A stretch of DNA of 64,000 nt from Neomicrococcus aestuarii. GTDB lineage: Bacteria > Actinomycetota > Actinomycetes > Actinomycetales > Micrococcaceae. The DNA lies in NCBI RefSeq assembly GCF_014201135.1, contig NZ_JACHDR010000001.1, positions 2,418,001-2,482,000 on the forward strand. Reading direction: 5' to 3'. How positions within the stretch are numbered: the first letter of the stretch is position 1; the number at the start of each line of letters is the position of its first letter. The notes under the pieces were generated by a model, which saw only the letters and a program-made list of their open reading frames with translations, was not told the DNA's origin and did no database searches. Shown here in pieces: positions 1 to 64,000 of the stretch. The position numbers and the translations under genes are program-made.

Positions 1-17
1 GCCAGCAACCCCACGTC

Positions 18-962
18 TTGCAAGAGGCCGGTGGCAAGGAGCCGCGGGTGTCCGTGACGGTGGACTATTCGGCGGAGCTGGATGAGATTCACGAGCTCAA
101 CCGGAAGAACGGTCTCAAGAGCGTCCCGAAGCTGAATCCCGACGCGTGGCGACACAACTATCCGTATGACACCAAGCTTTCGCGGCGGTCCTACGAGCGG
201 GAGAAACGCAAGCTGCAGATCGAACTGCTCAAGCTGCAACTGTGGGTGAAAGAGTCCGGCGAGAAGGTGCTCATCATCTTTGAAGGCCGTGACGCGGCCG
301 GCAAGGGTGGCGCCATCAAACGCTTCAACGAGCACCTGAATCCGCGCGGTGCCCGCATTGTGGCTTTGGAGAAGCCCACGGATGAAGAGCGGACGCAGTG
401 GTATTTCCAGCGTTACATCAAGCACCTGCCCTCTGGTGGGGAGATCGTGATGATGGACCGTTCCTGGTACAACCGTGCCGGTGTTGAGCGGGTCATGGGC
501 TACTGCACGCCGCAAGAATACTTGGAGTTCATGCGGGAAGCGCCGCTCTTGGAACGGATGCTGGTCAATTCCGGGATTCATCTCGTGAAGTTCTGGTTCT
601 CGGTGGGTCGTGAAGAACAGCTATCCCGGTTTGCGAGTCGCGAGACGGACCCGGTGAGGCAGTGGAAGCTCTCGCCCACTGACCTCGCGTCCTTAGACAA
701 GTGGGACGACTACACCGAAGCCAAAGAGGCGATGTTCTTCTACACGGATACCGCGGACGCCCCGTGGACCGTAGTGAAGTCCAATGACAAGAAGCGTGCT
801 CGTCTAGAAGCCATGCGCCACGTGCTCCACATCGTCGATTACCCCAACAAGGACGCGCGTTTGGTGCGCGCTCCCGACCCGCTGATTGTGGGTCCGGCTT
901 CACGAGTATTTGAAGAAGGCGAATCTGGCGGCGCAATTTTCCCTGTTGTTAACCCTTCCTAA
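18..962 (+). CDS. ppk2: Polyphosphate kinase 2 (PPK2 family), 5' end uncertain
   Basis: Transfers phosphate between polyphosphate and nucleoside phosphates in the cytoplasm. The P-loop FEGRDAAGKGG lies near residue 90, followed by the PPK2 segment MMDRSWYNRAGVERVMG near residue 143 and the lid-type motif with SRETDP near residue 207. This pattern matches the one-domain PPK2 group (about 270-310 aa). The frame is open to the left edge of the window, so the start at TTG 18 is only the first in-window candidate; GTG 48 is another and the true start may lie upstream. A second, divergent PPK2 paralogue sits at 46915. The family is certain; whether it favours NDP or NMP substrates is not decided by what I can see. 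Confidence 0.9.
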   Translation: MQEAGGKEPRVSVTVDYSAELDEIHELNRKNGLKSVPKLNPDAWRHNYPYDTKLSRRSYEREKRKLQIELLKLQLWVKESGEKVLIIFEGRDAAGKGGAIKRFNEHLNPRGARIVALEKPTDEERTQWYFQRYIKHLPSGGEIVMMDRSWYNRAGVERVMGYCTPQEYLEFMREAPLLERMLVNSGIHLVKFWFSVGREEQLSRFASRETDPVRQWKLSPTDLASLDKWDDYTEAKEAMFFYTDTADAPWTVVKSNDKKRARLEAMRHVLHIVDYPNKDARLVRAPDPLIVGPASRVFEEGESGGAIFPVVNPS

Positions 963-1000
963 CGGATATATGTGGGTCTCGGGCATAAGATGGGGAAGCA

Positions 1001-2347
1001 ATGACTAGGTTATTTGGCACGGATGGTGTCCGTGGAAAAGCGAACGAACTGATCACCCCTGAATTGGCGATGCAGCTGGCGCAAGCCGCCGCCGTCGTAT
1101 TGGGCTTCAACGAAAGCGAACCGGGCCGCCGCCCTGTGGCTGTCGTAGCGAAGGACCCGCGCATTTCGGGTGGGTTTATCTCGGCTGCCATTGAAGCGGG
1201 ACTTTCCTCGAGCGGCATCGAGGTTCAGGATGCCGGCACGTTGCCAACCCCCGCCGCGGCGTACCTCGTGGCTGATCTTGGCGCAGATTTTGGTGTCATG
1301 ATCTCTGCCTCGCACAACCCGGCACCGGATAACGGCATCAAGTTCTTGGCCCGCGGTGGCGAGAAGCTGACGGATGCGCAAGAAGACGCCATTGAAGCGC
1401 AGCTGAACGTTGCCCCGTTGCGTCCCGTTGGTGCTGAAGTGGGCACTGTGGCCCGTTTCGCTGATGCAGAGGACCGCTACGTAGTTCACCTGCTGCAGTC
1501 CATGCCAAGCCGCCTTGACGGCATCAAGGTGGTTCTGGATTGCGCGCACGGCGCAGCCTCTGGTTGCTCCCCAGAAGCGTTCAAAGCAGCCGGCGCAGAC
1601 GTCATGGTGATCGGTGCAGAACCGGACGGCCTCAACATCAACGAAGGCTACGGATCTACCCACCTCGAAAAGCTTCAGGAAGCAGTGGTGTCCTTTGGTG
1701 CGGATCTCGGCATCGCGCACGACGGTGACGCCGACCGCTGCCTCGCCGTGGATCACGAAGGCAATGTTGTCAACGGTGATCAGATCATGGCAATTTTGGC
1801 TATCGCAGCCAAGGAAGCCGGAAAGCTCAAGGACGACACGCTCGTGGCCACTGTCATGAGCAACCTGGGCCTCAAGATCGCCATGAAGAACAACGGCATC
1901 AATGTCGTAGAAACCGGCGTGGGGGACCGTTACGTGCTGGAAGCTATGCGCGCCAATGGCTACAACCTCGGCGGCGAACAGTCCGGACACGTCATCATGG
2001 CGGACCACGCCACCACCGGAGACGGCGTTCTTACGGGCCTCCACCTGGCAGCTCGTGTGGCGGTTACCGGATCAACGTTGAAGGACCTTGCCGGCGTCGT
2101 GAACGTCCTCCCGCAGGTGCTGATCAACGTCAAGGGTGTCGACAAAGCTCAAGTGACGGCTAACGAGGGCGTTCAGCGCGCGATCGCGGTTGCGGAGGCA
2201 GAGCTGGGGGACACCGGACGTGTGTTGCTCCGTCCTTCCGGAACCGAACCTGTTGTCCGCGTCATGGTGGAAGCCTCTACTGAAGAGCACGCTCGCGAGG
2301 TCTGCACCAAGCTCGCGTCTGTCGTCAGCGAAGAGCTCGCCCTCTAA
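1001..2347 (+). CDS. glmM: Phosphoglucosamine mutase
   Basis: Converts glucosamine-6-phosphate to glucosamine-1-phosphate for UDP-GlcNAc and peptidoglycan synthesis. The protein opens with the family signature [10 protein letters not shown], carries the phosphoserine loop [12 protein letters not shown] near residue 103, the metal-binding DGDADRC near residue 243, the sugar loop GGEQSGH near 327 and the phosphate-binding [14 protein letters not shown] near 413. At 448 aa it is full length. It starts 38 bp after ppk2 with a purine-rich GGGGAAG before ATG. It ends in a strong hairpin terminator. The pathway partner glmS lies 2 kb downstream, separated by two opposite-strand genes. Confidence 0.97.
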
Positions 2348-2370
2348 TCTAAGAAGAATTTGCTTCGGGA

Positions 2371-2413
2371 AACCGTTCACTCGTGCTTTTAGCATCGAGT
2401 GGACGGTTTTTCT
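2371..2413 (+). terminator. Rho-independent terminator of glmM
   Basis: A 13-bp stem (AACCGTTCACTCG pairing with CGAGTGGACGGTT, one G-T wobble) around an 11-nt loop is followed by a T run at 2406-2411. It sits 24 bp past the glmM stop codon. Confidence 0.85.
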
Positions 2414-2453
2414 TTGTGCTGAACCCCTCGTCCAGGTTAGATCCAATCCGAGC

Positions 2454-2583
2454 GGCCACAAAGCTACAACCTCCCAAACATCCATAGCCACCCCACCCCA
2501 TGCGCGGCCACTTTGCTACAAGTTCTTCGCGTTTCCTAGCTGCAAAGTGTTCTCACAGGGGAGCGGCTTGTAGAGAAGTGGCC
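2454..2583. repeat. Palindromic intergenic repeat, three arms
   Basis: This is the main content of the 440-bp gap between glmM and mscL. Arms GGCCACTTTGCTACAAG (2506-2522) and CTTGTAGAGAAGTGGCC (2567-2583) form an inverted repeat with two mismatches in 17. A third related arm in the first orientation, GGCCACAAAGCTACAAC, lies at 2454-2470. There is no open reading frame of note. It resembles a REP- or MITE-like dispersed palindrome rather than a terminator, since no T tract follows. The rest of the gap (2584-2734) shows nothing I recognise. Confidence 0.55.
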
Positions 2584-2734
2584 TCACAGGGCGCGAGATG
2601 AGGTCGAGAAAGGGTACAGAGAGTTTCGGCTACCTGCAATTCAGCACGACGACGTTGGGCTCGGTCAGTCTGTAGCCACAGTTGCGTGGTTGGAAGGGGC
2701 GGGCGTGAAGAATTGGGTCCAAAGACGTGGGCAC

Positions 2735-2770
2735 AAAAAAATGGCTCCGAACCCGGAGGTTCGGAGCCAT
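2735..2770 (-). terminator. Rho-independent terminator of mscL
   Basis: ATGGCTCCGAAC and GTTCGGAGCCAT form a perfect 12-bp stem around a 6-nt loop. On the minus strand the stem is followed by seven T residues. It lies 17 bp past the mscL stop. Confidence 0.88.
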
Positions 2771-2787
2771 TCGAAACTAACTAGTGA

Positions 2788-3171
2788 CTAGTTGATGCGA
2801 CCCTTGAGGGAATCGCGGATTTCGGTAAGAAGAACGGTGTTTGGGTCTGCAGCTGCTTCTTCTGGCGTGATGCCAAGACGAGCGTTGCGACGCTCGATCA
2901 TCTTGTTCATTGGAAGAACGATGACGAAGTAGATTGCGAGAGCGATGAGCAAGAAGTTGACCACTGCGGTCAAGAATGCGCCGATCTGAACCTGGCCGAA
3001 GACCAAGAACTGATCGAAGTTAGGCGAGCCCACCAGCATGCTGATGAGCGGCATGATGATTTTGTCGACGAGTGAGGTCACTACGGCGCCGAAAGCGCCA
3101 CCCATAACCACGGCAACGGCCAAATCTACGACGTTGCCTTTCATGATGAAGTCTTTAAATCCCTGAAGCAT
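2788..3171 (-). CDS. mscL: Large-conductance mechanosensitive channel
   Basis: Pentameric inner-membrane channel that opens on membrane tension and relieves hypo-osmotic shock. The N-terminal amphipathic helix MLQGFKDFIMKGNVVDLAVA runs directly into TM1, with the family's small-residue pore lining (AVAVVMGGAFGAVV, residues 18-31). TM2 is near residues 70-90, followed by the charged C-terminal bundle. At 127 aa it is a normal MscL length. It is a single-gene unit between its own terminator and coaA on the same strand. Confidence 0.96.
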   Translation of the reverse strand: MLQGFKDFIMKGNVVDLAVAVVMGGAFGAVVTSLVDKIIMPLISMLVGSPNFDQFLVFGQVQIGAFLTAVVNFLLIALAIYFVIVLPMNKMIERRNARLGITPEEAAADPNTVLLTEIRDSLKGRIN

Positions 3172-3257
3172 GTTCCCAATGTAACAGATAGGTCACGAAA
3201 GTGGAAAAGCTTACACTATATGCTTTTTGTGCGATAAGTCATATCTATAACTTGGGG

Positions 3258-4247
3258 CTAAATCTTTCTTAACAACATGCGATGCACAGCGTGTTGCGCG
3301 TTCTTGGTTAGAACCAGTGTGGCTCGGCCACGAGTAGGCAAGACGTTTTCCCTCAGGTTCGGCTCGTTGATGCGCTTCCAAATGTCGGCCGCAGTCTCAA
3401 AAGCTTCGGCATCGGTGAACGTGGAGTAACGGTGGAAATAGGATGCGGGATCGGCGAATGCTCCTTGGCGAAGCTTCATGAAACGGTCGATGTACCAGTT
3501 TTCGATGTCCTGGGTGCGCGCGTCCACGTAGATAGAGAAGTCGAAGAAGTCGGAAAGACCCAGTCCGGCGGTTCCATCACCGCGCGTCCTGGCCGGCGCG
3601 AGAACATTGAGGCCCTCCACGATTAGGACATCGGGGCGGCGAACGACAACCTGCTTGCCCGGAACGATGTCATAGGAGAGGTGTGAGTACCAAGGTGCGG
3701 TTACTTCTTCTGCCCCAGATTTCACGTCGGCAACAAATTTCAGAAGACGACGGCGATCGTAGGATTCCGGGAATCCCTTGCGGTTCATGATGCCGCGTTC
3801 TTGGAGGACGGCATTGGGGTACAAAAATCCATCCGTGGTGATGAGCTCTACATTCGGAGTTCCGGGCCAGCGGCGAAGAAGCTCTTGCAAAACGCGCGAC
3901 GTCGTGGACTTTCCTACTGCCACGGAACCAGCAACACCAATAACGTACGGGGTGCGTCTGGTCGATTCACCGAGGAAGGTGTTTGTTGCCCGATGTAGAT
4001 GCCCGGCGGCCGCTACGTACAGATTAAGAAGTCTGGAGAGTGGGAGATAGACCTCGCGGATCTCAGCGAGGTTTAGTTCTTCGCCGAGACCGGATAGCCG
4101 CTGAACGTCATTGTCGTTTAGGGGTTGTTCGAGCTGGTCGGACAGGCGCGCCCACGTTTCACGATCCAATTCCACAAACGGTGACAAGCTACCGCCGCTG
4201 CTACCTTGTGGAGCGCGGCGAGTTGGCACGGTGGGGAATTCACTCAT
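3258..4247 (-). CDS. coaA: Pantothenate kinase, type I
   Basis: Phosphorylates pantothenate with ATP, the first step of coenzyme A synthesis. The P-loop [15 protein letters not shown] begins near residue 103. The type I bacterial CoaA pattern follows: TTDGFLYPN near 142, the [11 protein letters not shown] segment near 155, and VIVEGLNVL near 211. Length (329 aa) is usual for CoaA. It is divergent from glmS across 221 bp that must hold both promoters. Confidence 0.96.
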
Positions 4248-4468
4248 TCGGGCAATTGTGCCGAGTTTTCGCGGCTGGTGCCACTTGAGGCGGTGAGTCG
4301 GGTCGCCATAAGCGCTTTTAGAGCGTCATGGTTCCTTCTTTGACTCGTCACGGTTCCACCTATTGCCACTACAGTTGCTCATTAATTGCTATTCAATGTG
4401 AGCAATCACGTGTTCACCGTCAGCGGTGAGAACCATAGTTAAGACTAAAGACAGGTAATCTAGAGCGC
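4248..4468. promoter_or_regulatory. Divergent coaA/glmS promoter region
   Basis: This 221-bp gap separates two divergently transcribed genes. A plausible -10 hexamer for glmS, TAATCT, lies about 10 bp before its ATG, which would give a very short or absent leader. I see no glmS ribozyme core and no clear operator. Confidence 0.35.
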
Positions 4469-6337
4469 ATGTGCGGAATTGTTGGATATGTCGGTCTGCC
4501 CTCTGTCGGTGAGCACCAAGCTCTCGATGTAGTGATGGAGGGGTTGCGCCGTTTGGAATATCGCGGATACGACTCCGCTGGTGTAGCTGTTGTCGCCGAT
4601 GGTGACATTGAGATGCGTAAGAAGGCGGGCAAACTCGCCAACCTGGCCGGAGAAATTGAATCTCACCCGCTCAAGGATTCCCTGACGGGCATTGGCCACA
4701 CTCGTTGGGCCACTCATGGCGGTCCTACGGACTCAAACGCTCACCCTCACCTGGCTGATGGTGACAAGTTGGCCGTGATTCACAACGGCATCATCGAGAA
4801 CTTCTCAGAATTGAAGAAGTCCTTGGTAGAGAAGGGTCGCACCTTCAAGTCCGAAACCGACACCGAAGTTGCCGCTGTTTTGCTGGGCGACATTTACAAC
4901 GGTGCCGGCGAGAAGAACCTTCAGAAGTCCATGCAGCTTGCTTGCCAGCAGCTCGAAGGTGCTTTCACCCTTTTGGCCATCCACGCGGATCAGCCAGGCG
5001 TCGTGGTTGCCGCTCGTCGTAACTCGCCACTCGTGGTGGGCCTGGGCGACGGGGAGAACTTCTTGGGCTCGGATGTTTCCGGCTTCATTGACTTCACGCG
5101 TCGCGCTGTGGAGCTGGGTCAGGACCAGATCGTGACCATCACGCCGGAATCCCACACCATTACCGATTTCTTTGGCAACCCAGCATCCGGTAAAGAATTC
5201 ACCGTGGACTGGGACGCTGCAGCCGCCGAAAAGGACGGCTACGAGTCCTTCATGGAAAAGGAAATCAACGAGCAGCCACACGCTGTGGCAGACACCCTAC
5301 TGGGTCGCTCTGATTCCACCGGAAAGCTCACGCTCGACGAGCTGCGCATTGACCCGGAAGAACTCGCCAAGATTTCCAAGATCATTGTGCTCGCGTGCGG
5401 TACCTCCGCTTACGCAGGCCAGGTAGCCAAGTACGCCATCGAACACTGGTGCCGTATCCCGGTAGAAGTTGAGCTCTCCCACGAGTTCCGCTACCGCGAT
5501 CCAATTGTGGATGCATCCACCCTTATTGTGAGCATCTCCCAGTCCGGTGAAACCATGGACACTTTGATGGCTGTTCGTTACGCCAAGGAGCAGGGTGCAA
5601 AGACCCTCTCTATCTGTAACACCAACGGCTCCACGATTCCTCGCGAGTCTGACGCCGTGCTTTACACGCACGCCGGCCCGGAAATCGCTGTGGCGTCCAC
5701 GAAGGCTTTCTTGGCTCAGATCACGGCAACGTACTTGCTGGGACTCTACCTGGCGCAGATTCGCGGAAACTTGTTCTCCGGCGAAATCAAGGACATCCTC
5801 GCTGATCTCGCGGACATCCCGCAGAAGATCCAGCAGGTTCTTGACCGTTCGGAGCAGATCAAGGAACTTGCCCGCTCGATGTCCGACGCTGAGTCGGTGC
5901 TCTTCCTGGGCCGTCACGTGGGATACCCCGTGGCAATGGAAGGTGCTCTCAAGCTCAAGGAGCTGGCATACATCCACGCTGAGGGCTTCGCCGCTGGCGA
6001 GCTCAAGCACGGTCCGATTGCCTTGATCGACGAAGGCAAGCCAGTGTTCGTGGTGGTTCCATCCCCACGCGGCCGCCACTCGATGCACTCCAAGGTTGTT
6101 TCCAACATCCAGGAAGTCCGCGCTCGCGGCGCCAAGACGCTGGTAATTGCTGAAGAAAACGATGAGTCGGTCCAGCAGTTCGCTGAGTGGGTCTTCTACG
6201 TTCCTGAAACCAAGACCTTGTTGATGCCGCTTCTGGCCACGGTGCCGTTGCAGATCTTCGCTTGCGAGCTTGCTCGTCAGAAGGGCTACGACGTTGACCA
6301 GCCACGTAACCTGGCCAAGTCCGTCACGGTCGAGTAA
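4469..6337 (+). CDS. glmS: Glutamine-fructose-6-phosphate aminotransferase (isomerizing)
   Basis: Makes glucosamine-6-phosphate from fructose-6-phosphate and glutamine, the entry to UDP-GlcNAc. The class II glutaminase nucleophile is Cys2 in MCGIVGYVG. GHTRWATHG near residue 77 and HNGIIEN near 101 complete that domain (1-240). Two SIS sugar-isomerase domains follow, with ACGTSAYAG near 311, SQSGETMDT near 356 and the C-terminal DQPRNLAKSVTVE typical of GlmS. At 622 aa it is full length. It ends in a strong terminator. Confidence 0.97.
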   Translation: MCGIVGYVGLPSVGEHQALDVVMEGLRRLEYRGYDSAGVAVVADGDIEMRKKAGKLANLAGEIESHPLKDSLTGIGHTRWATHGGPTDSNAHPHLADGDKLAVIHNGIIENFSELKKSLVEKGRTFKSETDTEVAAVLLGDIYNGAGEKNLQKSMQLACQQLEGAFTLLAIHADQPGVVVAARRNSPLVVGLGDGENFLGSDVSGFIDFTRRAVELGQDQIVTITPESHTITDFFGNPASGKEFTVDWDAAAAEKDGYESFMEKEINEQPHAVADTLLGRSDSTGKLTLDELRIDPEELAKISKIIVLACGTSAYAGQVAKYAIEHWCRIPVEVELSHEFRYRDPIVDASTLIVSISQSGETMDTLMAVRYAKEQGAKTLSICNTNGSTIPRESDAVLYTHAGPEIAVASTKAFLAQITATYLLGLYLAQIRGNLFSGEIKDILADLADIPQKIQQVLDRSEQIKELARSMSDAESVLFLGRHVGYPVAMEGALKLKELAYIHAEGFAAGELKHGPIALIDEGKPVFVVVPSPRGRHSMHSKVVSNIQEVRARGAKTLVIAEENDESVQQFAEWVFYVPETKTLLMPLLATVPLQIFACELARQKGYDVDQPRNLAKSVTVE

Positions 6338-6366
6338 TACAGCGTTGAGCACGTAGTGCTGTAAGG

Positions 6367-6401
6367 AAAAGGCGGTTCGCCCAGTGGCGGGCCGCCTTTT
6401 T
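6367..6401 (+). terminator. Rho-independent terminator of glmS
   Basis: A stem of about 15 bp (AAAAGGCGGTTCGCC with GGCGGGCCGCCTTTT, two wobbles) closes on a 5-nt loop and ends in a T run, 30 bp past the glmS stop. Confidence 0.88.
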
Positions 6402-6494
6402 CGTGCATTGTTCACTAGACTGTCAACAATTCAATGGTCTTTTAACGCGCGCTCAGAAGAGCGTTTGCAGTGCATTCGAGAGGAGACGGACACC

Positions 6495-7199
6495 GTGGCT
6501 GTAGTCAGCGAGAACTCGGCAAGCCGTGGCAAGTCCGCGGCCGAGCTCTCCCAAGAACTGCGCGCAGCCATCATGCGCGGTGACTTCGTCTCGAATCAAC
6601 GACTCGTCGAGGCGGACATCGCCCACGATTTCGGTGCTAGCCGCGGTAATGTCCGGGCCGCACTGGCGGAGCTTTCCGTCGAGGGACTCATCGAGCGCAT
6701 TCCCAACCGTGGCGCCCGGGTCCGCTCCGTGACCGTCGAAGAAGCCATTGAGATCGTAGAAGTCCGTGGAGCCATCGAGTCTCTCTGCGCCCGAAAAGCT
6801 GCTGAAAAGATCACTCCGGAGAGCGCCGCCGAATTGAAGGGCCTCGGGCGTGACATGGAAGAGGCCGTCCAGCGCGGAGACGTTGAGGCCTTTACGCGAG
6901 GCAACGAAAAGCTCCATGCTCGCCTCATCGAGCTTGCTGACCAACAAACAGCTGCGGTTACGATCGCCCGCTTGCAGGGTCAAGCGGTTCGCTATCAGTT
7001 CCGTCTCTCCACCATGGCTGGACGTCCACAAGTGTCCCTACCCGAGCACTTGGCCGTCATTGAAGCTGTCTGTGCAGGGGACGGTGATGGCGCGGCTCTA
7101 GCAATGCAACAGCACTTGATGTCGGTAGCGGAAGCTATTCGGAAGAGCGCATCTTCAGGGCCAGCAACACGTTCTCTCCAGAAGATCACGCGCCGCTAG
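6495..7199 (+). CDS. GntR-family transcriptional regulator (FadR/FCD type)
   Basis: DNA-binding regulator of 234 aa. The N-terminal winged helix (about residues 15-75) includes the recognition region FGASRGNVRAALAELSVEGL and the wing with IPNRGARV. The C-terminal FCD ligand domain begins near residue 85 with VEVRGAIESLCARKAAEKI and contains metal-site-like histidines further on. I chose GTG 6495 because GAGGAGACGG lies just upstream; the frame stays open upstream into the glmS terminator, which argues against earlier starts. It is monocistronic, so neither the operator nor the effector is evident. FCD proteins commonly sense organic acids, but no target gene is adjacent. Confidence 0.88.
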   Translation: MAVVSENSASRGKSAAELSQELRAAIMRGDFVSNQRLVEADIAHDFGASRGNVRAALAELSVEGLIERIPNRGARVRSVTVEEAIEIVEVRGAIESLCARKAAEKITPESAAELKGLGRDMEEAVQRGDVEAFTRGNEKLHARLIELADQQTAAVTIARLQGQAVRYQFRLSTMAGRPQVSLPEHLAVIEAVCAGDGDGAALAMQQHLMSVAEAIRKSASSGPATRSLQKITRR

Positions 7200-7312
7200 C
7201 CACAAGAGTGTGCCGCAACCACTGGTGTGCGGTGTTGAATAAGAAGAGTGCTCCCGAGCATAAGTGCAGCTCCAACCAACCAGACCCGCGATCAGCAAGA
7301 ATTACAACCAAC

Positions 7313-7358
7313 GAAAAGAGCAGGCTACTAGAAGATTTTTCAACTAGTAACCTGCTCT
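7313..7358 (-). terminator. Terminator of galU, possibly bidirectional
   Basis: AGAGCAGGCTACTAG and CTAGTAACCTGCTCT form a 15-bp stem with one mismatch around a 12-nt loop. On the minus strand it is followed by TTTTCG. It may also stop read-through from the upstream GntR gene. Confidence 0.7.
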
Positions 7359-7392
7359 ATTGGGTTGCTCCGTGGCTACCGCCAGGGGTGAA

Positions 7393-8316
7393 TTACTGCT
7401 TACCATCCCAAGACGCCGGCGCAGTCTTTACGTACTCCTGAAGCCAGGGCACCAGATCCGGCCCCAGATCCTTACGCTCTGCAGCTATCTGAATGACGGC
7501 CTTGAGGTAGGAGAGCTTGTCGCCGGTGTCGTAACGACGGCCCTTGAAGATCACGGCATACACACCGCCGCCCTGCTCGGCGTCCGTGCCTGCGAGGGTC
7601 TGGAGAGCATCGGTGAGTTGGATTTCGTGTCCACGGCCTGGCTCGGTGTGCTCGAGCACATCGTAGACGGCTGGGTGCAGCACGTAGCGGCCAATGATGG
7701 CGAGGTTAGATGGTGCGTCTGCAGGTTCTGGCTTCTCAACGAGGCCCGTGATTCTCACAAAGTCTTCGCCGTCGACGGCTTCCACTGCGGCGCAGCCGTA
7801 AGCGGAGATTTCGCTGGGGTCCACTTCCATCAAGGCGACGACGGAGCCGCCGGTCTTTTCCTGAACGGCGATCATGTCAGCCAACAACGTTTCATTAGCG
7901 TCGATGATGTCATCGCCCAAGAGAACAGCGAATGGCTCATCGCCGACGTGACTGCGAGAACACAGCACCGCGTGTCCAAGACCCTTGGGGTCGCCCTGAC
8001 GGATGTAGTGGATATCGCCGAGGCTCGTGGCCTGCTGAACGGCTCGGAGCTTCTTGGTGTCGCCCTTTTCCTGCAAGCGCGCTTCCAACGAGGGAACCCG
8101 GTCAAAGTGATCCTCGAGCGAACGCTTGGAACGGCCAGTGATCATCAACAGATCCGTGAGTCCGGCGGTAACGGCTTCCTGCACCACATATTGGATGGCA
8201 GGCTTGTCCACTACGGGAAGCATTTCCTTGGGCATCGCCTTCGTTGCCGGAAGAAAGCGCGTACCCAACCCGGCCGCTGGGAAGACGGCCTTACGTACTT
8301 TTCTTTGTGTGCTCAT
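7393..8316 (-). CDS. galU: UTP-glucose-1-phosphate uridylyltransferase
   Basis: Makes UDP-glucose from UTP and glucose-1-phosphate. The nucleotide-binding signature AVFPAAGLGTRFLPATKAMP begins near residue 10, and PKEMLPVVDKPAIQYVVQEA follows immediately. LGDDIIDA near 112 and the GLVEKPEP loop near 176 complete the GalU pattern. At 307 aa it is normal length. UDP-glucose is also the substrate of the dehydrogenase at 10265, so the two may serve one surface-polysaccharide route, though they are not an operon. Confidence 0.96.
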   Translation of the reverse strand: MSTQRKVRKAVFPAAGLGTRFLPATKAMPKEMLPVVDKPAIQYVVQEAVTAGLTDLLMITGRSKRSLEDHFDRVPSLEARLQEKGDTKKLRAVQQATSLGDIHYIRQGDPKGLGHAVLCSRSHVGDEPFAVLLGDDIIDANETLLADMIAVQEKTGGSVVALMEVDPSEISAYGCAAVEAVDGEDFVRITGLVEKPEPADAPSNLAIIGRYVLHPAVYDVLEHTEPGRGHEIQLTDALQTLAGTDAEQGGGVYAVIFKGRRYDTGDKLSYLKAVIQIAAERKDLGPDLVPWLQEYVKTAPASWDGKQ

Positions 8317-8421
8317 AACTCACCAGACTAGTCGTTGTGATTAACGCAAGGTTAACTTTGTCACTTCGTGAAAGACAGACTGAGCCCGCGAACACGGGAA
8401 GCGCCTACTAGAGTGGAATCC

Positions 8422-8772
8422 ATGATTGTCGGCATTGGTGTTGATGTCGTGCAGGTCTCACGATTCAAAGAGCAAATAGAGCGGACGCCTGGCCTGATTG
8501 AGCGTCTCTTCGTCCCCGCCGAGCGGGATCTTACAGTCCGCTCCCTTGCGGCCCGATTCGCGGCAAAAGAAGCCGTGGCAAAGGCCCTTGGAGCCCCCGT
8601 TGGCATGAACTGGCAACACTGCCAGGTAGTCAAAGACGACGCCGGAGACCCACACATCCTCGTCGACGGTACGGTGGCCGAGGTGGCCGCCCGTAAAGGA
8701 ATTACGACGTGGCACTTGTCGATGAGCCATGACGGCGACTTGGCAACAGCCATGGTCATTGCTGAGAAATAA
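8422..8772 (+). CDS. acpS: Holo-[acyl-carrier-protein] synthase
   Basis: Transfers 4'-phosphopantetheine from CoA to acyl carrier protein. The metal-binding [12 protein letters not shown] opens the protein and [14 protein letters not shown] near residue 50 is the second signature; a third, [14 protein letters not shown], follows near 97. ATG 8422 gives 116 aa, the usual AcpS length; an upstream in-frame start would add a foreign N-terminal tail. The next gene begins 11 bp later and is very likely co-transcribed. Confidence 0.95.
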
Positions 8773-8783
8773 GGAAAAACAAC

Positions 8784-10268
8784 ATGATTCCTGCATTCAC
8801 CGGTGAACAGATTCGTGCTGCGGAAGCGCCCTTGCTTGAACGCGGCGAAGGCGATCGGCTCATGGCCAAAGCGGCCTACGGCCTCGCCCAGCACACCCTC
8901 CGAGCACTGCGCGAACGCAACGGGCGCACTTACGGCACCCGAGTCGTAGCCTTGATCGGCCCCGGCAACAACGGCGGTGACGCCCTCTTTGCGCTCGCCA
9001 AACTAGCGGCCCGCGGGGTAGCCGCCCACGCAATTCAACTGACCCAACGAATTCACGAAGCCGGAGCCGCGGAACTAAAGCGAGCAGGCGGCGTCGTACT
9101 GGAAAAGGACAGCCCCGAAGCTCAGCGAGCGATCGCCGCCGCGGATGTCATTATTGACGCTGCGCTGGGAACGGGCGCCACCGGCGGCATGAGCCTGCCG
9201 GAAGTGCCGCGCGACGCCCGGGTTATCGCGTGTGATGTGCCCTCAGGGCTGCACGCGGGCACCGGGCGAGTAGCGCCTGAAACCATCCGAGCCGATCTCA
9301 CGGTGACCTTCGGCGCCTTGAAATCTGGGCTCGTGGTGGGCCGCGGGCCAGAGTACGCCGGGCGCGTCGAAGTGATCGACATTGGTCTAGGCGAGCATTT
9401 GGGTGCACCGGACCTATACGTCATCGAAAGCGCGGATGTGGCCGACGTGCTGCCTCGTTTGGAGCGTAACGCCAACAAATACTCGCGCGGCGTTCTGGGC
9501 CTTGTTGCCGGTTCCGCGCAGTACCCCGGGGCCGCGATCCTCTCCGCACGCTCTGCCGTCAACGCCGGCGTAGGCATGCTTCGTACGATTGCCGACGGAC
9601 TCACCGCTGAACTCCTAGCCACCGAAGTTCCCGAATCCGTAGCGCACCACGGCGCCCTTCCAGCGAACCTCAACGGGAGCGGTTCTCGCGATAACGGCTT
9701 ATCCCGCATCACCGCGTGGGCGCTCGGGCCGGGAATCGGTGAGGACAAGCAACAGCAAGCAAACGTGGAATCAGCGCTCAAGACCGGACTGCCAGCGGTG
9801 GCGGACGCTTCCGCGCTACCGTACGTCACCCCGGCCTCCGGCGGATCCCACGTAGTCCTCACGCCACACCTGGGCGAGCTCGAACGGATGCTCACGGCCG
9901 CCGGCCTCCGGGTGTCCCGCGAGGACATTGAAGCTGACCCTGTCCGCTGGGCGCGGTGGGCCGCCGTGAGCTACAACTCCGTGGTGCTTTTCAAGGGTCC
10001 ATCCACCATCGTGTGCTCGCCGGAAGGCTTCACTTGGGTGAACACGAACTCCACCCCAGCGCTTGCAACCGCTGGCAGCGGGGATGTCCTGACCGGACTC
10101 ATCGGTGCGCTGTTGAGCGCGTGGGATACACAGCGTCCCGTGAACGACCTCGCGAAGTTGGCAGCTGCCGCCGCGTTCCTTCACGGGCAAGTGGGAATCG
10201 ACCTCGAGCGCCGCTCCTCCTTCGGGGCAACGGCGCTCGCAGAACACATCGGCTCGCCTTTGGTCTAA
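8784..10268 (+). CDS. nnr: Bifunctional NAD(P)H-hydrate epimerase / ADP-dependent NAD(P)HX dehydratase
   Basis: Repairs hydrated NADH and NADPH. The N-terminal YjeF_N epimerase domain (about 1-205) has GPGNNGGDALFALAKLAARG near residue 57. The C-terminal YjeF_C/ribokinase-like dehydratase domain (about 220-494) has SRGVLGLVAGSAQYPGAA near 234, ALGPGIG near 312 and the ATAGSGDVLTGLIGALLS signature near 429. Both active domains look intact and 494 aa is normal for the fused form. It follows acpS closely. The stop overlaps the convergent UDP-glucose dehydrogenase stop by 4 bp. Confidence 0.94.
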   Translation: MIPAFTGEQIRAAEAPLLERGEGDRLMAKAAYGLAQHTLRALRERNGRTYGTRVVALIGPGNNGGDALFALAKLAARGVAAHAIQLTQRIHEAGAAELKRAGGVVLEKDSPEAQRAIAAADVIIDAALGTGATGGMSLPEVPRDARVIACDVPSGLHAGTGRVAPETIRADLTVTFGALKSGLVVGRGPEYAGRVEVIDIGLGEHLGAPDLYVIESADVADVLPRLERNANKYSRGVLGLVAGSAQYPGAAILSARSAVNAGVGMLRTIADGLTAELLATEVPESVAHHGALPANLNGSGSRDNGLSRITAWALGPGIGEDKQQQANVESALKTGLPAVADASALPYVTPASGGSHVVLTPHLGELERMLTAAGLRVSREDIEADPVRWARWAAVSYNSVVLFKGPSTIVCSPEGFTWVNTNSTPALATAGSGDVLTGLIGALLSAWDTQRPVNDLAKLAAAAAFLHGQVGIDLERRSSFGATALAEHIGSPLV

Positions 10269-11629
10269 ACACCGGCGTTCAGGCCCACCATGTCGCGGGC
10301 TGGATCAAACTTGCGGCCAAGCGCCGCAACGGTCCAGCCGGCGTCTTCCCATTCGCGCACGTTCAGAACGTTGCGGCCATCGATGATGACCTTGTTCTGC
10401 ACCAACCCGTCCAAATCCTCTGGGCGTAGCTCCTTGAACTCTTTCCATTCGGTCAAGAGCATGACCACTTGGGCGCCGGTCGCAGCGGCCACGTAGGAAT
10501 CCACGTAGTTCAAACGAGGGAAGCGCTTCGCGGCATTGGCGTTACCCTGCGGGTCATACACGTTCACATCCGCGCCGGAGTTGAACAAGCGGGCCGCAAC
10601 ATCGAGAGCGGGACTGTCCCGAACGTCGTCGGAATCCGGTTTGAAAGCAACACCCAAAATGCCTACCGTGGCCCCGTTGAGGCGGCCCAGTACTTCTTCT
10701 GCAAGGGAGACCACGCGGTCGCGGCGGCGTAGGTTGATCTCATCCACCTCGGTGAGGAAGCGCATGGTGCGGTCCAAACCGAGTTCGCTCACGCGGGCCT
10801 GAAGCGCGCGAATATCCTTGGGCAAGCAACCGCCGCCAAAGCCCACGCCGGCGTTCAAGAAGCGTCGGCCAATGCGTGCATCGTGGCCAATAGCGTCAGC
10901 CAAGGTACGGATATCTCCTCCCACACTCTCGGTGACTTCGGAGAACGCGTTGATGAAGGAGATCTTGGTGGCCAAGAACGCATTCGCGGCCACCTTGACG
11001 AGTTCGGCCGTCTCATAGTCCGTGACAATCATGGGCGTCTCGGCGGCCAGCTGGCTCGCGTAGACCTCGCGCAGAATCACTTCCGCGTCCAGATCGCCTT
11101 CGGCCAAACCGATCACCAAACGGTCCGGAGTCAGGGTGTCCTTGACCGCGAAGCCTTCGCGCAAGAACTCGGGGTTCCACGCGAAGCTGATCCTCCCAGG
11201 CCCTGTATGGCGTTCTTGGACCAGTGTGGCGAGGCGGCGGGCCGTTCCGACCGGAACCGTGGACTTGCCCACAATGAGGGCGTCCTTGGTGATGTTCTCC
11301 GCGAGGGAGGTGGCTGCGGCGTCCACGTAGCGGATGTCCGCACCGTAACCGCCGGGCTTTTGAGGTGTTCCTACGCCAATGAAGTGCACGTCGCCCCAAG
11401 CGCCAGCTTCTTCAAAGGACGTGGTGAAGCGGAGCCGTCCGCTCTGCGTGTGCTTCTTCAGCAGCTCCGGCAGGCCGGGTTCGTGGAAGGGGAGTTCGCC
11501 GGCGGCAAGCATTTCAATCTTGCGCTCGTCAATATCGACGCCGAGGACTTCAAAGCCAAGTTCAGCCATGCACGCCGCATGGGTGGCGCCAAGATATCCG
11601 GTCCCAATCACTGTGATTCGCAATGGCAC
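10265..11629 (-). CDS. ugd: UDP-glucose 6-dehydrogenase
   Basis: Oxidises UDP-glucose to UDP-glucuronate with two NAD+. The Rossmann start ITVIGTGYLGATHAACMAEL is at the N terminus. The catalytic cysteine sits in FGGGCLPKDIRAL, and the C-terminal domain carries GVAFKPDSDDVRDSP. The frame is open to 11671, but GTG 11629 is preceded by GGAGG at ideal spacing and puts the Rossmann motif at the very N terminus, so I chose it (454 aa). Product use is unclear: no glycosyltransferase cluster is adjacent. Confidence 0.94.
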   Translation of the reverse strand: MPLRITVIGTGYLGATHAACMAELGFEVLGVDIDERKIEMLAAGELPFHEPGLPELLKKHTQSGRLRFTTSFEEAGAWGDVHFIGVGTPQKPGGYGADIRYVDAAATSLAENITKDALIVGKSTVPVGTARRLATLVQERHTGPGRISFAWNPEFLREGFAVKDTLTPDRLVIGLAEGDLDAEVILREVYASQLAAETPMIVTDYETAELVKVAANAFLATKISFINAFSEVTESVGGDIRTLADAIGHDARIGRRFLNAGVGFGGGCLPKDIRALQARVSELGLDRTMRFLTEVDEINLRRRDRVVSLAEEVLGRLNGATVGILGVAFKPDSDDVRDSPALDVAARLFNSGADVNVYDPQGNANAAKRFPRLNYVDSYVAAATGAQVVMLLTEWKEFKELRPEDLDGLVQNKVIIDGRNVLNVREWEDAGWTVAALGRKFDPARDMVGLNAGV

Positions 11630-11862
11630 GGTAAGCCTCCTGAGTGATGTCCGGTACGCGGTAACCTTCATCGGCTACTGCGTGCACCATAGGAGGCCAG
11701 AATGAATGCCGTTCAAGTCCCGCGTGAATACCACGTGAACGAACCGTAACCAGCAATCTTCGGGTTTCCACAGAAAGCTGACATGAGCACTCTCGGTAAG
11801 TGCCAAAGTGGGATACTTACCGGGTGAGTTTTGAATCCCCCCAACCCGTCGAGGCCATTCCT

Positions 11863-13020
11863 GTGACTGCCGAATCCCGTGAAGGATTTGAGCGCGTCGC
11901 TGAGATTGATCTGTCCCATATTCGTCACAATGTGAAGCGCTTGGCGGAGCTGGCCGCTCCCGCGAAGCTCATGGCCGTGGTCAAAGCTGATGCGTATGGT
12001 CACGGTGCGGTACCCGTCGCGAAGGCTGCGTTGGAATCCGGGGCGGCATGGTTGGGGACAGCACACGTTCGTGAGGCGCTCGCGCTTCGCGAACACGGAA
12101 TTGATGTGGCCTTGCTGGCGTGGCTGCACACAGCGGACACGCCATTTGAAGCTGCCATTGAAGCGGACATTGATCTCGGCGTTTCCGGGTGGGAACTACC
12201 GGTGATTGCTGAGGCAGCGGAAAAGGCCGCGAAGACCGCGCGCATCCACCTCAAAGTGGACACCGGATTGGGCCGCAATGGCGCCACCATGGAGCGTCTT
12301 CCCAGCCTGCTTGTGGAAGCGCAACAGCTGCAGAGCGAAGGAAAGATTCGCGTCGTAGGCATCTTCTCTCACCTCGCTGTGGCGGATGAACCGGATCGGA
12401 CGGAAACGGATGACCAGATTCAGGTGTTCCGCGAAGCGATTGCCCTCACGGAAGCTGCCGGGTTCCATTTGGAAGCCCGACACATTGCGAATACCCCGGG
12501 CACGCTGAGCCGCCCGGACGCTCACTTTGATTTGGTGCGCTGCGGTATCGGAATTTACGGTCTCAGCCCCTTTGCGGATCAGAGCTCGGAAGATCTGGGC
12601 CTCAAGCCAGCTATGACTCTCAAAGCGCGCGTCGCCAACGCCAAACGAGTGCCTGCTCACCAAGGCGTCTCTTACGGCCTGAGCTACCAAACCAACGAGG
12701 AATCAATCCTGGTGGACGTCCCTCTGGGATACGCCGACGGCATTCCGCGCTCCGCGACCTACGCGCCCGTCATGATCAACGGCAACGAATTCCGAAGCGC
12801 TGGCCGCATCGCGATGGACCAGTTCATGATGGACGTTGGCCCGGATCAGGATCCTGAGGCGCTCATTGGCCAGTACGCCGTCTTGTTTGGCGAGAACGGT
12901 CCACACGTGGATGAGTGGGCGGCGGCGTGCAACACCATTAACTATGAGATCGTGACGCGCATTTCGGGCCGCGTTCCTCGTCGCTATATTGACGGAGCCT
13001 GGGGTCGCACCGATGACTAA
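11863..13020 (+). CDS. alr: Alanine racemase
   Basis: PLP enzyme giving D-alanine for peptidoglycan. The PLP lysine is in MAVVKADAYGHGAVPVA, and the C-terminal catalytic tyrosine is in the SYGLSY region, with GIGIYGLSP before it. The start is uncertain: the frame is open from ATG 11800, with GTG 11824 and GTG 11863 as later choices. I chose 11863 because GAGG precedes it and the homologous core (ERVAEIDLSHIRHN) follows within ten codons. The stop overlaps the next gene's start, so alr and tsaE are coupled. Confidence 0.93.
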   Translation: MTAESREGFERVAEIDLSHIRHNVKRLAELAAPAKLMAVVKADAYGHGAVPVAKAALESGAAWLGTAHVREALALREHGIDVALLAWLHTADTPFEAAIEADIDLGVSGWELPVIAEAAEKAAKTARIHLKVDTGLGRNGATMERLPSLLVEAQQLQSEGKIRVVGIFSHLAVADEPDRTETDDQIQVFREAIALTEAAGFHLEARHIANTPGTLSRPDAHFDLVRCGIGIYGLSPFADQSSEDLGLKPAMTLKARVANAKRVPAHQGVSYGLSYQTNEESILVDVPLGYADGIPRSATYAPVMINGNEFRSAGRIAMDQFMMDVGPDQDPEALIGQYAVLFGENGPHVDEWAAACNTINYEIVTRISGRVPRRYIDGAWGRTDD

Positions 13021-13591
13021 CACCCACACGGATCAAACGTCCACAGACGAGTCATCGCCAGAACAGTGGTCCCAAGAGCTCACCGCGGAGACCGCCGAGG
13101 ACATGCATGCCCTAGGCGTCCAATTGGGGAAGCTCCTTGTTAGCGGAGATGTCCTCATCCTGACCGGCCCGCTTGGCGCCGGAAAGACCACACTTACCCA
13201 GGGCATCGGCGAAGGACTGGGCGTGCGGTCCGGGATTATTTCGCCCACGTTCGTGTTGGCTCGCGTGCACCCCAGCGAGCGCACTGACGCCAGCGACGCC
13301 CCGGCACTCATCCACGTTGATGCGTACCGGTTGAACTCCGCAGAAGAACTCACGGACCTGGACATTGATTCGCAGCTGGAAAGCGGGGTCGTGGTGGTTG
13401 AATGGGGCCGCGGCAAAGCCGAACAGCTCAGCGATTCCTACCTCGATATTGAGTTGGTGCGCCCGGAGATTGAGCTGGACGCTACAGTCGAGGGCGAGAT
13501 TCTGAGTTTTGAGGACGACGCCGCAGAGCCGGCTCGCGCTGTCAGCATCCGCGCCGTTGGCCCCGCCTGGGCAACGCGCCGTTTGGGCTGA
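13013..13591 (+). CDS. tsaE: tRNA threonylcarbamoyladenosine biosynthesis ATPase TsaE
   Basis: ATPase subunit of the TsaB-TsaD-TsaE complex that puts t6A at position 37 of ANN-decoding tRNAs. The Walker A GPLGAGKTTLTQGIG lies near residue 47; SPTFVLARVH (switch region), HVDAYRL and VVVEWGRG (Walker B vicinity) follow in family order. ATG 13013 overlaps the alr stop by 8 bp. The tail beyond about residue 155 is longer than in short TsaE proteins and looks unconserved. Its partners tsaB and tsaD lie 2.6 kb downstream past glgX. Confidence 0.94.
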   Translation: MTNTHTDQTSTDESSPEQWSQELTAETAEDMHALGVQLGKLLVSGDVLILTGPLGAGKTTLTQGIGEGLGVRSGIISPTFVLARVHPSERTDASDAPALIHVDAYRLNSAEELTDLDIDSQLESGVVVVEWGRGKAEQLSDSYLDIELVRPEIELDATVEGEILSFEDDAAEPARAVSIRAVGPAWATRRLG

Positions 13592-13627
13592 GCTGGCATG
13601 CCGCAGTTCACGGTCTGACTAGTACAA

Positions 13628-13775
13628 AGAGAGAGCCCCTCGTGCGGCTAGGGGGCGTCGCACGAGGGGCTCTGGATCGGTCGGGGGGCCGATCCTCCAC
13701 TGGCCCAAACATTTCACCTGGGGGAGGTATGAAACGGGCCAGTGTGGGGCGCGAACGCCCACGTTTTTCGAGAAG
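13628..13775 (-). ncRNA. Candidate 6C small RNA
   Basis: The tsaE-glgX gap holds three consecutive hairpins. Read on the minus strand the order is as follows. A compound stem has its outer arms at 13736-13744 and 13698-13706 and inner arms at 13725-13734 and 13712-13719, with loop CCCCC. A 7-bp stem GGATCGG/CCGATCC follows, with loop CCCCCCGA. A 15-bp stem at 13632-13673 follows, then TCTCTTTG, a terminator-like end. Two C-loop stems plus a terminator are the defining architecture of the actinobacterial 6C RNA family. The assignment is from remembered architecture, not a covariance search; the 5' end is approximate. Confidence 0.68.
13632..13673 (-). terminator. Terminator-like hairpin ending the 6C-like RNA
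   Basis: AGAGCCCCTCGTGCG and CGCACGAGGGGCTCT form a perfect 15-bp stem. On the minus strand a weak pyrimidine tract TCTCTTTG follows. It lies 41 bp past the tsaE stop and may also stop tsaE transcription from the other side. Confidence 0.6.
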
Positions 13776-13874
13776 AACATCATCGTTGGTGTTTCTCTAA
13801 AGCGAGTGTAATCAGCAAGTGCGGATTTAGTCGTCAAGCAACGCGCGAGTCGCACACTCGGATAGGCTGACAGC

Positions 13875-16160
13875 GTGACTTCCGTAGCGCGATCGCTAGT
13901 TCATGAGTCCACCGTTGGCTGGCAATTAGGCGCCACGTTGCGCGATTCCGGGGCGCACTTCGCGGTCGCAGCGCCGTTAGCATCAGCGGTCTGGTTGTGC
14001 CTGCTGGACGACGACGGCCGCGAGCGTCAGTTTCCTATGCGCGGCTCACGCGATGATTCATTGGGCATGGTCTGGCACAGCGACGTGGTGGGAGCGAACC
14101 CGGGCCAGCGGTACGGGTATCGCGTCGAGGGGGAGTGGGACCCGCGCAACGGTTCACGGTTCAATCCGTCCAAGATCTTGGTTGACCCGTACGCGCGAGC
14201 GATTTCCGGGGTCGTGACGTGGGATCGCTCAGTGTTTGGTTTCTCCCTGGATTCTGTGTCTGCTGACTCAGAGTCGCTCGAGTCCGGATCCCGCAGTGAG
14301 CGCACTATGACGTTGACGCCGTATGAGGCGCTCGAGGTTCCGCCGGAGGCAGGCTGGGTGATCAGCGATGAGGATTCGCTGGGGCAGGTTCCACTCTCCG
14401 TGGTGGTTGATTCCACGTTTGATTGGGGCAATGACGCTCCCTTGCGAAGGCCCATGCATGAGACCGTTCTCTACGAAGCGCATGTGGTGGGACTGACGAA
14501 AACTCATCCGGAGATTCCCGAGCATCTGCGCGGAACTTATGCCGCACTCGCGCACCCGGCCATTATTGATCACTTGCAAGGCCTCGGGGTTACAGCCCTT
14601 GAGCTGATGCCCGTGCACCACTTTGTCGATGATGCCCGCCTGACGTCACTGGGGCTCTCCAACTATTGGGGCTACAACACCCTAGGATTTTTCGCCCCTC
14701 ACGGCGGTTACGCGGCCAGTGGGGACACCGGCCAGCAAGTACATGAGTTCAAGTCCATGGTGAAAGAGCTCCACCGCAATGGCATCGAGGTGATTCTTGA
14801 CGTCGTGTATAACCACACGGCCGAGACACACCGCCTAGGTCCGCAGCTGAGCATGCGAGGCATCGCGAATCAGGAGTATTACCACCTAGACCCCAACGCG
14901 CCGCACGAATACGTGGACTTCACAGGTACCGGAAACAGTCTGAATCTCGAGTCCCCGCTCACGCAGCAGCTGGTGTTGGATTCGCTCGCGTACTGGGTGG
15001 ATGAGATGCATGTGGACGGCTTCAGATTTGATTTGGCGCCGGTACTAGCCAGATCAAATGGCTACTGGCGCTGGGACCAGCGGCCTCGCCCACGGCAGGT
15101 GGACATCCAGGACGGGTTGAACCTTCGCAACAAATTCATGCAAAAGCTTGAAGCTCACCCCTCACTTGCTCGCACTAAGTTGTTCGCCGAACCTTGGGAC
15201 GTTGGACCGGACGGTTATCAACTAGGCAACTTTTCACCTAGGTGGGCTGAATGGAACGGTAAGTATCGGGACGATGTTCGAGACTTCTGGCGGGGCACCG
15301 CCGGAATGGTGGGACCTTTGGTCTCACGGGTGGCTGGCTCGGCGGATGTGTTCCGGCAACTTGGCGCGCGACCCACGAACTCGGTCAACTTCGTCACGGT
15401 CCACGACGGTTTCACGCTTCAAGACCTCGTGTCCTACGAACACAAGCACAACGAAGCCAACGGTGAACACAACCGCGACGGTGCCGATGACAACCGCTCC
15501 CTCAACTTCGGCGTCGAGGGACTTACGGATGATCCGGCCATCAATGCGGCGCGGCTGAGGCAGCGCAAAAACCTCTTCCTAACGCTCATGGTCTCCCAAG
15601 GCGTCCCGCTGATCTCCCACGGTGACGAAGTAGGCCGCACGCAAGGCGGTAACAACAACGCGTACTGTCACAACAGCCCGGTGTCCTGGATTGATTGGGC
15701 GCAGGCGGACTCCGAGTTTTGGGCTTTCGCTCGCCGAGCGGTACAGGCCAGGACAGCGTTAGCCGCGCTGCGTCGTCGTCGTTTCTTCGAAGGAACCGCA
15801 GCCGCGGCAGTGGACGGGGATCTCCAACCGGACGTGGTCTGGATGGACCGTGACGGCGACGCGATGCAACACGATGACTGGAACGACACCTGGCAGCACA
15901 GCATCGTCTATGTCCTGAACGGATCCGCCGACGCCTGCGGGCTCCACGGGGATTCGCGGGACGTCCTCGTGATGCTTAACGCTTCCGCCGATGCCGTGAC
16001 TTACGTGGCCCCACCCAACGAAGCAGACCGCGGCTGGGAACTCTTGATCTCGAGCGCGGAACCGCACGAATTCGGTGACTTCCCGGGAGCGAACTGGGAC
16101 GGGCAAAGTGTGACGGTGCCCGCTCGAAGCGCCACGATTTTCGTAGCAAACGTAAGATAG
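13875..16160 (+). CDS. glgX: Glycogen debranching enzyme GlgX
   Basis: GH13 isoamylase-type enzyme that removes short alpha-1,6 branches left by glycogen phosphorylase. An N-terminal CBM48-like domain (about 10-150) is followed by the GH13 barrel: DVVYNHTAE near residue 313, the nucleophile Asp in DGFRFDLA near 380, the acid Glu in FAEPWDVGPDG near 436, and the transition-state Asp in FVTVHDGFTL near 507. At 761 aa it is a full-length GlgX. The GTG start is 15 bp past a divergent RNA promoter region. Its place between tsaE and tsaB is not functionally obvious. Confidence 0.94.
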   Translation: MTSVARSLVHESTVGWQLGATLRDSGAHFAVAAPLASAVWLCLLDDDGRERQFPMRGSRDDSLGMVWHSDVVGANPGQRYGYRVEGEWDPRNGSRFNPSKILVDPYARAISGVVTWDRSVFGFSLDSVSADSESLESGSRSERTMTLTPYEALEVPPEAGWVISDEDSLGQVPLSVVVDSTFDWGNDAPLRRPMHETVLYEAHVVGLTKTHPEIPEHLRGTYAALAHPAIIDHLQGLGVTALELMPVHHFVDDARLTSLGLSNYWGYNTLGFFAPHGGYAASGDTGQQVHEFKSMVKELHRNGIEVILDVVYNHTAETHRLGPQLSMRGIANQEYYHLDPNAPHEYVDFTGTGNSLNLESPLTQQLVLDSLAYWVDEMHVDGFRFDLAPVLARSNGYWRWDQRPRPRQVDIQDGLNLRNKFMQKLEAHPSLARTKLFAEPWDVGPDGYQLGNFSPRWAEWNGKYRDDVRDFWRGTAGMVGPLVSRVAGSADVFRQLGARPTNSVNFVTVHDGFTLQDLVSYEHKHNEANGEHNRDGADDNRSLNFGVEGLTDDPAINAARLRQRKNLFLTLMVSQGVPLISHGDEVGRTQGGNNNAYCHNSPVSWIDWAQADSEFWAFARRAVQARTALAALRRRRFFEGTAAAAVDGDLQPDVVWMDRDGDAMQHDDWNDTWQHSIVYVLNGSADACGLHGDSRDVLVMLNASADAVTYVAPPNEADRGWELLISSAEPHEFGDFPGANWDGQSVTVPARSATIFVANVR

Positions 16161-16164
16161 AGGG

Positions 16165-16887
16165 ATGCTCAGTCTTGCCATCGATACGTCCGCGGTGACC
16201 TCCGTTGCCCTCCAAGAACACGGCACCGATGGCACTAGCCGCACCCTCGCCGCCCGCCACACCGAGGCCACTAATACGCAAGCCGAGGTCCTCGTCTCGC
16301 TCGTGGAGGAGGTACTCGCTGAGGGCGGGATCCAGCCGTCCGAGCTCGACGTGATGTTCGTGGGCGTCGGCCCCGGCCCGTTCACCGGGTTGCGCGTGGG
16401 CATCATGGCCGCGCACATGCTCTCCTTCGTATGGGGCAAGCCGCTGCACGGCGTCATGAGCCTCGACGCGATTTCCTACGACGTCAGCCACCGCGCGGAT
16501 GCGTCGCGAGAACCGTTCGTGGTGGCGATTGATGCGCGCCGCAAGGAGCTCTACTGGGCGCAGTACGACGCCGAAGGCGCCCTTCTGGACGGACCCCACG
16601 TTTCCGCGCCGGGGGAACTTCCGGCAGGAATCACAGTTTTTGGAGCCGGAGCTTCTGCACAAAAGGAAGCGTTGTCCGCGGCCGGAATCTCAGTGAGCGA
16701 GGAGTTTGCGCACCATCAGCCGTCCGCCGAGTCCCTGGGTGCGTATGGCGCGAGCGTCGTGGAGCGTGGGGGAGAGCTCTTGGGACTTGAGCCCCTGTAC
16801 TTGCGCGAGTCTGACGCGAAAGTGCCAGACGCTATGACCCTGAACCCGCGGCAGGCACAGGCCCAAACGCAAGGCCAGGGCGCATGA
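16165..16887 (+). CDS. tsaB: tRNA threonylcarbamoyladenosine biosynthesis protein TsaB
   Basis: Scaffold subunit of the t6A synthase, an ASKHA-fold paralogue of TsaD. It begins with LAIDTSAVTSVAL and has the conserved VGVGPGPFTGLRVGI near residue 71 and AIDARRKELYWA near 121. At 240 aa the length fits. It starts 4 bp after glgX and overlaps rimI by 4 bp (ATGA), so glgX, tsaB, rimI and tsaD read as one transcription unit. Confidence 0.93.
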   Translation: MLSLAIDTSAVTSVALQEHGTDGTSRTLAARHTEATNTQAEVLVSLVEEVLAEGGIQPSELDVMFVGVGPGPFTGLRVGIMAAHMLSFVWGKPLHGVMSLDAISYDVSHRADASREPFVVAIDARRKELYWAQYDAEGALLDGPHVSAPGELPAGITVFGAGASAQKEALSAAGISVSEEFAHHQPSAESLGAYGASVVERGGELLGLEPLYLRESDAKVPDAMTLNPRQAQAQTQGQGA

Positions 16888-17411
16888 GCGGCGAGGTAGA
16901 CCTTTCAGCAGGAGCCTCGATGCGGGGCATGACCGAGGCCGACATCCCGGCGGTGTCTGCGTTGGAGAATCGTTTGTTCCCGATCGACGCGTGGCCGCTC
17001 CAGATGTTCCACGATGAACTCTCGCAGCCGGAAACCCGCGAGTACTGGGTGGTGGAGGTTGCATCCCCACACTCCGAGGACGCTGGGACTCCGGAGACCG
17101 CGATGATCGTGGGCTACGCGGGACTGATGTGCATCGAACCGATCGCGGACGTGCAGACAATCGCCGTAGTGCCTGAGCTGGAAGGCAAGGGACTCGGCAC
17201 GGCGCTCTTGCGGAGGCTCATCACTTCCGCCCGTGAACGCGGCGCGCACGACGTGCTCCTCGAAGTTCGCGAGGACAACCCGCGCGCTCAGGCTCTGTAC
17301 GTGCGCCACGGTTTCGAACAGATTCACGTGCGCAAAAAGTATTACCGGGACGGCGTGGACGCGCTCATCATGCGCCTTGAACTCGCCCCAGAAGTAGTAA
17401 CCACCGCATAG
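16884..17411 (+). CDS. rimI: GNAT N-acetyltransferase, RimI type
   Basis: Likely acetylates the N terminus of ribosomal protein S18, or acts on other N termini as some actinobacterial RimI enzymes do. The GNAT acetyl-CoA loop is in VVPELEGKGLGTALLRRLI near residue 94, and the C-terminal VREDNPRAQALYVRHGFEQI is the RimI signature. The conserved position between tsaB and tsaD is typical and supports the assignment. ATGA overlap with tsaB indicates coupling. Confidence 0.9.
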   Translation: MSGEVDLSAGASMRGMTEADIPAVSALENRLFPIDAWPLQMFHDELSQPETREYWVVEVASPHSEDAGTPETAMIVGYAGLMCIEPIADVQTIAVVPELEGKGLGTALLRRLITSARERGAHDVLLEVREDNPRAQALYVRHGFEQIHVRKKYYRDGVDALIMRLELAPEVVTTA

Positions 17412-17465
17412 ACGCGCACCAGTCGTCACCACACAACACTTTCCAGATTTCCAAAGGACCAGAAC

Positions 17466-18551
17466 ATGCAGTCAGTGACTCATCGCGAAGCACCCGTGGT
17501 GTTGGGTATCGAATCCTCGTGCGATGAAACTGGCATCGGCATTGTGCGCGGATCCCAGCTGCTCGCCAACGCGGTCAGTTCCTCGATGGACGAACACGTG
17601 CGCTTCGGCGGCGTCATCCCTGAGATCGCCTCCCGCGCGCACCTCGAAGCGATGATTCCCACGCTCGAAAAAGCGCTCGCAGACGCCGAACTCACCCTCG
17701 ATGATGTGGACGCGATCGCCGTAACTAGCGGACCAGGTCTCGCCGGAGCGCTCATGGTAGGCGTGGCTGCGGCCAAGGCTCTCGCCTTCGCGGCCAACAA
17801 GCCGCTCTACGCGATCAACCACTTGGTAGCTCACGTGGGCGTCGGCGTGCTGGACGGTGGAGAACTCCCGAAAGACCTCGGCGCGCTCTTGGTCTCCGGC
17901 GGCCACACCGAGATCTTGAAGATCGATAATCTGACCAGCGACGTCACGTTGCTCGGAGCCACCATCGACGACGCCGCCGGCGAAGCCTATGACAAGGTCG
18001 CTCGGCTCTTAGGTTTGGGCTACCCGGGCGGTCCGGCGATTGATCGCGCGGCCAAAGAAGGCAACCCCAAAGCCATCCGTTTCCCGCGCGGCCTCAGCGT
18101 CCCCAAATTCATGGGCACCGTCGAAGAGCCCGGTCCGCACCGCTACGACTTCTCCTTCTCCGGACTCAAGACCGCCGTTTCCCGCGCGGTCGAGCACTTC
18201 GACAAGAACGGCCAAGAAGTCCCGGTCGCGGACGTCGCAGCAAGCTTCCAAGAAGCCGTCGTGGATGTCATTACGAAGAAGGCCGTCCTCGCCTGCCAAG
18301 AGCATGGGCTCACGACGTTGCTTTTGGGTGGTGGCGTGGCCGCTAACTCGAGGCTCCGCGAACTCCTCGCGGCCCGCTGCCAATCAGCTGGCATCGAGCT
18401 TCGCATCCCGCCGTTCTCGCTGTGCACGGACAACGGCGCGATGGTCGCGGCTCTCGGAGCTCAGGTAGTGATGGCCGGCATCGAGCCGTCCGGCATCACC
18501 TTTGGTACGGATACCGGCCAGCCCGTGACGGAAGTGTCCCTGCGGGCGTAA
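17466..18551 (+). CDS. tsaD: tRNA N6-adenosine threonylcarbamoyltransferase TsaD
   Basis: Catalytic subunit that transfers threonylcarbamoyl to A37. The ASKHA start [15 protein letters not shown] is near residue 12, the metal-binding histidines lie in [11 protein letters not shown] near 118, and the GGHTEIL motif follows near 144. [17 protein letters not shown] near 288 and [15 protein letters not shown] near 318 complete the family pattern. At 361 aa it is normal. Starts 54 bp after rimI with AAAGGA upstream. It is the last gene of the run; the next gene converges. Confidence 0.96.
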
Positions 18552-18587
18552 GCTGCGTCGTCGTACTCAAAAATACGACGTACCGAC

Positions 18588-19730
18588 CTACGTAAGCCGC
18601 ATGCGAGCCGTGTTATCCCGCACCAGAGCGCGCAGATCTCCATCATTCTCGGCGGCAATTTTGCGCTGCCACTGGTAGCCCGCGCCGCCGCGCATGATGC
18701 GCTCGACGTCCCGCAACTCGTTCTCGCAGTCCAAGCGCTTCGCGATGGGTTCGAGCTCGTTCAGGACCTCGGTCAAGTGATCCGTGACCAGCATTTCGTT
18801 GCCGGCCTTGTCCAGAATGATGATGGCGTCGAGGCCGTAACGGGCCGCGCGCCACTTGTTCTCCACGCGGTACCACGGTGGCATCACAGGGATGCGCTCG
18901 CCGGCATCAAGGCGGTCTGACATGGACTGCACCAAGCACTGCGTCAGCGCGGCCATAGCACCCACGTCCTTGAGCGAGGACAAACCATCGGCAATGCGCA
19001 TCTCCACGGTGCCGAAGCGAGGGACGGGTCGCACGTCCCAGCGAATCTCGGAAATATCGTCAATCACGCCCGTGTGAAGCATGTCAGCGACGTAGCTCTC
19101 ATACTCGGACCACTGGGAGAAGTGGTACGGCAGGCCCGCGGTGGGCAGCTGCTGGAACATGAGCGCGCGCTGCGACGCGTAACCGGTATCCTCGCCGCCC
19201 CAATACGGGCTGGACGCGGAGAGTGCCTGCAGGTGCGGCTGGAAGTTGATGAGTCCGTCAACGATCGGCAAAACCTTGCTCTTATGATCCACACCCACGT
19301 GCACGTGCACGCCGTAAATGACCATCTGACGGCCCCACCACTGCGTGCGATCAATCAGCTTGCCGTAACGATCCTTGTCCGTGACCGGCTGCGTGGACGG
19401 CTGTGCGATAGGGTGCGAGCCAGCCGAAAACAGCTCGACGCCCATGGGATCTGCGATCTCGCGAACGGCCTGCATGTTGTCATGCAGTTCCTTTTTCGCT
19501 TGCGCCACTGTGTCACACACGCCCGTCACGATCTCCACCGTGTTCAGCAACAATTCCTGCTTGACATGGGGATGTTCATCATCCGGGCCGAGGTTCCCGT
19601 GATTCGCGTGGACGCCGTCCAGGATCTCCTGAGCCACACTTCTGAGATCGCCCGACTCGCGGTCAACGAGGGCAATTTCCCACTCAACCCCGAGCGTTGA
19701 CTGACGGCTTTGGGCGAAATCGATGCGCAT
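18588..19730 (-). CDS. Carboxylate-amine ligase, GCS2/YbdK family
   Basis: ATP-dependent ligase of the glutamate-cysteine ligase type 2 family, 380 aa. The N terminus has LGVEWEIALVD (the Glu-rich metal site), with VHVHVGVDHKS near residue 124 and RWDVRPVPRFGTVEMRIAD near 221, all hallmarks of YbdK-like proteins. Many actinobacteria, which use mycothiol rather than glutathione, keep such genes; the physiological substrate is usually unknown. No partner ligase is adjacent. The upstream neighbour on the other strand is a GH3 lipoprotein. Confidence 0.88.
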   Translation of the reverse strand: MRIDFAQSRQSTLGVEWEIALVDRESGDLRSVAQEILDGVHANHGNLGPDDEHPHVKQELLLNTVEIVTGVCDTVAQAKKELHDNMQAVREIADPMGVELFSAGSHPIAQPSTQPVTDKDRYGKLIDRTQWWGRQMVIYGVHVHVGVDHKSKVLPIVDGLINFQPHLQALSASSPYWGGEDTGYASQRALMFQQLPTAGLPYHFSQWSEYESYVADMLHTGVIDDISEIRWDVRPVPRFGTVEMRIADGLSSLKDVGAMAALTQCLVQSMSDRLDAGERIPVMPPWYRVENKWRAARYGLDAIIILDKAGNEMLVTDHLTEVLNELEPIAKRLDCENELRDVERIMRGGAGYQWQRKIAAENDGDLRALVRDNTARMRLT

Positions 19731-19799
19731 GCGGCTCCTAGTATCCGGGTTTTCGACTAAAACGGATCGCTTTATCGTATCGGCGGTACCGTTAGTGAG

Positions 19800-21515
19800 G
19801 TGAATTCTAAGTTGTTTGTGGGCGTGGTTGGCGCGGCGTGTGCCGCTTCCGTGGCGTTGGCGGGGTGCACTTTTGCGCCGTCATCCGGTTCCTCTGGTGG
19901 CGGTTCTTCCACTACGACGACGCAGCCCGGCTCCGGCGGTTCGGCAACAGATAGTGCCACCCCGGCAGAGCCCCAAGTTTCGTCTTGGGGCCCAACCGTG
20001 GACACCATTTCTGCCGCTCAGGCCGAGGTCGCTGAGATGACGGTGCAGGAGAAAGCCGGGCAGGTGCTCGTAGCGTTCTTCTCCGGGAAGGACTACTCGT
20101 CTCAGGCGTCTCTTGTGAAGAAGCTGCACCTCGGTGGAGTGATCATGATGGGGGACAACATTCCGGTGTCCTCTGGAGGGTCCAACTCCAACTCCGGCGA
20201 TTCCGGGGGAGCGACCGGGGGCGCTGCCGGCGTTGACACTGCCGCTTTGAAAGCAGCCACCAAGAAACTTAGCTCCGCCTTGGCGAGCGAACGTTCATGG
20301 CCAGGCATCGTTGGCGTGGACCAAGAAGGCGGGCAGGTGGCGCGTGTTCAGGCGCCATTGACCGAGTGGCCCACCGGCATGACCTACGGCGCCGCGAACG
20401 ATCCAGTATTGACTGAAAAGGCATCGCAGGCCCTGAACCAGGATCTTGCGGACCTGGGCTTCACCATGAACTTTGCGCCGGACGCGGATGTGACCATTGG
20501 TCCCGCTGATCCTGTCATTGGTGCGCGATCCATGGGGTCCGATCCTTCGCTCGTCGCCACAAACGCCGAGGCCGCGTGGAAAGGTGCCGTGGCAGCCGGT
20601 GTTATGCCTTCACTGAAGCACTTTCCGGGACACGGTTCTGTGACCACCGATTCTCACGTGGGGCTTCCTGTGCAATCCGTATCCGTGTCGGCGTTGGAAG
20701 CGCGCGACTGGGTGCCCTTCAAAGAGTCCATATCTGCCGGTGTGCCGATGATCATGATGGGGCATATTGCCGTCACTTCTTTGGACCCGGGCGTGGCCTC
20801 ATCGGTGTCCTCTGCGTCCTACAAAGCGTTGCGGGATCTGGGCTTTGAAGGTGTAGTGGTGACCGATGCCTTGAACATGGGGGCGTTGACGGAGTCCTTT
20901 TCGACGGGCCAAGAAACTGTTGCCGCGCTCAAAGCCGGTGCTGATCTGCTGATCATGCCGCCTGATGTTTCGGCCGCTCATGCGGCGATTGTGGCGGCTG
21001 TGAAGAATGGGACTTTGAAAGAGTCGCGTTTGGATGAGGCCGCCGCTCGAGTGGTTACCTTGCAGATGATGCAGCAACAAAAGTTGGAGGCTGCCTCCTC
21101 CGACCTTGATCCTGCCGCTGAAAGCCAGGCCATCTCCGCCGCGGCCATCACCGCTTTCGGCTCAAAGTGCAGCGGCCCTTTGGTCACGGGCGGGATCAGG
21201 ATTTCTGGCGGAAACGCCACGGACCGGGCACGACTAGTGAGCGCCGCAGAGGAAGCCGGACTCAGCGTTGGTAGCGGAACCTCGGTGGCCCTGTTAGGAA
21301 CGGGAAGCGCCTACGCAACCGCAGACGTCGTCGTCGCACTGGATGCCCCGTATGGTCTCGCGAACTCGCAAGCAACCACCAAAGTGGCGCTTTACGGGCG
21401 AACGGAGGGTGCGTTCGACGCGCTCGTTGACGTCCTCACGGGTGACGCAGAGGCGACCGGAAAGCTCCCGGTGGAGGTCGGCGATCTGCCGATCGGAACG
21501 GGCTGTAGTTCCTAA
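19800..21515 (+). CDS. Exported glycoside hydrolase family 3 lipoprotein (beta-N-acetylhexosaminidase-like)
   Basis: Probably trims N-acetylglucosamine from muropeptides or related glycans at the cell surface. The N terminus is a lipoprotein signal with lipobox LAGC near residue 22, followed by a Ser/Gly/Thr linker to about 60. The GH3 domain has VDQEGGQVARV near 175, the NagZ-type His-Asp loop KHFPGHGSVTTDSH near 275, and the nucleophile Asp in VVTDALNMGAL near 355. A C-terminal region of about 130 aa follows. GTG 19800 is the start. The stop overlaps the convergent methyltransferase stop by 4 bp. Confidence 0.9.
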   Translation: MNSKLFVGVVGAACAASVALAGCTFAPSSGSSGGGSSTTTTQPGSGGSATDSATPAEPQVSSWGPTVDTISAAQAEVAEMTVQEKAGQVLVAFFSGKDYSSQASLVKKLHLGGVIMMGDNIPVSSGGSNSNSGDSGGATGGAAGVDTAALKAATKKLSSALASERSWPGIVGVDQEGGQVARVQAPLTEWPTGMTYGAANDPVLTEKASQALNQDLADLGFTMNFAPDADVTIGPADPVIGARSMGSDPSLVATNAEAAWKGAVAAGVMPSLKHFPGHGSVTTDSHVGLPVQSVSVSALEARDWVPFKESISAGVPMIMMGHIAVTSLDPGVASSVSSASYKALRDLGFEGVVVTDALNMGALTESFSTGQETVAALKAGADLLIMPPDVSAAHAAIVAAVKNGTLKESRLDEAAARVVTLQMMQQQKLEAASSDLDPAAESQAISAAAITAFGSKCSGPLVTGGIRISGGNATDRARLVSAAEEAGLSVGSGTSVALLGTGSAYATADVVVALDAPYGLANSQATTKVALYGRTEGAFDALVDVLTGDAEATGKLPVEVGDLPIGTGCSS

Positions 21516-22753
21516 ACCGGCTCTACCTCGATCGCTACTCGCTCATCGCCCACGCGGGTCAAGATGAGTGTCGCTTTGGTCTTATTCTTCTTCGAGCCGG
21601 ACCCGGCAAGAAGCACCTTCCGAAGCTCCTCGGGTGACACATCGAGGCCGCGCTTCTTGATATCCAGGACACCTATTCCAGACGCTTTCACCCAAGAACG
21701 CAGCGACTTCACGTGATACGGCCGCACGGCCACCACCCGGTACGCGCGGGCGAAAGGCGTCGAAACCAAGGACGGCGCCATGAAGTACGCGATGTGCGGA
21801 TCAAGCAACGAACCGCCCACGGATTCAGCCACATCAAGCACCAATCCGGCCCGGATCACGGCGCCGTCAGGTTCATAGATGTACCCGGAGATATCGTCTG
21901 GGGAGACCGGCGACCCAACACCGGTAGCGCCGGAGAAATCAGTTGCAGCGTGAAGTTCGTGGGCTCCGTCGTCGTCCAGAACCAAAGCCGAGCGCCGCAC
22001 GTCCGCGCGCCGCAGCGCACCGAACCACAGCGCAACTTCGGTGACGTCCCCGTCCACACTGACCCATTGTGCTTCACAGTTTGCGGGCACGGATCCGTGC
22101 GGAATGCCGGGTCCCAGCTTCACGCCCACGGGAAGGCCAGCGTCCGCGAGCCGCTCGACGAAGGACAGCGGAGGGCTGAAGGCTTCGGGATCGAAGATGC
22201 GTTGCGTGTTGCCGCCGGCGTGCGTGCGTCGCGCCGGATCCAGCCAGACGCCGTCAAAACCTGAAAGATCAAAGGCCGTGGCGTCGCCAAGTTCCACGCG
22301 CGCGTTATCGAACGGCATGAGGTTGATCGTTGCGGCAGCCGCCGTCGTCTCATCCAGCTCCACGGCCGTCACGTTCATTCCCAGCGCGGCTAGCGCCATG
22401 GCGTCCGTGCCCAGCCCGCAGCCGAGGTCCGCAATCTGGCGTAACCCCGCGGCGCGGAATCGTTCGGCGTGGTGCGCGGCCACTTGGAGGCGGGTGGCTT
22501 GCTCGAGCCCGGCGCGGGTAAAAATCATGCGCTCAGCGAACGCACCCAATTTCGGTTTAGCGAGGTGCCGCAAGCGGATTTGGTGTACGACGCCGCTGCT
22601 CACCTCCGGCGAATAGCTCGCTTTCCGTAGGGCAAGATTGAGCGCGATGCCCTGATCCTCGGTGTTTGCGGAGGTTGGATCGGTGGATTCGAGGAGCGCG
22701 AAACCTTCGGGGGTCAAGACCGCTTCGAGGAGTTCGGCATCTGAAATGGGCAT
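21512..22753 (-). CDS. Class I SAM-dependent methyltransferase with THUMP-like C-terminal domain
   Basis: Predicted methyltransferase of 413 aa. The SAM-binding motif I is IADLGCGLGTDAMALAALG near residue 107, with VTAVELDE after it and the motif IV-like GVWLDPARRT near 167. A THUMP-like domain fills the C terminus (about 330-400), where GIGVLDIKKRGLDVSPEEL is typical. The combination suggests an RNA substrate, by analogy with THUMP proteins; this is inference. Divergent from groES across a CIRCE-controlled promoter. Confidence 0.82.
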   Translation of the reverse strand: MPISDAELLEAVLTPEGFALLESTDPTSANTEDQGIALNLALRKASYSPEVSSGVVHQIRLRHLAKPKLGAFAERMIFTRAGLEQATRLQVAAHHAERFRAAGLRQIADLGCGLGTDAMALAALGMNVTAVELDETTAAAATINLMPFDNARVELGDATAFDLSGFDGVWLDPARRTHAGGNTQRIFDPEAFSPPLSFVERLADAGLPVGVKLGPGIPHGSVPANCEAQWVSVDGDVTEVALWFGALRRADVRRSALVLDDDGAHELHAATDFSGATGVGSPVSPDDISGYIYEPDGAVIRAGLVLDVAESVGGSLLDPHIAYFMAPSLVSTPFARAYRVVAVRPYHVKSLRSWVKASGIGVLDIKKRGLDVSPEELRKVLLAGSGSKKNKTKATLILTRVGDERVAIEVEPV

Positions 22754-22792
22754 GCGTCAAGCCTAGACTTCGCTGGGAGTGCATCCCATTCA

Positions 22793-22819
22793 TTGGCACT
22801 CGCCTTGACCGAGTGCTAA
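22793..22819. promoter_or_regulatory. CIRCE operator 1 (HrcA site)
   Basis: TTGGCACTC-N9-GAGTGCTAA matches the CIRCE consensus TTAGCACTC-N9-GAGTGCTAA with one mismatch. It overlaps the -35 element of the groESL promoter. Confidence 0.92.
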
Positions 22820-22834
22820 TTCATTTCCTAGAGT
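22805..22834 (+). promoter_or_regulatory. groESL promoter
   Basis: TTGACC at 22805-22810 and TAGAGT at 22829-22834 with an 18-bp spacer form a housekeeping-type promoter. The -35 lies inside CIRCE 1, and CIRCE 2 begins 5 bp past the -10, so HrcA could block both binding and escape. Confidence 0.75.
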
Positions 22835-22839
22835 CGTAG

Positions 22840-22866
22840 TTAGCACTCGATGCCTTCGGGTGCTAA
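22840..22866. promoter_or_regulatory. CIRCE operator 2 (HrcA site)
   Basis: TTAGCACTC-N9-GGGTGCTAA matches CIRCE with one mismatch in the right arm. It covers the expected transcription start of groESL. Confidence 0.92.
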
Positions 22867-22960
22867 AGCCTGAGGTACTTGCCAGCTGGCACCGCGACGA
22901 CGGTTGGTAGCCCTTGAGGCCCAAGACACCATTGGTAACTCATGCAAAGGAGAGAACCGA

Positions 22961-23257
22961 ATGTCGGTCTCTATCAAGCCTCTCGAGGATCGTATTGTTG
23001 TTCAGCCGCTCGAAGCTGAGCAGACCACCGCTTCCGGTCTTGTCATTCCTGACACCGCGAAGGAAAAGCCACAAGAGGGCAAGGTCGTAGCTGTTGGACC
23101 GGGCCGCGTTGATGACAACGGCAACCGCGTTCCTGTAGACGTTGCCGAAGGCGACGTTGTGATCTACTCCAAGTACGGCGGAACCGAAGTTAAGGTTGGC
23201 GGCCAGGAGTACTTGGTGCTTTCCGCTCGCGACGTTCTCGCAGTCGTCGTCAAGTAG
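22961..23257 (+). CDS. groES: Co-chaperonin GroES
   Basis: Lid of the GroEL folding chamber. It begins [20 protein letters not shown], has a mobile loop around [19 protein letters not shown] (residues 20-40) and ends in the conserved [14 protein letters not shown] chose ATG 22961, which follows AAGGAGAG at good spacing and gives 98 aa, the usual length; upstream in-frame codons are leader. It precedes groEL by 68 bp in one HrcA-type operon. Confidence 0.97.
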
Positions 23258-23310
23258 TTTTTGAGCACGGAGCCCTGGCGATCTGCCGGGGCTCTTGCCA
23301 CGTTTACTGA

Positions 23311-24939
<1,629 letters not shown>

Positions 24940-24967
24940 TCACGTGGTTTGATCTCCAGGATTGACG

Positions 24968-25016
24968 CAGGTTGGGGTGGGGCATCCGAAAGGGTGCTCC
25001 ACCCCAACCTGTTTCT
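24968..25016 (+). terminator. Rho-independent terminator of groESL
   Basis: AGGTTGGGGTGG and CCACCCCAACCT form a 12-bp perfect stem, extended by GCA/TGC, and are followed by GTTTC. It lies 30 bp past the groEL stop. The remaining gap to guaB (25017-25185) shows only a possible -10 TAGGAT near 25147. Confidence 0.82.
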
Positions 25017-25155
25017 GCATCCCAAGTACTTCACCCGGAGATCCTCATCCGGGCACCAGTACTGCGCAAACACTCCCAAGCGCGGGCTAATCCACATGAC
25101 GAATCCCACATATGACTGTAGGAATCGTTCCTAGCGCCTCAGCGTTCTAGGATGA

Positions 25156-26691
<1,536 letters not shown>

Positions 26692-26719
26692 CCGTCACCG
26701 AGGGCTTTATCCTCGGTAC

Positions 26720-27658
26720 ATGACTGACTTTTCACAGCACCCAGTAACAGCGAGCGGGAACACCGATCTCGCGTTACTGGGTGCTGTTTTAGGTATTGAC
26801 GAACCCGCGGTGCTGTCTTTGGGTGGCGGCATCGGGTTCATGGCGGCGACCTTCGACTACGCCGAAATTACCACCCTCACCTTTGTGTTCCGGGCGCACC
26901 CCGTTCCGTTCGTGGACGCCGTGCTGGAGGGCTCCGGCGTGGGAGCTTCAGTGATTACGACGACGTCCGCAGCGAAAGCGCAACGTGAGTTGAGTGCCGC
27001 GCTTGAAGTGGGGGAGCGGGTGCTGGGCTACGTGATGGTGTCCGGTGAGAACTGGGGAGAAGCGGTTCTTCGTGAGCTGACTGCGGACAATAAGCTCGAA
27101 CTCGCGAAAGCCACGAAGAAGAAGTAATACTGGCTCGCACGAATCCCGGCGCAGGATGGAGCGGTGAAACCTCCGACCATCGCCAACGAGACGTACGCGG
27201 CGGCTGCTCGCGAAAGTGCATTGCGCATGCTGAACAAGACGCAGCCTGAAGGCGTACCGGCGAGTTTCGCCAAGAACTTCGGCGTCAGCGGGATTCGCAA
27301 ACTTGCCGATGCCACCACCGATGGTTCGGCACGCGGGTGGGCCAAGCTCTTCGCGGATCCGTCACGGCGCGCGGTGGGCTTTGAGATGGCGCAGAAGTTT
27401 CTTACCGGGACCGCTCACGGCGGCCGTGGGGGACTGCGGTACCAGTATGCTGAGATCGTGGAACGGTCAGGCGCCGATCCCAGCGCCTACCGAAACATTG
27501 GTGCCTTATGGGAGGAATTCACAGACCTCATGACGACGGCGCAAACCGATCCAGCGTCGTCGTACTCAGAATTTCTGAACACCGCACGAACGCAACTGCA
27601 CCGCATCGCCGACGCTGAGGAAGCCGCGGCGCTCGCAGTTTCGGAAGCGAACAATTGA
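26720..27658 (+). pseudogene. BtrH_N/DUF4872-like gene interrupted by an in-frame TAA
   Basis: Two reading frames, 26720-27127 (135 aa) and 27164-27658 (164 aa), lie in the same frame and are separated only by TAA at 27125 and twelve open codons. The first half resembles the BtrH N-terminal (peptidase-C39-like) region: LSLGGGIGFMAATFDY, then a TFVFRAHP segment. The second half resembles DUF4872: KLADATTDGSARGWAKLF, then a GGRGGLRYQYAEIV segment. In the family these form one protein of about 320 aa, so this looks like one gene broken by a nonsense mutation. A GTG at 27164 with GGAG just upstream could still start the second half as its own gene. Family assignment is by pattern memory. No expected HC-type catalytic motif is visible in the first half. 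Confidence 0.5.
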
Positions 27659-27730
27659 CGCGCTGGCCCGAAAGTTTCGCCGAGCTCACACAACGCGGCC
27701 CATCCCGCGGTTGAGCGGTAGGCTAGATGC

Positions 27731-28882
27731 GTGAGTTATGAGATTGAAATTGGTCGAGCCAAGCGTGGACGTCGCGCGTTCTCTTTGGACGACATCGCTA
27801 TTGTCCCCAGCCGTCGCACGCGCGATCCCGAAGATGTGTCCACCAAGTGGCAGATCGACGCTTTCACTTTTGACACCCCGGTAATCGGTGCGCCGATGGA
27901 CTCTGTCATGAGCCCGGCAACCGCCATCGCTCTCGGCAAGCTCGGCGGCCTCGGTGTGCTGAACCTCGAAGGTCTCTGGACGCGCTACGAGGACGTGCAG
28001 CCAGTGCTGGACGAGATCGCGAACCTGGAAGTCGATCTTGCGGACGCTGCTGCGGAGACCAAGGTCACTCGCAAGCTTCAGGAGCTCTATTCGGCGCCCA
28101 TTCAGGCTGAGCTTATTTCGGCTCGCCTCAAGGAGATCCGTGATTCCGGCGTTGTTGTCGCTGGCTCCCTCACGCCACAGCGCACCCAAGAGCACTACAA
28201 GACCGTGCTCGCAGCGGGCGTCGATATCTTCGTGATCCGCGGCACCACGGTGTCTGCCGAGCACGTCTCCCAGAACCAAGAACCGCTGAACCTCAAGCAG
28301 TTCATTTACGAGCTCGACGTCCCCGTGATTGTGGGCGGCGCGGCCGGCTACACCCCGGCGTTGCACTTGATGCGCACCGGTGCCGCTGGCGTGCTGGTGG
28401 GCTTCGGTGGCGGTGCCACCTCCACCACCCGCCGCGCCTTGGGCATCAACGTCCCAACGGCGACAGCGATCTCCGACGTCGCAGCCGCTCGCCGCGACTA
28501 CCTCGACGAATCCGGTGGACGCTACGTTCACGTCATCGCTGACGGTGGTTTGGGAACGTCCGGCGACATCGTGAAGGCCATCGCCCTCGGCGCCGACGCT
28601 GTCATGCTCGGCACAGCGCTGGCTCGTGCGGATGAAGCACCAGGTCAAGGCTGGCACTGGGGCATGGAAGCAAGCCACGAATCCGTACCACGCGGAGACC
28701 GCGTGCGTATTGGACGCGTAGGACCAATGTCCGAGCTCCTCTACGGACCGTCCCACCACTCCAACGGCACCAGCAACCTCATGGGAATGCTGCGCCGCTC
28801 GATGGCCACCACCGGCTACTCGGAGCTCAAGGAATTCCAGCGCGTTGACGTGCTAGTGAACGATTCCATCGGGGGACGCTAG
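27731..28882 (+). CDS. guaB3: GuaB3-family IMP dehydrogenase-related protein
   Basis: Barrel protein related to IMP dehydrogenase but lacking CBS domains, 383 aa. The N terminus IGRAKRGRRAFSLDDIAIVP, the APMDSVMSP motif near residue 56, and IADGGLGTSGDIVKAIALGA near 271 define GuaB3. The position of the usual catalytic Cys loop is replaced by FGGGATSTTRRALGI near 222, so it should not work as a standard IMPDH. Members of this family have been reported to act as GMP reductases, which fits a salvage role beside guaB and guaA. GTG start; glpD follows by 5 bp. Confidence 0.9.
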   Translation: MSYEIEIGRAKRGRRAFSLDDIAIVPSRRTRDPEDVSTKWQIDAFTFDTPVIGAPMDSVMSPATAIALGKLGGLGVLNLEGLWTRYEDVQPVLDEIANLEVDLADAAAETKVTRKLQELYSAPIQAELISARLKEIRDSGVVVAGSLTPQRTQEHYKTVLAAGVDIFVIRGTTVSAEHVSQNQEPLNLKQFIYELDVPVIVGGAAGYTPALHLMRTGAAGVLVGFGGGATSTTRRALGINVPTATAISDVAAARRDYLDESGGRYVHVIADGGLGTSGDIVKAIALGADAVMLGTALARADEAPGQGWHWGMEASHESVPRGDRVRIGRVGPMSELLYGPSHHSNGTSNLMGMLRRSMATTGYSELKEFQRVDVLVNDSIGGR

Positions 28883-28887
28883 GACCT

Positions 28888-30648
28888 ATGGGCGATTCAG
28901 GGGAACTCAGCCCATCAGTTCACTCTCGCGCGCTCGAAACGCTGCGCAGCACGGAACTGGACGTCTTGGTCATTGGTGGCGGTGTTGTAGGTGCCGGTGC
29001 GGCACTGGACGCCGCCACGCGCGGCCTCACCGTGGGGATTGTGGAGGCTCGTGACTGGGCCGCCGGTACCTCGAGCCGCTCCTCCAAGCTGATCCATGGC
29101 GGTCTGCGATACCTCGAGATGCTGGATTTCGGGTTGGTGCGTGAGGCGCTTCAAGAGCGCGGTTTGCTCATGGAACGCCTCGCGCCGCACCTTGTCCGTC
29201 CCGTACCGTTCCTGTACCCGCTGACCACGAAGTACTTCGAGCGCCCCTATGTGGGTGCCGGAATTGGGCTCTACGATGCGCTGTCCTTCGTGGGATCGCG
29301 CAACGTGGGACTGCCCGTCCACAAGCACTTGTCACGTCGAGCCATGCTCCGCGGCGCGCCATCGCTCAAGCCGGACGCTTTTGTAGGTGCCATCCGCTAT
29401 TACGACGCCCAAGTGGATGACGCGCGTTTCGTCATGTCACTCGTGCGGACCGCCGTGAAATTCGGCGCCACGGCAGTGAACCGCACGAGCGTCACTGAAC
29501 TAGTCCGCGAGAACGGGCGAGTAGTTGGCGCACGAGTTCGCGTTGAAGAAACCGGCGAAGAATTCGTGATCCGCGCCAAGACAGTCCTCAGCGCAGCCGG
29601 CGTGTGGACCCACGACGTTCAAGCCGACGCCAGCGGAAAAATTCCGGACGGCGTTCCCGAACTCAAAGTGCGAGCGTCCAAAGGCGTCCACTTGGTGGTT
29701 CCGAGGGATCGCTTCCACGCCACCACTGGCCTGATCTTGAAGACGGCCATCTCTGTGTTGTTCGTGATTCCCTGGGGACGCCACTGGATCATCGGCACCA
29801 CGGATACCCCGTGGTCGCTCGACAAAGCACACCCCGCGGCAACCAGCCGGGACATCGACTACTTGCTCAACGAAATCAACAAGGTCCTCATCACCCCGCT
29901 CACGCGCGATGACGTAGAGGGCGTCTATGCGGGACTTCGCCCGCTCGTTGAAGGCAATCAGGAATCCACCGCCAAGCTTTCTCGCGAACACGTCGTGACG
30001 CATCCAGAGCCCGGCTTGGCTGTCATTGCCGGCGGAAAATACACCACGTACCGGGTCATGGCGAAGGATGCGATCGACGCAGTGGCGAACATGCTGCCGT
30101 TCACCGTGCCGGACTCGGTGACGAATGATATTTCTCTCGTGGGAGCCGAAGGCCACCAGGCTCTGTGGAATCAGCGTGAACGGCTAGCTGACAGATCCGG
30201 GATTTCAGACACCAAAATTGAGCACCTCTTGCACCGCTACGGATCCATGATCCATGGGCTGCTGGACTTGATTGCTCAGGACCCAGCGCTCGCAGAGGAC
30301 TTGGACGGATCCGAAGATTATCTTGCCGCGGAGGCCGTCTATGCAGTGACCCACGAAGGTGCACGTCACCTCACGGATGTGCTCACCAGGCGCACCCGCA
30401 TCAGCATCGAATCGTGGGATCGCGGACTGGGCGCCGCTCCACAGGTTGCGCGCCTCATGCAGCCGCTGTTGGGGTGGTCGGACGAGTTCACGCAGCAAGA
30501 AATCGACTCGTATACCGCCCGCGTGGAAGCAGAGCGCGAGTCGCAAGAACAGCTCACCGACGAGGGTGCGGACGCGGTGCGATTGAGCAAGCATGAGCGG
30601 GATTGGTCCAGCACGCCCCGTTTCGCGACTTCGCACGCTTCAAAGTAG
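28888..30648 (+). CDS. glpD: Glycerol-3-phosphate dehydrogenase (FAD, aerobic type)
   Basis: Membrane-associated flavoprotein that oxidises glycerol-3-phosphate to DHAP and feeds electrons to quinone. The FAD-binding VLVIGGGVVGAGAALDAATR lies near residue 24, followed by SSRSSKLIHGGLRYLEM near 62 (GlpD signature). The C-terminal DAO_C domain spans about 420-540. At 586 aa it is a normal length. It starts 5 bp after guaB3 and is probably co-transcribed with it, an uncommon pairing. No glpK or glpF is present nearby. Confidence 0.95.
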   Translation: MGDSGELSPSVHSRALETLRSTELDVLVIGGGVVGAGAALDAATRGLTVGIVEARDWAAGTSSRSSKLIHGGLRYLEMLDFGLVREALQERGLLMERLAPHLVRPVPFLYPLTTKYFERPYVGAGIGLYDALSFVGSRNVGLPVHKHLSRRAMLRGAPSLKPDAFVGAIRYYDAQVDDARFVMSLVRTAVKFGATAVNRTSVTELVRENGRVVGARVRVEETGEEFVIRAKTVLSAAGVWTHDVQADASGKIPDGVPELKVRASKGVHLVVPRDRFHATTGLILKTAISVLFVIPWGRHWIIGTTDTPWSLDKAHPAATSRDIDYLLNEINKVLITPLTRDDVEGVYAGLRPLVEGNQESTAKLSREHVVTHPEPGLAVIAGGKYTTYRVMAKDAIDAVANMLPFTVPDSVTNDISLVGAEGHQALWNQRERLADRSGISDTKIEHLLHRYGSMIHGLLDLIAQDPALAEDLDGSEDYLAAEAVYAVTHEGARHLTDVLTRRTRISIESWDRGLGAAPQVARLMQPLLGWSDEFTQQEIDSYTARVEAERESQEQLTDEGADAVRLSKHERDWSSTPRFATSHASK

Positions 30649-30657
30649 GATAGTTGG

Positions 30658-31506
30658 GTGCTCCGAACTGCCCTCAAACTCAACTGGATACTCTCCTTGG
30701 TGCTTGCGCTGGCAGTGGCCACAGGCTTTGTGCTGTTGAGCCAATGGCAGTTTGAACGATCAAGCGAATCCGCACCGCCAGCTCCCACCACCACGGAAAA
30801 CGCCGTCCCATTGACGCAACATTTCGTTCCGAATCAAGAGATGTTCGGCACAGTCGCCGATCAGATCGTGGAGTTCACCGGCGAGATTGTCCCTGATTCC
30901 ACGTTCTTGGTGAAGGATCGCCTCAATGAGGGCGTCAAAGGTTATTGGGTGGTCTCCGCGATTGCCGTCGATGGCGCTCCAGAGAACGCCGTAATGCCCG
31001 TAGTTCGTGGGTGGACCGCCACCAATGATTGGCTCGACAAGACCGCAGATCCGGAACCCGCTGGTCAGATCACGGTTGAAGGCCGACTGCTCCCGCCGGA
31101 AGCTCCCGTTGACGAGCACCCCGACGTGAACAACATGGGTTCGCTCTCACCGGCTCAGCTCACGAACCAGTGGGACCGCGTGACCTACTCCGGATTCGTG
31201 ACCCAGAACAATTCGACTGTCGCGGGACTCACTCCCGCCATCGTTGATCCGCAGCCTCAAGAGACGCCCATCAACTGGCTCAACATCTTCTACGGCTTCG
31301 AATGGGTAGTCTTCGCCGGCTTCGCTATTTTCATGTGGTGGCGCCTCGTCGCCGACGACTACCGCCGTCAGCAAGAGGACGAGGCCGATCTAGCAGAATG
31401 GCAGGCCCAGCAAGAGCGTCTAGCCCAGCCGGATAACCAGTTGCACGGCGATGATCAACACGCGGATCGTGAACCAACCCCACACAGCCCCTCGGCAAAG
31501 GAATAA
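30658..31506 (+). CDS. SURF1-family cytochrome oxidase assembly protein
   Basis: Helps heme insertion into cytochrome c oxidase. It has two membrane segments, near residues 9-29 and 205-224, flanking an external domain. The GYWVVSAI segment, the DPEPAGQITVEGRLLPPE segment and the late INWLNIFYGFEWVVFAGFAI helix are SURF1-type. The GTG start lies 9 bp after glpD. The C-terminal tail past 230 is acidic and Gln-rich with no conserved feature. A respiratory role fits co-transcription with glpD. Confidence 0.85.
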   Translation: MLRTALKLNWILSLVLALAVATGFVLLSQWQFERSSESAPPAPTTTENAVPLTQHFVPNQEMFGTVADQIVEFTGEIVPDSTFLVKDRLNEGVKGYWVVSAIAVDGAPENAVMPVVRGWTATNDWLDKTADPEPAGQITVEGRLLPPEAPVDEHPDVNNMGSLSPAQLTNQWDRVTYSGFVTQNNSTVAGLTPAIVDPQPQETPINWLNIFYGFEWVVFAGFAIFMWWRLVADDYRRQQEDEADLAEWQAQQERLAQPDNQLHGDDQHADREPTPHSPSAKE

Positions 31507-31510
31507 TGCA

Positions 31511-31972
31511 GTGACCCAGAACGTCCCGCCTCGCAAGCGCCGGTTCGCCGGAACGAAGGCTCAGATCTCCTCAGCAGCCAGTTTCTACAAGGTGCTCGCT
31601 TACGCGACCGGTGTGATGCTGCTGCTCGTGGTGGTTGAGATGGTGGCCAAGTACGGTTTCGGTACGGAAATTGTCGCCGGCGCCACTTTGGCGGATGGTT
31701 CCACTTCCGTTCTGGGATTCCTGCACGACGGCGACTACACCGGAGGTTTCAACCTGTCCACGGCCGTACTCATTGTCCACGGCTGGATGTATGTTCTTTA
31801 CCTCATTGCAGACTTCCGTTTGTGGTCCCTCATGCGTTGGCCGTTTAGCCGTTTCATTACGATTGCGCTCGGTGGCGTGGTTCCACTGTTGTCCTTCATC
31901 ATGGAAACCAAGGTTCACAAGGAAGTTGAGCGCGAGCTCGCTGCCAACCCGGAAGCTCTGCTGCGTTACTAG
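31511..31972 (+). CDS. DUF3817 domain membrane protein
   Basis: Small integral membrane protein, 153 aa, with three hydrophobic segments near residues 27-47, 83-103 and 115-135. VLIVHGWMYVLYLIADF near residue 83 is the conserved centre of DUF3817. I chose GTG 31511, which follows AAAGGA and leaves 4 bp after the SURF1 stop; a longer frame overlaps SURF1. Function unknown. In actinobacteria such genes often sit before guaA, as here, with 72 bp between. Confidence 0.82.
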   Translation: MTQNVPPRKRRFAGTKAQISSAASFYKVLAYATGVMLLLVVVEMVAKYGFGTEIVAGATLADGSTSVLGFLHDGDYTGGFNLSTAVLIVHGWMYVLYLIADFRLWSLMRWPFSRFITIALGGVVPLLSFIMETKVHKEVERELAANPEALLRY

Positions 31973-32044
31973 CAGCGGGCACCATCCCACGTTTTCTCCA
32001 TCACTCGGCACCACAAGGTGGCATAGAAAAGATAGGCTGTAGCG

Positions 32045-33676
32045 GTGACATCGCAGGCATCTGAACAGGATCCGGCCCTGAATAGCTCGGAAAACTCGGC
32101 AGCGACCCCGGACGCGCGCCCTGTCATCGTTGTTGATTACGGTGCACAGTACGCGCAGCTGATCGCTCGCCGTGTCCGCGAAGCGAACATCTACTCTGAG
32201 ATTGTTCCTCATACCCACTCCACGGCCCAGATTCTGGCTAAGAATCCAGCCGCGATCATCCTCTCCGGCGGACCGTCTTCGGTGTACGCCGAGGGAGCTC
32301 CTAGCGTGGGCGCTGACCTCTTTGAAGCAGGAGTTCCTGTCCTCGGTATTTGCTATGGCTTCCAGGCTATGGCGAAGGCTTTGGGTGGAACTGTTGCAAA
32401 GACTGGTCTGCGCGAATACGGCGCTACGGATGCCACCTCTGAGGGTGGAAGCCGTTCGGTACTGGCTGGTTTGCCAGAGGTGCAGAACGTCTGGATGAGC
32501 CACGGCGACTCCGTGTCTGAGGCTCCCGAAGGCTTCGAGGTTCTTGCCACCACGGCAGGCGCCCCAGTTGCTGCATTCGCTGACGCTGAGCGCAAGCTCT
32601 ACGGCGTGCAGTGGCACCCAGAGGTGAAGCACTCGGACTACGGACAGCGTGTGATCGAGAACTTCCTTAAAAACGAGGCAGGCCTTGAGCCCGTGTGGAC
32701 CGCCGGCAACATTGTTGAAGAGCAAGTCGCCAAGATCCGCGAACAGATCGGCGAGAACGGTCGAGCCATTTGTGGTTTGTCCGGCGGCGTTGACTCTGCC
32801 GTTGCTGCCGCAATCGTGCAGCGCGCCATCGGCGATCGCCTCACCTGTGTGTTCGTGAACCACGGCCTGCTCCGTCAGGACGAGGCTGAGCAGGTGGAGC
32901 GCGACTTCGTGGCTTCCACCGGTGCAAAGCTTTACGTTGCGAACGAGCAAGAGCGCTTCTTGAGCGCGCTGGCTGGCGTCACGGATCCCGAAGAAAAACG
33001 CAAGATCATTGGCCGCGAGTTCATTCGCGCGTTTGAGGCTGCAGAGGCTGCTGTCTTGAACGACGCCGCAGCCAGCGGTGGGAAGGTCGGTTTCTTGGTA
33101 CAGGGCACCCTTTACCCGGACGTGGTTGAGTCCGGTGGAGGCGAAGGCGCCGCCAATATCAAGAGCCACCACAACGTGGGCGGTCTTCCCGAGGATCTCG
33201 AGTTCGCGCTCGTTGAACCCCTGCGCACCTTGTTCAAGGACGAAGTTCGCGCCGTTGGCGCAGAGCTGGGCTTGCCAAGCGAAATTGTGCAGCGTCAACC
33301 GTTCCCAGGACCAGGCCTCGGTATCCGCATCATCGGTGAAGTTACCGAAGAGCGACTCGAAACCCTGCGTGCAGCGGACGCGATTGCTCGCGCCGAGCTG
33401 ACCGCAGCAGGCTTGGATCAAGAAGTCTGGCAGATGCCTGTTGTGCTTTTGGCAGACGTTCGCTCCGTGGGTGTTCAAGGCGATGGCCGTACCTACGGTC
33501 ACCCGATTGTCTTGCGCCCCGTCTCCAGTGAAGACGCCATGACGGCCGACTGGTCACGACTTCCGTACGATCTGTTGGCTCGCATCTCCAACCGCATCAC
33601 GAACGAAGTCGACGGAGTGAACCGTGTGGTTCTCGACGTCACCAGCAAGCCACCAGGAACCATCGAATGGGAGTAG
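32045..33676 (+). CDS. guaA: GMP synthase (glutamine-hydrolysing)
   Basis: Aminates XMP to GMP. The class I glutaminase domain (about 20-215) has the nucleophile Cys in [12 protein letters not shown] near residue 103 and the HPEV histidine near 193. The ATP-pyrophosphatase P-loop [12 protein letters not shown] is near 246, and the C-terminal dimer domain ends with the typical PPGTIEWE. At 543 aa it is a full-length enzyme. The 3' end of guaA is a known integration site in some bacteria, but I see no duplicated guaA end here. Confidence 0.97.
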
Positions 33677-33749
33677 GTCGTTGACCTCCCCGCAAACCTT
33701 CAGGCAGTAGTTGAGAGTACCCGGTAGTGGTGTTTCACTCAGGTCTGAA

Positions 33750-33804
33750 CCGCGGCGACTCGGCTAACGTGGAAGTGAAAACTTCTGCGGCCGAGTCGCC
33801 GCGG
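33750..33804. promoter_or_regulatory. Long perfect hairpin in the 5' region of the DUF4011 gene
   Basis: CCGCGGCGACTCGGC (33750-33764) and GCCGAGTCGCCGCGG (33790-33804) pair perfectly over 15 bp. Inside lies GAAGT-GAAA-ACTTC, a second stem capped by a GNRA tetraloop. No T tract follows on either strand, so it is not a standard terminator. It lies 59 bp before the start codon of the next gene and could act on its mRNA, or cap the guaA transcript. Confidence 0.55.
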
Positions 33805-33863
33805 CATTTAAGGCGAATTGCGCGCATCGCCGATTTGAGTTGACTGAGAGAGGACGCTGATCC

Positions 33864-36800
33864 GTGACTACAACAGATTCACACCAGGACGTGTTTTCGT
33901 CGTGGATGAAATCTTTGGGCACGGGGGCGGGAACCGATACGCTCATCCGTTTCGCTGGCTCAAAGTCCAACAGCATTGACCTGACGCACGCCCATCCCTC
34001 GGGCCTCTCGCAGTTCTTGATGGGTCGCAAGACGCGACTGTCCATGTTGCTACGTGACCGCGAAACGTATCTCGAAGCGGCCACTGTAGCAGCGCACCTC
34101 GTAGCGAAGATCAGCGAGCTCAGCGAAGACCGCGGAATCGACGTTGGCTATGTTGCCGCTGGCGTGACGTCGTGGCGGGCCATCGTCAACGGTCGCAGCG
34201 AGCAGTTCGGTGCACCAGTCATGCTGGGCAAAATCACGTTGGTTCGTCGCGAAGAAGATGACGACTACGACGTTCAGATCACCGAACGCGCAAGCGCCAA
34301 CCCGGCACTGTTGCGACACTTGGCTCGCGAGCTCGACGTCCACTTGTCCGCTCAGCAGCTCAACGCGTCCGCTTACACCACGGCCCGTTTCGACCCCCAC
34401 GCAGCGCTGGCTGTGGTTCGCCGCGAAACCACCGAGCTACCTGGCTTCTATGCCCAGGACCAGATTCTGATCTCCACCTTTGCGGATTTGGTTGACCCCG
34501 CAGATCCAGACCACGTGGACCCCACGCACCCTGTGATCGGCCGCCTCATCGCAGCCCATGCGCAAGAACTCGAGGGGGATTCGGCACCGCTGCTGGGAGC
34601 CTCCGTCGCCGCACCTGAATCTACGGATCCTGCAGATGCGAACACTCCCGCCTCAAACGACCCCGAAGTTACGGAAGTAGCCAGCGAGACCGCAGCTGCG
34701 TCGTCGTCCTTTGAATTCCCGGAACCGCAGGTGGAGCACCCCTCTTCCGATGAGCGGCACCCCGCGGATGAATTCCTGGTGCTCGATGCTGACGCAAGCC
34801 AGCAGCACGTCCTGGATTATGTTGCCGCCGGTGAATCCATTGTGGTCAATGCGGCTGCCGGCGCCGGTCAGACACAGACCGCTGTCAACGCCGTGGCGCA
34901 ATTGGTGCGTGACGGTAAGCGCGTGCTGGTGGTGGCCGAGCGCAAGAACACCGCGCGTGGCTTTGTAGAGCGCCTCGAATCCCTCAAGCTCGATTCGATT
35001 GCCGCCCACCTCACGCCTCAGTTTGGGGTCGAAGAACTTCGCACCAAACTCACTCAAGCCATTCTGCGTAACGAGCGAGCCACCGAGCCAAAGCTCGAAA
35101 AGCTCCACGAGACTCTCGTGGCGCACCGCCACGCCTTAGTGGATCATGTGGCCTCCCTCCACACGGTTCGTGAGCGCTGGCAGTGCTCGCCGTACCAGGC
35201 CATGCAAGAACTTGCGGCCCTCACGGCATTGAATCCAGCCCCGGCAACGGAAGTGCAACTCAAGCGTTCAGTTCTGGACACGTTGCTGGAGCGGACCGAT
35301 GTTGCCGCGAAGCTAGAACGAGCCGCTGAGCTGGGCTCCTTCTCTCGCACTGCCGCAGATAAGCCGTGGTACGGCGCTAAGGTGCGTAACCGCCAGTCGG
35401 CAGAGGCCGCGCTGGAACTCGTCGAGAGCCTCAAGAAGGACTTCGATCCGCTCAAGGACCGTCTTGCCAGGACGGCCGAGCAATCCCAGATTCGCCCCGG
35501 CAACACGTTTGAGCAGTGGCGCGAACAGCTCGACATGCTCATCACCGTGCGTGGCTCACTGGACAAGTTTGAGCCGGATATCTTTGACCACTCGGTGGAA
35601 GACCTCATCGCGGCAACCAGCACGTCCGCCTGGCGCCGTGCTAACAAGGTGGAGATGAGCTCCATGACGCGCTCGCGCTTGCGCCGCGTCGCCAAGGAAT
35701 TCGTGCGTCCGGGTGTTCACCTCACGGACCTGCACGAAGCACTCATCGACGTTCAAGTACAGCGCGAGCGGTGGCAGAAGTACGCCACCAGCCAGCGCCA
35801 CCCGTCCGTGCCGTTGGGGCTGGGCGAACTCAAGCGCGAGTTTGAGTCTGTGGCAGAGCGACTCCAGAAGCTTGCCGAACTGCTGCCGGATCAGCAGTCC
35901 ATGAACGTTGAACAGCAAAGCATCGAGGACCTGAGTAAACGACTCAAGGACTTGGCCGCTGATACGGACACCTTGCGCATCTTGCCAGAGCGCAACATCC
36001 TTGAAGACCAGCTCAAGGAGCGCGGACTCTCCGAGTTCGTCGATGACTTGCGCACTCGCGAAGTTCGCGCTGATCTGGTCAAGGACGAGCTCAACCTGGC
36101 ATGGTGGCGCTCCGCCCTGGTAGCCATGATCAGCGGCGACGATTTCTTGGCCATGTCAGACGGCAACATGCTGCGCAAGATCGAAGCCGAGTACCGCTTG
36201 GCAGATGCCGCTCATGTGCACTCCGGTGCGGATCGCTTGCGCTGGAGCCTTGCCAAGAACTGGCGAGACGCCCTCGCAGACCACCGCGCGGCTTCGCGCG
36301 ATCTGCGCACCATGATCAAGATCGGGGACCCCACCCTCGATCAGTTCGCCGCGCTACCCACTGCCTTGGTGAATTCGATGGTTCCTGTGTTGGTGGGTTC
36401 GCCACTGCACTTGGCTTCGCACATTCCATCCACCATGGTCTTTGACGCCGTTATCCTTCTGGACGCATACTCGCTGTCCTTGCGCTCGGCAATCGGCGTG
36501 ATCTCTAAGTCATCCCAGGTCATCGCGTTCGGCGACAAGATGCTAGGCGCACCTCGCGGCTTCGAAGTATCTGTGGACCCCACGGCAACGAGCCGCGAAC
36601 CAGACGAACCGCGCAGCGCCTTGCAACAGCTGAGCACCGTGTTGCCTACGTGCTCGCTGGAGAAGGTATACCGCGGCGTTGACGAGCGCCTCACCGCCTT
36701 GCTGAGCGAGTGGTACTACAACTCTGAGTTGGAACGTCTGCCTGGTTCTCGCGCCTTCTCTGGTGCGTTCCCAAGCCTGTCCGCGGAGTATGTCCAGGAC

Positions 36801-37970
36801 GGCACCGGCGTGCCGAGCATCCCCACCCAGCCAGTTGAGTCCACGATCGCCGAAGTGAACCGCGTAGTGGACTTGGTGTTCGCGCACATTCGCCGCCGTC
36901 CGCAGCACACGCTTGCCGTGGTGGCCGGTAACGAGGCGCATGCCCGCAAGATCGCCGAAGCAATTCGCATCCAGCTGCCGAACTACCGTTGGGCCAGCGA
37001 ATTCTTCAAGTCCCAGCAGGAGCCATTCGTCGTCACGAGCGTTCAGCGTGCACATTCTGTAGAACGTGACGCCGTGATCTTCGCTCTTGGTTTCGCACGC
37101 AATACCCATGGCAAGGTCTCCCACCAATTTGGTTTGCTCAGCGAGCCGCAGGGCGACGAATACCTGGTCAGCGCCCTGACACGCCCACGAGTGTCACTTC
37201 AGCTGGTCTCCTCCCTGCGTAAGGGGGACGTGGACTGGGATCGTTTGAGCTCCGCTCCGCGCTTCTTCTTGACGCTCATGGGACGTTTGCTTGACGGTGA
37301 ATCCGGTTTCAAGGGCGAGGGCCAAGCAATTGAGGACCCGTTGGTGCGGGATCTCAAGGAGCGTTTGGAAATGTTGGGCGCTCGCGTTCAGCAGTCCTAC
37401 CGAGGTGTGCTGGATATGGCCGTGGCGTCGCGCGACGCCGAAGTGGCCAAGGGTCAGCACCCGCTAGCCGTGGTGTCCGACGGTACCCAGAGCTACCGCT
37501 CGTTGAGCGTGCGCGAACGCAGCCGCCTTCGACCGCAGCGCCTCGAAACAATGGGCTGGCGCTACATTCCGTTGTGGACCATTGACGTCTTCAGCGATCC
37601 AGAGACCGTATCGCAACGACTGGGCGAGTACCTGGGCCTGTTCACGGCATCGGAACCAACTCCGTCGACTTCTCAGGAGGACAGCGTGGCACCAGACCAA
37701 CAAGCAGCTGCAGCTGGCAACGTCGAAGCGTCGGACGCTGTTGTACCGGATTCCGGCACCGCGCAGGAAGACGCTGCGCAGCAATCGGATTCGGAGCCAA
37801 TGAACGTCACGGTAGTCCCACCGAAGCCGACCACTATCAAGGACATTCCTCCGGCGAGTGCGGTACTTCCGCGCGTTGCTAAGGAAGATGATCCTCGAGC
37901 GTGGGGCGATCGCGAAGACTCGAACCATGACCAGTGGCTCAAGGAGCAGCGTCCTCCGCATTGGGGCTAA
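33864..37970 (+). CDS. DUF4011 / SF1-helicase-like / MTES_1575-nuclease-like protein with degenerate active sites
   Basis: Very large protein, 1368 aa. Residues about 10-130 resemble DUF4011 (SIDLTHAHPSGLSQFLMGRK, then YVAAGVTSW). A superfamily 1 helicase core follows: Walker A region AAAGAGQTQT with Gln336 where Lys is expected, motif II region VILLDAYS with Ala868 where Glu is expected, and a late FGLLSEPQGDEYLVSALTRPR segment. A long coiled, charged region (about 430-760) splits the core. Residues about 1165-1265 resemble the MTES_1575 nuclease fold, but the usual E-C-D reads V-S-D at 1204-1206. The low-complexity acidic tail ends the protein. The frame is intact over 4.1 kb, so it is kept by selection despite losing obvious catalysis. 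Function unknown; the 3' end overlaps the convergent SAF gene by 32 bp. Confidence 0.75.
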   Translation: MTTTDSHQDVFSSWMKSLGTGAGTDTLIRFAGSKSNSIDLTHAHPSGLSQFLMGRKTRLSMLLRDRETYLEAATVAAHLVAKISELSEDRGIDVGYVAAGVTSWRAIVNGRSEQFGAPVMLGKITLVRREEDDDYDVQITERASANPALLRHLARELDVHLSAQQLNASAYTTARFDPHAALAVVRRETTELPGFYAQDQILISTFADLVDPADPDHVDPTHPVIGRLIAAHAQELEGDSAPLLGASVAAPESTDPADANTPASNDPEVTEVASETAAASSSFEFPEPQVEHPSSDERHPADEFLVLDADASQQHVLDYVAAGESIVVNAAAGAGQTQTAVNAVAQLVRDGKRVLVVAERKNTARGFVERLESLKLDSIAAHLTPQFGVEELRTKLTQAILRNERATEPKLEKLHETLVAHRHALVDHVASLHTVRERWQCSPYQAMQELAALTALNPAPATEVQLKRSVLDTLLERTDVAAKLERAAELGSFSRTAADKPWYGAKVRNRQSAEAALELVESLKKDFDPLKDRLARTAEQSQIRPGNTFEQWREQLDMLITVRGSLDKFEPDIFDHSVEDLIAATSTSAWRRANKVEMSSMTRSRLRRVAKEFVRPGVHLTDLHEALIDVQVQRERWQKYATSQRHPSVPLGLGELKREFESVAERLQKLAELLPDQQSMNVEQQSIEDLSKRLKDLAADTDTLRILPERNILEDQLKERGLSEFVDDLRTREVRADLVKDELNLAWWRSALVAMISGDDFLAMSDGNMLRKIEAEYRLADAAHVHSGADRLRWSLAKNWRDALADHRAASRDLRTMIKIGDPTLDQFAALPTALVNSMVPVLVGSPLHLASHIPSTMVFDAVILLDAYSLSLRSAIGVISKSSQVIAFGDKMLGAPRGFEVSVDPTATSREPDEPRSALQQLSTVLPTCSLEKVYRGVDERLTALLSEWYYNSELERLPGSRAFSGAFPSLSAEYVQDGTGVPSIPTQPVESTIAEVNRVVDLVFAHIRRRPQHTLAVVAGNEAHARKIAEAIRIQLPNYRWASEFFKSQQEPFVVTSVQRAHSVERDAVIFALGFARNTHGKVSHQFGLLSEPQGDEYLVSALTRPRVSLQLVSSLRKGDVDWDRLSSAPRFFLTLMGRLLDGESGFKGEGQAIEDPLVRDLKERLEMLGARVQQSYRGVLDMAVASRDAEVAKGQHPLAVVSDGTQSYRSLSVRERSRLRPQRLETMGWRYIPLWTIDVFSDPETVSQRLGEYLGLFTASEPTPSTSQEDSVAPDQQAAAAGNVEASDAVVPDSGTAQEDAAQQSDSEPMNVTVVPPKPTTIKDIPPASAVLPRVAKEDDPRAWGDREDSNHDQWLKEQRPPHWG

Positions 37971-38721
37971 TCACGAGGGACACTTTTCCTTCGCTTGTTG
38001 CCCCGGCGAGCTGTGCAGCATCGGCTTCCGGGGCCGCCACAATGATGGTCCCTGGCTGACTGTTGCCACTGGAGAGCCATGAGCTAGAACCTTCTGAGCT
38101 GTCGCCATTCCACAGAACCGTGACGTTGCGTGCAATCACCCGTGACTGCGTGGGTGCCTCGTACCCATTGCCGGTGGTCAGGATGACGTTCACTCTCATG
38201 CCCGGGCGCAGGATTGCTGTTCCTTCCGCATCGGCGGCGCGCACCGGAACGGCAGACGTTCCAGTCGGTGCACCGGTGAGCAGACCCGGTCCCACCAACG
38301 AAGCGGCCGGCACCGGAGCTCCGCGTTCAAGGGGAACCGCGAGCTGCTGTCCCACAACCTCCGTCAGCTCCCGAGTAGAGCTCGGAGGAATAGCATCAGA
38401 CGCCAACTGAACCGTCACCAAGTCACCAGCGGCGAGGTGGTGACCAGCGGGAAGATCCCGCACCGCCGTCAGCACGGACCGGGTGGGTTCAATCCGCGGT
38501 CCAAAGTGCAATAGGGCTAACGCGACAGCAGCGCCGGCCAACAGTGCGGCTAGCGGGCGCCGGTATCGAGCTTTCCACTCCGTCAAGGTACGCCGTTGCC
38601 GCCGCCGTGCAGGCCGGGATGAAGCGGAAACTCTTGGCGGCGCGAGGGTGCTTCGCTCCGACTTGCGGGCTGCCAAGCCGGAGCGGGGGAGTGTTGAGCG
38701 GTGTGGCGTATTCCTATTCAC
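37939..38721 (-). CDS. SAF-domain (CpaB/RcpC-like) membrane protein
   Basis: 260 aa. An Arg-rich cytoplasmic N terminus (1-55) precedes one membrane helix, RPLAALLAGAAVALALLHFG (about 54-73). The external SAF domain starts with the typical VRDLPAGHHLAAGDLVTVQL near residue 86. Proteins like this include the Flp pilus assembly factor CpaB, but no other tad/flp gene is in the window, so a pilus role is only possible. Its stop lies inside the 3' end of the convergent DUF4011 gene. Confidence 0.72.
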   Translation of the reverse strand: MNRNTPHRSTLPRSGLAARKSERSTLAPPRVSASSRPARRRQRRTLTEWKARYRRPLAALLAGAAVALALLHFGPRIEPTRSVLTAVRDLPAGHHLAAGDLVTVQLASDAIPPSSTRELTEVVGQQLAVPLERGAPVPAASLVGPGLLTGAPTGTSAVPVRAADAEGTAILRPGMRVNVILTTGNGYEAPTQSRVIARNVTVLWNGDSSEGSSSWLSSGNSQPGTIIVAAPEADAAQLAGATSEGKVSLVISPNAEDAAP

Positions 38722-38777
38722 CGCTCCAGCACATCACCGCGCATCAAAAACTACAGCGGAAAAGCCTTCGGATGTGG

Positions 38778-38818
38778 AAAAGAAAAACCCACAGACCAGC
38801 AAGAGCCAGTCTGTGGGT
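38778..38818 (-). terminator. Terminator of the fmdB-like gene
   Basis: ACCCACAGAC and GTCTGTGGGT form a perfect 10-bp stem; on the minus strand it is followed by TTTTTCTTTT. It lies about 30 bp past the stop. Confidence 0.85.
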
Positions 38819-38849
38819 GAATCTCACGGGGGTCACGCCCCGAAAGAAC

Positions 38850-39167
38850 TTATGAGGTTGCGCTAGGCGTCGAAGGAGACGCAGGCGAAGACGGTGCTGA
38901 AGGCGTCGAGGTTGTTGTCGAAGCCGAAGACGCAGAATCTCCGCTGGACGGAGTTGCCGGCGCGGCCGGGGCAGAAGAGCTCGTGGAGCTACCGCGAGAG
39001 TCATTGCGGTAGAAGCCGGAACCCTTGAAGACCACTCCGACGCTATTGAACTTCTTGCGCAATCGTCCACCGCATTCGGGGCACACGGTCAACGTGTCCT
39101 CGTCGAATGACTGAACAATATCCATTTCGCGGTCGCAGTCTTTACACGCGTAAGAATAAGTAGGCAT
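38850..39167 (-). CDS. FmdB-family zinc-ribbon protein
   Basis: 105 aa. The N-terminal zinc ribbon has two CxxC pairs: YACKDCDREMD near residue 8 and VCPECGGRLRKKF near 34, then the family's GVVFKGSGFYRND. After residue 58 the protein becomes a Ser/Ala/Pro/Thr tail. FmdB-type ribbons are of unresolved function and often called putative regulators. The 5-FCL gene is 30 bp upstream on the same strand, and the two are probably co-transcribed. Confidence 0.88.
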   Translation of the reverse strand: MPTYSYACKDCDREMDIVQSFDEDTLTVCPECGGRLRKKFNSVGVVFKGSGFYRNDSRGSSTSSSAPAAPATPSSGDSASSASTTTSTPSAPSSPASPSTPSATS

Positions 39168-39197
39168 GAGTCCTCCCAGAAAATAGCCTTTACTATT

Positions 39198-39818
39198 CTA
39201 CCGGTCGAAACGTGTCAACCCTGCCGACGTGAAAACGCCGTCCACGCGCTGATCAAAGGCCTCCACAGGGAACATTCCTGGCGCCACAAGCTCATGATCA
39301 AACACCACCGCGTAAAGCTTCGGGGAAGTAGGAAGCGTTCGTACTTTTTCGAGGAAACGATCGTAGTAGCCGCCACCTTGGCCCATGCGTCCACCGCTCG
39401 TGTCAATGAGCTGGGCAGGAACGAGCATGACGTCCACCCGGCCCATCTCAGTGAAGTCCAGCCGTTCACCCACAGGCTCGTCGATCGGCGCCACGGGCGA
39501 ACGCTCCATCGCGACTCCGGGCGTCCACTCCACAAAACTCATGCGGCGATCGGGCTCTGTCACCGGAACCAGGATCCTGAATCCCTCCGCGTGCATTTCT
39601 TGGAGAAACGGCAGCAACGGCGGCTCAGAACCGTAGGGGAGTACTGCGGTGAATGCCTTGAATTCCGCGTTCGCGCGGAGCCACTCGGCAATGTGAGCGC
39701 TGGTTGCCTGCATTTGCGACTCGCGAACCGGGGCGGTCAGGTTCTTTCGTGCGGCACGGGCCGCGAGACGAAGTTCGTGCTTGTGCTGATCACTCGAGAA
39801 GGAGGCGCTGGTATCCAT
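39198..39818 (-). CDS. 5-formyltetrahydrofolate cyclo-ligase
   Basis: ATP-dependent conversion of 5-formyl-THF to 5,10-methenyl-THF in folate metabolism. HELRLAARAARKNL near the N terminus carries the ATP-binding Arg/Lys, LPYGSEPP lies near residue 62, and the signature GGRMGQGGGYYDRFLEKV near 143 is complete. I chose ATG 39818, with AGGA upstream; an in-frame GTG two codons earlier is possible. At 206 aa the length is usual. Confidence 0.92.
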   Translation of the reverse strand: MDTSASFSSDQHKHELRLAARAARKNLTAPVRESQMQATSAHIAEWLRANAEFKAFTAVLPYGSEPPLLPFLQEMHAEGFRILVPVTEPDRRMSFVEWTPGVAMERSPVAPIDEPVGERLDFTEMGRVDVMLVPAQLIDTSGGRMGQGGGYYDRFLEKVRTLPTSPKLYAVVFDHELVAPGMFPVEAFDQRVDGVFTSAGLTRFDR

Positions 39819-39849
39819 TGCCACATCCTAGACGAGTAGGCTACCGACT

Positions 39850-40455
39850 GTGATGAGTGCGAAGTGGCCCCAAACAATGGAGCACGAAAGCGTGGGGTTG
39901 CGACCCTTACGCCTTCGTGACAAGGAGGAATGGCTCTGGCTGCGCCGCACGAACGAAGAATGGCTCGGCCCGTGGGAGGCCACGCGCCCGGTCGAGGAGG
40001 CCACCTTCGTGACTTTCCGGCAGATGGTTAAGAATTACGACGCCGAAGCTAAAGCAGGCAGGCTCCTTCCGTTCGTTGTGACGTACGAAGGGCGCATGGT
40101 GGGCCAGTTGTCCGTTTCCGGCATCATGCTGGGCGCGGCTCGGAGCGGTCAGATCGGGTACTGGATTGGTCATCAGTGGGCGGGCCTGGGAATCATGCCT
40201 ACCGCGGTAGCGCTGGCGATGGACTATTGCTTCTTTGACCGTGACTTGCATCGGATTGAGATCAATATTCGACCCGAGAACCAGCCGAGCCTTCGCATCG
40301 TGGAAAAGCTTGGGCTACGGGACGAGGGCCTTCGAAAGTCCTACCTACACATCAACGGAGCCTGGACGGACCACCGCTCTTTTGCACTCACGCGCGAAGA
40401 AGTGCAAACTCGAATGATCGACAGACTCGGGACACACCGACCAAGCTCCATGTGA
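39850..40455 (+). CDS. GNAT acetyltransferase, RimJ/RimL type
   Basis: 201 aa. Starts with the LRPLRLRDKEEWLWLRRTN pattern of ribosomal-protein N-acetyltransferases. The acetyl-CoA loop is in IGYWIGHQWAGLGIMPTAVA near residue 100, followed by RIEINIRPENQPSLRIVEKL near 137 and the GLRDEGLRKSYLHINGAWTD ending. The target (an N terminus or a small molecule) cannot be read from sequence. It is divergent from 5-FCL by 31 bp; GTG 39850 and ATG 39853 are equivalent start choices. Confidence 0.87.
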   Translation: MMSAKWPQTMEHESVGLRPLRLRDKEEWLWLRRTNEEWLGPWEATRPVEEATFVTFRQMVKNYDAEAKAGRLLPFVVTYEGRMVGQLSVSGIMLGAARSGQIGYWIGHQWAGLGIMPTAVALAMDYCFFDRDLHRIEINIRPENQPSLRIVEKLGLRDEGLRKSYLHINGAWTDHRSFALTREEVQTRMIDRLGTHRPSSM

Positions 40456-40518
40456 ATACCCACCCACCCGATAATCTCGAAACAAGCTTCCTTTGACCGC
40501 GATTTTCGGAGTTCTTCC

Positions 40519-41277
40519 ATGGCAGACCAGGCACCACTCAAGATCAACTATGGGCGACTCGCTGTCGCCGCAGTTGGTCTCCTTGCCTTCGTCACGATGT
40601 TGGTCGCCGGCATCCTTGCGCTCGCAGGCAAAGGAACGGGTGGCCTCAGCTTCTCCATGCTCCTGATCGTCTTTGCATCTTTCGTCGGATTGCGGGCTCT
40701 TGCCTTGCGAGCACGCCAGCGCCGCGCCATGGAACGCGTGCAGCAAGCGTTTGCTGACGCCATGAATCCGCACTTCGATAATTCCATTGACGAAGATGAC
40801 CGCCCACGGCTCGCCATTGCCTCGGATTACAAAGGACCAAGCCGCCCTTTTGACGCACAGGCCGTCGAACCGGCCGAAGGTACCGCAACGAACTCCTCCT
40901 CGCGGGGCACGGCACACGCCGTAACCGGCGCGCAACTGGCCGCTGAAGAGGAAGCCGCGGAGGCGTCGTCGTCCTCCCAGAAAAGCACTCAGGACAGCAC
41001 GCTGACCTCGAAGCTCGCGCGCGAAGAATGGGAACCAGTAAACGTTCCTAAGCCGCTCTACACCGAAGCGCCAGTGATCAAGCGCGACGTCGCGGAACCA
41101 CTTCCAAAGCCGGAAGAAAAGAAAGCGACCCCCGGAGCGCCCAGCATCCGTCAGTCAGAAGATTTGGCTCGCGTAGTTCATCGCGCCGGAACCGATGCCC
41201 TAATTCAGGGATACGCAGAGTCCCTGGAAACCGGCCGCATCGACATTGACAAGGTCCTTCGCCGCCGTCGCGCCTAA
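40519..41277 (+). CDS. Hypothetical membrane protein with long charged cytoplasmic tail
   Basis: 252 aa, no family recognised. Two hydrophobic helices (about 13-36 and 42-61) are joined by a short loop, LAGKGTGGLS. A basic ARQRRAMERVQQAF stretch follows and suggests the rest is cytoplasmic. The tail to residue 250 is acidic and Ser/Ala-rich and ends in a short conserved-looking segment, AGTDALIQGYAESLETGRID. It converges on the response-regulator gene. Confidence 0.7.
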   Translation: MADQAPLKINYGRLAVAAVGLLAFVTMLVAGILALAGKGTGGLSFSMLLIVFASFVGLRALALRARQRRAMERVQQAFADAMNPHFDNSIDEDDRPRLAIASDYKGPSRPFDAQAVEPAEGTATNSSSRGTAHAVTGAQLAAEEEAAEASSSSQKSTQDSTLTSKLAREEWEPVNVPKPLYTEAPVIKRDVAEPLPKPEEKKATPGAPSIRQSEDLARVVHRAGTDALIQGYAESLETGRIDIDKVLRRRRA

Positions 41278-41298
41278 CGCGCGGTTGCCAAGAGCCTC

Positions 41299-41961
41299 TC
41301 ACGCTACAAAGCGATACCCGAGACCACGCACGGTCTCGAAATGTTCGGCACCCAGCTTCTTCCGCAAATAGCGCACGTACACATCCACCACGTTGGATGC
41401 TGGGTCAGAATCCTGGCCCCACACGCGTGAAAGCAACTGCTCACGGCTCAACACCACGCGGGGATTCCGCAAGAACGCTTCCGCGAGCGCGAACTCGCGA
41501 GCTGAGAGCTCCACAATGTCATCGCCGACGCGCGCTTGTCGCGTGCGAAGCTCCAAAGTGATGTTGCCGCCGGTGAGATCGTTGAGGTCCGCGCCGTTGG
41601 TGTCGCTGGGCAGACGGAGCCGAATACGGGCCACCAGCTCCTCGAAGCGGAACGGTTTGGCCACATAGTCGTCGGCGCCCTCTTCAAGCCCGTAGACCGT
41701 ATCCTCGATGCTGGTGCGGGCGGTCAGCACAATCACCGGAACATCGTTGTGGGCTGAACGGATCTCCTGGAGGACGCCAAAGCCGTCCATGTCCGGTAAG
41801 CCCAAGTCCAGCAGGACCAGTTCGAAGTCTCCGGTCTGGGCAAGGTGCAGGCCCTCGCGGCCCGTCAGTGCCACCGTGGGGTGGAAGCCCTGCTTCGTGA
41901 GACCCTTGGCAACGAACTGGGCGATGCGTTCTTCGTCTTCAATAATCAGTATCTTGCTCAT
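41299..41961 (-). CDS. OmpR-family response regulator
   Basis: 220 aa. The receiver domain has the acidic pocket IIEDEERIA near the N terminus, the phospho-acceptor Asp in LVLLDLGLPDMDGFGVL near residue 51, and the Lys in DDYVAKPFRFEEL near 100. The C-terminal winged helix ends with VDVYVRYLRKKLGAEHFETV. It starts 3 bp after its histidine kinase. Regulon unknown. Confidence 0.94.
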   Translation of the reverse strand: MSKILIIEDEERIAQFVAKGLTKQGFHPTVALTGREGLHLAQTGDFELVLLDLGLPDMDGFGVLQEIRSAHNDVPVIVLTARTSIEDTVYGLEEGADDYVAKPFRFEELVARIRLRLPSDTNGADLNDLTGGNITLELRTRQARVGDDIVELSAREFALAEAFLRNPRVVLSREQLLSRVWGQDSDPASNVVDVYVRYLRKKLGAEHFETVRGLGYRFVA

Positions 41962-41964
41962 GAC

Positions 41965-43473
41965 TTAGGAATGTTCCCCCGTGGATTCCGTCAGTGTGGA
42001 TGGTGCCGTGTGCAATGGCAGGTAGATCGAAAAGATGGAGCCTTCGCCCTCGTGCGAGAACACGCTGACGTGGCCGCCGTGGGCGGTAGCGATGGCCTGA
42101 ACAATGGACAGTCCCAAGCCCGAACCTTCGTGGCGGGAGCCGTTGGTGCCGCGGGCGAAGCGTGTGAAGATGCGTGATTGGTCCTCTTCGGAGATGCCGA
42201 TTCCTTCATCGCGCACCCACAACCGCAGCAGGCCGTTGGAAATCGCGGCGCCGAGCGCAATGCGCGAGTCCCGAGGCGAGAACTTCACCGCGTTGGAACA
42301 CAGCTGCAGCATGGCTTGGGTGATGCGCTGCGGATCCAGCGTGACTTCGCCGCTCACTCGCTCGCGAATCTCCCACTGCCGCTGTCCCAGACCGTGCGCC
42401 TTGGAGAGGATGTCATCCAAGAGCGAAGAAATGTCGACGGTCTCGGTGTGCACAAAACCCTTGCGGTTGGCCTGAGCGATGGTCACGATGTCATCCACCA
42501 GTAGGTTCATGCGCGCGAGCTCATCGAGCGAGAGCTCTTGGGTGTTCCGGACGTCATCGGGATCGTCGTTGTCCTGAAGTTCCAAGTGGCCCTGAACAAT
42601 GGTGATGGGCGTGCGTAGCTCGTGGCCTACGTCGTCGAGTAACTGCCGCTGCGCTTGCAGCGAGGACTGTAGGTGATCCACCATCTCGTTGAAGGAACCC
42701 GCAAGAGCGCGCAGATCGTCCGTACCCTCCACGGGAACGCGCTCGTCCAACTGGTTTTCGGTAATGCGTGCGGATGTCTGTTCAAGTTTCGTCAGCGGCG
42801 CCAGGAGCCTCCGAACCAAGATCCAGGATGCGAGCGAGGCAAGCGCCAAAATCCCGAGCGCCACACCGCCAAACACCACGTACCCCCGCGTGAGCGTGAA
42901 CAGCTCGGCGCCCATGTCATAGGCGAGCGCGAACCGCACCTCGGAGGAGTCACCGTCCAACTTCACCGGGATGGACACCACGCGATACTCGCGCTGGGCG
43001 GTGGTCACCGTGGCTAGGGAAACTCGGCCCGAGTCCGCGGATGCGTTGATGAAATCCAGGAGTTCTTGATCTGCTTCAAGGCGTAGCTCCACGTGATCGG
43101 GCGCCACCCAGCGGACACGATTCTCGCTCAGCGCCACGAGTCCCTCGTTCGTTGAGGGCATGGTGCGCTGCATCGCTACGTAGGCCAGGTCCTCGGCCTT
43201 TGTGAAGCGCTGTCCGGTCTCCGGGTTCACACCTTCTTGAGCCAGTGCGCGGAATTCGTCCACGCTGCGGGTGAGCGAATCATCGAGTCGAGCAATGGTC
43301 TGCCCGCGCTGAATCAGATACATGGAAGCGCCGGCGGCCACCAGCGTGGTCAGCGTCAAGAGAATGATGGCCACGAGGACGCGGCCCCCAACCGTTCCCT
43401 TGGAGAAGGCGGGGGCTATGCGTGCTGTGGGTGCCGCGGCTTCTGGGCTCGCGGAGGTTTCCTTAGCGGCCAT
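41965..43473 (-). CDS. Sensor histidine kinase
   Basis: 502 aa membrane kinase. TM1 is near residues 30-52 and TM2 near 199-220, with an external sensor domain of about 145 aa between. A HAMP domain (about 218-275) leads to the phospho-acceptor His in LDDVGHELRTPITIVQGH near 288. N box LCSNAVKFSP, G1 DEGIGISEEDQSRIF and G2 GSGLGLSIVQAIA are all present. Its ATG overlaps the stop of the upstream gene as TAATG, so it is translationally coupled to that gene and to the regulator. Confidence 0.94.
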   Translation of the reverse strand: MAAKETSASPEAAAPTARIAPAFSKGTVGGRVLVAIILLTLTTLVAAGASMYLIQRGQTIARLDDSLTRSVDEFRALAQEGVNPETGQRFTKAEDLAYVAMQRTMPSTNEGLVALSENRVRWVAPDHVELRLEADQELLDFINASADSGRVSLATVTTAQREYRVVSIPVKLDGDSSEVRFALAYDMGAELFTLTRGYVVFGGVALGILALASLASWILVRRLLAPLTKLEQTSARITENQLDERVPVEGTDDLRALAGSFNEMVDHLQSSLQAQRQLLDDVGHELRTPITIVQGHLELQDNDDPDDVRNTQELSLDELARMNLLVDDIVTIAQANRKGFVHTETVDISSLLDDILSKAHGLGQRQWEIRERVSGEVTLDPQRITQAMLQLCSNAVKFSPRDSRIALGAAISNGLLRLWVRDEGIGISEEDQSRIFTRFARGTNGSRHEGSGLGLSIVQAIATAHGGHVSVFSHEGEGSIFSIYLPLHTAPSTLTESTGEHS

Positions 43474-44045
43474 TAATCATCGTCGTCAGAGCTATCCTCG
43501 CCGTCGTCATCACTGTCGTCGCTGTCGTCGTCGTCATCATCGTCCGAGGCGCTGGTTGGTGCGGACTTCGGCGCCACCGGCTTGACCGGACTTACGGTGG
43601 CCTTCGAGGTAGTTGCAGCCTTCTTCGGCGTCGACGCCGCGGCGGTGGGGGCGGCTACCTTGGGGACGGTGGTGCTCGGCGCGGCCGCCTTCGCCTTCGT
43701 GGTGGACGGGCTAGCCGCTACCGGTGCCTTTGTTGTCTGCGTTGCTTTGGTTGCCTTTGCTGCGCTGGAGGACGTGGCGCCGGCCTTGGAAGAGCTAGTT
43801 GAAGCTCTAGAAGACGCAGTGGAGGACGACGACGCAGCTTCCGTCGGTGCCGCACTTTGCGGATCGATGGGTCGGTTTGAGGAATCCTGAGACTGCTCGG
43901 CCGAGGTATTCGCGTTCACTTGCAGCCCGGGACCCAGATCCGCGGTGCGCGGCTGAGCGAAGGCCGACATGATGAAGCCGCCCACAATCAGAATGCAGGC
44001 AAGCGCGATGCTGGGAATGAGGAGCTTTGAGCGTGGTCGATCCAT
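43473..44045 (-). CDS. Secreted or membrane-anchored low-complexity protein with Asp-rich tail
   Basis: 190 aa, no domain recognised. A single hydrophobic segment (about 8-29) acts as signal or anchor. The body to residue 165 is Ser/Ala/Thr/Lys/Pro-rich, wall-spanning in character. The last 25 residues are nearly all Asp and Ser (SDDDDDDDSDDSDDD and on). It is the first gene of a coupled trio with the kinase and regulator. Small hydrophilic secreted proteins beside two-component genes occur in other actinobacteria. A cation-binding or signal-input role for the tail is plausible but inferred. Confidence 0.72.
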   Translation of the reverse strand: MDRPRSKLLIPSIALACILIVGGFIMSAFAQPRTADLGPGLQVNANTSAEQSQDSSNRPIDPQSAAPTEAASSSSTASSRASTSSSKAGATSSSAAKATKATQTTKAPVAASPSTTKAKAAAPSTTVPKVAAPTAAASTPKKAATTSKATVSPVKPVAPKSAPTSASDDDDDDDSDDSDDDGEDSSDDDD

Positions 44046-44073
44046 AGATTTATTTCACCAACTCCGCATGAGA

Positions 44074-44106
44074 TGAAAATGAGAGCCGTTGCGGCGGCAC
44101 TCTCAT
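44074..44106 (-). terminator. Terminator of the Lrp gene
   Basis: Immediately after the Lrp stop on the minus strand, ATGAGAGTGCCG pairs with CGGCTCTCAT (one bulge) and is followed by TTTTC. Confidence 0.78.
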
Positions 44107-44598
44107 CTACTCGAGCGGGGAAGACTGCCCCATGTGCTGGACAAAGACCAGAGTGGTTTCGGTGTGGGCCACGGCGTCGTCGGTCGCGAGGTTATCGAGC
44201 ACCCAGTCACGCAAGTCATCCGTGCTCGCTACGGCCACGTGAATGAGGTAATCCGTGACACCGGAGACGTGGAACATGGACAAGACACCGGAAAGCTGGG
44301 GGATCTTGGTGGTGAAGGCGTCAATCTGCTCGCGATCGTGCACACGCAGTTTGACGGCAATGAGCGCCTGAACCGTGCGTCCAATCGTGGAAAGTGACAA
44401 GCGCGTCGTGAAACCCTCGATAACGCCGCGCTCTTGAAGCTGTCGCGTACGCAAGAGTGCGGTGGACGGCGCAACGCCGACTCGCTGTGCCAGAGCCGCG
44501 TTACTCAAACGGGAATCGGCAATCAGCTCGGTGAGGATCTTTTGATCTACGGCATCGAGTGGAGCGGGTTGAACCGGCGCTGCATCGGAGGAACTCAT
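44107..44598 (-). CDS. Lrp/AsnC-family transcriptional regulator
   Basis: 163 aa. The N-terminal AsnC helix-turn-helix (about 12-60) has LDAVDQKILTELIADSR and the recognition region VGVAPSTALLRTRQLQERG. The C-terminal RAM ligand domain (about 75-150) has VSGVTDYLIHVAVAS. ATG 44598 is the conventional start; the frame continues upstream without homology. It is divergent from the lipoprotein gene at 44715 with 116 bp between, so it may regulate that gene, the aminotransferase or itself. Confidence 0.9.
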   Translation of the reverse strand: MSSSDAAPVQPAPLDAVDQKILTELIADSRLSNAALAQRVGVAPSTALLRTRQLQERGVIEGFTTRLSLSTIGRTVQALIAVKLRVHDREQIDAFTTKIPQLSGVLSMFHVSGVTDYLIHVAVASTDDLRDWVLDNLATDDAVAHTETTLVFVQHMGQSSPLE

Positions 44599-44714
44599 AA
44601 CAATATTGCACCATACGTCCACGCCAATCGCGGCCAACGTGCACCGATCCTACTAGGGTGGATCTTTAACAGTGCGTGCTTCGCATGCTTTCCCTCACCC
44701 CTGGACGGAGCCAC

Positions 44715-45644
44715 ATGACTCGCTCAAGCCGCGCGGCACTCTTGCGGGGCACTGTGGCGAGCTGCGCCGTCGTACTAGCTGTCAGCGGGTGTACTGGAAC
44801 CTCCAGCCAGCCCACCCCGTCACCGTCCGAGGCGCTCTCCGTCAGCGTGGTGTCCGCGACGTCGATGGTGCCGCAAGCCATGGCCGAGCTCTATGCCGAA
44901 GCCCTGCGCGATGCCGGCCACACCGTCACCGTGCCCGCCGAATCGGCAGCGGCCAGCACCCCGGAAGCCGCCGCGAAGGCCGTGCAAAGCACCGGAAACA
45001 CGCTTGCCCTCATCCCCGTCCTCGACGAGTCCGGCAACCTCTTAGCGCCTCAAAGTTCCAGCTCAGCCTCCGCAACCGCTCCCACCGACACCGTTTCCGA
45101 CCTCGCGCTCAACACCACGAACGCGAGCGATCGCCAAGTGGTAGTCATGACAGCAGCGAAGTCACAAGAGACCGCCGTGACCTCGCTCGAATACGCGGGA
45201 CCGCAATGTGAAGGTCTCAGCGCAGCGGTGAGCGAATCGTTGAAGGTTGCCGAAGCGTTCAAAAAGAGCCTAGAGAGCACCTATTCGTGCCGGGTGTCCA
45301 CCGTGAATTCTTTGGACTCTCGCCGGCAACTGCTCTCCGCGTTACTCACCGATCAAATCCAGCTGGCCGTGGTTCCGGAAACCGACCCCTCCTTGTATGA
45401 CAACGGCCTGGTGATTCTGGAAGACCCGCGCAATCTTTTTCCCGAGCAAAAGGTCACGCCGTTCCTCTCCGAGGACTTGCAAGAGACGGATATTGAATCC
45501 ATCGCCAACCGTGTCTCAGAGAAAATTACCGAAAACACCATGGCAGAACTGACGCGCGCCACCACAGGTGATGGTGCGGTGTCAGCGCAAGAAGCGGCCC
45601 GCGAATGGTTGACGGCGCAAGGTCTAGTAACGGCAGATCAGTAG
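44715..45644 (+). CDS. Substrate-binding lipoprotein, glycine betaine/choline ABC (OpuAC-like) type
   Basis: 309 aa. Signal peptide with lipobox VSGC near residue 25. The mature part reads as a type II periplasmic-binding fold: VSATSMVPQAMAELYAEAL near residue 48, with LTDQIQLAVVPETDPSLY and VVILEDPRNLFPEQKVTPFL-like features later. ATG 44715 follows GGACGGAG. The usual partner permease and ATPase genes are missing, so it is an orphan here. A compatible-solute role is only suggested by family resemblance. Confidence 0.72.
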   Translation: MTRSSRAALLRGTVASCAVVLAVSGCTGTSSQPTPSPSEALSVSVVSATSMVPQAMAELYAEALRDAGHTVTVPAESAAASTPEAAAKAVQSTGNTLALIPVLDESGNLLAPQSSSSASATAPTDTVSDLALNTTNASDRQVVVMTAAKSQETAVTSLEYAGPQCEGLSAAVSESLKVAEAFKKSLESTYSCRVSTVNSLDSRRQLLSALLTDQIQLAVVPETDPSLYDNGLVILEDPRNLFPEQKVTPFLSEDLQETDIESIANRVSEKITENTMAELTRATTGDGAVSAQEAAREWLTAQGLVTADQ

Positions 45645-45673
45645 TGACACACAAGAAGGTAGAGAATAGTCGA

Positions 45674-46912
45674 ATGAGTAACGCCGGCCGGTACCAAAAA
45701 TCAGACAAGCTCTCGAATGTTCTCTATGACATTCGCGGGCCGCTCTTGGAGCAAGCGCAGCGCATGGAAGCGGAGGGTCACTCGATCCTCAAGCTGAACA
45801 TCGGCAACCCCGCGCCGTTTGGTTTCGAGGCGCCGGACGCGATCTTGGTGGACATGATCCGTAACCTGCCACAAGCGCAGGGCTACTCCGATTCGCGCGG
45901 AATTCTCTCCGCCCGCACCGCCGTCTCCCAGTACTACCAAACGCGCGGCATCCAAACCATCGGCGTCGACGACGTCTACCTGGGCAACGGCGTCTCCGAG
46001 CTCATCACGTTGAGCCTGAACGCGTTGCTCAACAACGGCGACGAAGTGCTCATCCCCTCACCGGATTACCCGTTGTGGACAGCTTCGGTCTCTCTGGCTG
46101 GCGGTAGCCCGGTGCACTACACGTGCGTGGAAGAAGAGGGCTGGCTGCCAGACCTTGAAGAGCTTGAGTCCCTCGTGACGGAGCGCACCAAGGGCATGGT
46201 GATCATCAACCCGAACAACCCCACGGGCGCTGTGTACCCCAAGCACATTCTTGAGGGCATGCTGGACATTGCGTTCCGCCACAAGCTCATTGTGTTTGCG
46301 GATGAGATTTACGAAAAAATCCTGTACGACGACGCGGTCCACTACAACGTTGCAGCTTTGAGCGACGATGTGCTCACGTTAACGTTCTCCGGTTTGTCAA
46401 AAGCGTACCGAGTCTGTGGCTTCCGTTCCGGATGGATGGCCATTTCCGGTCCGAAATTCCATGCCAAGAGCTACATCGAGGGCATCAACATGCTCACGAA
46501 CATGCGTTTGTGCGCCAACGTGCCCGCGCAGCACGCCATCCAGACGGCGTTGGGCGGTTACCAGTCCATCAATGACTTGATCCTCCCGGGCGGTCGGCTC
46601 TTGGAACAGCGCAACATCGCGTACAAACTACTCAATGACATGCCAGGTGTTTCCGTGCAACAGGCCCGCGGCGCCATGTACTTGTTCCCGAAGCTTGATC
46701 CAGAGATCTACCCGATTGAGGATGATCAGCAGTTCGCACTCGAGCTGTTGCAAGAGCAAAAGATCCTGATCACTCAGGGCACGGGCTTCAACTGGAAGAG
46801 CTCGGATCACTTCCGACTCGTGACACTCCCAAGCGTAGACATGCTTGATGAGGCCCTGCACCGTATTGCAGAATTTTTGGAAAATTACCGACAGCGCTAC
46901 GGAACGGACTAA
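45674..46912 (+). CDS. PLP-dependent aminotransferase, AlaA-like (class I)
   Basis: 412 aa class I/II aminotransferase, probably alanine-type. LYDIRGPLLEQAQRMEAEG near residue 16 and LKLNIGNPAPFGF near 37 match the AlaA group. NPNNPTGAVYP is near 176, and the PLP lysine is in FSGLSKAYRVCGFRSGW near 239. ATG 45674 is the conventional start. PPK2 follows after 2 bp, so the pair form an operon. Control by the nearby Lrp regulator would be typical for an alanine transaminase but is inferred. Confidence 0.9.
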   Translation: MSNAGRYQKSDKLSNVLYDIRGPLLEQAQRMEAEGHSILKLNIGNPAPFGFEAPDAILVDMIRNLPQAQGYSDSRGILSARTAVSQYYQTRGIQTIGVDDVYLGNGVSELITLSLNALLNNGDEVLIPSPDYPLWTASVSLAGGSPVHYTCVEEEGWLPDLEELESLVTERTKGMVIINPNNPTGAVYPKHILEGMLDIAFRHKLIVFADEIYEKILYDDAVHYNVAALSDDVLTLTFSGLSKAYRVCGFRSGWMAISGPKFHAKSYIEGINMLTNMRLCANVPAQHAIQTALGGYQSINDLILPGGRLLEQRNIAYKLLNDMPGVSVQQARGAMYLFPKLDPEIYPIEDDQQFALELLQEQKILITQGTGFNWKSSDHFRLVTLPSVDMLDEALHRIAEFLENYRQRYGTD

Positions 46913-46914
46913 CG

Positions 46915-47769
46915 ATGGCTAAGAAAATCGGCTTTGTTGAAGACCCACAGGCACTCCTTCGAGGGGGACGATCCGTGGACCTGTCCGCGATTGATCCCAA
47001 CTCGACGCCGGGCTTCAACGGGAAAAAGGCCGATGGCCAAGCCGTTCTCGCAGCAGAGGCAACCGAGCTTTCCGAACTTCAAGAGCGGCTGTTTGCATCA
47101 TCCCGCGAGGGCGCGCCTGAGCGTGTGTTGCTGATTCTTCAGGCCATGGACACCGCCGGTAAGGGCGGAATTGTCCGCCACGTGGTGGGTGCAGTGGATC
47201 CGCAGGGCATTGAGCATCACGCGTTCAAAGCGCCGACGGACGAAGAGAAGAGCCACGATTTCTTGTGGCGCATCGAGAAGCAGCTTCCCGGTGCCGGAAT
47301 CATTGGTGTCTTCGACCGCTCGCATTACGAGGACGTGCTGGTGCACCGCGTGAAGTCCCTTTCGCCGAGCGAGGAGATCACGCGCCGCTACGCGGCCATC
47401 AAGGATTTCGAACGAGGTCTGGTTGCCGAAGGCACGCGCGTGATCAAGGTGATGCTGCACATCTCTAAAGAGGAGCAGGGAGCACGCTTGTTGGAGCGAC
47501 TGGAACGCCCGGACAAGTACTGGAAATACAACCCAGGCGACCTTGAAGACCGCGCTTTGTGGGATCAGTTCCAAGAGGCCTACCAAATCGCGATCCGTCA
47601 GACGGACCTCAACGACGCCCCGTGGTATGTAGTTCCTGCGAACAAGAAGTGGTACGCCCGGGCGGCGGTCCAGCGCCTGATGATCAACGCGCTCAAGGAC
47701 ATCAATCCCACGTGGCCGCCAGCTGACTTTGACGTGGAAGAAGAAAAGAAGCGGCTCGCAGCTAGCTAG
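46915..47769 (+). CDS. Polyphosphate kinase 2 family protein (second paralogue)
   Basis: 284 aa. P-loop LQAMDTAGKGGIVRHVVGAV near residue 80 and the catalytic segment GVFDRSHYEDVLVHRVKSL near 131 are PPK2-type. The sequence differs clearly from the first PPK2 at 18: DRSHYEDV replaces DRSWYNRA, which suggests a different PPK2 class (NMP- or AMP-acting type). It starts 2 bp after the aminotransferase stop. No clear terminator follows. Confidence 0.9.
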   Translation: MAKKIGFVEDPQALLRGGRSVDLSAIDPNSTPGFNGKKADGQAVLAAEATELSELQERLFASSREGAPERVLLILQAMDTAGKGGIVRHVVGAVDPQGIEHHAFKAPTDEEKSHDFLWRIEKQLPGAGIIGVFDRSHYEDVLVHRVKSLSPSEEITRRYAAIKDFERGLVAEGTRVIKVMLHISKEEQGARLLERLERPDKYWKYNPGDLEDRALWDQFQEAYQIAIRQTDLNDAPWYVVPANKKWYARAAVQRLMINALKDINPTWPPADFDVEEEKKRLAAS

Positions 47770-47902
47770 CTAGATCGTGACTGCAACTTTCTCGCGTATA
47801 CAGCGGCCTTCTCAGTGTCAGCCTTCTTAGTGTCACAGGGGAGTTGTCACTGCCACAGAGGAGTTCTGACCTAAACAGCGGCGTTGATGCCTCCGTCAGC
47901 TA
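47770..47902. other. Gap with short repeated words, possible relic of the 2.5-kb palindrome
   Basis: Convergent gap between PPK2 and xseB. It contains repeated CAGCGGC, AGTGTCA and ACAGxGGAG words. The string GTGTCACAGGGGAG resembles GTGTTCTCACAGGGGAG inside the palindrome near 2550. No hairpin terminator is evident. Confidence 0.3.
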
Positions 47903-48157
47903 TTAGCTTTCGGAGTCCTCAGCGTCGCTGTTTGCTTGGCGAGCGCGATCAATACGCTCCTGAGCGCCAGCAAGCCATGCTTCACAGCGCTGAGCAAGCG
48001 CTTCGCCGCGCTCCCACAGAGCCAATGATTGCTCAAGGCTGGTCCCGCCGGCCTCCAGCTGGGAGACAACAGCTACGAGCTCCTCGCGAGCTTGTTCGTA
48101 GCTCAACGAGGCGATGTCTGGGTGTGTATTCGATGCTTCAGAAGCATTAGTTGCCAT
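47903..48157 (-). CDS. xseB: Exodeoxyribonuclease VII small subunit
   Basis: 84 aa. [20 protein letters not shown] then [20 protein letters not shown] is the complete XseB pattern. ATG 48157 follows AAGGAGA at ideal spacing. It overlaps the end of xseA by 11 bp, so the subunits are co-translated. Confidence 0.95.
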
Positions 48158-49415
48158 GAGGTGGTTCTCCTTCACTGACGGCAGTGATCTTTCCGCCGGC
48201 GAGGCGGATGAGTAGTGATGCTCCTGATGGTGCATCTTCGGGGTGGCGGACGATGCTCAGATCCTCTGCTCGCTGGACCACGGAGTAGCCGCGGTCCAAA
48301 GTCTTTTGGGGCGACAACGCGCGGACTTGGGTACGCAAGTGCGTGATGGCATCCGTGTCCCGGCGCAACCTATGGGTCACTGCCGAGTACGAACGGGCGG
48401 TGAGTCGCTCGAGGTCCTCGCGGCGAACGTTGACCATTCCTTCGGGGGCCGCCATGACAGGGCGGGTGCGGAGGCTCTCGAGGCTTCGAGCTTCACGTTC
48501 AAGGAATCGGGTGAGCGCTAGCTCCATACGGTCCCGAGCGTGATTGATTCTGGAAGTCTCTTCCAGGAAATCGGGAACGATCCGTTTGGCGGCATCCGTT
48601 GGCGTCGACGCGCGCAGGTCCGCCACATCGTCCAAAATAGGGCGGTCAGCCTCGTGGCCGATAGCGCTAACCACTGGCGTGTTCGCGGCAGACACGGCTC
48701 GGACAAGCTGTTCATCGCTGAACGGAAAAAGATCCTCGAACGAACCGCCGCCGCGGGCAATCACAATCACGTCAACATCTGGGTGGGCGTCCAGCTCTTT
48801 GAGTGCCGCGATGACTTGGGAGACAGCGTTGACGCCTTGAACTGCCGTGTGACGGACTTCGAAGGTGACGCCAGGCCACCTCAGTGCGGCGTTACGCAGA
48901 ACGTCCTTTTCAGCGTCCGAGTCCCGGCCCGTGATCAGTCCAATGCGTTGCGGCAAGAAGGGGAGCTTCTTCTTTCGCTCCGGGGCGAAGAGTCCTTCGT
49001 CAAAGAGGGCTTGGCGGAGCTTTTCAAGGCGCACCATCAAATCGCCGATTCCCACCGGCTTGAGGTCGAGTGCGTTCATGCTGAGACGGCCGTTCTTGAG
49101 CCAGAAGCTTGGCTTGACCCTGGCGACCACTCGGGAGCCGACCTCGGGCTTGGCGTCAAGACCGCGCAGGACCGAGCTCCACACCGTCAGACTCAAGGAG
49201 TACTCGACGTCGAGATCTCGCATGGTCAGGTACGCGTGCCCGCCACGAATGTTCGCTTCAATCAGCTGACCTTCGATCCACGCCTCAGGAGCGCGCTCAA
49301 AGTATCGTTTGAGATTCTCCGACAGAACTCGCAGCGGCCACGGCGATTCAGGCGTGGTGTCCCCGGCTCTTTCGGGAATGGACGCGCTAGGTGGTTCAGT
49401 GGGAAATTCGGTCAC
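48147..49415 (-). CDS. xseA: Exodeoxyribonuclease VII large subunit
   Basis: Catalytic subunit of the ATP-independent single-strand exonuclease. The N-terminal OB fold (about 25-125) has [13 protein letters not shown] and [19 protein letters not shown]. The catalytic domain has [19 protein letters not shown] near residue 164, [20 protein letters not shown] near 216 and [20 protein letters not shown] near 249. Coiled coil and C terminus with RGYSVV follow. 422 aa, full length. Confidence 0.96.
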
Positions 49416-49511
49416 TTCTTATTTGTATCAGTGAGTCACACTCCCGGGCGGACCATTTGAGTGCAAGTGTGGATATGAGCCGTCGCTAAGACGAATGAGG
49501 GGAAAGCGGTT

Positions 49512-50486
49512 ATGAGGAACCTAGTTGGCGCATTGTTGTGTGCACTGGCGGCGCTGTGTACGGCTGCCGGTGTGATGTTTCACTACGCGCAAGCGCTGGC
49601 GGACACTCCGGAACCGGCGCGAGAAATAGTGGGACCGCTCGCGGAGGATCGAAGCATCCTGGACATGCTTCCTGACCGCATCATCGGGGCGGCTCTTGGC
49701 AATGACGACGAGCTTCTTGATCTCATCCCAGACTTCTTGAGCGAGTCATTGCGCAACGGAATGGATACTGCCATCAGTACCGCACTGCAGGACGCTGACC
49801 TTAAACAGGCTTGGTATGAGTCCATCGATCTCACCCGGACCGACTACGTCACCCGACTGGACATGGTCACCAGCGGGGAAATTGCCATTGCGCCACCGAA
49901 TTTCGGGGCGACCGACACTGAGGGGCCCACCATGGTGCTGCAGGCTCAGCCGTTCGCAGCACTGGGTCTCCAAAAACTCGACGAAGTTCTCAGTCCCGTA
50001 GGACTACAAGGGCTACTCGATGGTCTTCGCAACGGAGCGCGAGTAGAGATTCCTCTCAATCTTCCTGATCCCACCGTGGTTTCGCCGCGCACCATGGCTC
50101 AGTGGCTAGCGGTGTCTAGAAGCTGGCTGTGGTTCTTCGTTGGCGCTGGTGTGCTGGGGCTCGCAGGAGTGGTGGTCGCTCGTGGACGTGGGCGGGCTAT
50201 TGCACTGTTGACGGGCGCGGCCGCGCTGATGTTGTTGTCTCGTTTTGTAGGATCCGTGGCGGCGAACGCTCGATCCGGGGGAGAAGCATTGGGTCTTGGT
50301 GGGGAGCTTGACCCGTTGGCCTCATTAGTGCGAGATCGGCTGTTGGCGGGCCTCTCTGTGCACATCGATCAGCGCGCTGAGTGGTTATGGAGTGCAGGGC
50401 TCGTGACCATGGGCGTGGGTGCCGTGGTGTTAGTCATCATGATCCTTCTCTCAAGGGCTCGCAGCCAGCCGGTGGATCACCGGTAA
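49512..50486 (+). CDS. Hypothetical membrane protein
   Basis: 324 aa, no family recognised. Membrane segments: an N-terminal signal-like helix (5-27), two helices near 201-222 and 228-246, and a last one near 296-317. A large extracytoplasmic region (about 30-195) lies between the first two. The last helix is followed by a short basic tail. It starts 96 bp from xseA, divergently, and ends 10 bp before ispH, so it may share the ispH transcript. Many actinobacterial membrane proteins of this layout remain uncharacterised. Confidence 0.75.
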
Positions 50487-50496
50487 ACTTGAACCT

Positions 50497-51597
50497 ATGA
50501 CCACAACAACCTCCACTCCTGTCTCTTTGCCACTGCCGGCGATGCCACGCAAACGCAAGAGCCGCGCCGAGATCGAAGCTGCCGCTCCCGTAGCGGGGGA
50601 GAAGCGAGTGTTGCTGGCCGCCCCTCGTGGTTATTGCGCCGGTGTAGATCGTGCCGTGATCGCTGTCGAGAAGGCGCTTGAGCACTACGGAGCTCCCGTC
50701 TATGTGCGCAAGCAGATTGTGCACAACAAGCATGTGGTTTCCACGCTCGAAGAGCGCGGAGCAATCTTTGTTGAGGAAACGGACGAGGTGCCAGAGGGCG
50801 AACTCGTCATCTTCTCCGCGCACGGCGTGAGCCCGGCAGTAGTGCAGTCCGCTGAAGATCGCGGACTTCGAACCATCGACGCCACGTGCCCGCTCGTGAC
50901 CAAGGTGCACCGCGAAGCCGTCCGCTTCGCCAAGAATGACAACGAGATACTTCTCATTGGTCACGAAGGGCACGAAGAGGTTGAAGGCACTTATGGTGAG
51001 GCTCCGGAGAGCACCACCATTGTGAACAACCCGGAAGAGGCTCGCACCATTGAGGTGAAGAACCCGGACAAGCTGATCTGGCTCTCTCAGACCACGTTGT
51101 CAGTTGACGAGACCATGGAGATTGTCCAGATCCTCCGCGAGCGTTTCCCGAACCTTCAGGATCCGCCCAGCGATGACATTTGCTACGCCACCAGCAACCG
51201 TCAGGCGGCCATCAAGAAGATTGCTCCGCAGGCCGATCTGGTGATCGTGGTGGGATCCGCCAACTCGTCGAACTCTGTGCGACTGGTTGAGGTAGCCCTC
51301 GAATACGGTGCGAAGGCAGCGTACCGCGTTGACTACGCGCACCAAGTGGACGAGAACTGGTTCACCGGCGTGGGAACCGTTGGCGTGACCTCTGGTGCCT
51401 CTGTCCCAGAGATCTTGGTTCAGGACGTCATTCGACTCTTGGCCGACTACGGCTACGCGGATGTCTCCGAGGTTGTGACGGCGGAAGAGGACATCTTGTT
51501 CTCGCTGCCGAAGGAACTTCGTGCCACCCTCAAGGAGCGCGGCGATGAATCCCGTTCCCTCGGCGGCCGCGGCTCCCGCCCGGCAAAGGGTAGCTAA
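50497..51597 (+). CDS. ispH: 4-hydroxy-3-methylbut-2-enyl diphosphate reductase
   Basis: Iron-sulfur enzyme of the MEP isoprenoid route. The three cluster cysteines are in [12 protein letters not shown] near residue 46, [14 protein letters not shown] near 128 and [11 protein letters not shown] near 226. The catalytic GxHGV-type FSAHGVSP near 107 and [14 protein letters not shown] near 297 are present. At 366 aa it is slightly long due to a charged N-terminal extension typical of actinobacteria. Confidence 0.96.
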
Positions 51598-51628
51598 TCT
51601 CCACCCCGCCCATTTGTTACTTATAGAC

Positions 51629-51665
51629 CTGTGGCCCGTCAAAGCTCAGCTTTGACGGGCCACAG
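51629..51665. terminator. Bidirectional terminator-like 18-bp inverted repeat
   Basis: CTGTGGCCCGTCAAAGCT and AGCTTTGACGGGCCACAG pair perfectly over 18 bp with one base between. It sits between the convergent ispH and rmuC ends. No strong T tract is present on either side. Confidence 0.7.
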
Positions 51666-51717
51666 CTCTAAGTAGTGAAGCTTCTATCGACATTCACAAC
51701 AATGCTGAATGTGGCAA

Positions 51718-53034
51718 CTAGGCGGACTCAGAGAGATCGTTTCGAGATTCTCGCTGTGGTTGTGAAGCGTTGTCACTGAGGTGTCGCTCCTCTATGAGCT
51801 CCGTGGCGGTCAAAGGCCGCGGCGCATTCTCGAGGGCTGAGACATTCAGCAGGGCTCGGCGTTCTTCCGCGGACGTGGAAGACTCCGCGCCCAGCCCTGG
51901 ATCTAGGTCTCGAATACGTCGCACGGACGGCAGGACGCGGGACTCCAATGCGCCCACGAAGGAGTTGTACTTTTCCACGCTGGACTTGAGCGAACGTCCC
52001 AGCTGGCTCACGTGCGTGCCCATAGTTCCTAGTCGCTCGTAGAGAACCTGAGTTTGCTCGAATAGTTCGCGAGCGTTCTCCGTTAAAAGCTCTTGTCGCC
52101 ACGCCACCGCAAGACCCTTCAAAATGGCCAACAGCGACGCAGGAGAGGCCAGAATCACCGACTTCGAAAACGCGTGCTCCAGCAGGGTAGCGTCCTGGCG
52201 CAAAGCCTCCGCCAAGAAGGACTCGGCCGGCAAGAAGCACACCACCATTTCGGGGCTTCCCGGCAAGGCGTTCCAATAGGCCTTGGAACCCAACGTGTCC
52301 ACGTGATTGCGAAGCGCCTTGGCATGCTGCGCAAGGAGCTTTTGGTAATGCTCCAATTCTTCGACCGACGCATGCGGATCCAGATCTTGGGCACGCATGT
52401 ACGAATCAAGCGGGACCTTGGAATCCACGATGATCGACTTACCACCCGGCAGAGTCACCACAAGGTCAGGACGTTGGCCCTGATCAGTGACAACCTGCTC
52501 TTTGAAATCAACATGCGGCAACATGCCAGCGGCCTCAACAATGCGCTTGAGTTGCACTTCGCCCCACGTGCCACGGACCTGGCCAGCTTTGAGAGCACCC
52601 GTGAGTTGCGTGGTGCTCTTGAGGATCTCGGCATCCTGCAACGCCGCCCGCGTCAACTGTTCGCTCAGCTGACCAAACTGGGTTGAACGGTCTCGTTCCA
52701 ATTGCCCCACCTGCTGCTGAACCCGATGCAACTGCTCAGCCACCGGCGCAAGCGCGCGCAACACGGACTGATCCTGCAACTGCCGTTCCGCGGCCTTCTC
52801 CTCACGCAATTCGTACTCACTGCAGCGTTCGCGCAAGAGGCGAGCTTCGGCGTCGTACCCCGCATTCAACGCCTGCAAATCACTCACCTTCTGCTGCTCA
52901 ACGAACACACCGTGACGCAACTCATCCAACTGCGGACCGTACGCACGACGCGAATACACCGCCACCGCCAACCCGCCAATCAGCGCGCCCGCGAGCAAAG
53001 CGCAGAGTACAAAAAGCCACGTGAAATCGTTCAT
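51718..53034 (-). CDS. rmuC: DNA recombination protein RmuC family
   Basis: 438 aa. One N-terminal membrane helix (about 4-25), then a coiled coil to about 130. The RmuC core follows: GTWGEVQLKRIVEAAGML near 156, then GKSIIVDSKVPLDSYMRA near 195 (a PD-(D/E)XK-like nuclease region) and EMVVCFLPAESFLAEAL near 262. I chose ATG 53034, which has GGAGG just upstream, over an upstream frame start. It is divergent from ychF across 72 bp. Confidence 0.92.
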   Translation of the reverse strand: MNDFTWLFVLCALLAGALIGGLAVAVYSRRAYGPQLDELRHGVFVEQQKVSDLQALNAGYDAEARLLRERCSEYELREEKAAERQLQDQSVLRALAPVAEQLHRVQQQVGQLERDRSTQFGQLSEQLTRAALQDAEILKSTTQLTGALKAGQVRGTWGEVQLKRIVEAAGMLPHVDFKEQVVTDQGQRPDLVVTLPGGKSIIVDSKVPLDSYMRAQDLDPHASVEELEHYQKLLAQHAKALRNHVDTLGSKAYWNALPGSPEMVVCFLPAESFLAEALRQDATLLEHAFSKSVILASPASLLAILKGLAVAWRQELLTENARELFEQTQVLYERLGTMGTHVSQLGRSLKSSVEKYNSFVGALESRVLPSVRRIRDLDPGLGAESSTSAEERRALLNVSALENAPRPLTATELIEERHLSDNASQPQRESRNDLSESA

Positions 53035-53106
53035 GCCCTCCACTGTGCCAGCGAGGTATGACACTTAGAACCGCAACTCTCCGTTACACGGGTAGAATTA
53101 CCTCCC

Positions 53107-54192
53107 GTGGCTTTGACTATTGGAATCGTGGGACTCCCCAACGTTGGTAAATCGACCCTCTTCAACGCGCTGACGCGCGCCCAAGTGCTTGCGGCGAACT
53201 ATCCGTTCGCGACGATCGAGCCGAACGTGGGTGTGGTTCCGCTTCCGGATAGCCGCCTCAAGGTGCTTGCTGGCATCTTCGGTTCGGAGCGCATTCTTCC
53301 CGCAACCGTGTCCTTCGTTGACATCGCCGGCATCGTCAAAGGCGCCTCCGAAGGTGAAGGCCTTGGCAACAAGTTCCTCGCCAACATTCGTGAAGCCGAC
53401 GCAATTTGCCAGGTGACCCGCGCGTTCGAAGACAGCGACGTGGTGCACGTGGATGGCAAGGTCGATCCGGAATCGGACATCGAAACCATCGCCACCGAAC
53501 TGATCCTCGCAGACCTTCAGACCATCGAAAACCAGCTCCCACGTTTGGAGAAGGAACTTCGCGCAAAGAAGATCGAAGCTTCCTTCATCGAGAACGTGAA
53601 ACTGGCCCAGACCGTTCTGGAAGCGGGCAAGACCCTCTACGCGGGCGCCGCTGAAGCCAAGCTGGATCTGGCGGACATCGCCTCCTTGCAGCTCATGACG
53701 TCCAAACCGTTCATCTACGTGTTCAACATGGATGAGGCTGGGCTTGCGAACGAAGAACTTCGCTCGAAACTGTCCGCCATGGTGGCGCCAGCTGAAGCAA
53801 TCTTCTTGGATGCGCAGTTCGAATCGGAGCTTGCCGAGCTTGAAGAAGATGAAGCAGCCGAAATGCTGGCCGACGCTGGCTACGACGAATCCGGCCTCGA
53901 AAAGCTGGCTCGCGTTGGCTACGACACCCTGGGATTGCAGTCCTACCTGACCGCCGGCCCCAAGGAAACGCGCGCCTGGACCATCAAGAAGGGCTGGACG
54001 GCACCACAGGCTGCCGGCGTCATTCACACCGACTTCCAGCGCGGCTTTATCAAGGCCGAAGTGATCTCTTTCGACGACCTCGTGGAAGCCGGATCCGTGG
54101 CGAACGCTCGCTCCGCCGGTAAAGCACGCATGGAAGGCAAGGAATACGTCATGCGCGACGGCGACGTGGTGGAGTTTCGATTCAACGTCTAG
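53107..54192 (+). CDS. ychF: Ribosome-binding ATPase YchF (Obg-family)
   Basis: Universally conserved ATPase of the Obg GTPase family, 361 aa. G1 is [18 protein letters not shown] near residue 7, G3 is [19 protein letters not shown] near 70, and the NMDE nucleotide motif that favours ATP is near 207 (VFNMDEAG). The C-terminal TGS domain ends in the invariant [10 protein letters not shown] at 54160-54192. That exact ending is repeated downstream, marking the gene's 3' end as a recombination site. Despite this, the gene is full length and intact. Confidence 0.97.
54160..54192 (+). repeat. ychF-end copy A (in use)
   Basis: The functional end of ychF: ten codons [10 protein letters not shown] and TAG. 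Codons of the core are GTG GAG TTT CGA TTC AAC GTC TAG. It is near-identical to copy B (3 mismatches in about 34 nt). Confidence 0.75.
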
Positions 54193-54213
54193 TCGCGTTC
54201 CGGTTCAACCTCT
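54192..54213 (+). repeat. Decayed ychF-end copy A'
   Basis: GTCGCGTTCCGGTTCAACCTCT abuts copy A and matches 18 of 22 positions of copy D. It would encode V-A-F-R-F-N-L and has lost the stop. A hairpin with arms GGCGATGGGC and GCCCTATCGCC (54215-54240) follows. Confidence 0.5.
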
Positions 54214-54281
54214 CGGCGATGGGCATCGCGCCCTATCGCCGGATCCGAATCTGCCACCACATAGGCTGAGAGGATGGCTTG

Positions 54282-54719
54282 ATGGTTGCTTCTGACTTCG
54301 AACCCGATCTCGTTCCCGAACTGCTCGTCACAGACGTCGCGGAGAGCCTTGAGTTCTGGTGCGGTCTCTGCGGCTTTAAGATCCTGTACGACCGTCCAGC
54401 TGAGGGGTTCGCGTACGTTACGCGCGGGCTTGCGCACGTCATGCTTGAGCAGCGCGGAGTTGGCCGCAACTGGCTGACGGACGAGTTTGAGCGGCCGTTC
54501 GGTCGGGGGATCAACTTCCAGATCAGAGTGCCGGATCTTGCGCCGATCCTCTCAGCGCTCGCTGATGCATCCTGGTCGTTGTTCATGCAACCGGAGACGA
54601 AGTGGTACCGCGTGAGCGACGGAGAAGAGGCAGGCGTAAGGCAATTCCTCGTGATCGATCCCGATGGCTACCTGATCCGTTTCCAGAGCTCGGTCGGTCG
54701 TCGTGCAGTCGAGGAGTGA
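54282..54719 (+). CDS. VOC-fold (glyoxalase/bleomycin-resistance-like) protein
   Basis: 145 aa, cargo of the first unit. The VOC fold pattern PELLVTDVAESLEFWCGLCGF opens the protein, and the paired ending FLVIDPDGYLIRFQSSVG closes it, as in bleomycin-binding resistance proteins. Such small dimers bind and sequester a drug, or act as metal enzymes; the typical metal-ligand set is incomplete, which favours a binding role. I chose ATG 54282 with GAGAGG upstream; TTG 54279 is equivalent. It is 90 bp past ychF and the next ychF-end copy follows 35 bp after its stop. Confidence 0.82.
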   Translation: MVASDFEPDLVPELLVTDVAESLEFWCGLCGFKILYDRPAEGFAYVTRGLAHVMLEQRGVGRNWLTDEFERPFGRGINFQIRVPDLAPILSALADASWSLFMQPETKWYRVSDGEEAGVRQFLVIDPDGYLIRFQSSVGRRAVEE

Positions 54720-54754
54720 GCGATATGCCGGTTGTCCGTGAGGTTGGTATCTGC

Positions 54755-54787
54755 GGCGACGTGGTGGAGTTTAGATTTAACGTGTAG
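54755..54787 (+). repeat. ychF-end copy B
   Basis: [10 protein letters not shown] and TAG again, with core codons GTG GAG TTT AGA TTT AAC GTG TAG. AGA and TTT are unusual for this GC-rich genome and point to a lower-GC donor. An ATG at 54725 would give a 20-residue peptide ending in this copy; I do not call it a gene. Confidence 0.75.
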
Positions 54788-54837
54788 GAAATCAGTCTGA
54801 TCAGGGGCTTTGATGCTTGGGTTCCTGCGGCCAAAGG

Positions 54838-54864
54838 GGTCGAGCGTTCCGATATAACGTCTGG
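54838..54864 (+). repeat. Decayed ychF-end copy B'
   Basis: GGTCGAG, a 2-nt insertion, then TTCCGATATAACGTCTGG. Apart from the insertion, 22 of 25 positions match a consensus ychF end. The frame and stop are lost. It lies 51 bp past copy B, in the 180-bp leader of the TIR-like gene. Confidence 0.5.
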
Positions 54865-54967
54865 CAGCAGGTCCAGATATGCCTTCCGCGCGTCCGCGCG
54901 CATCTGTCGTTGTCGGCGGCCGCGGCTAAGATCCAAATAGACATGCTCTCGTACGAAAGGAATCACC

Positions 54968-55882
54968 ATGGGGTTGAACTGGCCGGGCGCATTCATGGGC
55001 GGAAACGAGCTACCGGAACCGGAACAGGAGATCTGCCGAGCAGTCGTCGATGAGTTCGGCGACGCTTTGAAGGACGAATTGGCTTCTCGCGGGCTGCCAC
55101 CTCATGCCTCCCCGTTTTATCGACAGTTCTCGTTCATTGCCGTACGAGACAATTCGCAAATCTTGGTTGGGATTAGTCCGGCCACAGGTATGCCGCAGGT
55201 CAGATGGCTGGACCGCCCGAACGACCGTTATCCGCTCTCAGCTATGGCCGACCTACTCCAGAACCAACAGGGTTGGCCAGTTGCGGCGGTGGTTTCGTTG
55301 CCGCTCCCCGGCAGCCCGCAGCAGTCTGGCGTCGTGCGGCGAGTCGCGGCAGAGCACGCACACGAAATGGAGACCATGAATACGCTCGGCAAGCTCGGTG
55401 ATATCAGCCATGTTCGACACCTTGAAAGCGACCTCCGCCGCTTTCTAGAAGACCACCCAGAGCCGAGCCGCAATGTTTTCGTCATGATGCGCTTCGCCGA
55501 CACTTTACAGATGAACCAGATCTACGATTCGGTTAAGGCCGCACTCGCAGAGTTGGGGATGACTGCTGTGCGAGCTGACGACAGGGACTATACCGGGGAG
55601 CTGTGGTCCAATATCGAGGTGTACTTAACCGGCTGTCAGTACGGCATCGCGGTGTTTGAGGACATCGAGCAGCGCGACTTCAACCCTAATGTGTCGCTGG
55701 AACTCGGCTATCTAATGGGCCGAGGTAAGCGAACGTTGCTCTTAAAGGAGAAACGTTTGCCGCGGGTCCCCTCAGACGTGGTCCACCGTCTGTACAAGGA
55801 GTTTGACATCTTCGATATTGATGCTTCGATCAATCGTGAGATCAAGCGATGGATTAGCATCGACCTCGGTCTGGATTTCTAG
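54968..55882 (+). CDS. TIR-like / nucleoside 2-deoxyribosyltransferase-like domain protein (candidate defence effector)
   Basis: 304 aa, cargo of the second unit. The C-terminal domain (about 165-304) starts RNVFVMMRF (168-176), continues with ADDRDYTGELWSNIEVYLTG, and has NPNVSLELGYLMGRGK with Glu245 as the likely catalytic acid. This layout matches TIR-like or NDT-like domains found in NAD- or nucleotide-cleaving immune effectors. The N-terminal 165 residues (with PLPGSPQQSG in the middle) are not recognised and may be the sensor. ATG 54968 follows AAAGGA. It is followed by ychF-end copy C after 60 bp. Function is inferred. Confidence 0.72.
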   Translation: MGLNWPGAFMGGNELPEPEQEICRAVVDEFGDALKDELASRGLPPHASPFYRQFSFIAVRDNSQILVGISPATGMPQVRWLDRPNDRYPLSAMADLLQNQQGWPVAAVVSLPLPGSPQQSGVVRRVAAEHAHEMETMNTLGKLGDISHVRHLESDLRRFLEDHPEPSRNVFVMMRFADTLQMNQIYDSVKAALAELGMTAVRADDRDYTGELWSNIEVYLTGCQYGIAVFEDIEQRDFNPNVSLELGYLMGRGKRTLLLKEKRLPRVPSDVVHRLYKEFDIFDIDASINREIKRWISIDLGLDF

Positions 55883-55943
55883 ATTCGGTGGATCTGGCGA
55901 GTGCCAAGATGGCGGTGAGTATTTACGTCAGATGGTCGTAAGC

Positions 55944-55978
55944 GGCGAAACGCGGTCGAATTCCGCTTCAACGTGTAG
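55944..55978 (+). repeat. ychF-end copy C
   Basis: A-V-E-F-R-F-N-V-stop, core codons GTC GAA TTC CGC TTC AAC GTG TAG at 55955-55978. Its left flank CGA AAC GCG resembles the CGG AAC CCG before copy D, so the two share about 28 of 37 positions. Confidence 0.72.
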
Positions 55979-56079
55979 GAAGCTGGGATTTTAAAGATCC
56001 GCGTCCAATGACAACTTGCTGGACGGAATAACTATTCAGAATTAGTGTAAGACTACTGATCGGAGTCGAGGAGGACACC

Positions 56080-58353
56080 GTGATCACCGAAGTCAGACTG
56101 GCAGGGCTCCCTTGCTTTGGGGCAGAAGCAATGCTCCCAGGACTCAGCCAAATCAACTATATTTTCGGTCCCAACGGCTCCGGCAAGACCACGATCAGTC
56201 AGTACCTGGCTTCGTACGACCCCGTCAGCAGCTCTTCTGTCAGCTGGCAACAGCATTCGAACAGCGTCAAGGTCTATAACCGAAGTTATGTTCGCGCTTC
56301 CTTTACCAGCGCTGACGGTGAAGAGCCTGGGGTCTTCTTGTTGGGTGACGACAGCCGCGAGACCTTCCAGCGCATTGGCGCGCTAGAAGACGAGCAGAAG
56401 AAGATCAACAATAAGCTTGCACAACAACAGGAGACGCTCGACAGGTTTCTTAATCAGCTTAATGCCGAACGCTCCGCTCTTGCTCAGACAGCATGGGAAC
56501 GCCGTGCTGTCATTCCGGTGGCGCTCAAGGACAAGATGCCAGGCATCAAAGGTAGCAAAGAGGGGTGCTTGGACAAGGTTCTCGCGGCTGCGCAGACCCA
56601 TCCAGAACGCGGAACGGACACCTTCGTCACCCTTGAAGCCAAAGCGAAGACTGCGTTTGATGAGACGATCTTGGAGTCCTCGCTCCTGCCACCCGCGCCG
56701 AAGCCCGAATGGGACGAAGCGGCAGTTCAGGCGGTGCTGATGACCCCGATTGTGGGTAGCGCGGATGTGCCGCTCGCTGATCTAGTTGAACGTCTTTCCA
56801 ACTCGGACTGGGTGCGAGAAGGATTGGAGCACCTCCACAAGGGGGAAAACGCAGAGAAACTCTGTCCGTTCTGTCAACGGTCGGTACCGAAGGATTTGGC
56901 GGAAGAACTCGCGAGCATCTTTGACGCTACATACCAAGATAAACGTGATGAGGTTCTTGAATTTCAGATGACCCTGAGCAACGCGGCTTTGGAGCTGAAG
57001 GAATACAAGACTACTCACCTTGATCGACTCAAGGCGCTGGTTCCCATAGAGGATCCTGCCCAAGTATTCCGCGCATTGGAACTCGCCATAGATGGTGTCG
57101 GGAAGGCCATCCAGCAGAAGGTGGTCAAGTCATCCGAGAAGATCATGACTAACACGATAAAAACTGACTATGACTTACTCGAAAAACTTATTTCTTCAGC
57201 AAACGAAATGGTCAAGACGACAAACGCGATCGTTGCGGATCGTCGCGAGCAACGCAGCATCATTGTTGACGCAGCGTGGCAAGAGTTTGCGCGTGGGCAC
57301 CTGAACGACCTCATTGAAGGATTCAATCAGAAAAGCGAGCGGAAAAAGAAGTCAATTGATGGCGTCAAAGACGCCATGAGTAAGCAGCGGGAGCGACTTG
57401 CCGGAGTTGAGCACGAGTTGCGTGACTTGAGGAAGGGAACAACCTCAAGTGCCCGGACAATACAAGAGATCAACGATTTGCTCGCGCTGAGCCAGTTCCA
57501 CAGTTTTAGACTTGAGGTGGCATTGAGCAAGTCAGATGGTTATCGGATCATTCGCGACAACGGGCAACCCGCTGATATTCAGACCCTAAGTGAGGGTGAA
57601 CGAACCTTCATCACGTTCCTCTACTTCTACCACTCACTGTCCGGCGTCCGCCAAGACGGCGAGACAGAGAGGATAACCGCTGTCATAGATGATCCCATTT
57701 CAAGCCTCGACGGCGACATCATGTTTGTGGTCTCGGCGCTGACTCGGAGGTTAGTCAAAGAGGTCAGGAGTGACGCGCATTCCCGTGTAAGCCAGATGAT
57801 CCTGCTCACGCATAACAGCCGTTTCCATAATGAAGTCTGCTATGAACATCAAGGTGAGCTGTCGCCCGCGGTAAAGTTCTATCGCATCAGGAAATTCTCG
57901 CCGGACCCCAATCAAGTAGAGGACTGTGGGCAGAGGAACCCAATTCGAACGGCGTACCAAGAGCTATGGGACGAGGTGGCCGCCGCTGAGGTCCGACCCG
58001 AAGGAAGTATGCCGTGGCTCCCTAACGTGCTTCGGCGAATCCTTGAGAGTTACTTCACGACTCTTGGTGGTAAGGGGAATCTCTACGAACTCGGAGAGGA
58101 CCTCTCGATCAATGAACGCGCATTCCACGATGCGTTGATTGCGTGGTCTCACAGTGGTTCTCATACGATCATGGATGCGGAAACCTACACCCAACCTGTC
58201 GCGACGAACGGCCGATGGCTGGCAGCGTTCGCTCGGGTATTCGAGAAAAACTCTGGTGGCGCTCATATTGGTCACTACGAAATGATGATGGATGAAGCGC
58301 GCAAGCATCTTCTGCCGCGTACCTCGGTAGCCGCGGTGCCCGCTGCTTTATGA
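56080..58353 (+). CDS. PrrC/RloC-like AAA ATPase (candidate tRNA-cutting defence protein)
   Basis: 757 aa, cargo of the third unit. The ABC-type ATPase is split around a long coiled region: Walker A GPNGSGKTT at 30-38, a zinc-hook-like CPFC at 262-265 inside the coiled coil, signature LSEGE at 503-507, Walker B VIDDPISSLDGD at 535-546, and switch His578 in LLTHNSRFH. The C-terminal 130 residues with HSGSH resemble the toxin end of AAA_13 (PrrC/RloC) proteins, where Arg-Glu-His residues cut tRNA. The hook favours RloC over PrrC. GTG 56080 follows GAGGAGG. No EcoprrI-type restriction genes are adjacent, as is common for RloC. Confidence 0.78.
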   Translation: MITEVRLAGLPCFGAEAMLPGLSQINYIFGPNGSGKTTISQYLASYDPVSSSSVSWQQHSNSVKVYNRSYVRASFTSADGEEPGVFLLGDDSRETFQRIGALEDEQKKINNKLAQQQETLDRFLNQLNAERSALAQTAWERRAVIPVALKDKMPGIKGSKEGCLDKVLAAAQTHPERGTDTFVTLEAKAKTAFDETILESSLLPPAPKPEWDEAAVQAVLMTPIVGSADVPLADLVERLSNSDWVREGLEHLHKGENAEKLCPFCQRSVPKDLAEELASIFDATYQDKRDEVLEFQMTLSNAALELKEYKTTHLDRLKALVPIEDPAQVFRALELAIDGVGKAIQQKVVKSSEKIMTNTIKTDYDLLEKLISSANEMVKTTNAIVADRREQRSIIVDAAWQEFARGHLNDLIEGFNQKSERKKKSIDGVKDAMSKQRERLAGVEHELRDLRKGTTSSARTIQEINDLLALSQFHSFRLEVALSKSDGYRIIRDNGQPADIQTLSEGERTFITFLYFYHSLSGVRQDGETERITAVIDDPISSLDGDIMFVVSALTRRLVKEVRSDAHSRVSQMILLTHNSRFHNEVCYEHQGELSPAVKFYRIRKFSPDPNQVEDCGQRNPIRTAYQELWDEVAAAEVRPEGSMPWLPNVLRRILESYFTTLGGKGNLYELGEDLSINERAFHDALIAWSHSGSHTIMDAETYTQPVATNGRWLAAFARVFEKNSGGAHIGHYEMMMDEARKHLLPRTSVAAVPAAL

Positions 58354-58425
58354 TCGGCCCCGCAGCCATGATTTGCGCTTGCGTCGAGTCTCGCTCGTCG
58401 GTGGCGGCTAGAGGTTGGTCTGTGA

Positions 58426-58458
58426 CGGAACCCGGTCGAGTTCCGTTTCAATGTCTAA
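58426..58458 (+). repeat. ychF-end copy D (distal)
   Basis: N-P-V-E-F-R-F-N-V-stop, core codons GTC GAG TTC CGT TTC AAT GTC TAA at 58435-58458. It is the only copy with a TAA stop. Its AATGTCTAA contains the start codon of the next gene, ATG 58451. Confidence 0.72.
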
Positions 58459-58819
58459 CGAGGCGACCCTACCGGCATGTCCGCAGTGTTCCGAGAGCTA
58501 CACCTACGAGCAGGGCGACCTGTTGGTGTGCCCGATGTGCGGTCACGAATGGTCAGCTGATTCGTCAGTAGCCGAGGACGCTTTGACCGCGGATTCCGTG
58601 GTGCGCGATGCCGTGGGTAACGTGCTTTCCGATGGTGACACGGTGACCATCGTCAAAGGTCTGAAAGTCTCCGGCGGCGGTGGCGGTGCGATTAAGGTCG
58701 GAACCAAAGTCAAAGGAATCCGCCTTCTCGCAGAGCCTGTGAATGGCCACGACATCGACGCAACTGTTTCGGGTTTCGGACGGATGAATCTTAAATCCTC
58801 CGTAGTCAAGAAGGCCTAA
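58451..58819 (+). CDS. PhnA/YjdM-family zinc-ribbon protein
   Basis: 122 aa. Zinc ribbon LPACPQCSESYTYEQGDLLV then CPMCGHEW (four Cys), a linker with SVAEDALTADSVVRDAVGN, and the C-terminal PhnA domain: LSDGDTVTIVKGLKVSGGGG, then KVGTKVKGIRL. The family was named for phosphonate genes but its role is unresolved. ATG 58451 is the best start by homology; it lies inside ychF-end copy D and has no good Shine-Dalgarno, which would make sense if it once overlapped and was coupled to ychF. Terminator follows. Confidence 0.9.
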   Translation: MSNEATLPACPQCSESYTYEQGDLLVCPMCGHEWSADSSVAEDALTADSVVRDAVGNVLSDGDTVTIVKGLKVSGGGGGAIKVGTKVKGIRLLAEPVNGHDIDATVSGFGRMNLKSSVVKKA

Positions 58820-58850
58820 CGCCCCGCTCGAGGCTTTGCTGGGGCTGGCA

Positions 58851-58892
58851 AAATCCACTGTTGAAACGATCTTTCAACAGTGGATTTCTTTT
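58851..58892 (+). terminator. Rho-independent terminator of phnA
   Basis: AAATCCACTGTTGAAA and TTTCAACAGTGGATTT form a perfect 16-bp stem with a 5-nt loop, then CTTTT. The remainder of the 302-bp gap up to 59121 shows no further copy of the ychF end and no recognisable gene. Confidence 0.92.
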
Positions 58893-59121
58893 AGCGAGTT
58901 TGTCCAACGATTTGTCCAGACCTCTTTACGTGGTGCGTAATCAGGGTTACGCTCAATGTAACGACAACAGTTAGACGGATTCTCGCTACTGAAAAGTCTG
59001 AGATTGAGCGGCTTCGACGTCTGGGAAAACCCTTCTAGCTTGCACTCCAAGCGGGTCGCCAGATTCCTTCGGTTACCCGAACACTATTGCGGATATCCGC
59101 AATTGCAACGAGGGAAGGCCG

Positions 59122-60789
59122 ATGGCCATGATCAAGTCCGAAAAAGCAACAACGAGGTTTCTAGCGGCGGCATCGGCAATCATGGTTGGCGCCGTTGCCA
59201 CCATAGCCGGAGGTGCGGCGGCGCATTCAGCGCAGGCGCAGATTGCGGTTCCCGCTAGTCCACTGGCATCAGTGCTTTCGCCTTCAGTAGCACTCCTCAC
59301 CACTACATATGCGACCACCACCATGAATTTGCATCTACGTTTAGCGGCATCAAGTTCCACGGAGTCGCTGGGGATTATGCCGACCGGGACCGTGACAATC
59401 GCGACCGGCGAGACAAAACTGAGTGGCACAACATTGTGGCGCAAAGTGCGGTGGGGGACTAAAACGGGGTGGTCCTCTGCGAAATATCTTTCCCTCAGAA
59501 CTGTCACCGTCGATACTTCCGTTGGCTACATCAACGCTTACACCAGCATCATGAGTCACCCCGTGAGCCCTACGCGTTACCGGATCTCCGGGATCAACGC
59601 CGGAACCAAAGTGCAGCTCCTAGACAACTCTGGGGGATGGCTACTCATCAAGACGGATAAATATCAGGGGTGGGTTCAGGCATCCTTCGTGAGCCTCACG
59701 CCACCATCGGCAACAGTCAACAAACTCACGCCGTTCCTCGCGGCGTACGCTCCTCCTTCTGACTTCATTACCACTACCACTCAAGCGATCACCAAAGTAA
59801 ACCTGCACTTGCGCTCCAGCGCATCGACTACATCAACCTCGCTGGGCATCATGCCGAGCGGCACCGTGACCACTGCGACGGGTTCAGTAAAGGTCATTGG
59901 TTCGGTCACGTGGCGCCAGCTGAGGTGGGGCACAAAGATCGGCTGGGCTCCCAGTAGCTACTTGACGCTGAGGACGGTCAGCACCGATACGTCGGTTCGT
60001 TACGTTAAGAGCTACACGAGCATGATGAGTCATCCGATCAGTCCCGATCGGTTCCGCATCGCCGGTGTAAATGCTGGTACCAGGGTGCAGCGATTGGAAG
60101 TTTCTGGCAGCTGGACCCACATCAAGACTTCTACGTATCACGGCTGGGTTTTGACGTCTTACCTGAGACTTCCTACGGCCGCCGAATCCATTCCGGCGGA
60201 CGTGAACGTGGCTGACTATGGGCGGTTCACCATTGGATCCACATCAGTGCGTTCCCAAGCGTATGCGGGATCCTCGATCCTTCTCACGGCACCCGCCGGA
60301 GCGAAGGTCAAGGTAACTCATACGGCCGGCACGTACAAGAAGATCAGTTACGCCGGTAAAACGGGTTACGTGTTGAGCACTGCGCTCCAATCACGTGGCG
60401 AGAACACGGTCATGGCTTATGGCACGTTCCGCTCCGGTCAGGTCGCTCACGAATTTATGGCTGGCTACAGAAACTACTTCTTGACCATGCTTCCTCGCAC
60501 GGACATGTACCAACTGTGGAAGCCGGACTGGACGTTCGTCACCACCGGATATCGTGCAGTGGTCGCTGAACAGTACATTTACCCAACGTCCACGGCGCCA
60601 GCAAAAATCGCGGCGATGGATGAGTACGAAGTCATTAACTACCAAGGTCAAAACATGTACCGGCGCACCATGATGCCCACCGCGGACGGGTCACAGAGTT
60701 GGACATACCGCACAAGCGCCTGGGGCGAGCAGGTTGCAAAGCAGTCTGGTCGACTGATCGAAGAAGCCGACTTCCTCAAGCGATTCTGA
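59122..60789 (+). CDS. Exported protein with three SH3b-like repeats
   Basis: 555 aa. Signal peptide to about residue 40 (AHSAQAQIA). Two long repeats of about 140 aa follow: each has LHLR, SLGIMPTGTV or SLGIMPSGTV, W-R-RWGTK-GW and SHPVSPTRYRI or SHPISPDRFRI. A third shorter SH3b-like unit (about 370-425) has VRSQAYAGSSILLTAPAGAK and KISYAGKTGYV. The last 120 residues (SGQVAHEFMAGYRNYFL onward) are not recognised. SH3b repeats usually bind peptidoglycan, so a wall-associated role is likely. ATG 59122 follows GAGGGAAGG. It is followed by a lipoprotein gene. Confidence 0.8.
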   Translation: MAMIKSEKATTRFLAAASAIMVGAVATIAGGAAAHSAQAQIAVPASPLASVLSPSVALLTTTYATTTMNLHLRLAASSSTESLGIMPTGTVTIATGETKLSGTTLWRKVRWGTKTGWSSAKYLSLRTVTVDTSVGYINAYTSIMSHPVSPTRYRISGINAGTKVQLLDNSGGWLLIKTDKYQGWVQASFVSLTPPSATVNKLTPFLAAYAPPSDFITTTTQAITKVNLHLRSSASTTSTSLGIMPSGTVTTATGSVKVIGSVTWRQLRWGTKIGWAPSSYLTLRTVSTDTSVRYVKSYTSMMSHPISPDRFRIAGVNAGTRVQRLEVSGSWTHIKTSTYHGWVLTSYLRLPTAAESIPADVNVADYGRFTIGSTSVRSQAYAGSSILLTAPAGAKVKVTHTAGTYKKISYAGKTGYVLSTALQSRGENTVMAYGTFRSGQVAHEFMAGYRNYFLTMLPRTDMYQLWKPDWTFVTTGYRAVVAEQYIYPTSTAPAKIAAMDEYEVINYQGQNMYRRTMMPTADGSQSWTYRTSAWGEQVAKQSGRLIEEADFLKRF

Positions 60790-60841
60790 GTTGGTGGTCA
60801 TTGTGATGGGTATGTTTCAAAGCTTTAGGAAAGTAGGAGAG

Positions 60842-61486
60842 ATGAGCAAGAACGCGAAGAAGCAGAAGGCTCTATTGCTGGGCGGCACAATATCGTTGCT
60901 GGCAGCGTCTCTGACCTTGGCTGGATGCGCATCGTCATCGGATCCAGCAGCGAGTTCCACGGATCCAGCGCAACAGCACGCGATCGATTCGGCGCCAACG
61001 GATGATGTTGGAAAGCCGGTCAAAACGAGCGGACAAGATCAGGTCATCAAAAACAAGGGAGAAGCGGGAACCCTTGTTGATAAATCGGGCAAGGAAGTCT
61101 TTTCGATCACCGTGAACTCCGTCAAGACGGCGTCCGAGTGCGTCGTGCGAGGTTTCGGTGGCACCATGAAGCCGGAAAAGGGCACCTTCTTGATTGTCAA
61201 CATCACTGCGTCCATGCCGGAAAGCGCCAATAAGCTCGTGGACAAGGAAAAGGCAGTTATGCCTTTGGGTGCTGAGAACTTTGGGGTGAGTTCGTCCGTG
61301 GATGCGGCGGCGACCATGGATCTGAGTAGCCATGCCGCGTTCTCCTGCGATGTGGAGAATCCACTGGATTTCCAGGTTGAGGGCGGACACACGGCCAAGG
61401 GCAATCTAGTTCTGGACTCCCCGCTGAAGACAGGTCAACTGAGCTACTCCCCGCAAGAGGAGGGCGGCTGGGTCTGGCCGTTCTAG
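60842..61486 (+). CDS. Lipoprotein, DUF4352-like
   Basis: 214 aa. Signal peptide with lipobox LAGC near residue 27. The mature domain has FSITVNSVKTASECVVRG near 85 and KGTFLIVNITASMP near 112, the pattern of small immunoglobulin-like DUF4352 lipoproteins. ATG 60842 follows GTAGGAGAG; an upstream in-frame ATG lies close to the previous stop. It lies 52 bp after the SH3b gene and both proteins are extracellular, so they may work together; that is inference. Confidence 0.78.
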   Translation: MSKNAKKQKALLLGGTISLLAASLTLAGCASSSDPAASSTDPAQQHAIDSAPTDDVGKPVKTSGQDQVIKNKGEAGTLVDKSGKEVFSITVNSVKTASECVVRGFGGTMKPEKGTFLIVNITASMPESANKLVDKEKAVMPLGAENFGVSSSVDAAATMDLSSHAAFSCDVENPLDFQVEGGHTAKGNLVLDSPLKTGQLSYSPQEEGGWVWPF

Positions 61487-61514
61487 TAGCGAGATAGAAG
61501 AACAACACAGGGGG

Positions 61515-61548
61515 AGCCTGTCAGCGATTGCGCCGCTGACAGGCTTTC
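61515..61548 (+). terminator. Rho-independent terminator after the lipoprotein gene
   Basis: AGCCTGTCAGCG and CGCTGACAGGCT form a perfect 12-bp stem, then TTT. It lies between convergent genes and may serve both. Confidence 0.75.
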
Positions 61549-62329
61549 ACTGTTCGTGACGAACAACGTCCGCGGCAAGCACAGCAGGCCAACCCTGCAC
61601 ATCCGAAGGCGTAGACGCTATCTGAAGCTGCGAATTCGGCATGAGCTCCACCAAAGCTTCCGCCGTTGAAATCGGGTGCCCAGGGTCATCAATCCACGCC
61701 AAGATGCTCGTTGGGTGATCCAAGGTGGCAATCTGATCCGGATGCGGCAGATCGCTCAAAGCCGCTCCACGATAAATCGACGGCAACAACTCTTCGCTCA
61801 CATGCGGCACGCTGTCTGGGTGACCCACGGATGCCGGAGGGTGGGGAGCATTACGTCCGGCCTCCACAAAACGGTCGAAACCATACGTCTCGATGAACTC
61901 CGCTGAGCGCACGTAATCCGAAGCTCGAACGGCGCGCGTTTCCCATGCTGTTGGCGGCAAGAGAAGCGTGAAACCGCTAAATCGATCAGGCTCGCGGACC
62001 GCAGCATGCAGCAATGTTCCCGCGCCCATGGATGGCCCTACGCCATGAACTTGCTCGTCCGGAAACCACAGATCAAGCAACCGCAGAAGGTCTTCCGCGA
62101 GTGCGGTCCATTGGTAATCTTCCGGAACTGGCCTGCCCGTCGAGTGACCGTGCCCGCGCGCGTCATAGCGAAGTAGCCGCGTTCCTGAGAGCCCGCGCCC
62201 CAAATCAAGATCCAGCACGCGATCACGGAAGCGGCTTGACGTTAGCCCGTGCAGCTGGACAACAGGGTGACCGGATTCGTCACTAAATGACCAGGCGATC
62301 CTGGCGCCCGGAACCTCGAATCTGTGCAT
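61547..62329 (-). CDS. Alpha/beta-fold hydrolase
   Basis: 260 aa. Oxyanion region VVQLHGLTSSRFRDRVLDL near residue 23, the RYDARGHGHS strand near 53, and the nucleophile elbow VGPSMGAGTLLH near 97. The acid and base follow near WIDDPGHPIS. A cap-like insertion around 140-190 could set substrate choice. The substrate cannot be told. It is divergent from the condensation-domain gene with 47 bp between starts. Confidence 0.85.
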   Translation of the reverse strand: MHRFEVPGARIAWSFSDESGHPVVQLHGLTSSRFRDRVLDLDLGRGLSGTRLLRYDARGHGHSTGRPVPEDYQWTALAEDLLRLLDLWFPDEQVHGVGPSMGAGTLLHAAVREPDRFSGFTLLLPPTAWETRAVRASDYVRSAEFIETYGFDRFVEAGRNAPHPPASVGHPDSVPHVSEELLPSIYRGAALSDLPHPDQIATLDHPTSILAWIDDPGHPISTAEALVELMPNSQLQIASTPSDVQGWPAVLAADVVRHEQ

Positions 62330-62363
62330 GTGAACGCCGTCTCTATGAGTGCTGTGATTGCGC

Positions 62364-62370
62364 TTACAAT
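62364..62370 (+). promoter_or_regulatory. Candidate -10 element for a leaderless transcript
   Basis: TACAAT lies 6 bp before the ATG at 62377 and no Shine-Dalgarno is visible. A start at this distance would give a leaderless mRNA, common in actinobacteria. The -35 is not clear. Confidence 0.45.
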
Positions 62371-62376
62371 AACACC

Positions 62377-63708
62377 ATGCGCCTTACGCACATCTCATAT
62401 TTGAGTCTGCCATTCGGTCCGTTACTCAGCTATGAGTTTGGGACAGCGTCGCTGGGACAGTCGCTCCCGGTGTCGTTTGATCAGAAGCGGCATGTGGGCA
62501 TCGGTGATCGGCCGGGCTCGTGGATGGCGCTGGCCTTCAGATTGTCTGCCCCGGTTGATCGCGAGCATCTCGCCGCGGCGTGGGAAGCAGTGGTAGCGAC
62601 TCACGGCACGTTGCGGACGGCATTCGTGCCGGGGGACGACGGCGCACCGTTGTTGCGTGAGGTGACTCTGGGCCAGGGATCGTGGGTTGAGCACGACATT
62701 CCCGCTGGTCAAACAATGAACCTCGCGTTGCAGTCGGTGCTGGATGAGAATTGCCGGTCTTACGCGAAGCCATCTCATCGGCTGTGCGTCATTGAGACAG
62801 CTGATGGGCCGTCTTTGGTGGTCGCAGCCGATCACTCGCACGTCGATATGTGGTCCATGTTGCTCATTGTTCGCGATCTTCTTGACGCTTTGGCGCAGGT
62901 GCAACAGGGAGAGCAGCCTCGGATCAAGGATGTTCCGGCGTTTGCCGAACACACCCAAGCACTTCTTGACCGTCCGGCCGCCCCCGAAGAAATTCACCGT
63001 CGCTGGCGTGAAGTCATTGAGGCGGGCGGCGGAGCTATGCCGCGCTTTCCGCTGTCCGTGGGCTCGCCCGGTGTTCAGCCCGAACGCGTGGTGGTTCGCG
63101 ATGTGCTTGACCGCGCAGGGCTGGAGGCCTATTCAGCTCGAGCGAGGCAGTATGGCGTGTCCGCGCTAGCTCTGACGATTTCTGCGATGACCAGCACCAC
63201 TCGCGAGCTCGCCGATTCCCCGCTGCGGGCGGTATTCCCTGTGCACAGTCGTTACGAAGAGCGCTGGCATGATTCCGTGGGCTGGTTTATTACAAACTCG
63301 GTGCTCGAGTCTGATGATCCTGCTCCCGCGGCGTGTGCGGCGGCGGTGAAGGAATCACTGAGGCTCGGTTCTCATCCACTCGCCGAGATCATGAAGCCAT
63401 GGAGCGGAATGCCCGCTGTTCCCGGAATGCTTGCGATTTCCTGGCTGGACATGCGCAGGCTCCCGGTCTCTATCAACTCTCGAGACATCGATGCGCAGTA
63501 CATCAGCGCCGGAATCCGAACCGATGGCGTAATGGTCTGGTTCATCACCGACAACGCCGGAATCCACTTGCGGTGCCGTTTCCCTGATACGCCGGAGGCC
63601 CGAAAGAACGTAGGCGCTTGGCTGGATAATCTCGTGGCGCGCATGCGTAAAGAAGGAACCGTGGATCACGACCTAGTCAACGAAGTCGTCGCGGCCACCA
63701 CGTTCTAA
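62377..63708 (+). CDS. Condensation-domain (PapA-like) acyltransferase
   Basis: 443 aa single condensation domain, CoA-dependent acyltransferase fold. The N-terminal half has LAAAWEAVVATHGTLRTAFV near residue 69 and the active-site motif ADHSHVDMWSM near 153, a variant of HHxxxDG. The C-terminal half has RAVFPVHSRYEERWHDSVGWFI near 288, matching the family's late channel motif. There are no adenylation or carrier domains, so it is not an NRPS; a PapA-like role in lipid acylation is plausible. The frame extends upstream, but ATG 62377 begins the homologous region. Confidence 0.78.
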   Translation: MRLTHISYLSLPFGPLLSYEFGTASLGQSLPVSFDQKRHVGIGDRPGSWMALAFRLSAPVDREHLAAAWEAVVATHGTLRTAFVPGDDGAPLLREVTLGQGSWVEHDIPAGQTMNLALQSVLDENCRSYAKPSHRLCVIETADGPSLVVAADHSHVDMWSMLLIVRDLLDALAQVQQGEQPRIKDVPAFAEHTQALLDRPAAPEEIHRRWREVIEAGGGAMPRFPLSVGSPGVQPERVVVRDVLDRAGLEAYSARARQYGVSALALTISAMTSTTRELADSPLRAVFPVHSRYEERWHDSVGWFITNSVLESDDPAPAACAAAVKESLRLGSHPLAEIMKPWSGMPAVPGMLAISWLDMRRLPVSINSRDIDAQYISAGIRTDGVMVWFITDNAGIHLRCRFPDTPEARKNVGAWLDNLVARMRKEGTVDHDLVNEVVAATTF

Positions 63709-63762
63709 AGATTTTCAGTACGACGACGCAGCCTTGCGTCCCCGGACTTAGCCGGCTCAGCA

Positions 63763-63894
63763 TTACATGTACTCGGCCCCGCGAAATATTGACGATATCG
63801 CAGCCACCCGGTCAACGTGCTTAGCTGACCCAAAGGTGTAGTGAGGTGCCCAACGAACTGCAGCTGCGGCGTCGTCCTGGAGTAGTTCGCTCAT
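63763..63894 (-). other. Possible small coding remnant at the window edge
   Basis: In the otherwise featureless 63709-64000 stretch, the minus strand reads 43 residues from ATG 63894, with VRWAPHYTFGSAKHVDRVAA. This resembles the C terminus of a class V aminotransferase. A separate minus-strand ATG at 64000 opens another frame that soon stops. It may be a decayed gene end; not a confident gene. Confidence 0.25.
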
Positions 63895-64000
63895 AGCCTC
63901 GGAAACCCGGGACGGCCACGGTGGCCGCCTCTTCGGATCGCACGGTAAGGTCTAGGCTCGCCGCATTCTTTGTGGGTAACAGTTTGAAGACGTCGGTCAT

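Follow-up and report, generated by a model that had tools for sequence, protein, structure and literature searches.

The window analysed here, a stretch of 64,000 nucleotides from Neomicrococcus aestuarii, carries between guaA and a convergent SAF/CpaB-like gene one large open frame, whose product resembles a helicase-nuclease with degenerate catalytic motifs. Its features are given below by position in the window, with the evidence for each in brackets.

32045..33676, + strand: guaA, the upstream neighbour (profile matches, neighbourhood comparison)
33750..33804, + strand: perfect 15-bp inverted repeat between guaA and the pseudoenzyme gene (repeat search)
33864..37970, + strand: pseudo-helicase-nuclease of 1368 amino acids with a PPHW module fused at its C-terminus (open frame)
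33864..34568, + strand: N-terminal DUF4011 region, residues ~1-235 (Pfam match; dN/dS 0.037)
34569..34739, + strand: fast-evolving linker, residues 236-292, used as internal control for selection (dN/dS 0.72)
34848..34886, + strand: degenerate motif I (Walker A), residues 329-341, Lys replaced by Gln336 (sequence, alignment)
35061..36368, + strand: large helical insert between motifs Ia and II, residues 400-835 (identity profile, AlphaFold model)
36453..36473, + strand: degenerate motif II, residues 864-870, DEAS changed to LDAY (alignment)
36525..36554, + strand: degenerate motif III, residues 888-897, GD kept and Gln lost (alignment)
37335..37631, + strand: MTES_1575/Vsr-like nuclease domain, residues 1158-1256, Glu lost (Val1204) (profile match, alignment)
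37650..37871, + strand: disordered linker, residues 1263-1336 (pLDDT below 50)
37884..37967, + strand: PPHW module, residues 1341-1368 (EDDPRAWGDREDSNHDQWLKEQRPPHWG), fused in the window (orthologue loci; pLDDT 66-69)
37939..38721, - strand: SAF/CpaB-like gene, convergent, its 3' end overlapping that of the pseudoenzyme gene by 32 bp (profile matches)

The single intact frame reported in a preliminary description of this DNA is confirmed: it runs on the + strand from a GTG at 33864, preceded by the Shine-Dalgarno-like GAGAGAGGAC, to a stop at 37970, and its start and end match those of the sister species protein. The proposed DUF4011/helicase/MTES_1575 layout is broadly supported. DUF4011 (residues 78-153) scores 23.0 bits against a Pfam cut-off of 22.2, the MTES_1575 nuclease domain reaches 35.6 bits, slightly below its cut-off of 38.2 (E 1e-8; 75.2 bits in orthologue L081 and 43.4 in L090), and AAA/helicase matches are weak. 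Searched against its own genome, the protein finds only itself and holds the sole DUF4011 match; a compensating active paralogue in that genome was rejected, as none was found with either the protein or DUF4011 as query.

The Walker A motif reads AAAGAGQTQT, with Gln336 in place of the Lys, as first described. For motif II the text LLDAYS had been read correctly and the register had not: rather than Glu becoming Ala868, the 109-row alignment sets L866 against the Asp and D867 against the Glu, so that FDEAS corresponds to L865-L866-D867-A868-Y869 and A868, aligned with the conserved Ala of DEAS, is ancestral. The acidic pair is absent whichever register applies. In the nuclease domain V1204-S1205-D1206 stands for E-C-D, in agreement with the earlier reading that the Glu is lost; D1184 and D1206 are retained, leaving the D-E-D triad incomplete. 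All three active sites said to be damaged are indeed degenerate, but the damage extends beyond them, with further residues missing from what we take to be motifs Ia, III (Gln), IV (Trp-His), V (Lys-Asn, Gln, Glu) and VI (Arg-Arg-Asn). Nor do catalytic residues lie elsewhere in the protein, a possibility raised at the outset: no [AG]xxxxGK[ST] or DEAx occurs at another place in it. An [AG]xxxxGK[ST] string is found elsewhere in 19 of 118 degenerate loci and a DEAH string in one (L117); judged by position, these are not the motifs.

We compared orthologues in an alignment of 109 rows, comprising 47 from the window's family (f1), 58 from other families and four paralogues, from which 14 near-duplicates, six second copies of a genome already included and one truncated locus were left out. 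The sample leans towards family f1, from which it has several species per genus, and family f16 lies outside it; the motif-conservation analysis set aside six f17 rows, five without the Lys and L115, which keeps both Lys and DE. The Walker A Lys is present in 0/47 rows of the window's family and in 8/58 rows from 18 other families, and the identical eight rows keep the motif II DE; these keepers are confined to f5 and part of f17. On a tree of 82 of the 109 rows, the Lys-less rows of the 16 families besides f5 and f17 form one clade, and the loss is therefore not recent. The preliminary description had held that orthologues retaining Lys/Glu would mark a recent decay; such orthologues do exist, in f5 and f17, but the decay is old, as the absence of Lys throughout the window's family indicates. 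The quick tree needs three changes to account for the Lys losses, and its starred branches force three; an AU test, however, does not reject a single clade of all Lys-less rows (p 0.295). The paralogues (L057, L067-L069) keep GTGKSQT and FDEAS and lack the PPHW module, whereas the window protein has the module and neither motif.

Apart from the Lys, the P-loop is well preserved in the window's family (Q336 in 35/47 rows, T337 in 42/47, G333 and T339 at least 95% conserved), as might be expected of a nucleotide sensor in which GxGQTQT binds ATP or GTP without hydrolysis and serves as a conformational switch, the proximity of guaA hinting at guanine nucleotides. However, the whole P-loop is eroded in other families that retain the gene (DEQTGRESAED in L090, DAPLGADVAGT in L086), and nucleotide binding is therefore unlikely as the shared function. 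The guaA neighbourhood, which the preliminary description had emphasized, is a trait of the window's family, where 33 of 36 flanked loci show it, and fails as a general feature; a downstream mscL or SAF/CpaB gene is present in 48/60 loci of other families. With guaA adjacency thus specific to one family, we regard a sensor as unlikely.

The domain order is that of the DUF4011-SF1-MTES_1575 helicase-nucleases, among them ProA, Hhe and PDC-S37, with clear homology, and the top family-level matches are to these known or candidate anti-phage proteins (PADLOC PDC-S37, E 1.1e-95, and Hhe, 1.7e-33; NCBIfam ProA, 3.4e-83, and Hhe, 5.2e-35). A degenerate relative might then serve defence as a regulator, decoy or trip-wire, and DUF4011 relatives are frequent on plasmids (323 records). 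The NCBIfam scores, though, fall far under their cut-offs (ProA 280.1 of 1500 bits, Hhe 120.3 of 2000), and PDC-S37, a model that gives no cut-off, scores 319.7 bits against 803-837 for three motif-intact relatives. Counting any match, paralogues included, 394/395 genomes of the family and 243/248 of the order are positive, and the chromosomal locus is stable, a picture unlike the scattered distribution to be expected of defence genes; in family f4, three genomes of 0.8-1.1 Mb match at E 1.5e-79 or better at the level of the genome search. A DUF4011 gene flanks a defence hotspot in every Pseudomonas aeruginosa isolate examined, according to PMC10250203, and such a gene can therefore be core elsewhere too. 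A phage or plasmid origin was rejected: phage matches amount to one weak record, and of the 323 plasmid records, all below 60% identity, only one spans at least 80% of the query, an Actinomyces oris replicon on which mscL and SAF follow as usual. We infer a housekeeping rather than a defence role, the latter being in our view decidedly unlikely.

Judging from the alignment, loss of the nuclease is patchier than that of the helicase. A complete D-E-D triad is found in 14/47 rows of the window's family, each of which has a dead helicase, and in 12/58 rows of other families. The two acidic residues that the window protein retains are likewise compatible with a motor-free nuclease, in which the Vsr-like domain would go on cutting, perhaps by means of different residues. 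Against this, the triad is incomplete in the remaining 33 rows of the family, the window included, V is the commonest residue at 1204 (21/47), and families with RIPLAV have also lost the first Asp. We consider residual cutting very doubtful as the function.

Selection on the gene, estimated from one species pair (window versus sister species), is strongly purifying. The dN/dS is 0.084 over the whole gene and 0.030-0.085 in the former catalytic regions, against 0.72 in the linker, which bears out, together with the family-wide absence of the Lys, the earlier view that the gene is maintained and not decaying. Because the losses are fixed across the window's family in a gene under such selection, they represent more than chance. 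Recent decay in a single species was rejected on the same values and on the open frame in both genomes of the genus. That the catalytic motifs have eroded differently in different families might be taken for the mark of a relic under weak constraint, open by accident, but such a relic is extremely improbable given the ratio of this one species pair relative to its linker, the lack of internal stops in either genus genome and 170 positions at least 95% conserved over the 47 family rows. The conserved regions differ between forms: among seven motif-bearing orthologues pairwise identity peaks in the motif II-IV region (72%, with 47-48% in the insert). In the window's family that region ranks last among the structured ones by a small margin (45.5%, next to 46.3% for DUF4011), and identity is greatest in residues 400-620 of the insert (58%).

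An AF2 model of the window protein has a pLDDT of 90.4, and the structural matches, which cover model residues 1-856, are led by IGHMBP2 (Z 19.9 over 371 residues), UPF1 (18.7) and DNA2 (17.8), pointing to a predicted Upf1/IGHMBP2-like SF1 fold. Foldseek query TM-scores are low (0.18-0.32) because the model has several domains. RecC and AddB are absent among the 50 structural matches listed, which counts neither way; the nuclease part is barely covered there. By alignment and predicted fold the protein has a helicase fold with its catalytic motifs lost, as a pseudohelicase is defined. The checks first proposed, namely orthologue comparison, dN/dS and structure prediction, gave losses fixed in the family, a ratio of 0.084 and this Upf1/IGHMBP2-like fold.

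The C-terminal end of the window protein, WGD...LKEQRPPHW, is in most relatives encoded by its own short ORF directly behind the big gene. Of the 118 orthologue loci that could be assessed, 116 have the module, compared with 0/118 for a reversed-motif control and 0/4 paralogues. The retrieved loci contain 102 frames that end in PPHW, and all but one of these are no more than 760 nt away from the orthologue stop (six genomes counted twice). For the start of a separate ORF we took the candidate nearest to overlap with the stop, a choice that favours overlap. Four members tested gave no Pfam or NCBIfam match. At the Actinomyces oris locus, 'DNA helicase' WP_271289505.1 is followed by 'hypothetical protein' WP_271289504.1, ending NDARLRRDVPPHWG, then mscL and SAF; the sequence of the former record does not bear out its name. 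A basic patch occurs in 61 of 83 separate PPHW proteins and is absent from the fused window protein. The fused or separate state requires at least 14 changes on the tree (75 rows) and the nuclease Glu a minimum of 13 (82 rows), so both are labile traits. In the prediction the last 29 residues reach no more than pLDDT 66-69, following a linker at 32-53. By the logic of gene fusions, the PPHW protein and the large protein would be in physical contact.

Taking the motif losses, their fixation in the family, purifying selection, the locus and the PPHW module with its fusion from sequence, and the fold from prediction, our preferred reading, to which we give a probability of roughly 0.45, is that of an old pseudo-helicase-nuclease retained to bind nucleic acid as a scaffold, together with a PPHW partner. 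It combines a predicted Upf1-like SF1 helicase fold, interrupted by a large helical insert, with DUF4011 at the N-terminus and a Vsr-like nuclease domain, and it shares descent with the motif-bearing genes that f5 and part of f17 have at this locus. The window protein is predicted still to fold, without motor residues and, in its lineage, without the nuclease Glu, and may act by binding as a core component, a scaffold or clamp for nucleic acid, jointly with the small protein encoded just behind it in most relatives and fused to it here. Residues of motifs Ia, IV and V touch nucleic acid in active SF1 helicases; binding along the ancestral nucleic-acid track is not assured, because these have decayed too. 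Also counting against this reading are the low pLDDT of the tail, the absence of the basic patch from the fused window protein and the presence of known and candidate anti-phage proteins among the relatives.

RecC and AddB are UvrD-like with PD-(D/E)xK nuclease folds, and each offers a likeness in being a degenerate helicase or nuclease part within a larger helicase-nuclease machine. RecC of RecBCD is described as handling DNA through a non-catalytic nuclease-like domain (PMC1185551) and AddB of AddAB as having a helicase-like region with a regulatory role (PMC4824097). They differ in having known active partners, whereas the window protein belongs to the Upf1-like type, carries DUF4011 and a nuclease of the Vsr-like kind, and has the PPHW protein as its candidate partner. 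The PriA of Deinococcus radiodurans is described as a bacterial pseudohelicase whose motifs have decayed and which lacks ATPase, still binds DNA and has a partner (PMC4504706); it belongs to another helicase family and another phylum, and its ancestral role is known. Binding or scaffolding can reasonably be inferred for the window protein, and retention of the gene together with its PPHW partner suggests an undescribed complex working by binding, not catalysis.

A bolder version, possible but on balance doubtful, is an order-wide, undescribed core complex of a dead SF1 helicase-nuclease and a PPHW microprotein, apparently kept even at ~0.8 Mb, that would serve some essential transaction of DNA or RNA through binding alone. 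In this version the PPHW peptide would dock the complex onto a universal machine (replisome, RNA polymerase or ribosome), and the motor would have been lost adaptively, early in the history of the order, as an enzyme turned into a scaffold. Motif-bearing (f5, f17) and many dead forms coexist today at one locus, so the switch is open to direct study, and a small-protein family comes to light, from whose fusion with the large protein a complex can be predicted. To our knowledge, very large, near-universal genes without known function are rare in well-sampled bacteria. Our literature search, covering few subscription journals, found no description of the gene, the articles listed for PPHW appear unrelated, and a transposon study of Schaalia odontolytica makes no mention of helicase, MscL or DUF4011 in its main text (PMC12369343).

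The idea that PPHW is a C-terminal tag of general use in the window genome was not supported: of 20 PPHW-coding sites, equal to the 20 of a backward control pattern, only that of the window gene ends a long frame, and two short frames (29 and 57 codons) stop two residues past a chance PPHW with the rest of the motif absent. The Vsr-like nuclease domain takes its name from MTES_1575 of Microbacterium testaceum, a protein of more than 2100 residues that PMC3710099 describes with HEPN and two wHTH domains; its architecture is of the same kind as that of the window gene, and the gene is a different one.

The gene at 33864-37970 (plus strand) of the window is a single frame of 1368 amino acids, as the preliminary description had it; its GTG start is preceded by an SD-like sequence, and both ends match those of the gene in the sister species. 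The encoded protein scores above the Pfam cut-off for DUF4011 and slightly under the separate one for the MTES_1575 nuclease, with only traces of AAA/helicase domains. An orthologue that retains the Walker A Lys and the motif II DE pair, and is called motif-bearing here (L081), gave 67.4 bits for AAA_11 and 75.2 bits for MTES_1575. We found no second copy in the window genome, where the protein query matched only itself, and no other DUF4011 gene, the search for that domain returning this gene alone.

We compared active-site residues in a 109-row alignment. The Walker A Lys position is occupied by Gln336 and the nuclease Glu position by V1204, with D1184 and D1206 retained, and in both respects the reading made from the sequence alone was borne out. 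That reading was also right that motif II is damaged, since the D-E pair is replaced by L866-D867, but its register (Glu to Ala868) was wrong, A868 being the conserved Ala of DEAS. No alternative Walker A or DEAx string occurs elsewhere in the protein. When 11 motif-keeping rows (7 orthologues and 4 paralogues) were compared with 92 rows without the motifs, six rows of family f17 being excluded, residues of motifs I, Ia, II, III, IV, V and VI were found to be lost jointly in the latter.

Some match was present in 394 of the 395 genomes searched from the window's own family, f1, which we take to be Micrococcaceae; the Nesterenkonia cremea locus, where the f1 gene neighbourhood is present, fits this placement. 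Neither Lys336 nor DE is retained in any of 47 f1 orthologue rows. Across 18 other families of the order, Lys is kept in 8 of 58 rows (one f12 row is gapped there) and DE in exactly the same 8, namely both f5 rows and six of the eleven from f17. In a quick 82-row tree with the four paralogues as its root, 67 Lys-less rows from 16 families fell in one clade (SH-aLRT 100), adjacent to an f5 plus f17 clade containing both Lys states. This tree requires three changes of Lys state, but a single Lys-less clade was not rejected by the AU test (p 0.295). Judged from these sequences, loss of the helicase motifs is fixed in f1 and old rather than recent. The P-loop is eroded (GTEPLRT) at two f1 loci of one genus (g3; L034 and L035), and eroded also at L038 and L045. 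Nuclease loss is patchy, because the tree requires 13 or more changes of the Glu and the D-E-D triad is complete in 14/47 f1 rows and 12/58 rows of other families.

Selection was estimated by the Nei-Gojobori method from a single pair, the window and its sister species (84% amino-acid identity), for which a dS of 1.28 is close to saturation. Whole-gene dN/dS was 0.084, with regional values of 0.037 (DUF4011), 0.082 (around motif I), 0.030 (around motifs II-IV) and 0.085 (nuclease); the linker at residues 236-292, which served as an internal control, gave 0.72. Motifs II-IV form the most conserved region of the seven motif-bearing orthologues; in f1 they are narrowly the least conserved of the structured parts, and residues 400-620, part of the insert between motifs Ia and II, are the most conserved. 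Conservation appears to have shifted from the motor to the insert.

AlphaFold2 modelled residues 290-1284 from a 52-row alignment with a pLDDT of 90.4 and a pTM of 0.79. The best Foldseek rows were spliceosome chains (one of them Aquarius), senataxin, UPF1, DNA2 and IGHMBP2, all with low query TM-scores (maximum 0.32). VIA-align, with matches covering model residues 1-856, gave Z 19.9 for IGHMBP2 (371 residues, 3.7 A), 18.7 for UPF1 and 17.8 for DNA2. The helicase chassis is predicted to be Upf1-like, the comparison covering residues 1-856 of the model and the nuclease domain lying outside it.

The gene lies immediately downstream of guaA in 33 of 36 f1 loci with flanks; guaA is absent at the two g3 loci, and one locus could not be assessed at a contig end. 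The f1 surroundings often include surf1, a DUF3817 gene, a SAF/CpaB gene and a GNAT gene. In other families guaA was not detected within the flanks obtained, and mscL or a SAF gene lies downstream at 48 of 60 loci, in convergent orientation except at L139 and L147. Since mscL is downstream of each of seven motif-bearing genes (L077, L078, L081, L082, L112-L114), we regard the seven as orthologous and as sharing the locus.

The window protein ends, behind a disordered linker, in EDDPRAWGDREDSNHDQWLKEQRPPHWG, which we term the PPHW module. In many relatives the large frame ends sooner and the module sequence lies in a short downstream ORF. Allowing W/Y/H/F/A as the final residue, we found it fused at 33 of 120 orthologue loci and separate at 79, as an ORF of 51-151 aa starting -30 to +60 nt from the large-gene stop; the rest comprised 4 separate modules without a near start, 2 loci with none and 2 contig ends. 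A 4-nt NTGA overlap occurs in 34 of the 79, the start chosen being that nearest to this position. The reversed motif gave 0/118 loci and the paralogues 0/4. In the loci obtained (1.32 Mb including the window, six genomes being present twice), all but one of the 102 PPHW-ending frames are found no more than 760 nt from an orthologue stop; the exception lies 3.2 kb downstream at L091, one of the two loci scored as having none. The window genome has no other long PPHW-ending frame, and two short frames so end by chance. While invariance of PPH in the 116 modules is imposed by the search pattern, W follows in 93% of them, and D/E, L and R/K positions upstream are conserved. A basic patch is present in 61 of 83 separate PPHW proteins, four of which matched nothing in Pfam or NCBIfam. 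The tree implies 14 or more changes of fusion state. The module also accompanies motif-bearing genes (separate at L077, L078 and L112-L114, fused at L081 and L082) and is therefore independent of motor loss. When AlphaFold2 was run again with the tail included, the last 29 residues, which contain a short helix, reached pLDDT 66-69 behind a linker at 32-53, a prediction compatible with a structured peptide and short of proof for docking.

Actinomyces oris WVU627 provides an example: WP_271289505.1, annotated 'DNA helicase', reads DAPPGSDVAGT and AVLDAST, its motifs lost, and is followed by WP_271289504.1 ('hypothetical protein'), which ends NDARLRRDVPPHWG, and then by mscL, SAF and 5-formyl-THF cyclo-ligase genes. 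Separately, L077, L083 and L152 (Actinomyces oris) carry an extra C-terminal segment past the nuclease, of pattern SDG...RRG...DA, that by eye resembles the DUF3320/wHTH end of other DUF4011 proteins; the window protein is without it.

The best explanation for a helicase-nuclease fold that lacks a motor and is under strong selection is that it would act as a scaffold for binding, in analogy to RecC (PMC1185551), AddB (PMC4824097) and D. radiodurans PriA (PMC4504706). Gene fusion and tight linkage lead us to predict that the PPHW module acts together with the large protein. A role in defence might be considered, as relatives include anti-phage proteins, but the gene is near-universal within the order, its locus is conserved, and three f4 genomes of only 0.8-1.1 Mb yielded search matches (E 1.5e-79 or better), which argues for housekeeping and makes defence the less favoured role.

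Three minor features of the window lie at or near the gene:
33750-33804, in the spacer downstream of guaA: inverted repeat of two perfectly matched 15-bp arms around a 25-nt loop, present in the sister species with one base pair different; of 8 further loci, 7 have none and one has an unrelated 14-nt repeat.
37939-37970: 32-bp overlap of the 3' ends of the gene (PPHW-coding) and the convergent SAF/CpaB gene.
40519-41277: low-scoring hit to the model for the divisome protein SepX/GlpR (E 3.2e-6, below cut-off); a GNAT-SepX pair lies near the gene in several genera.
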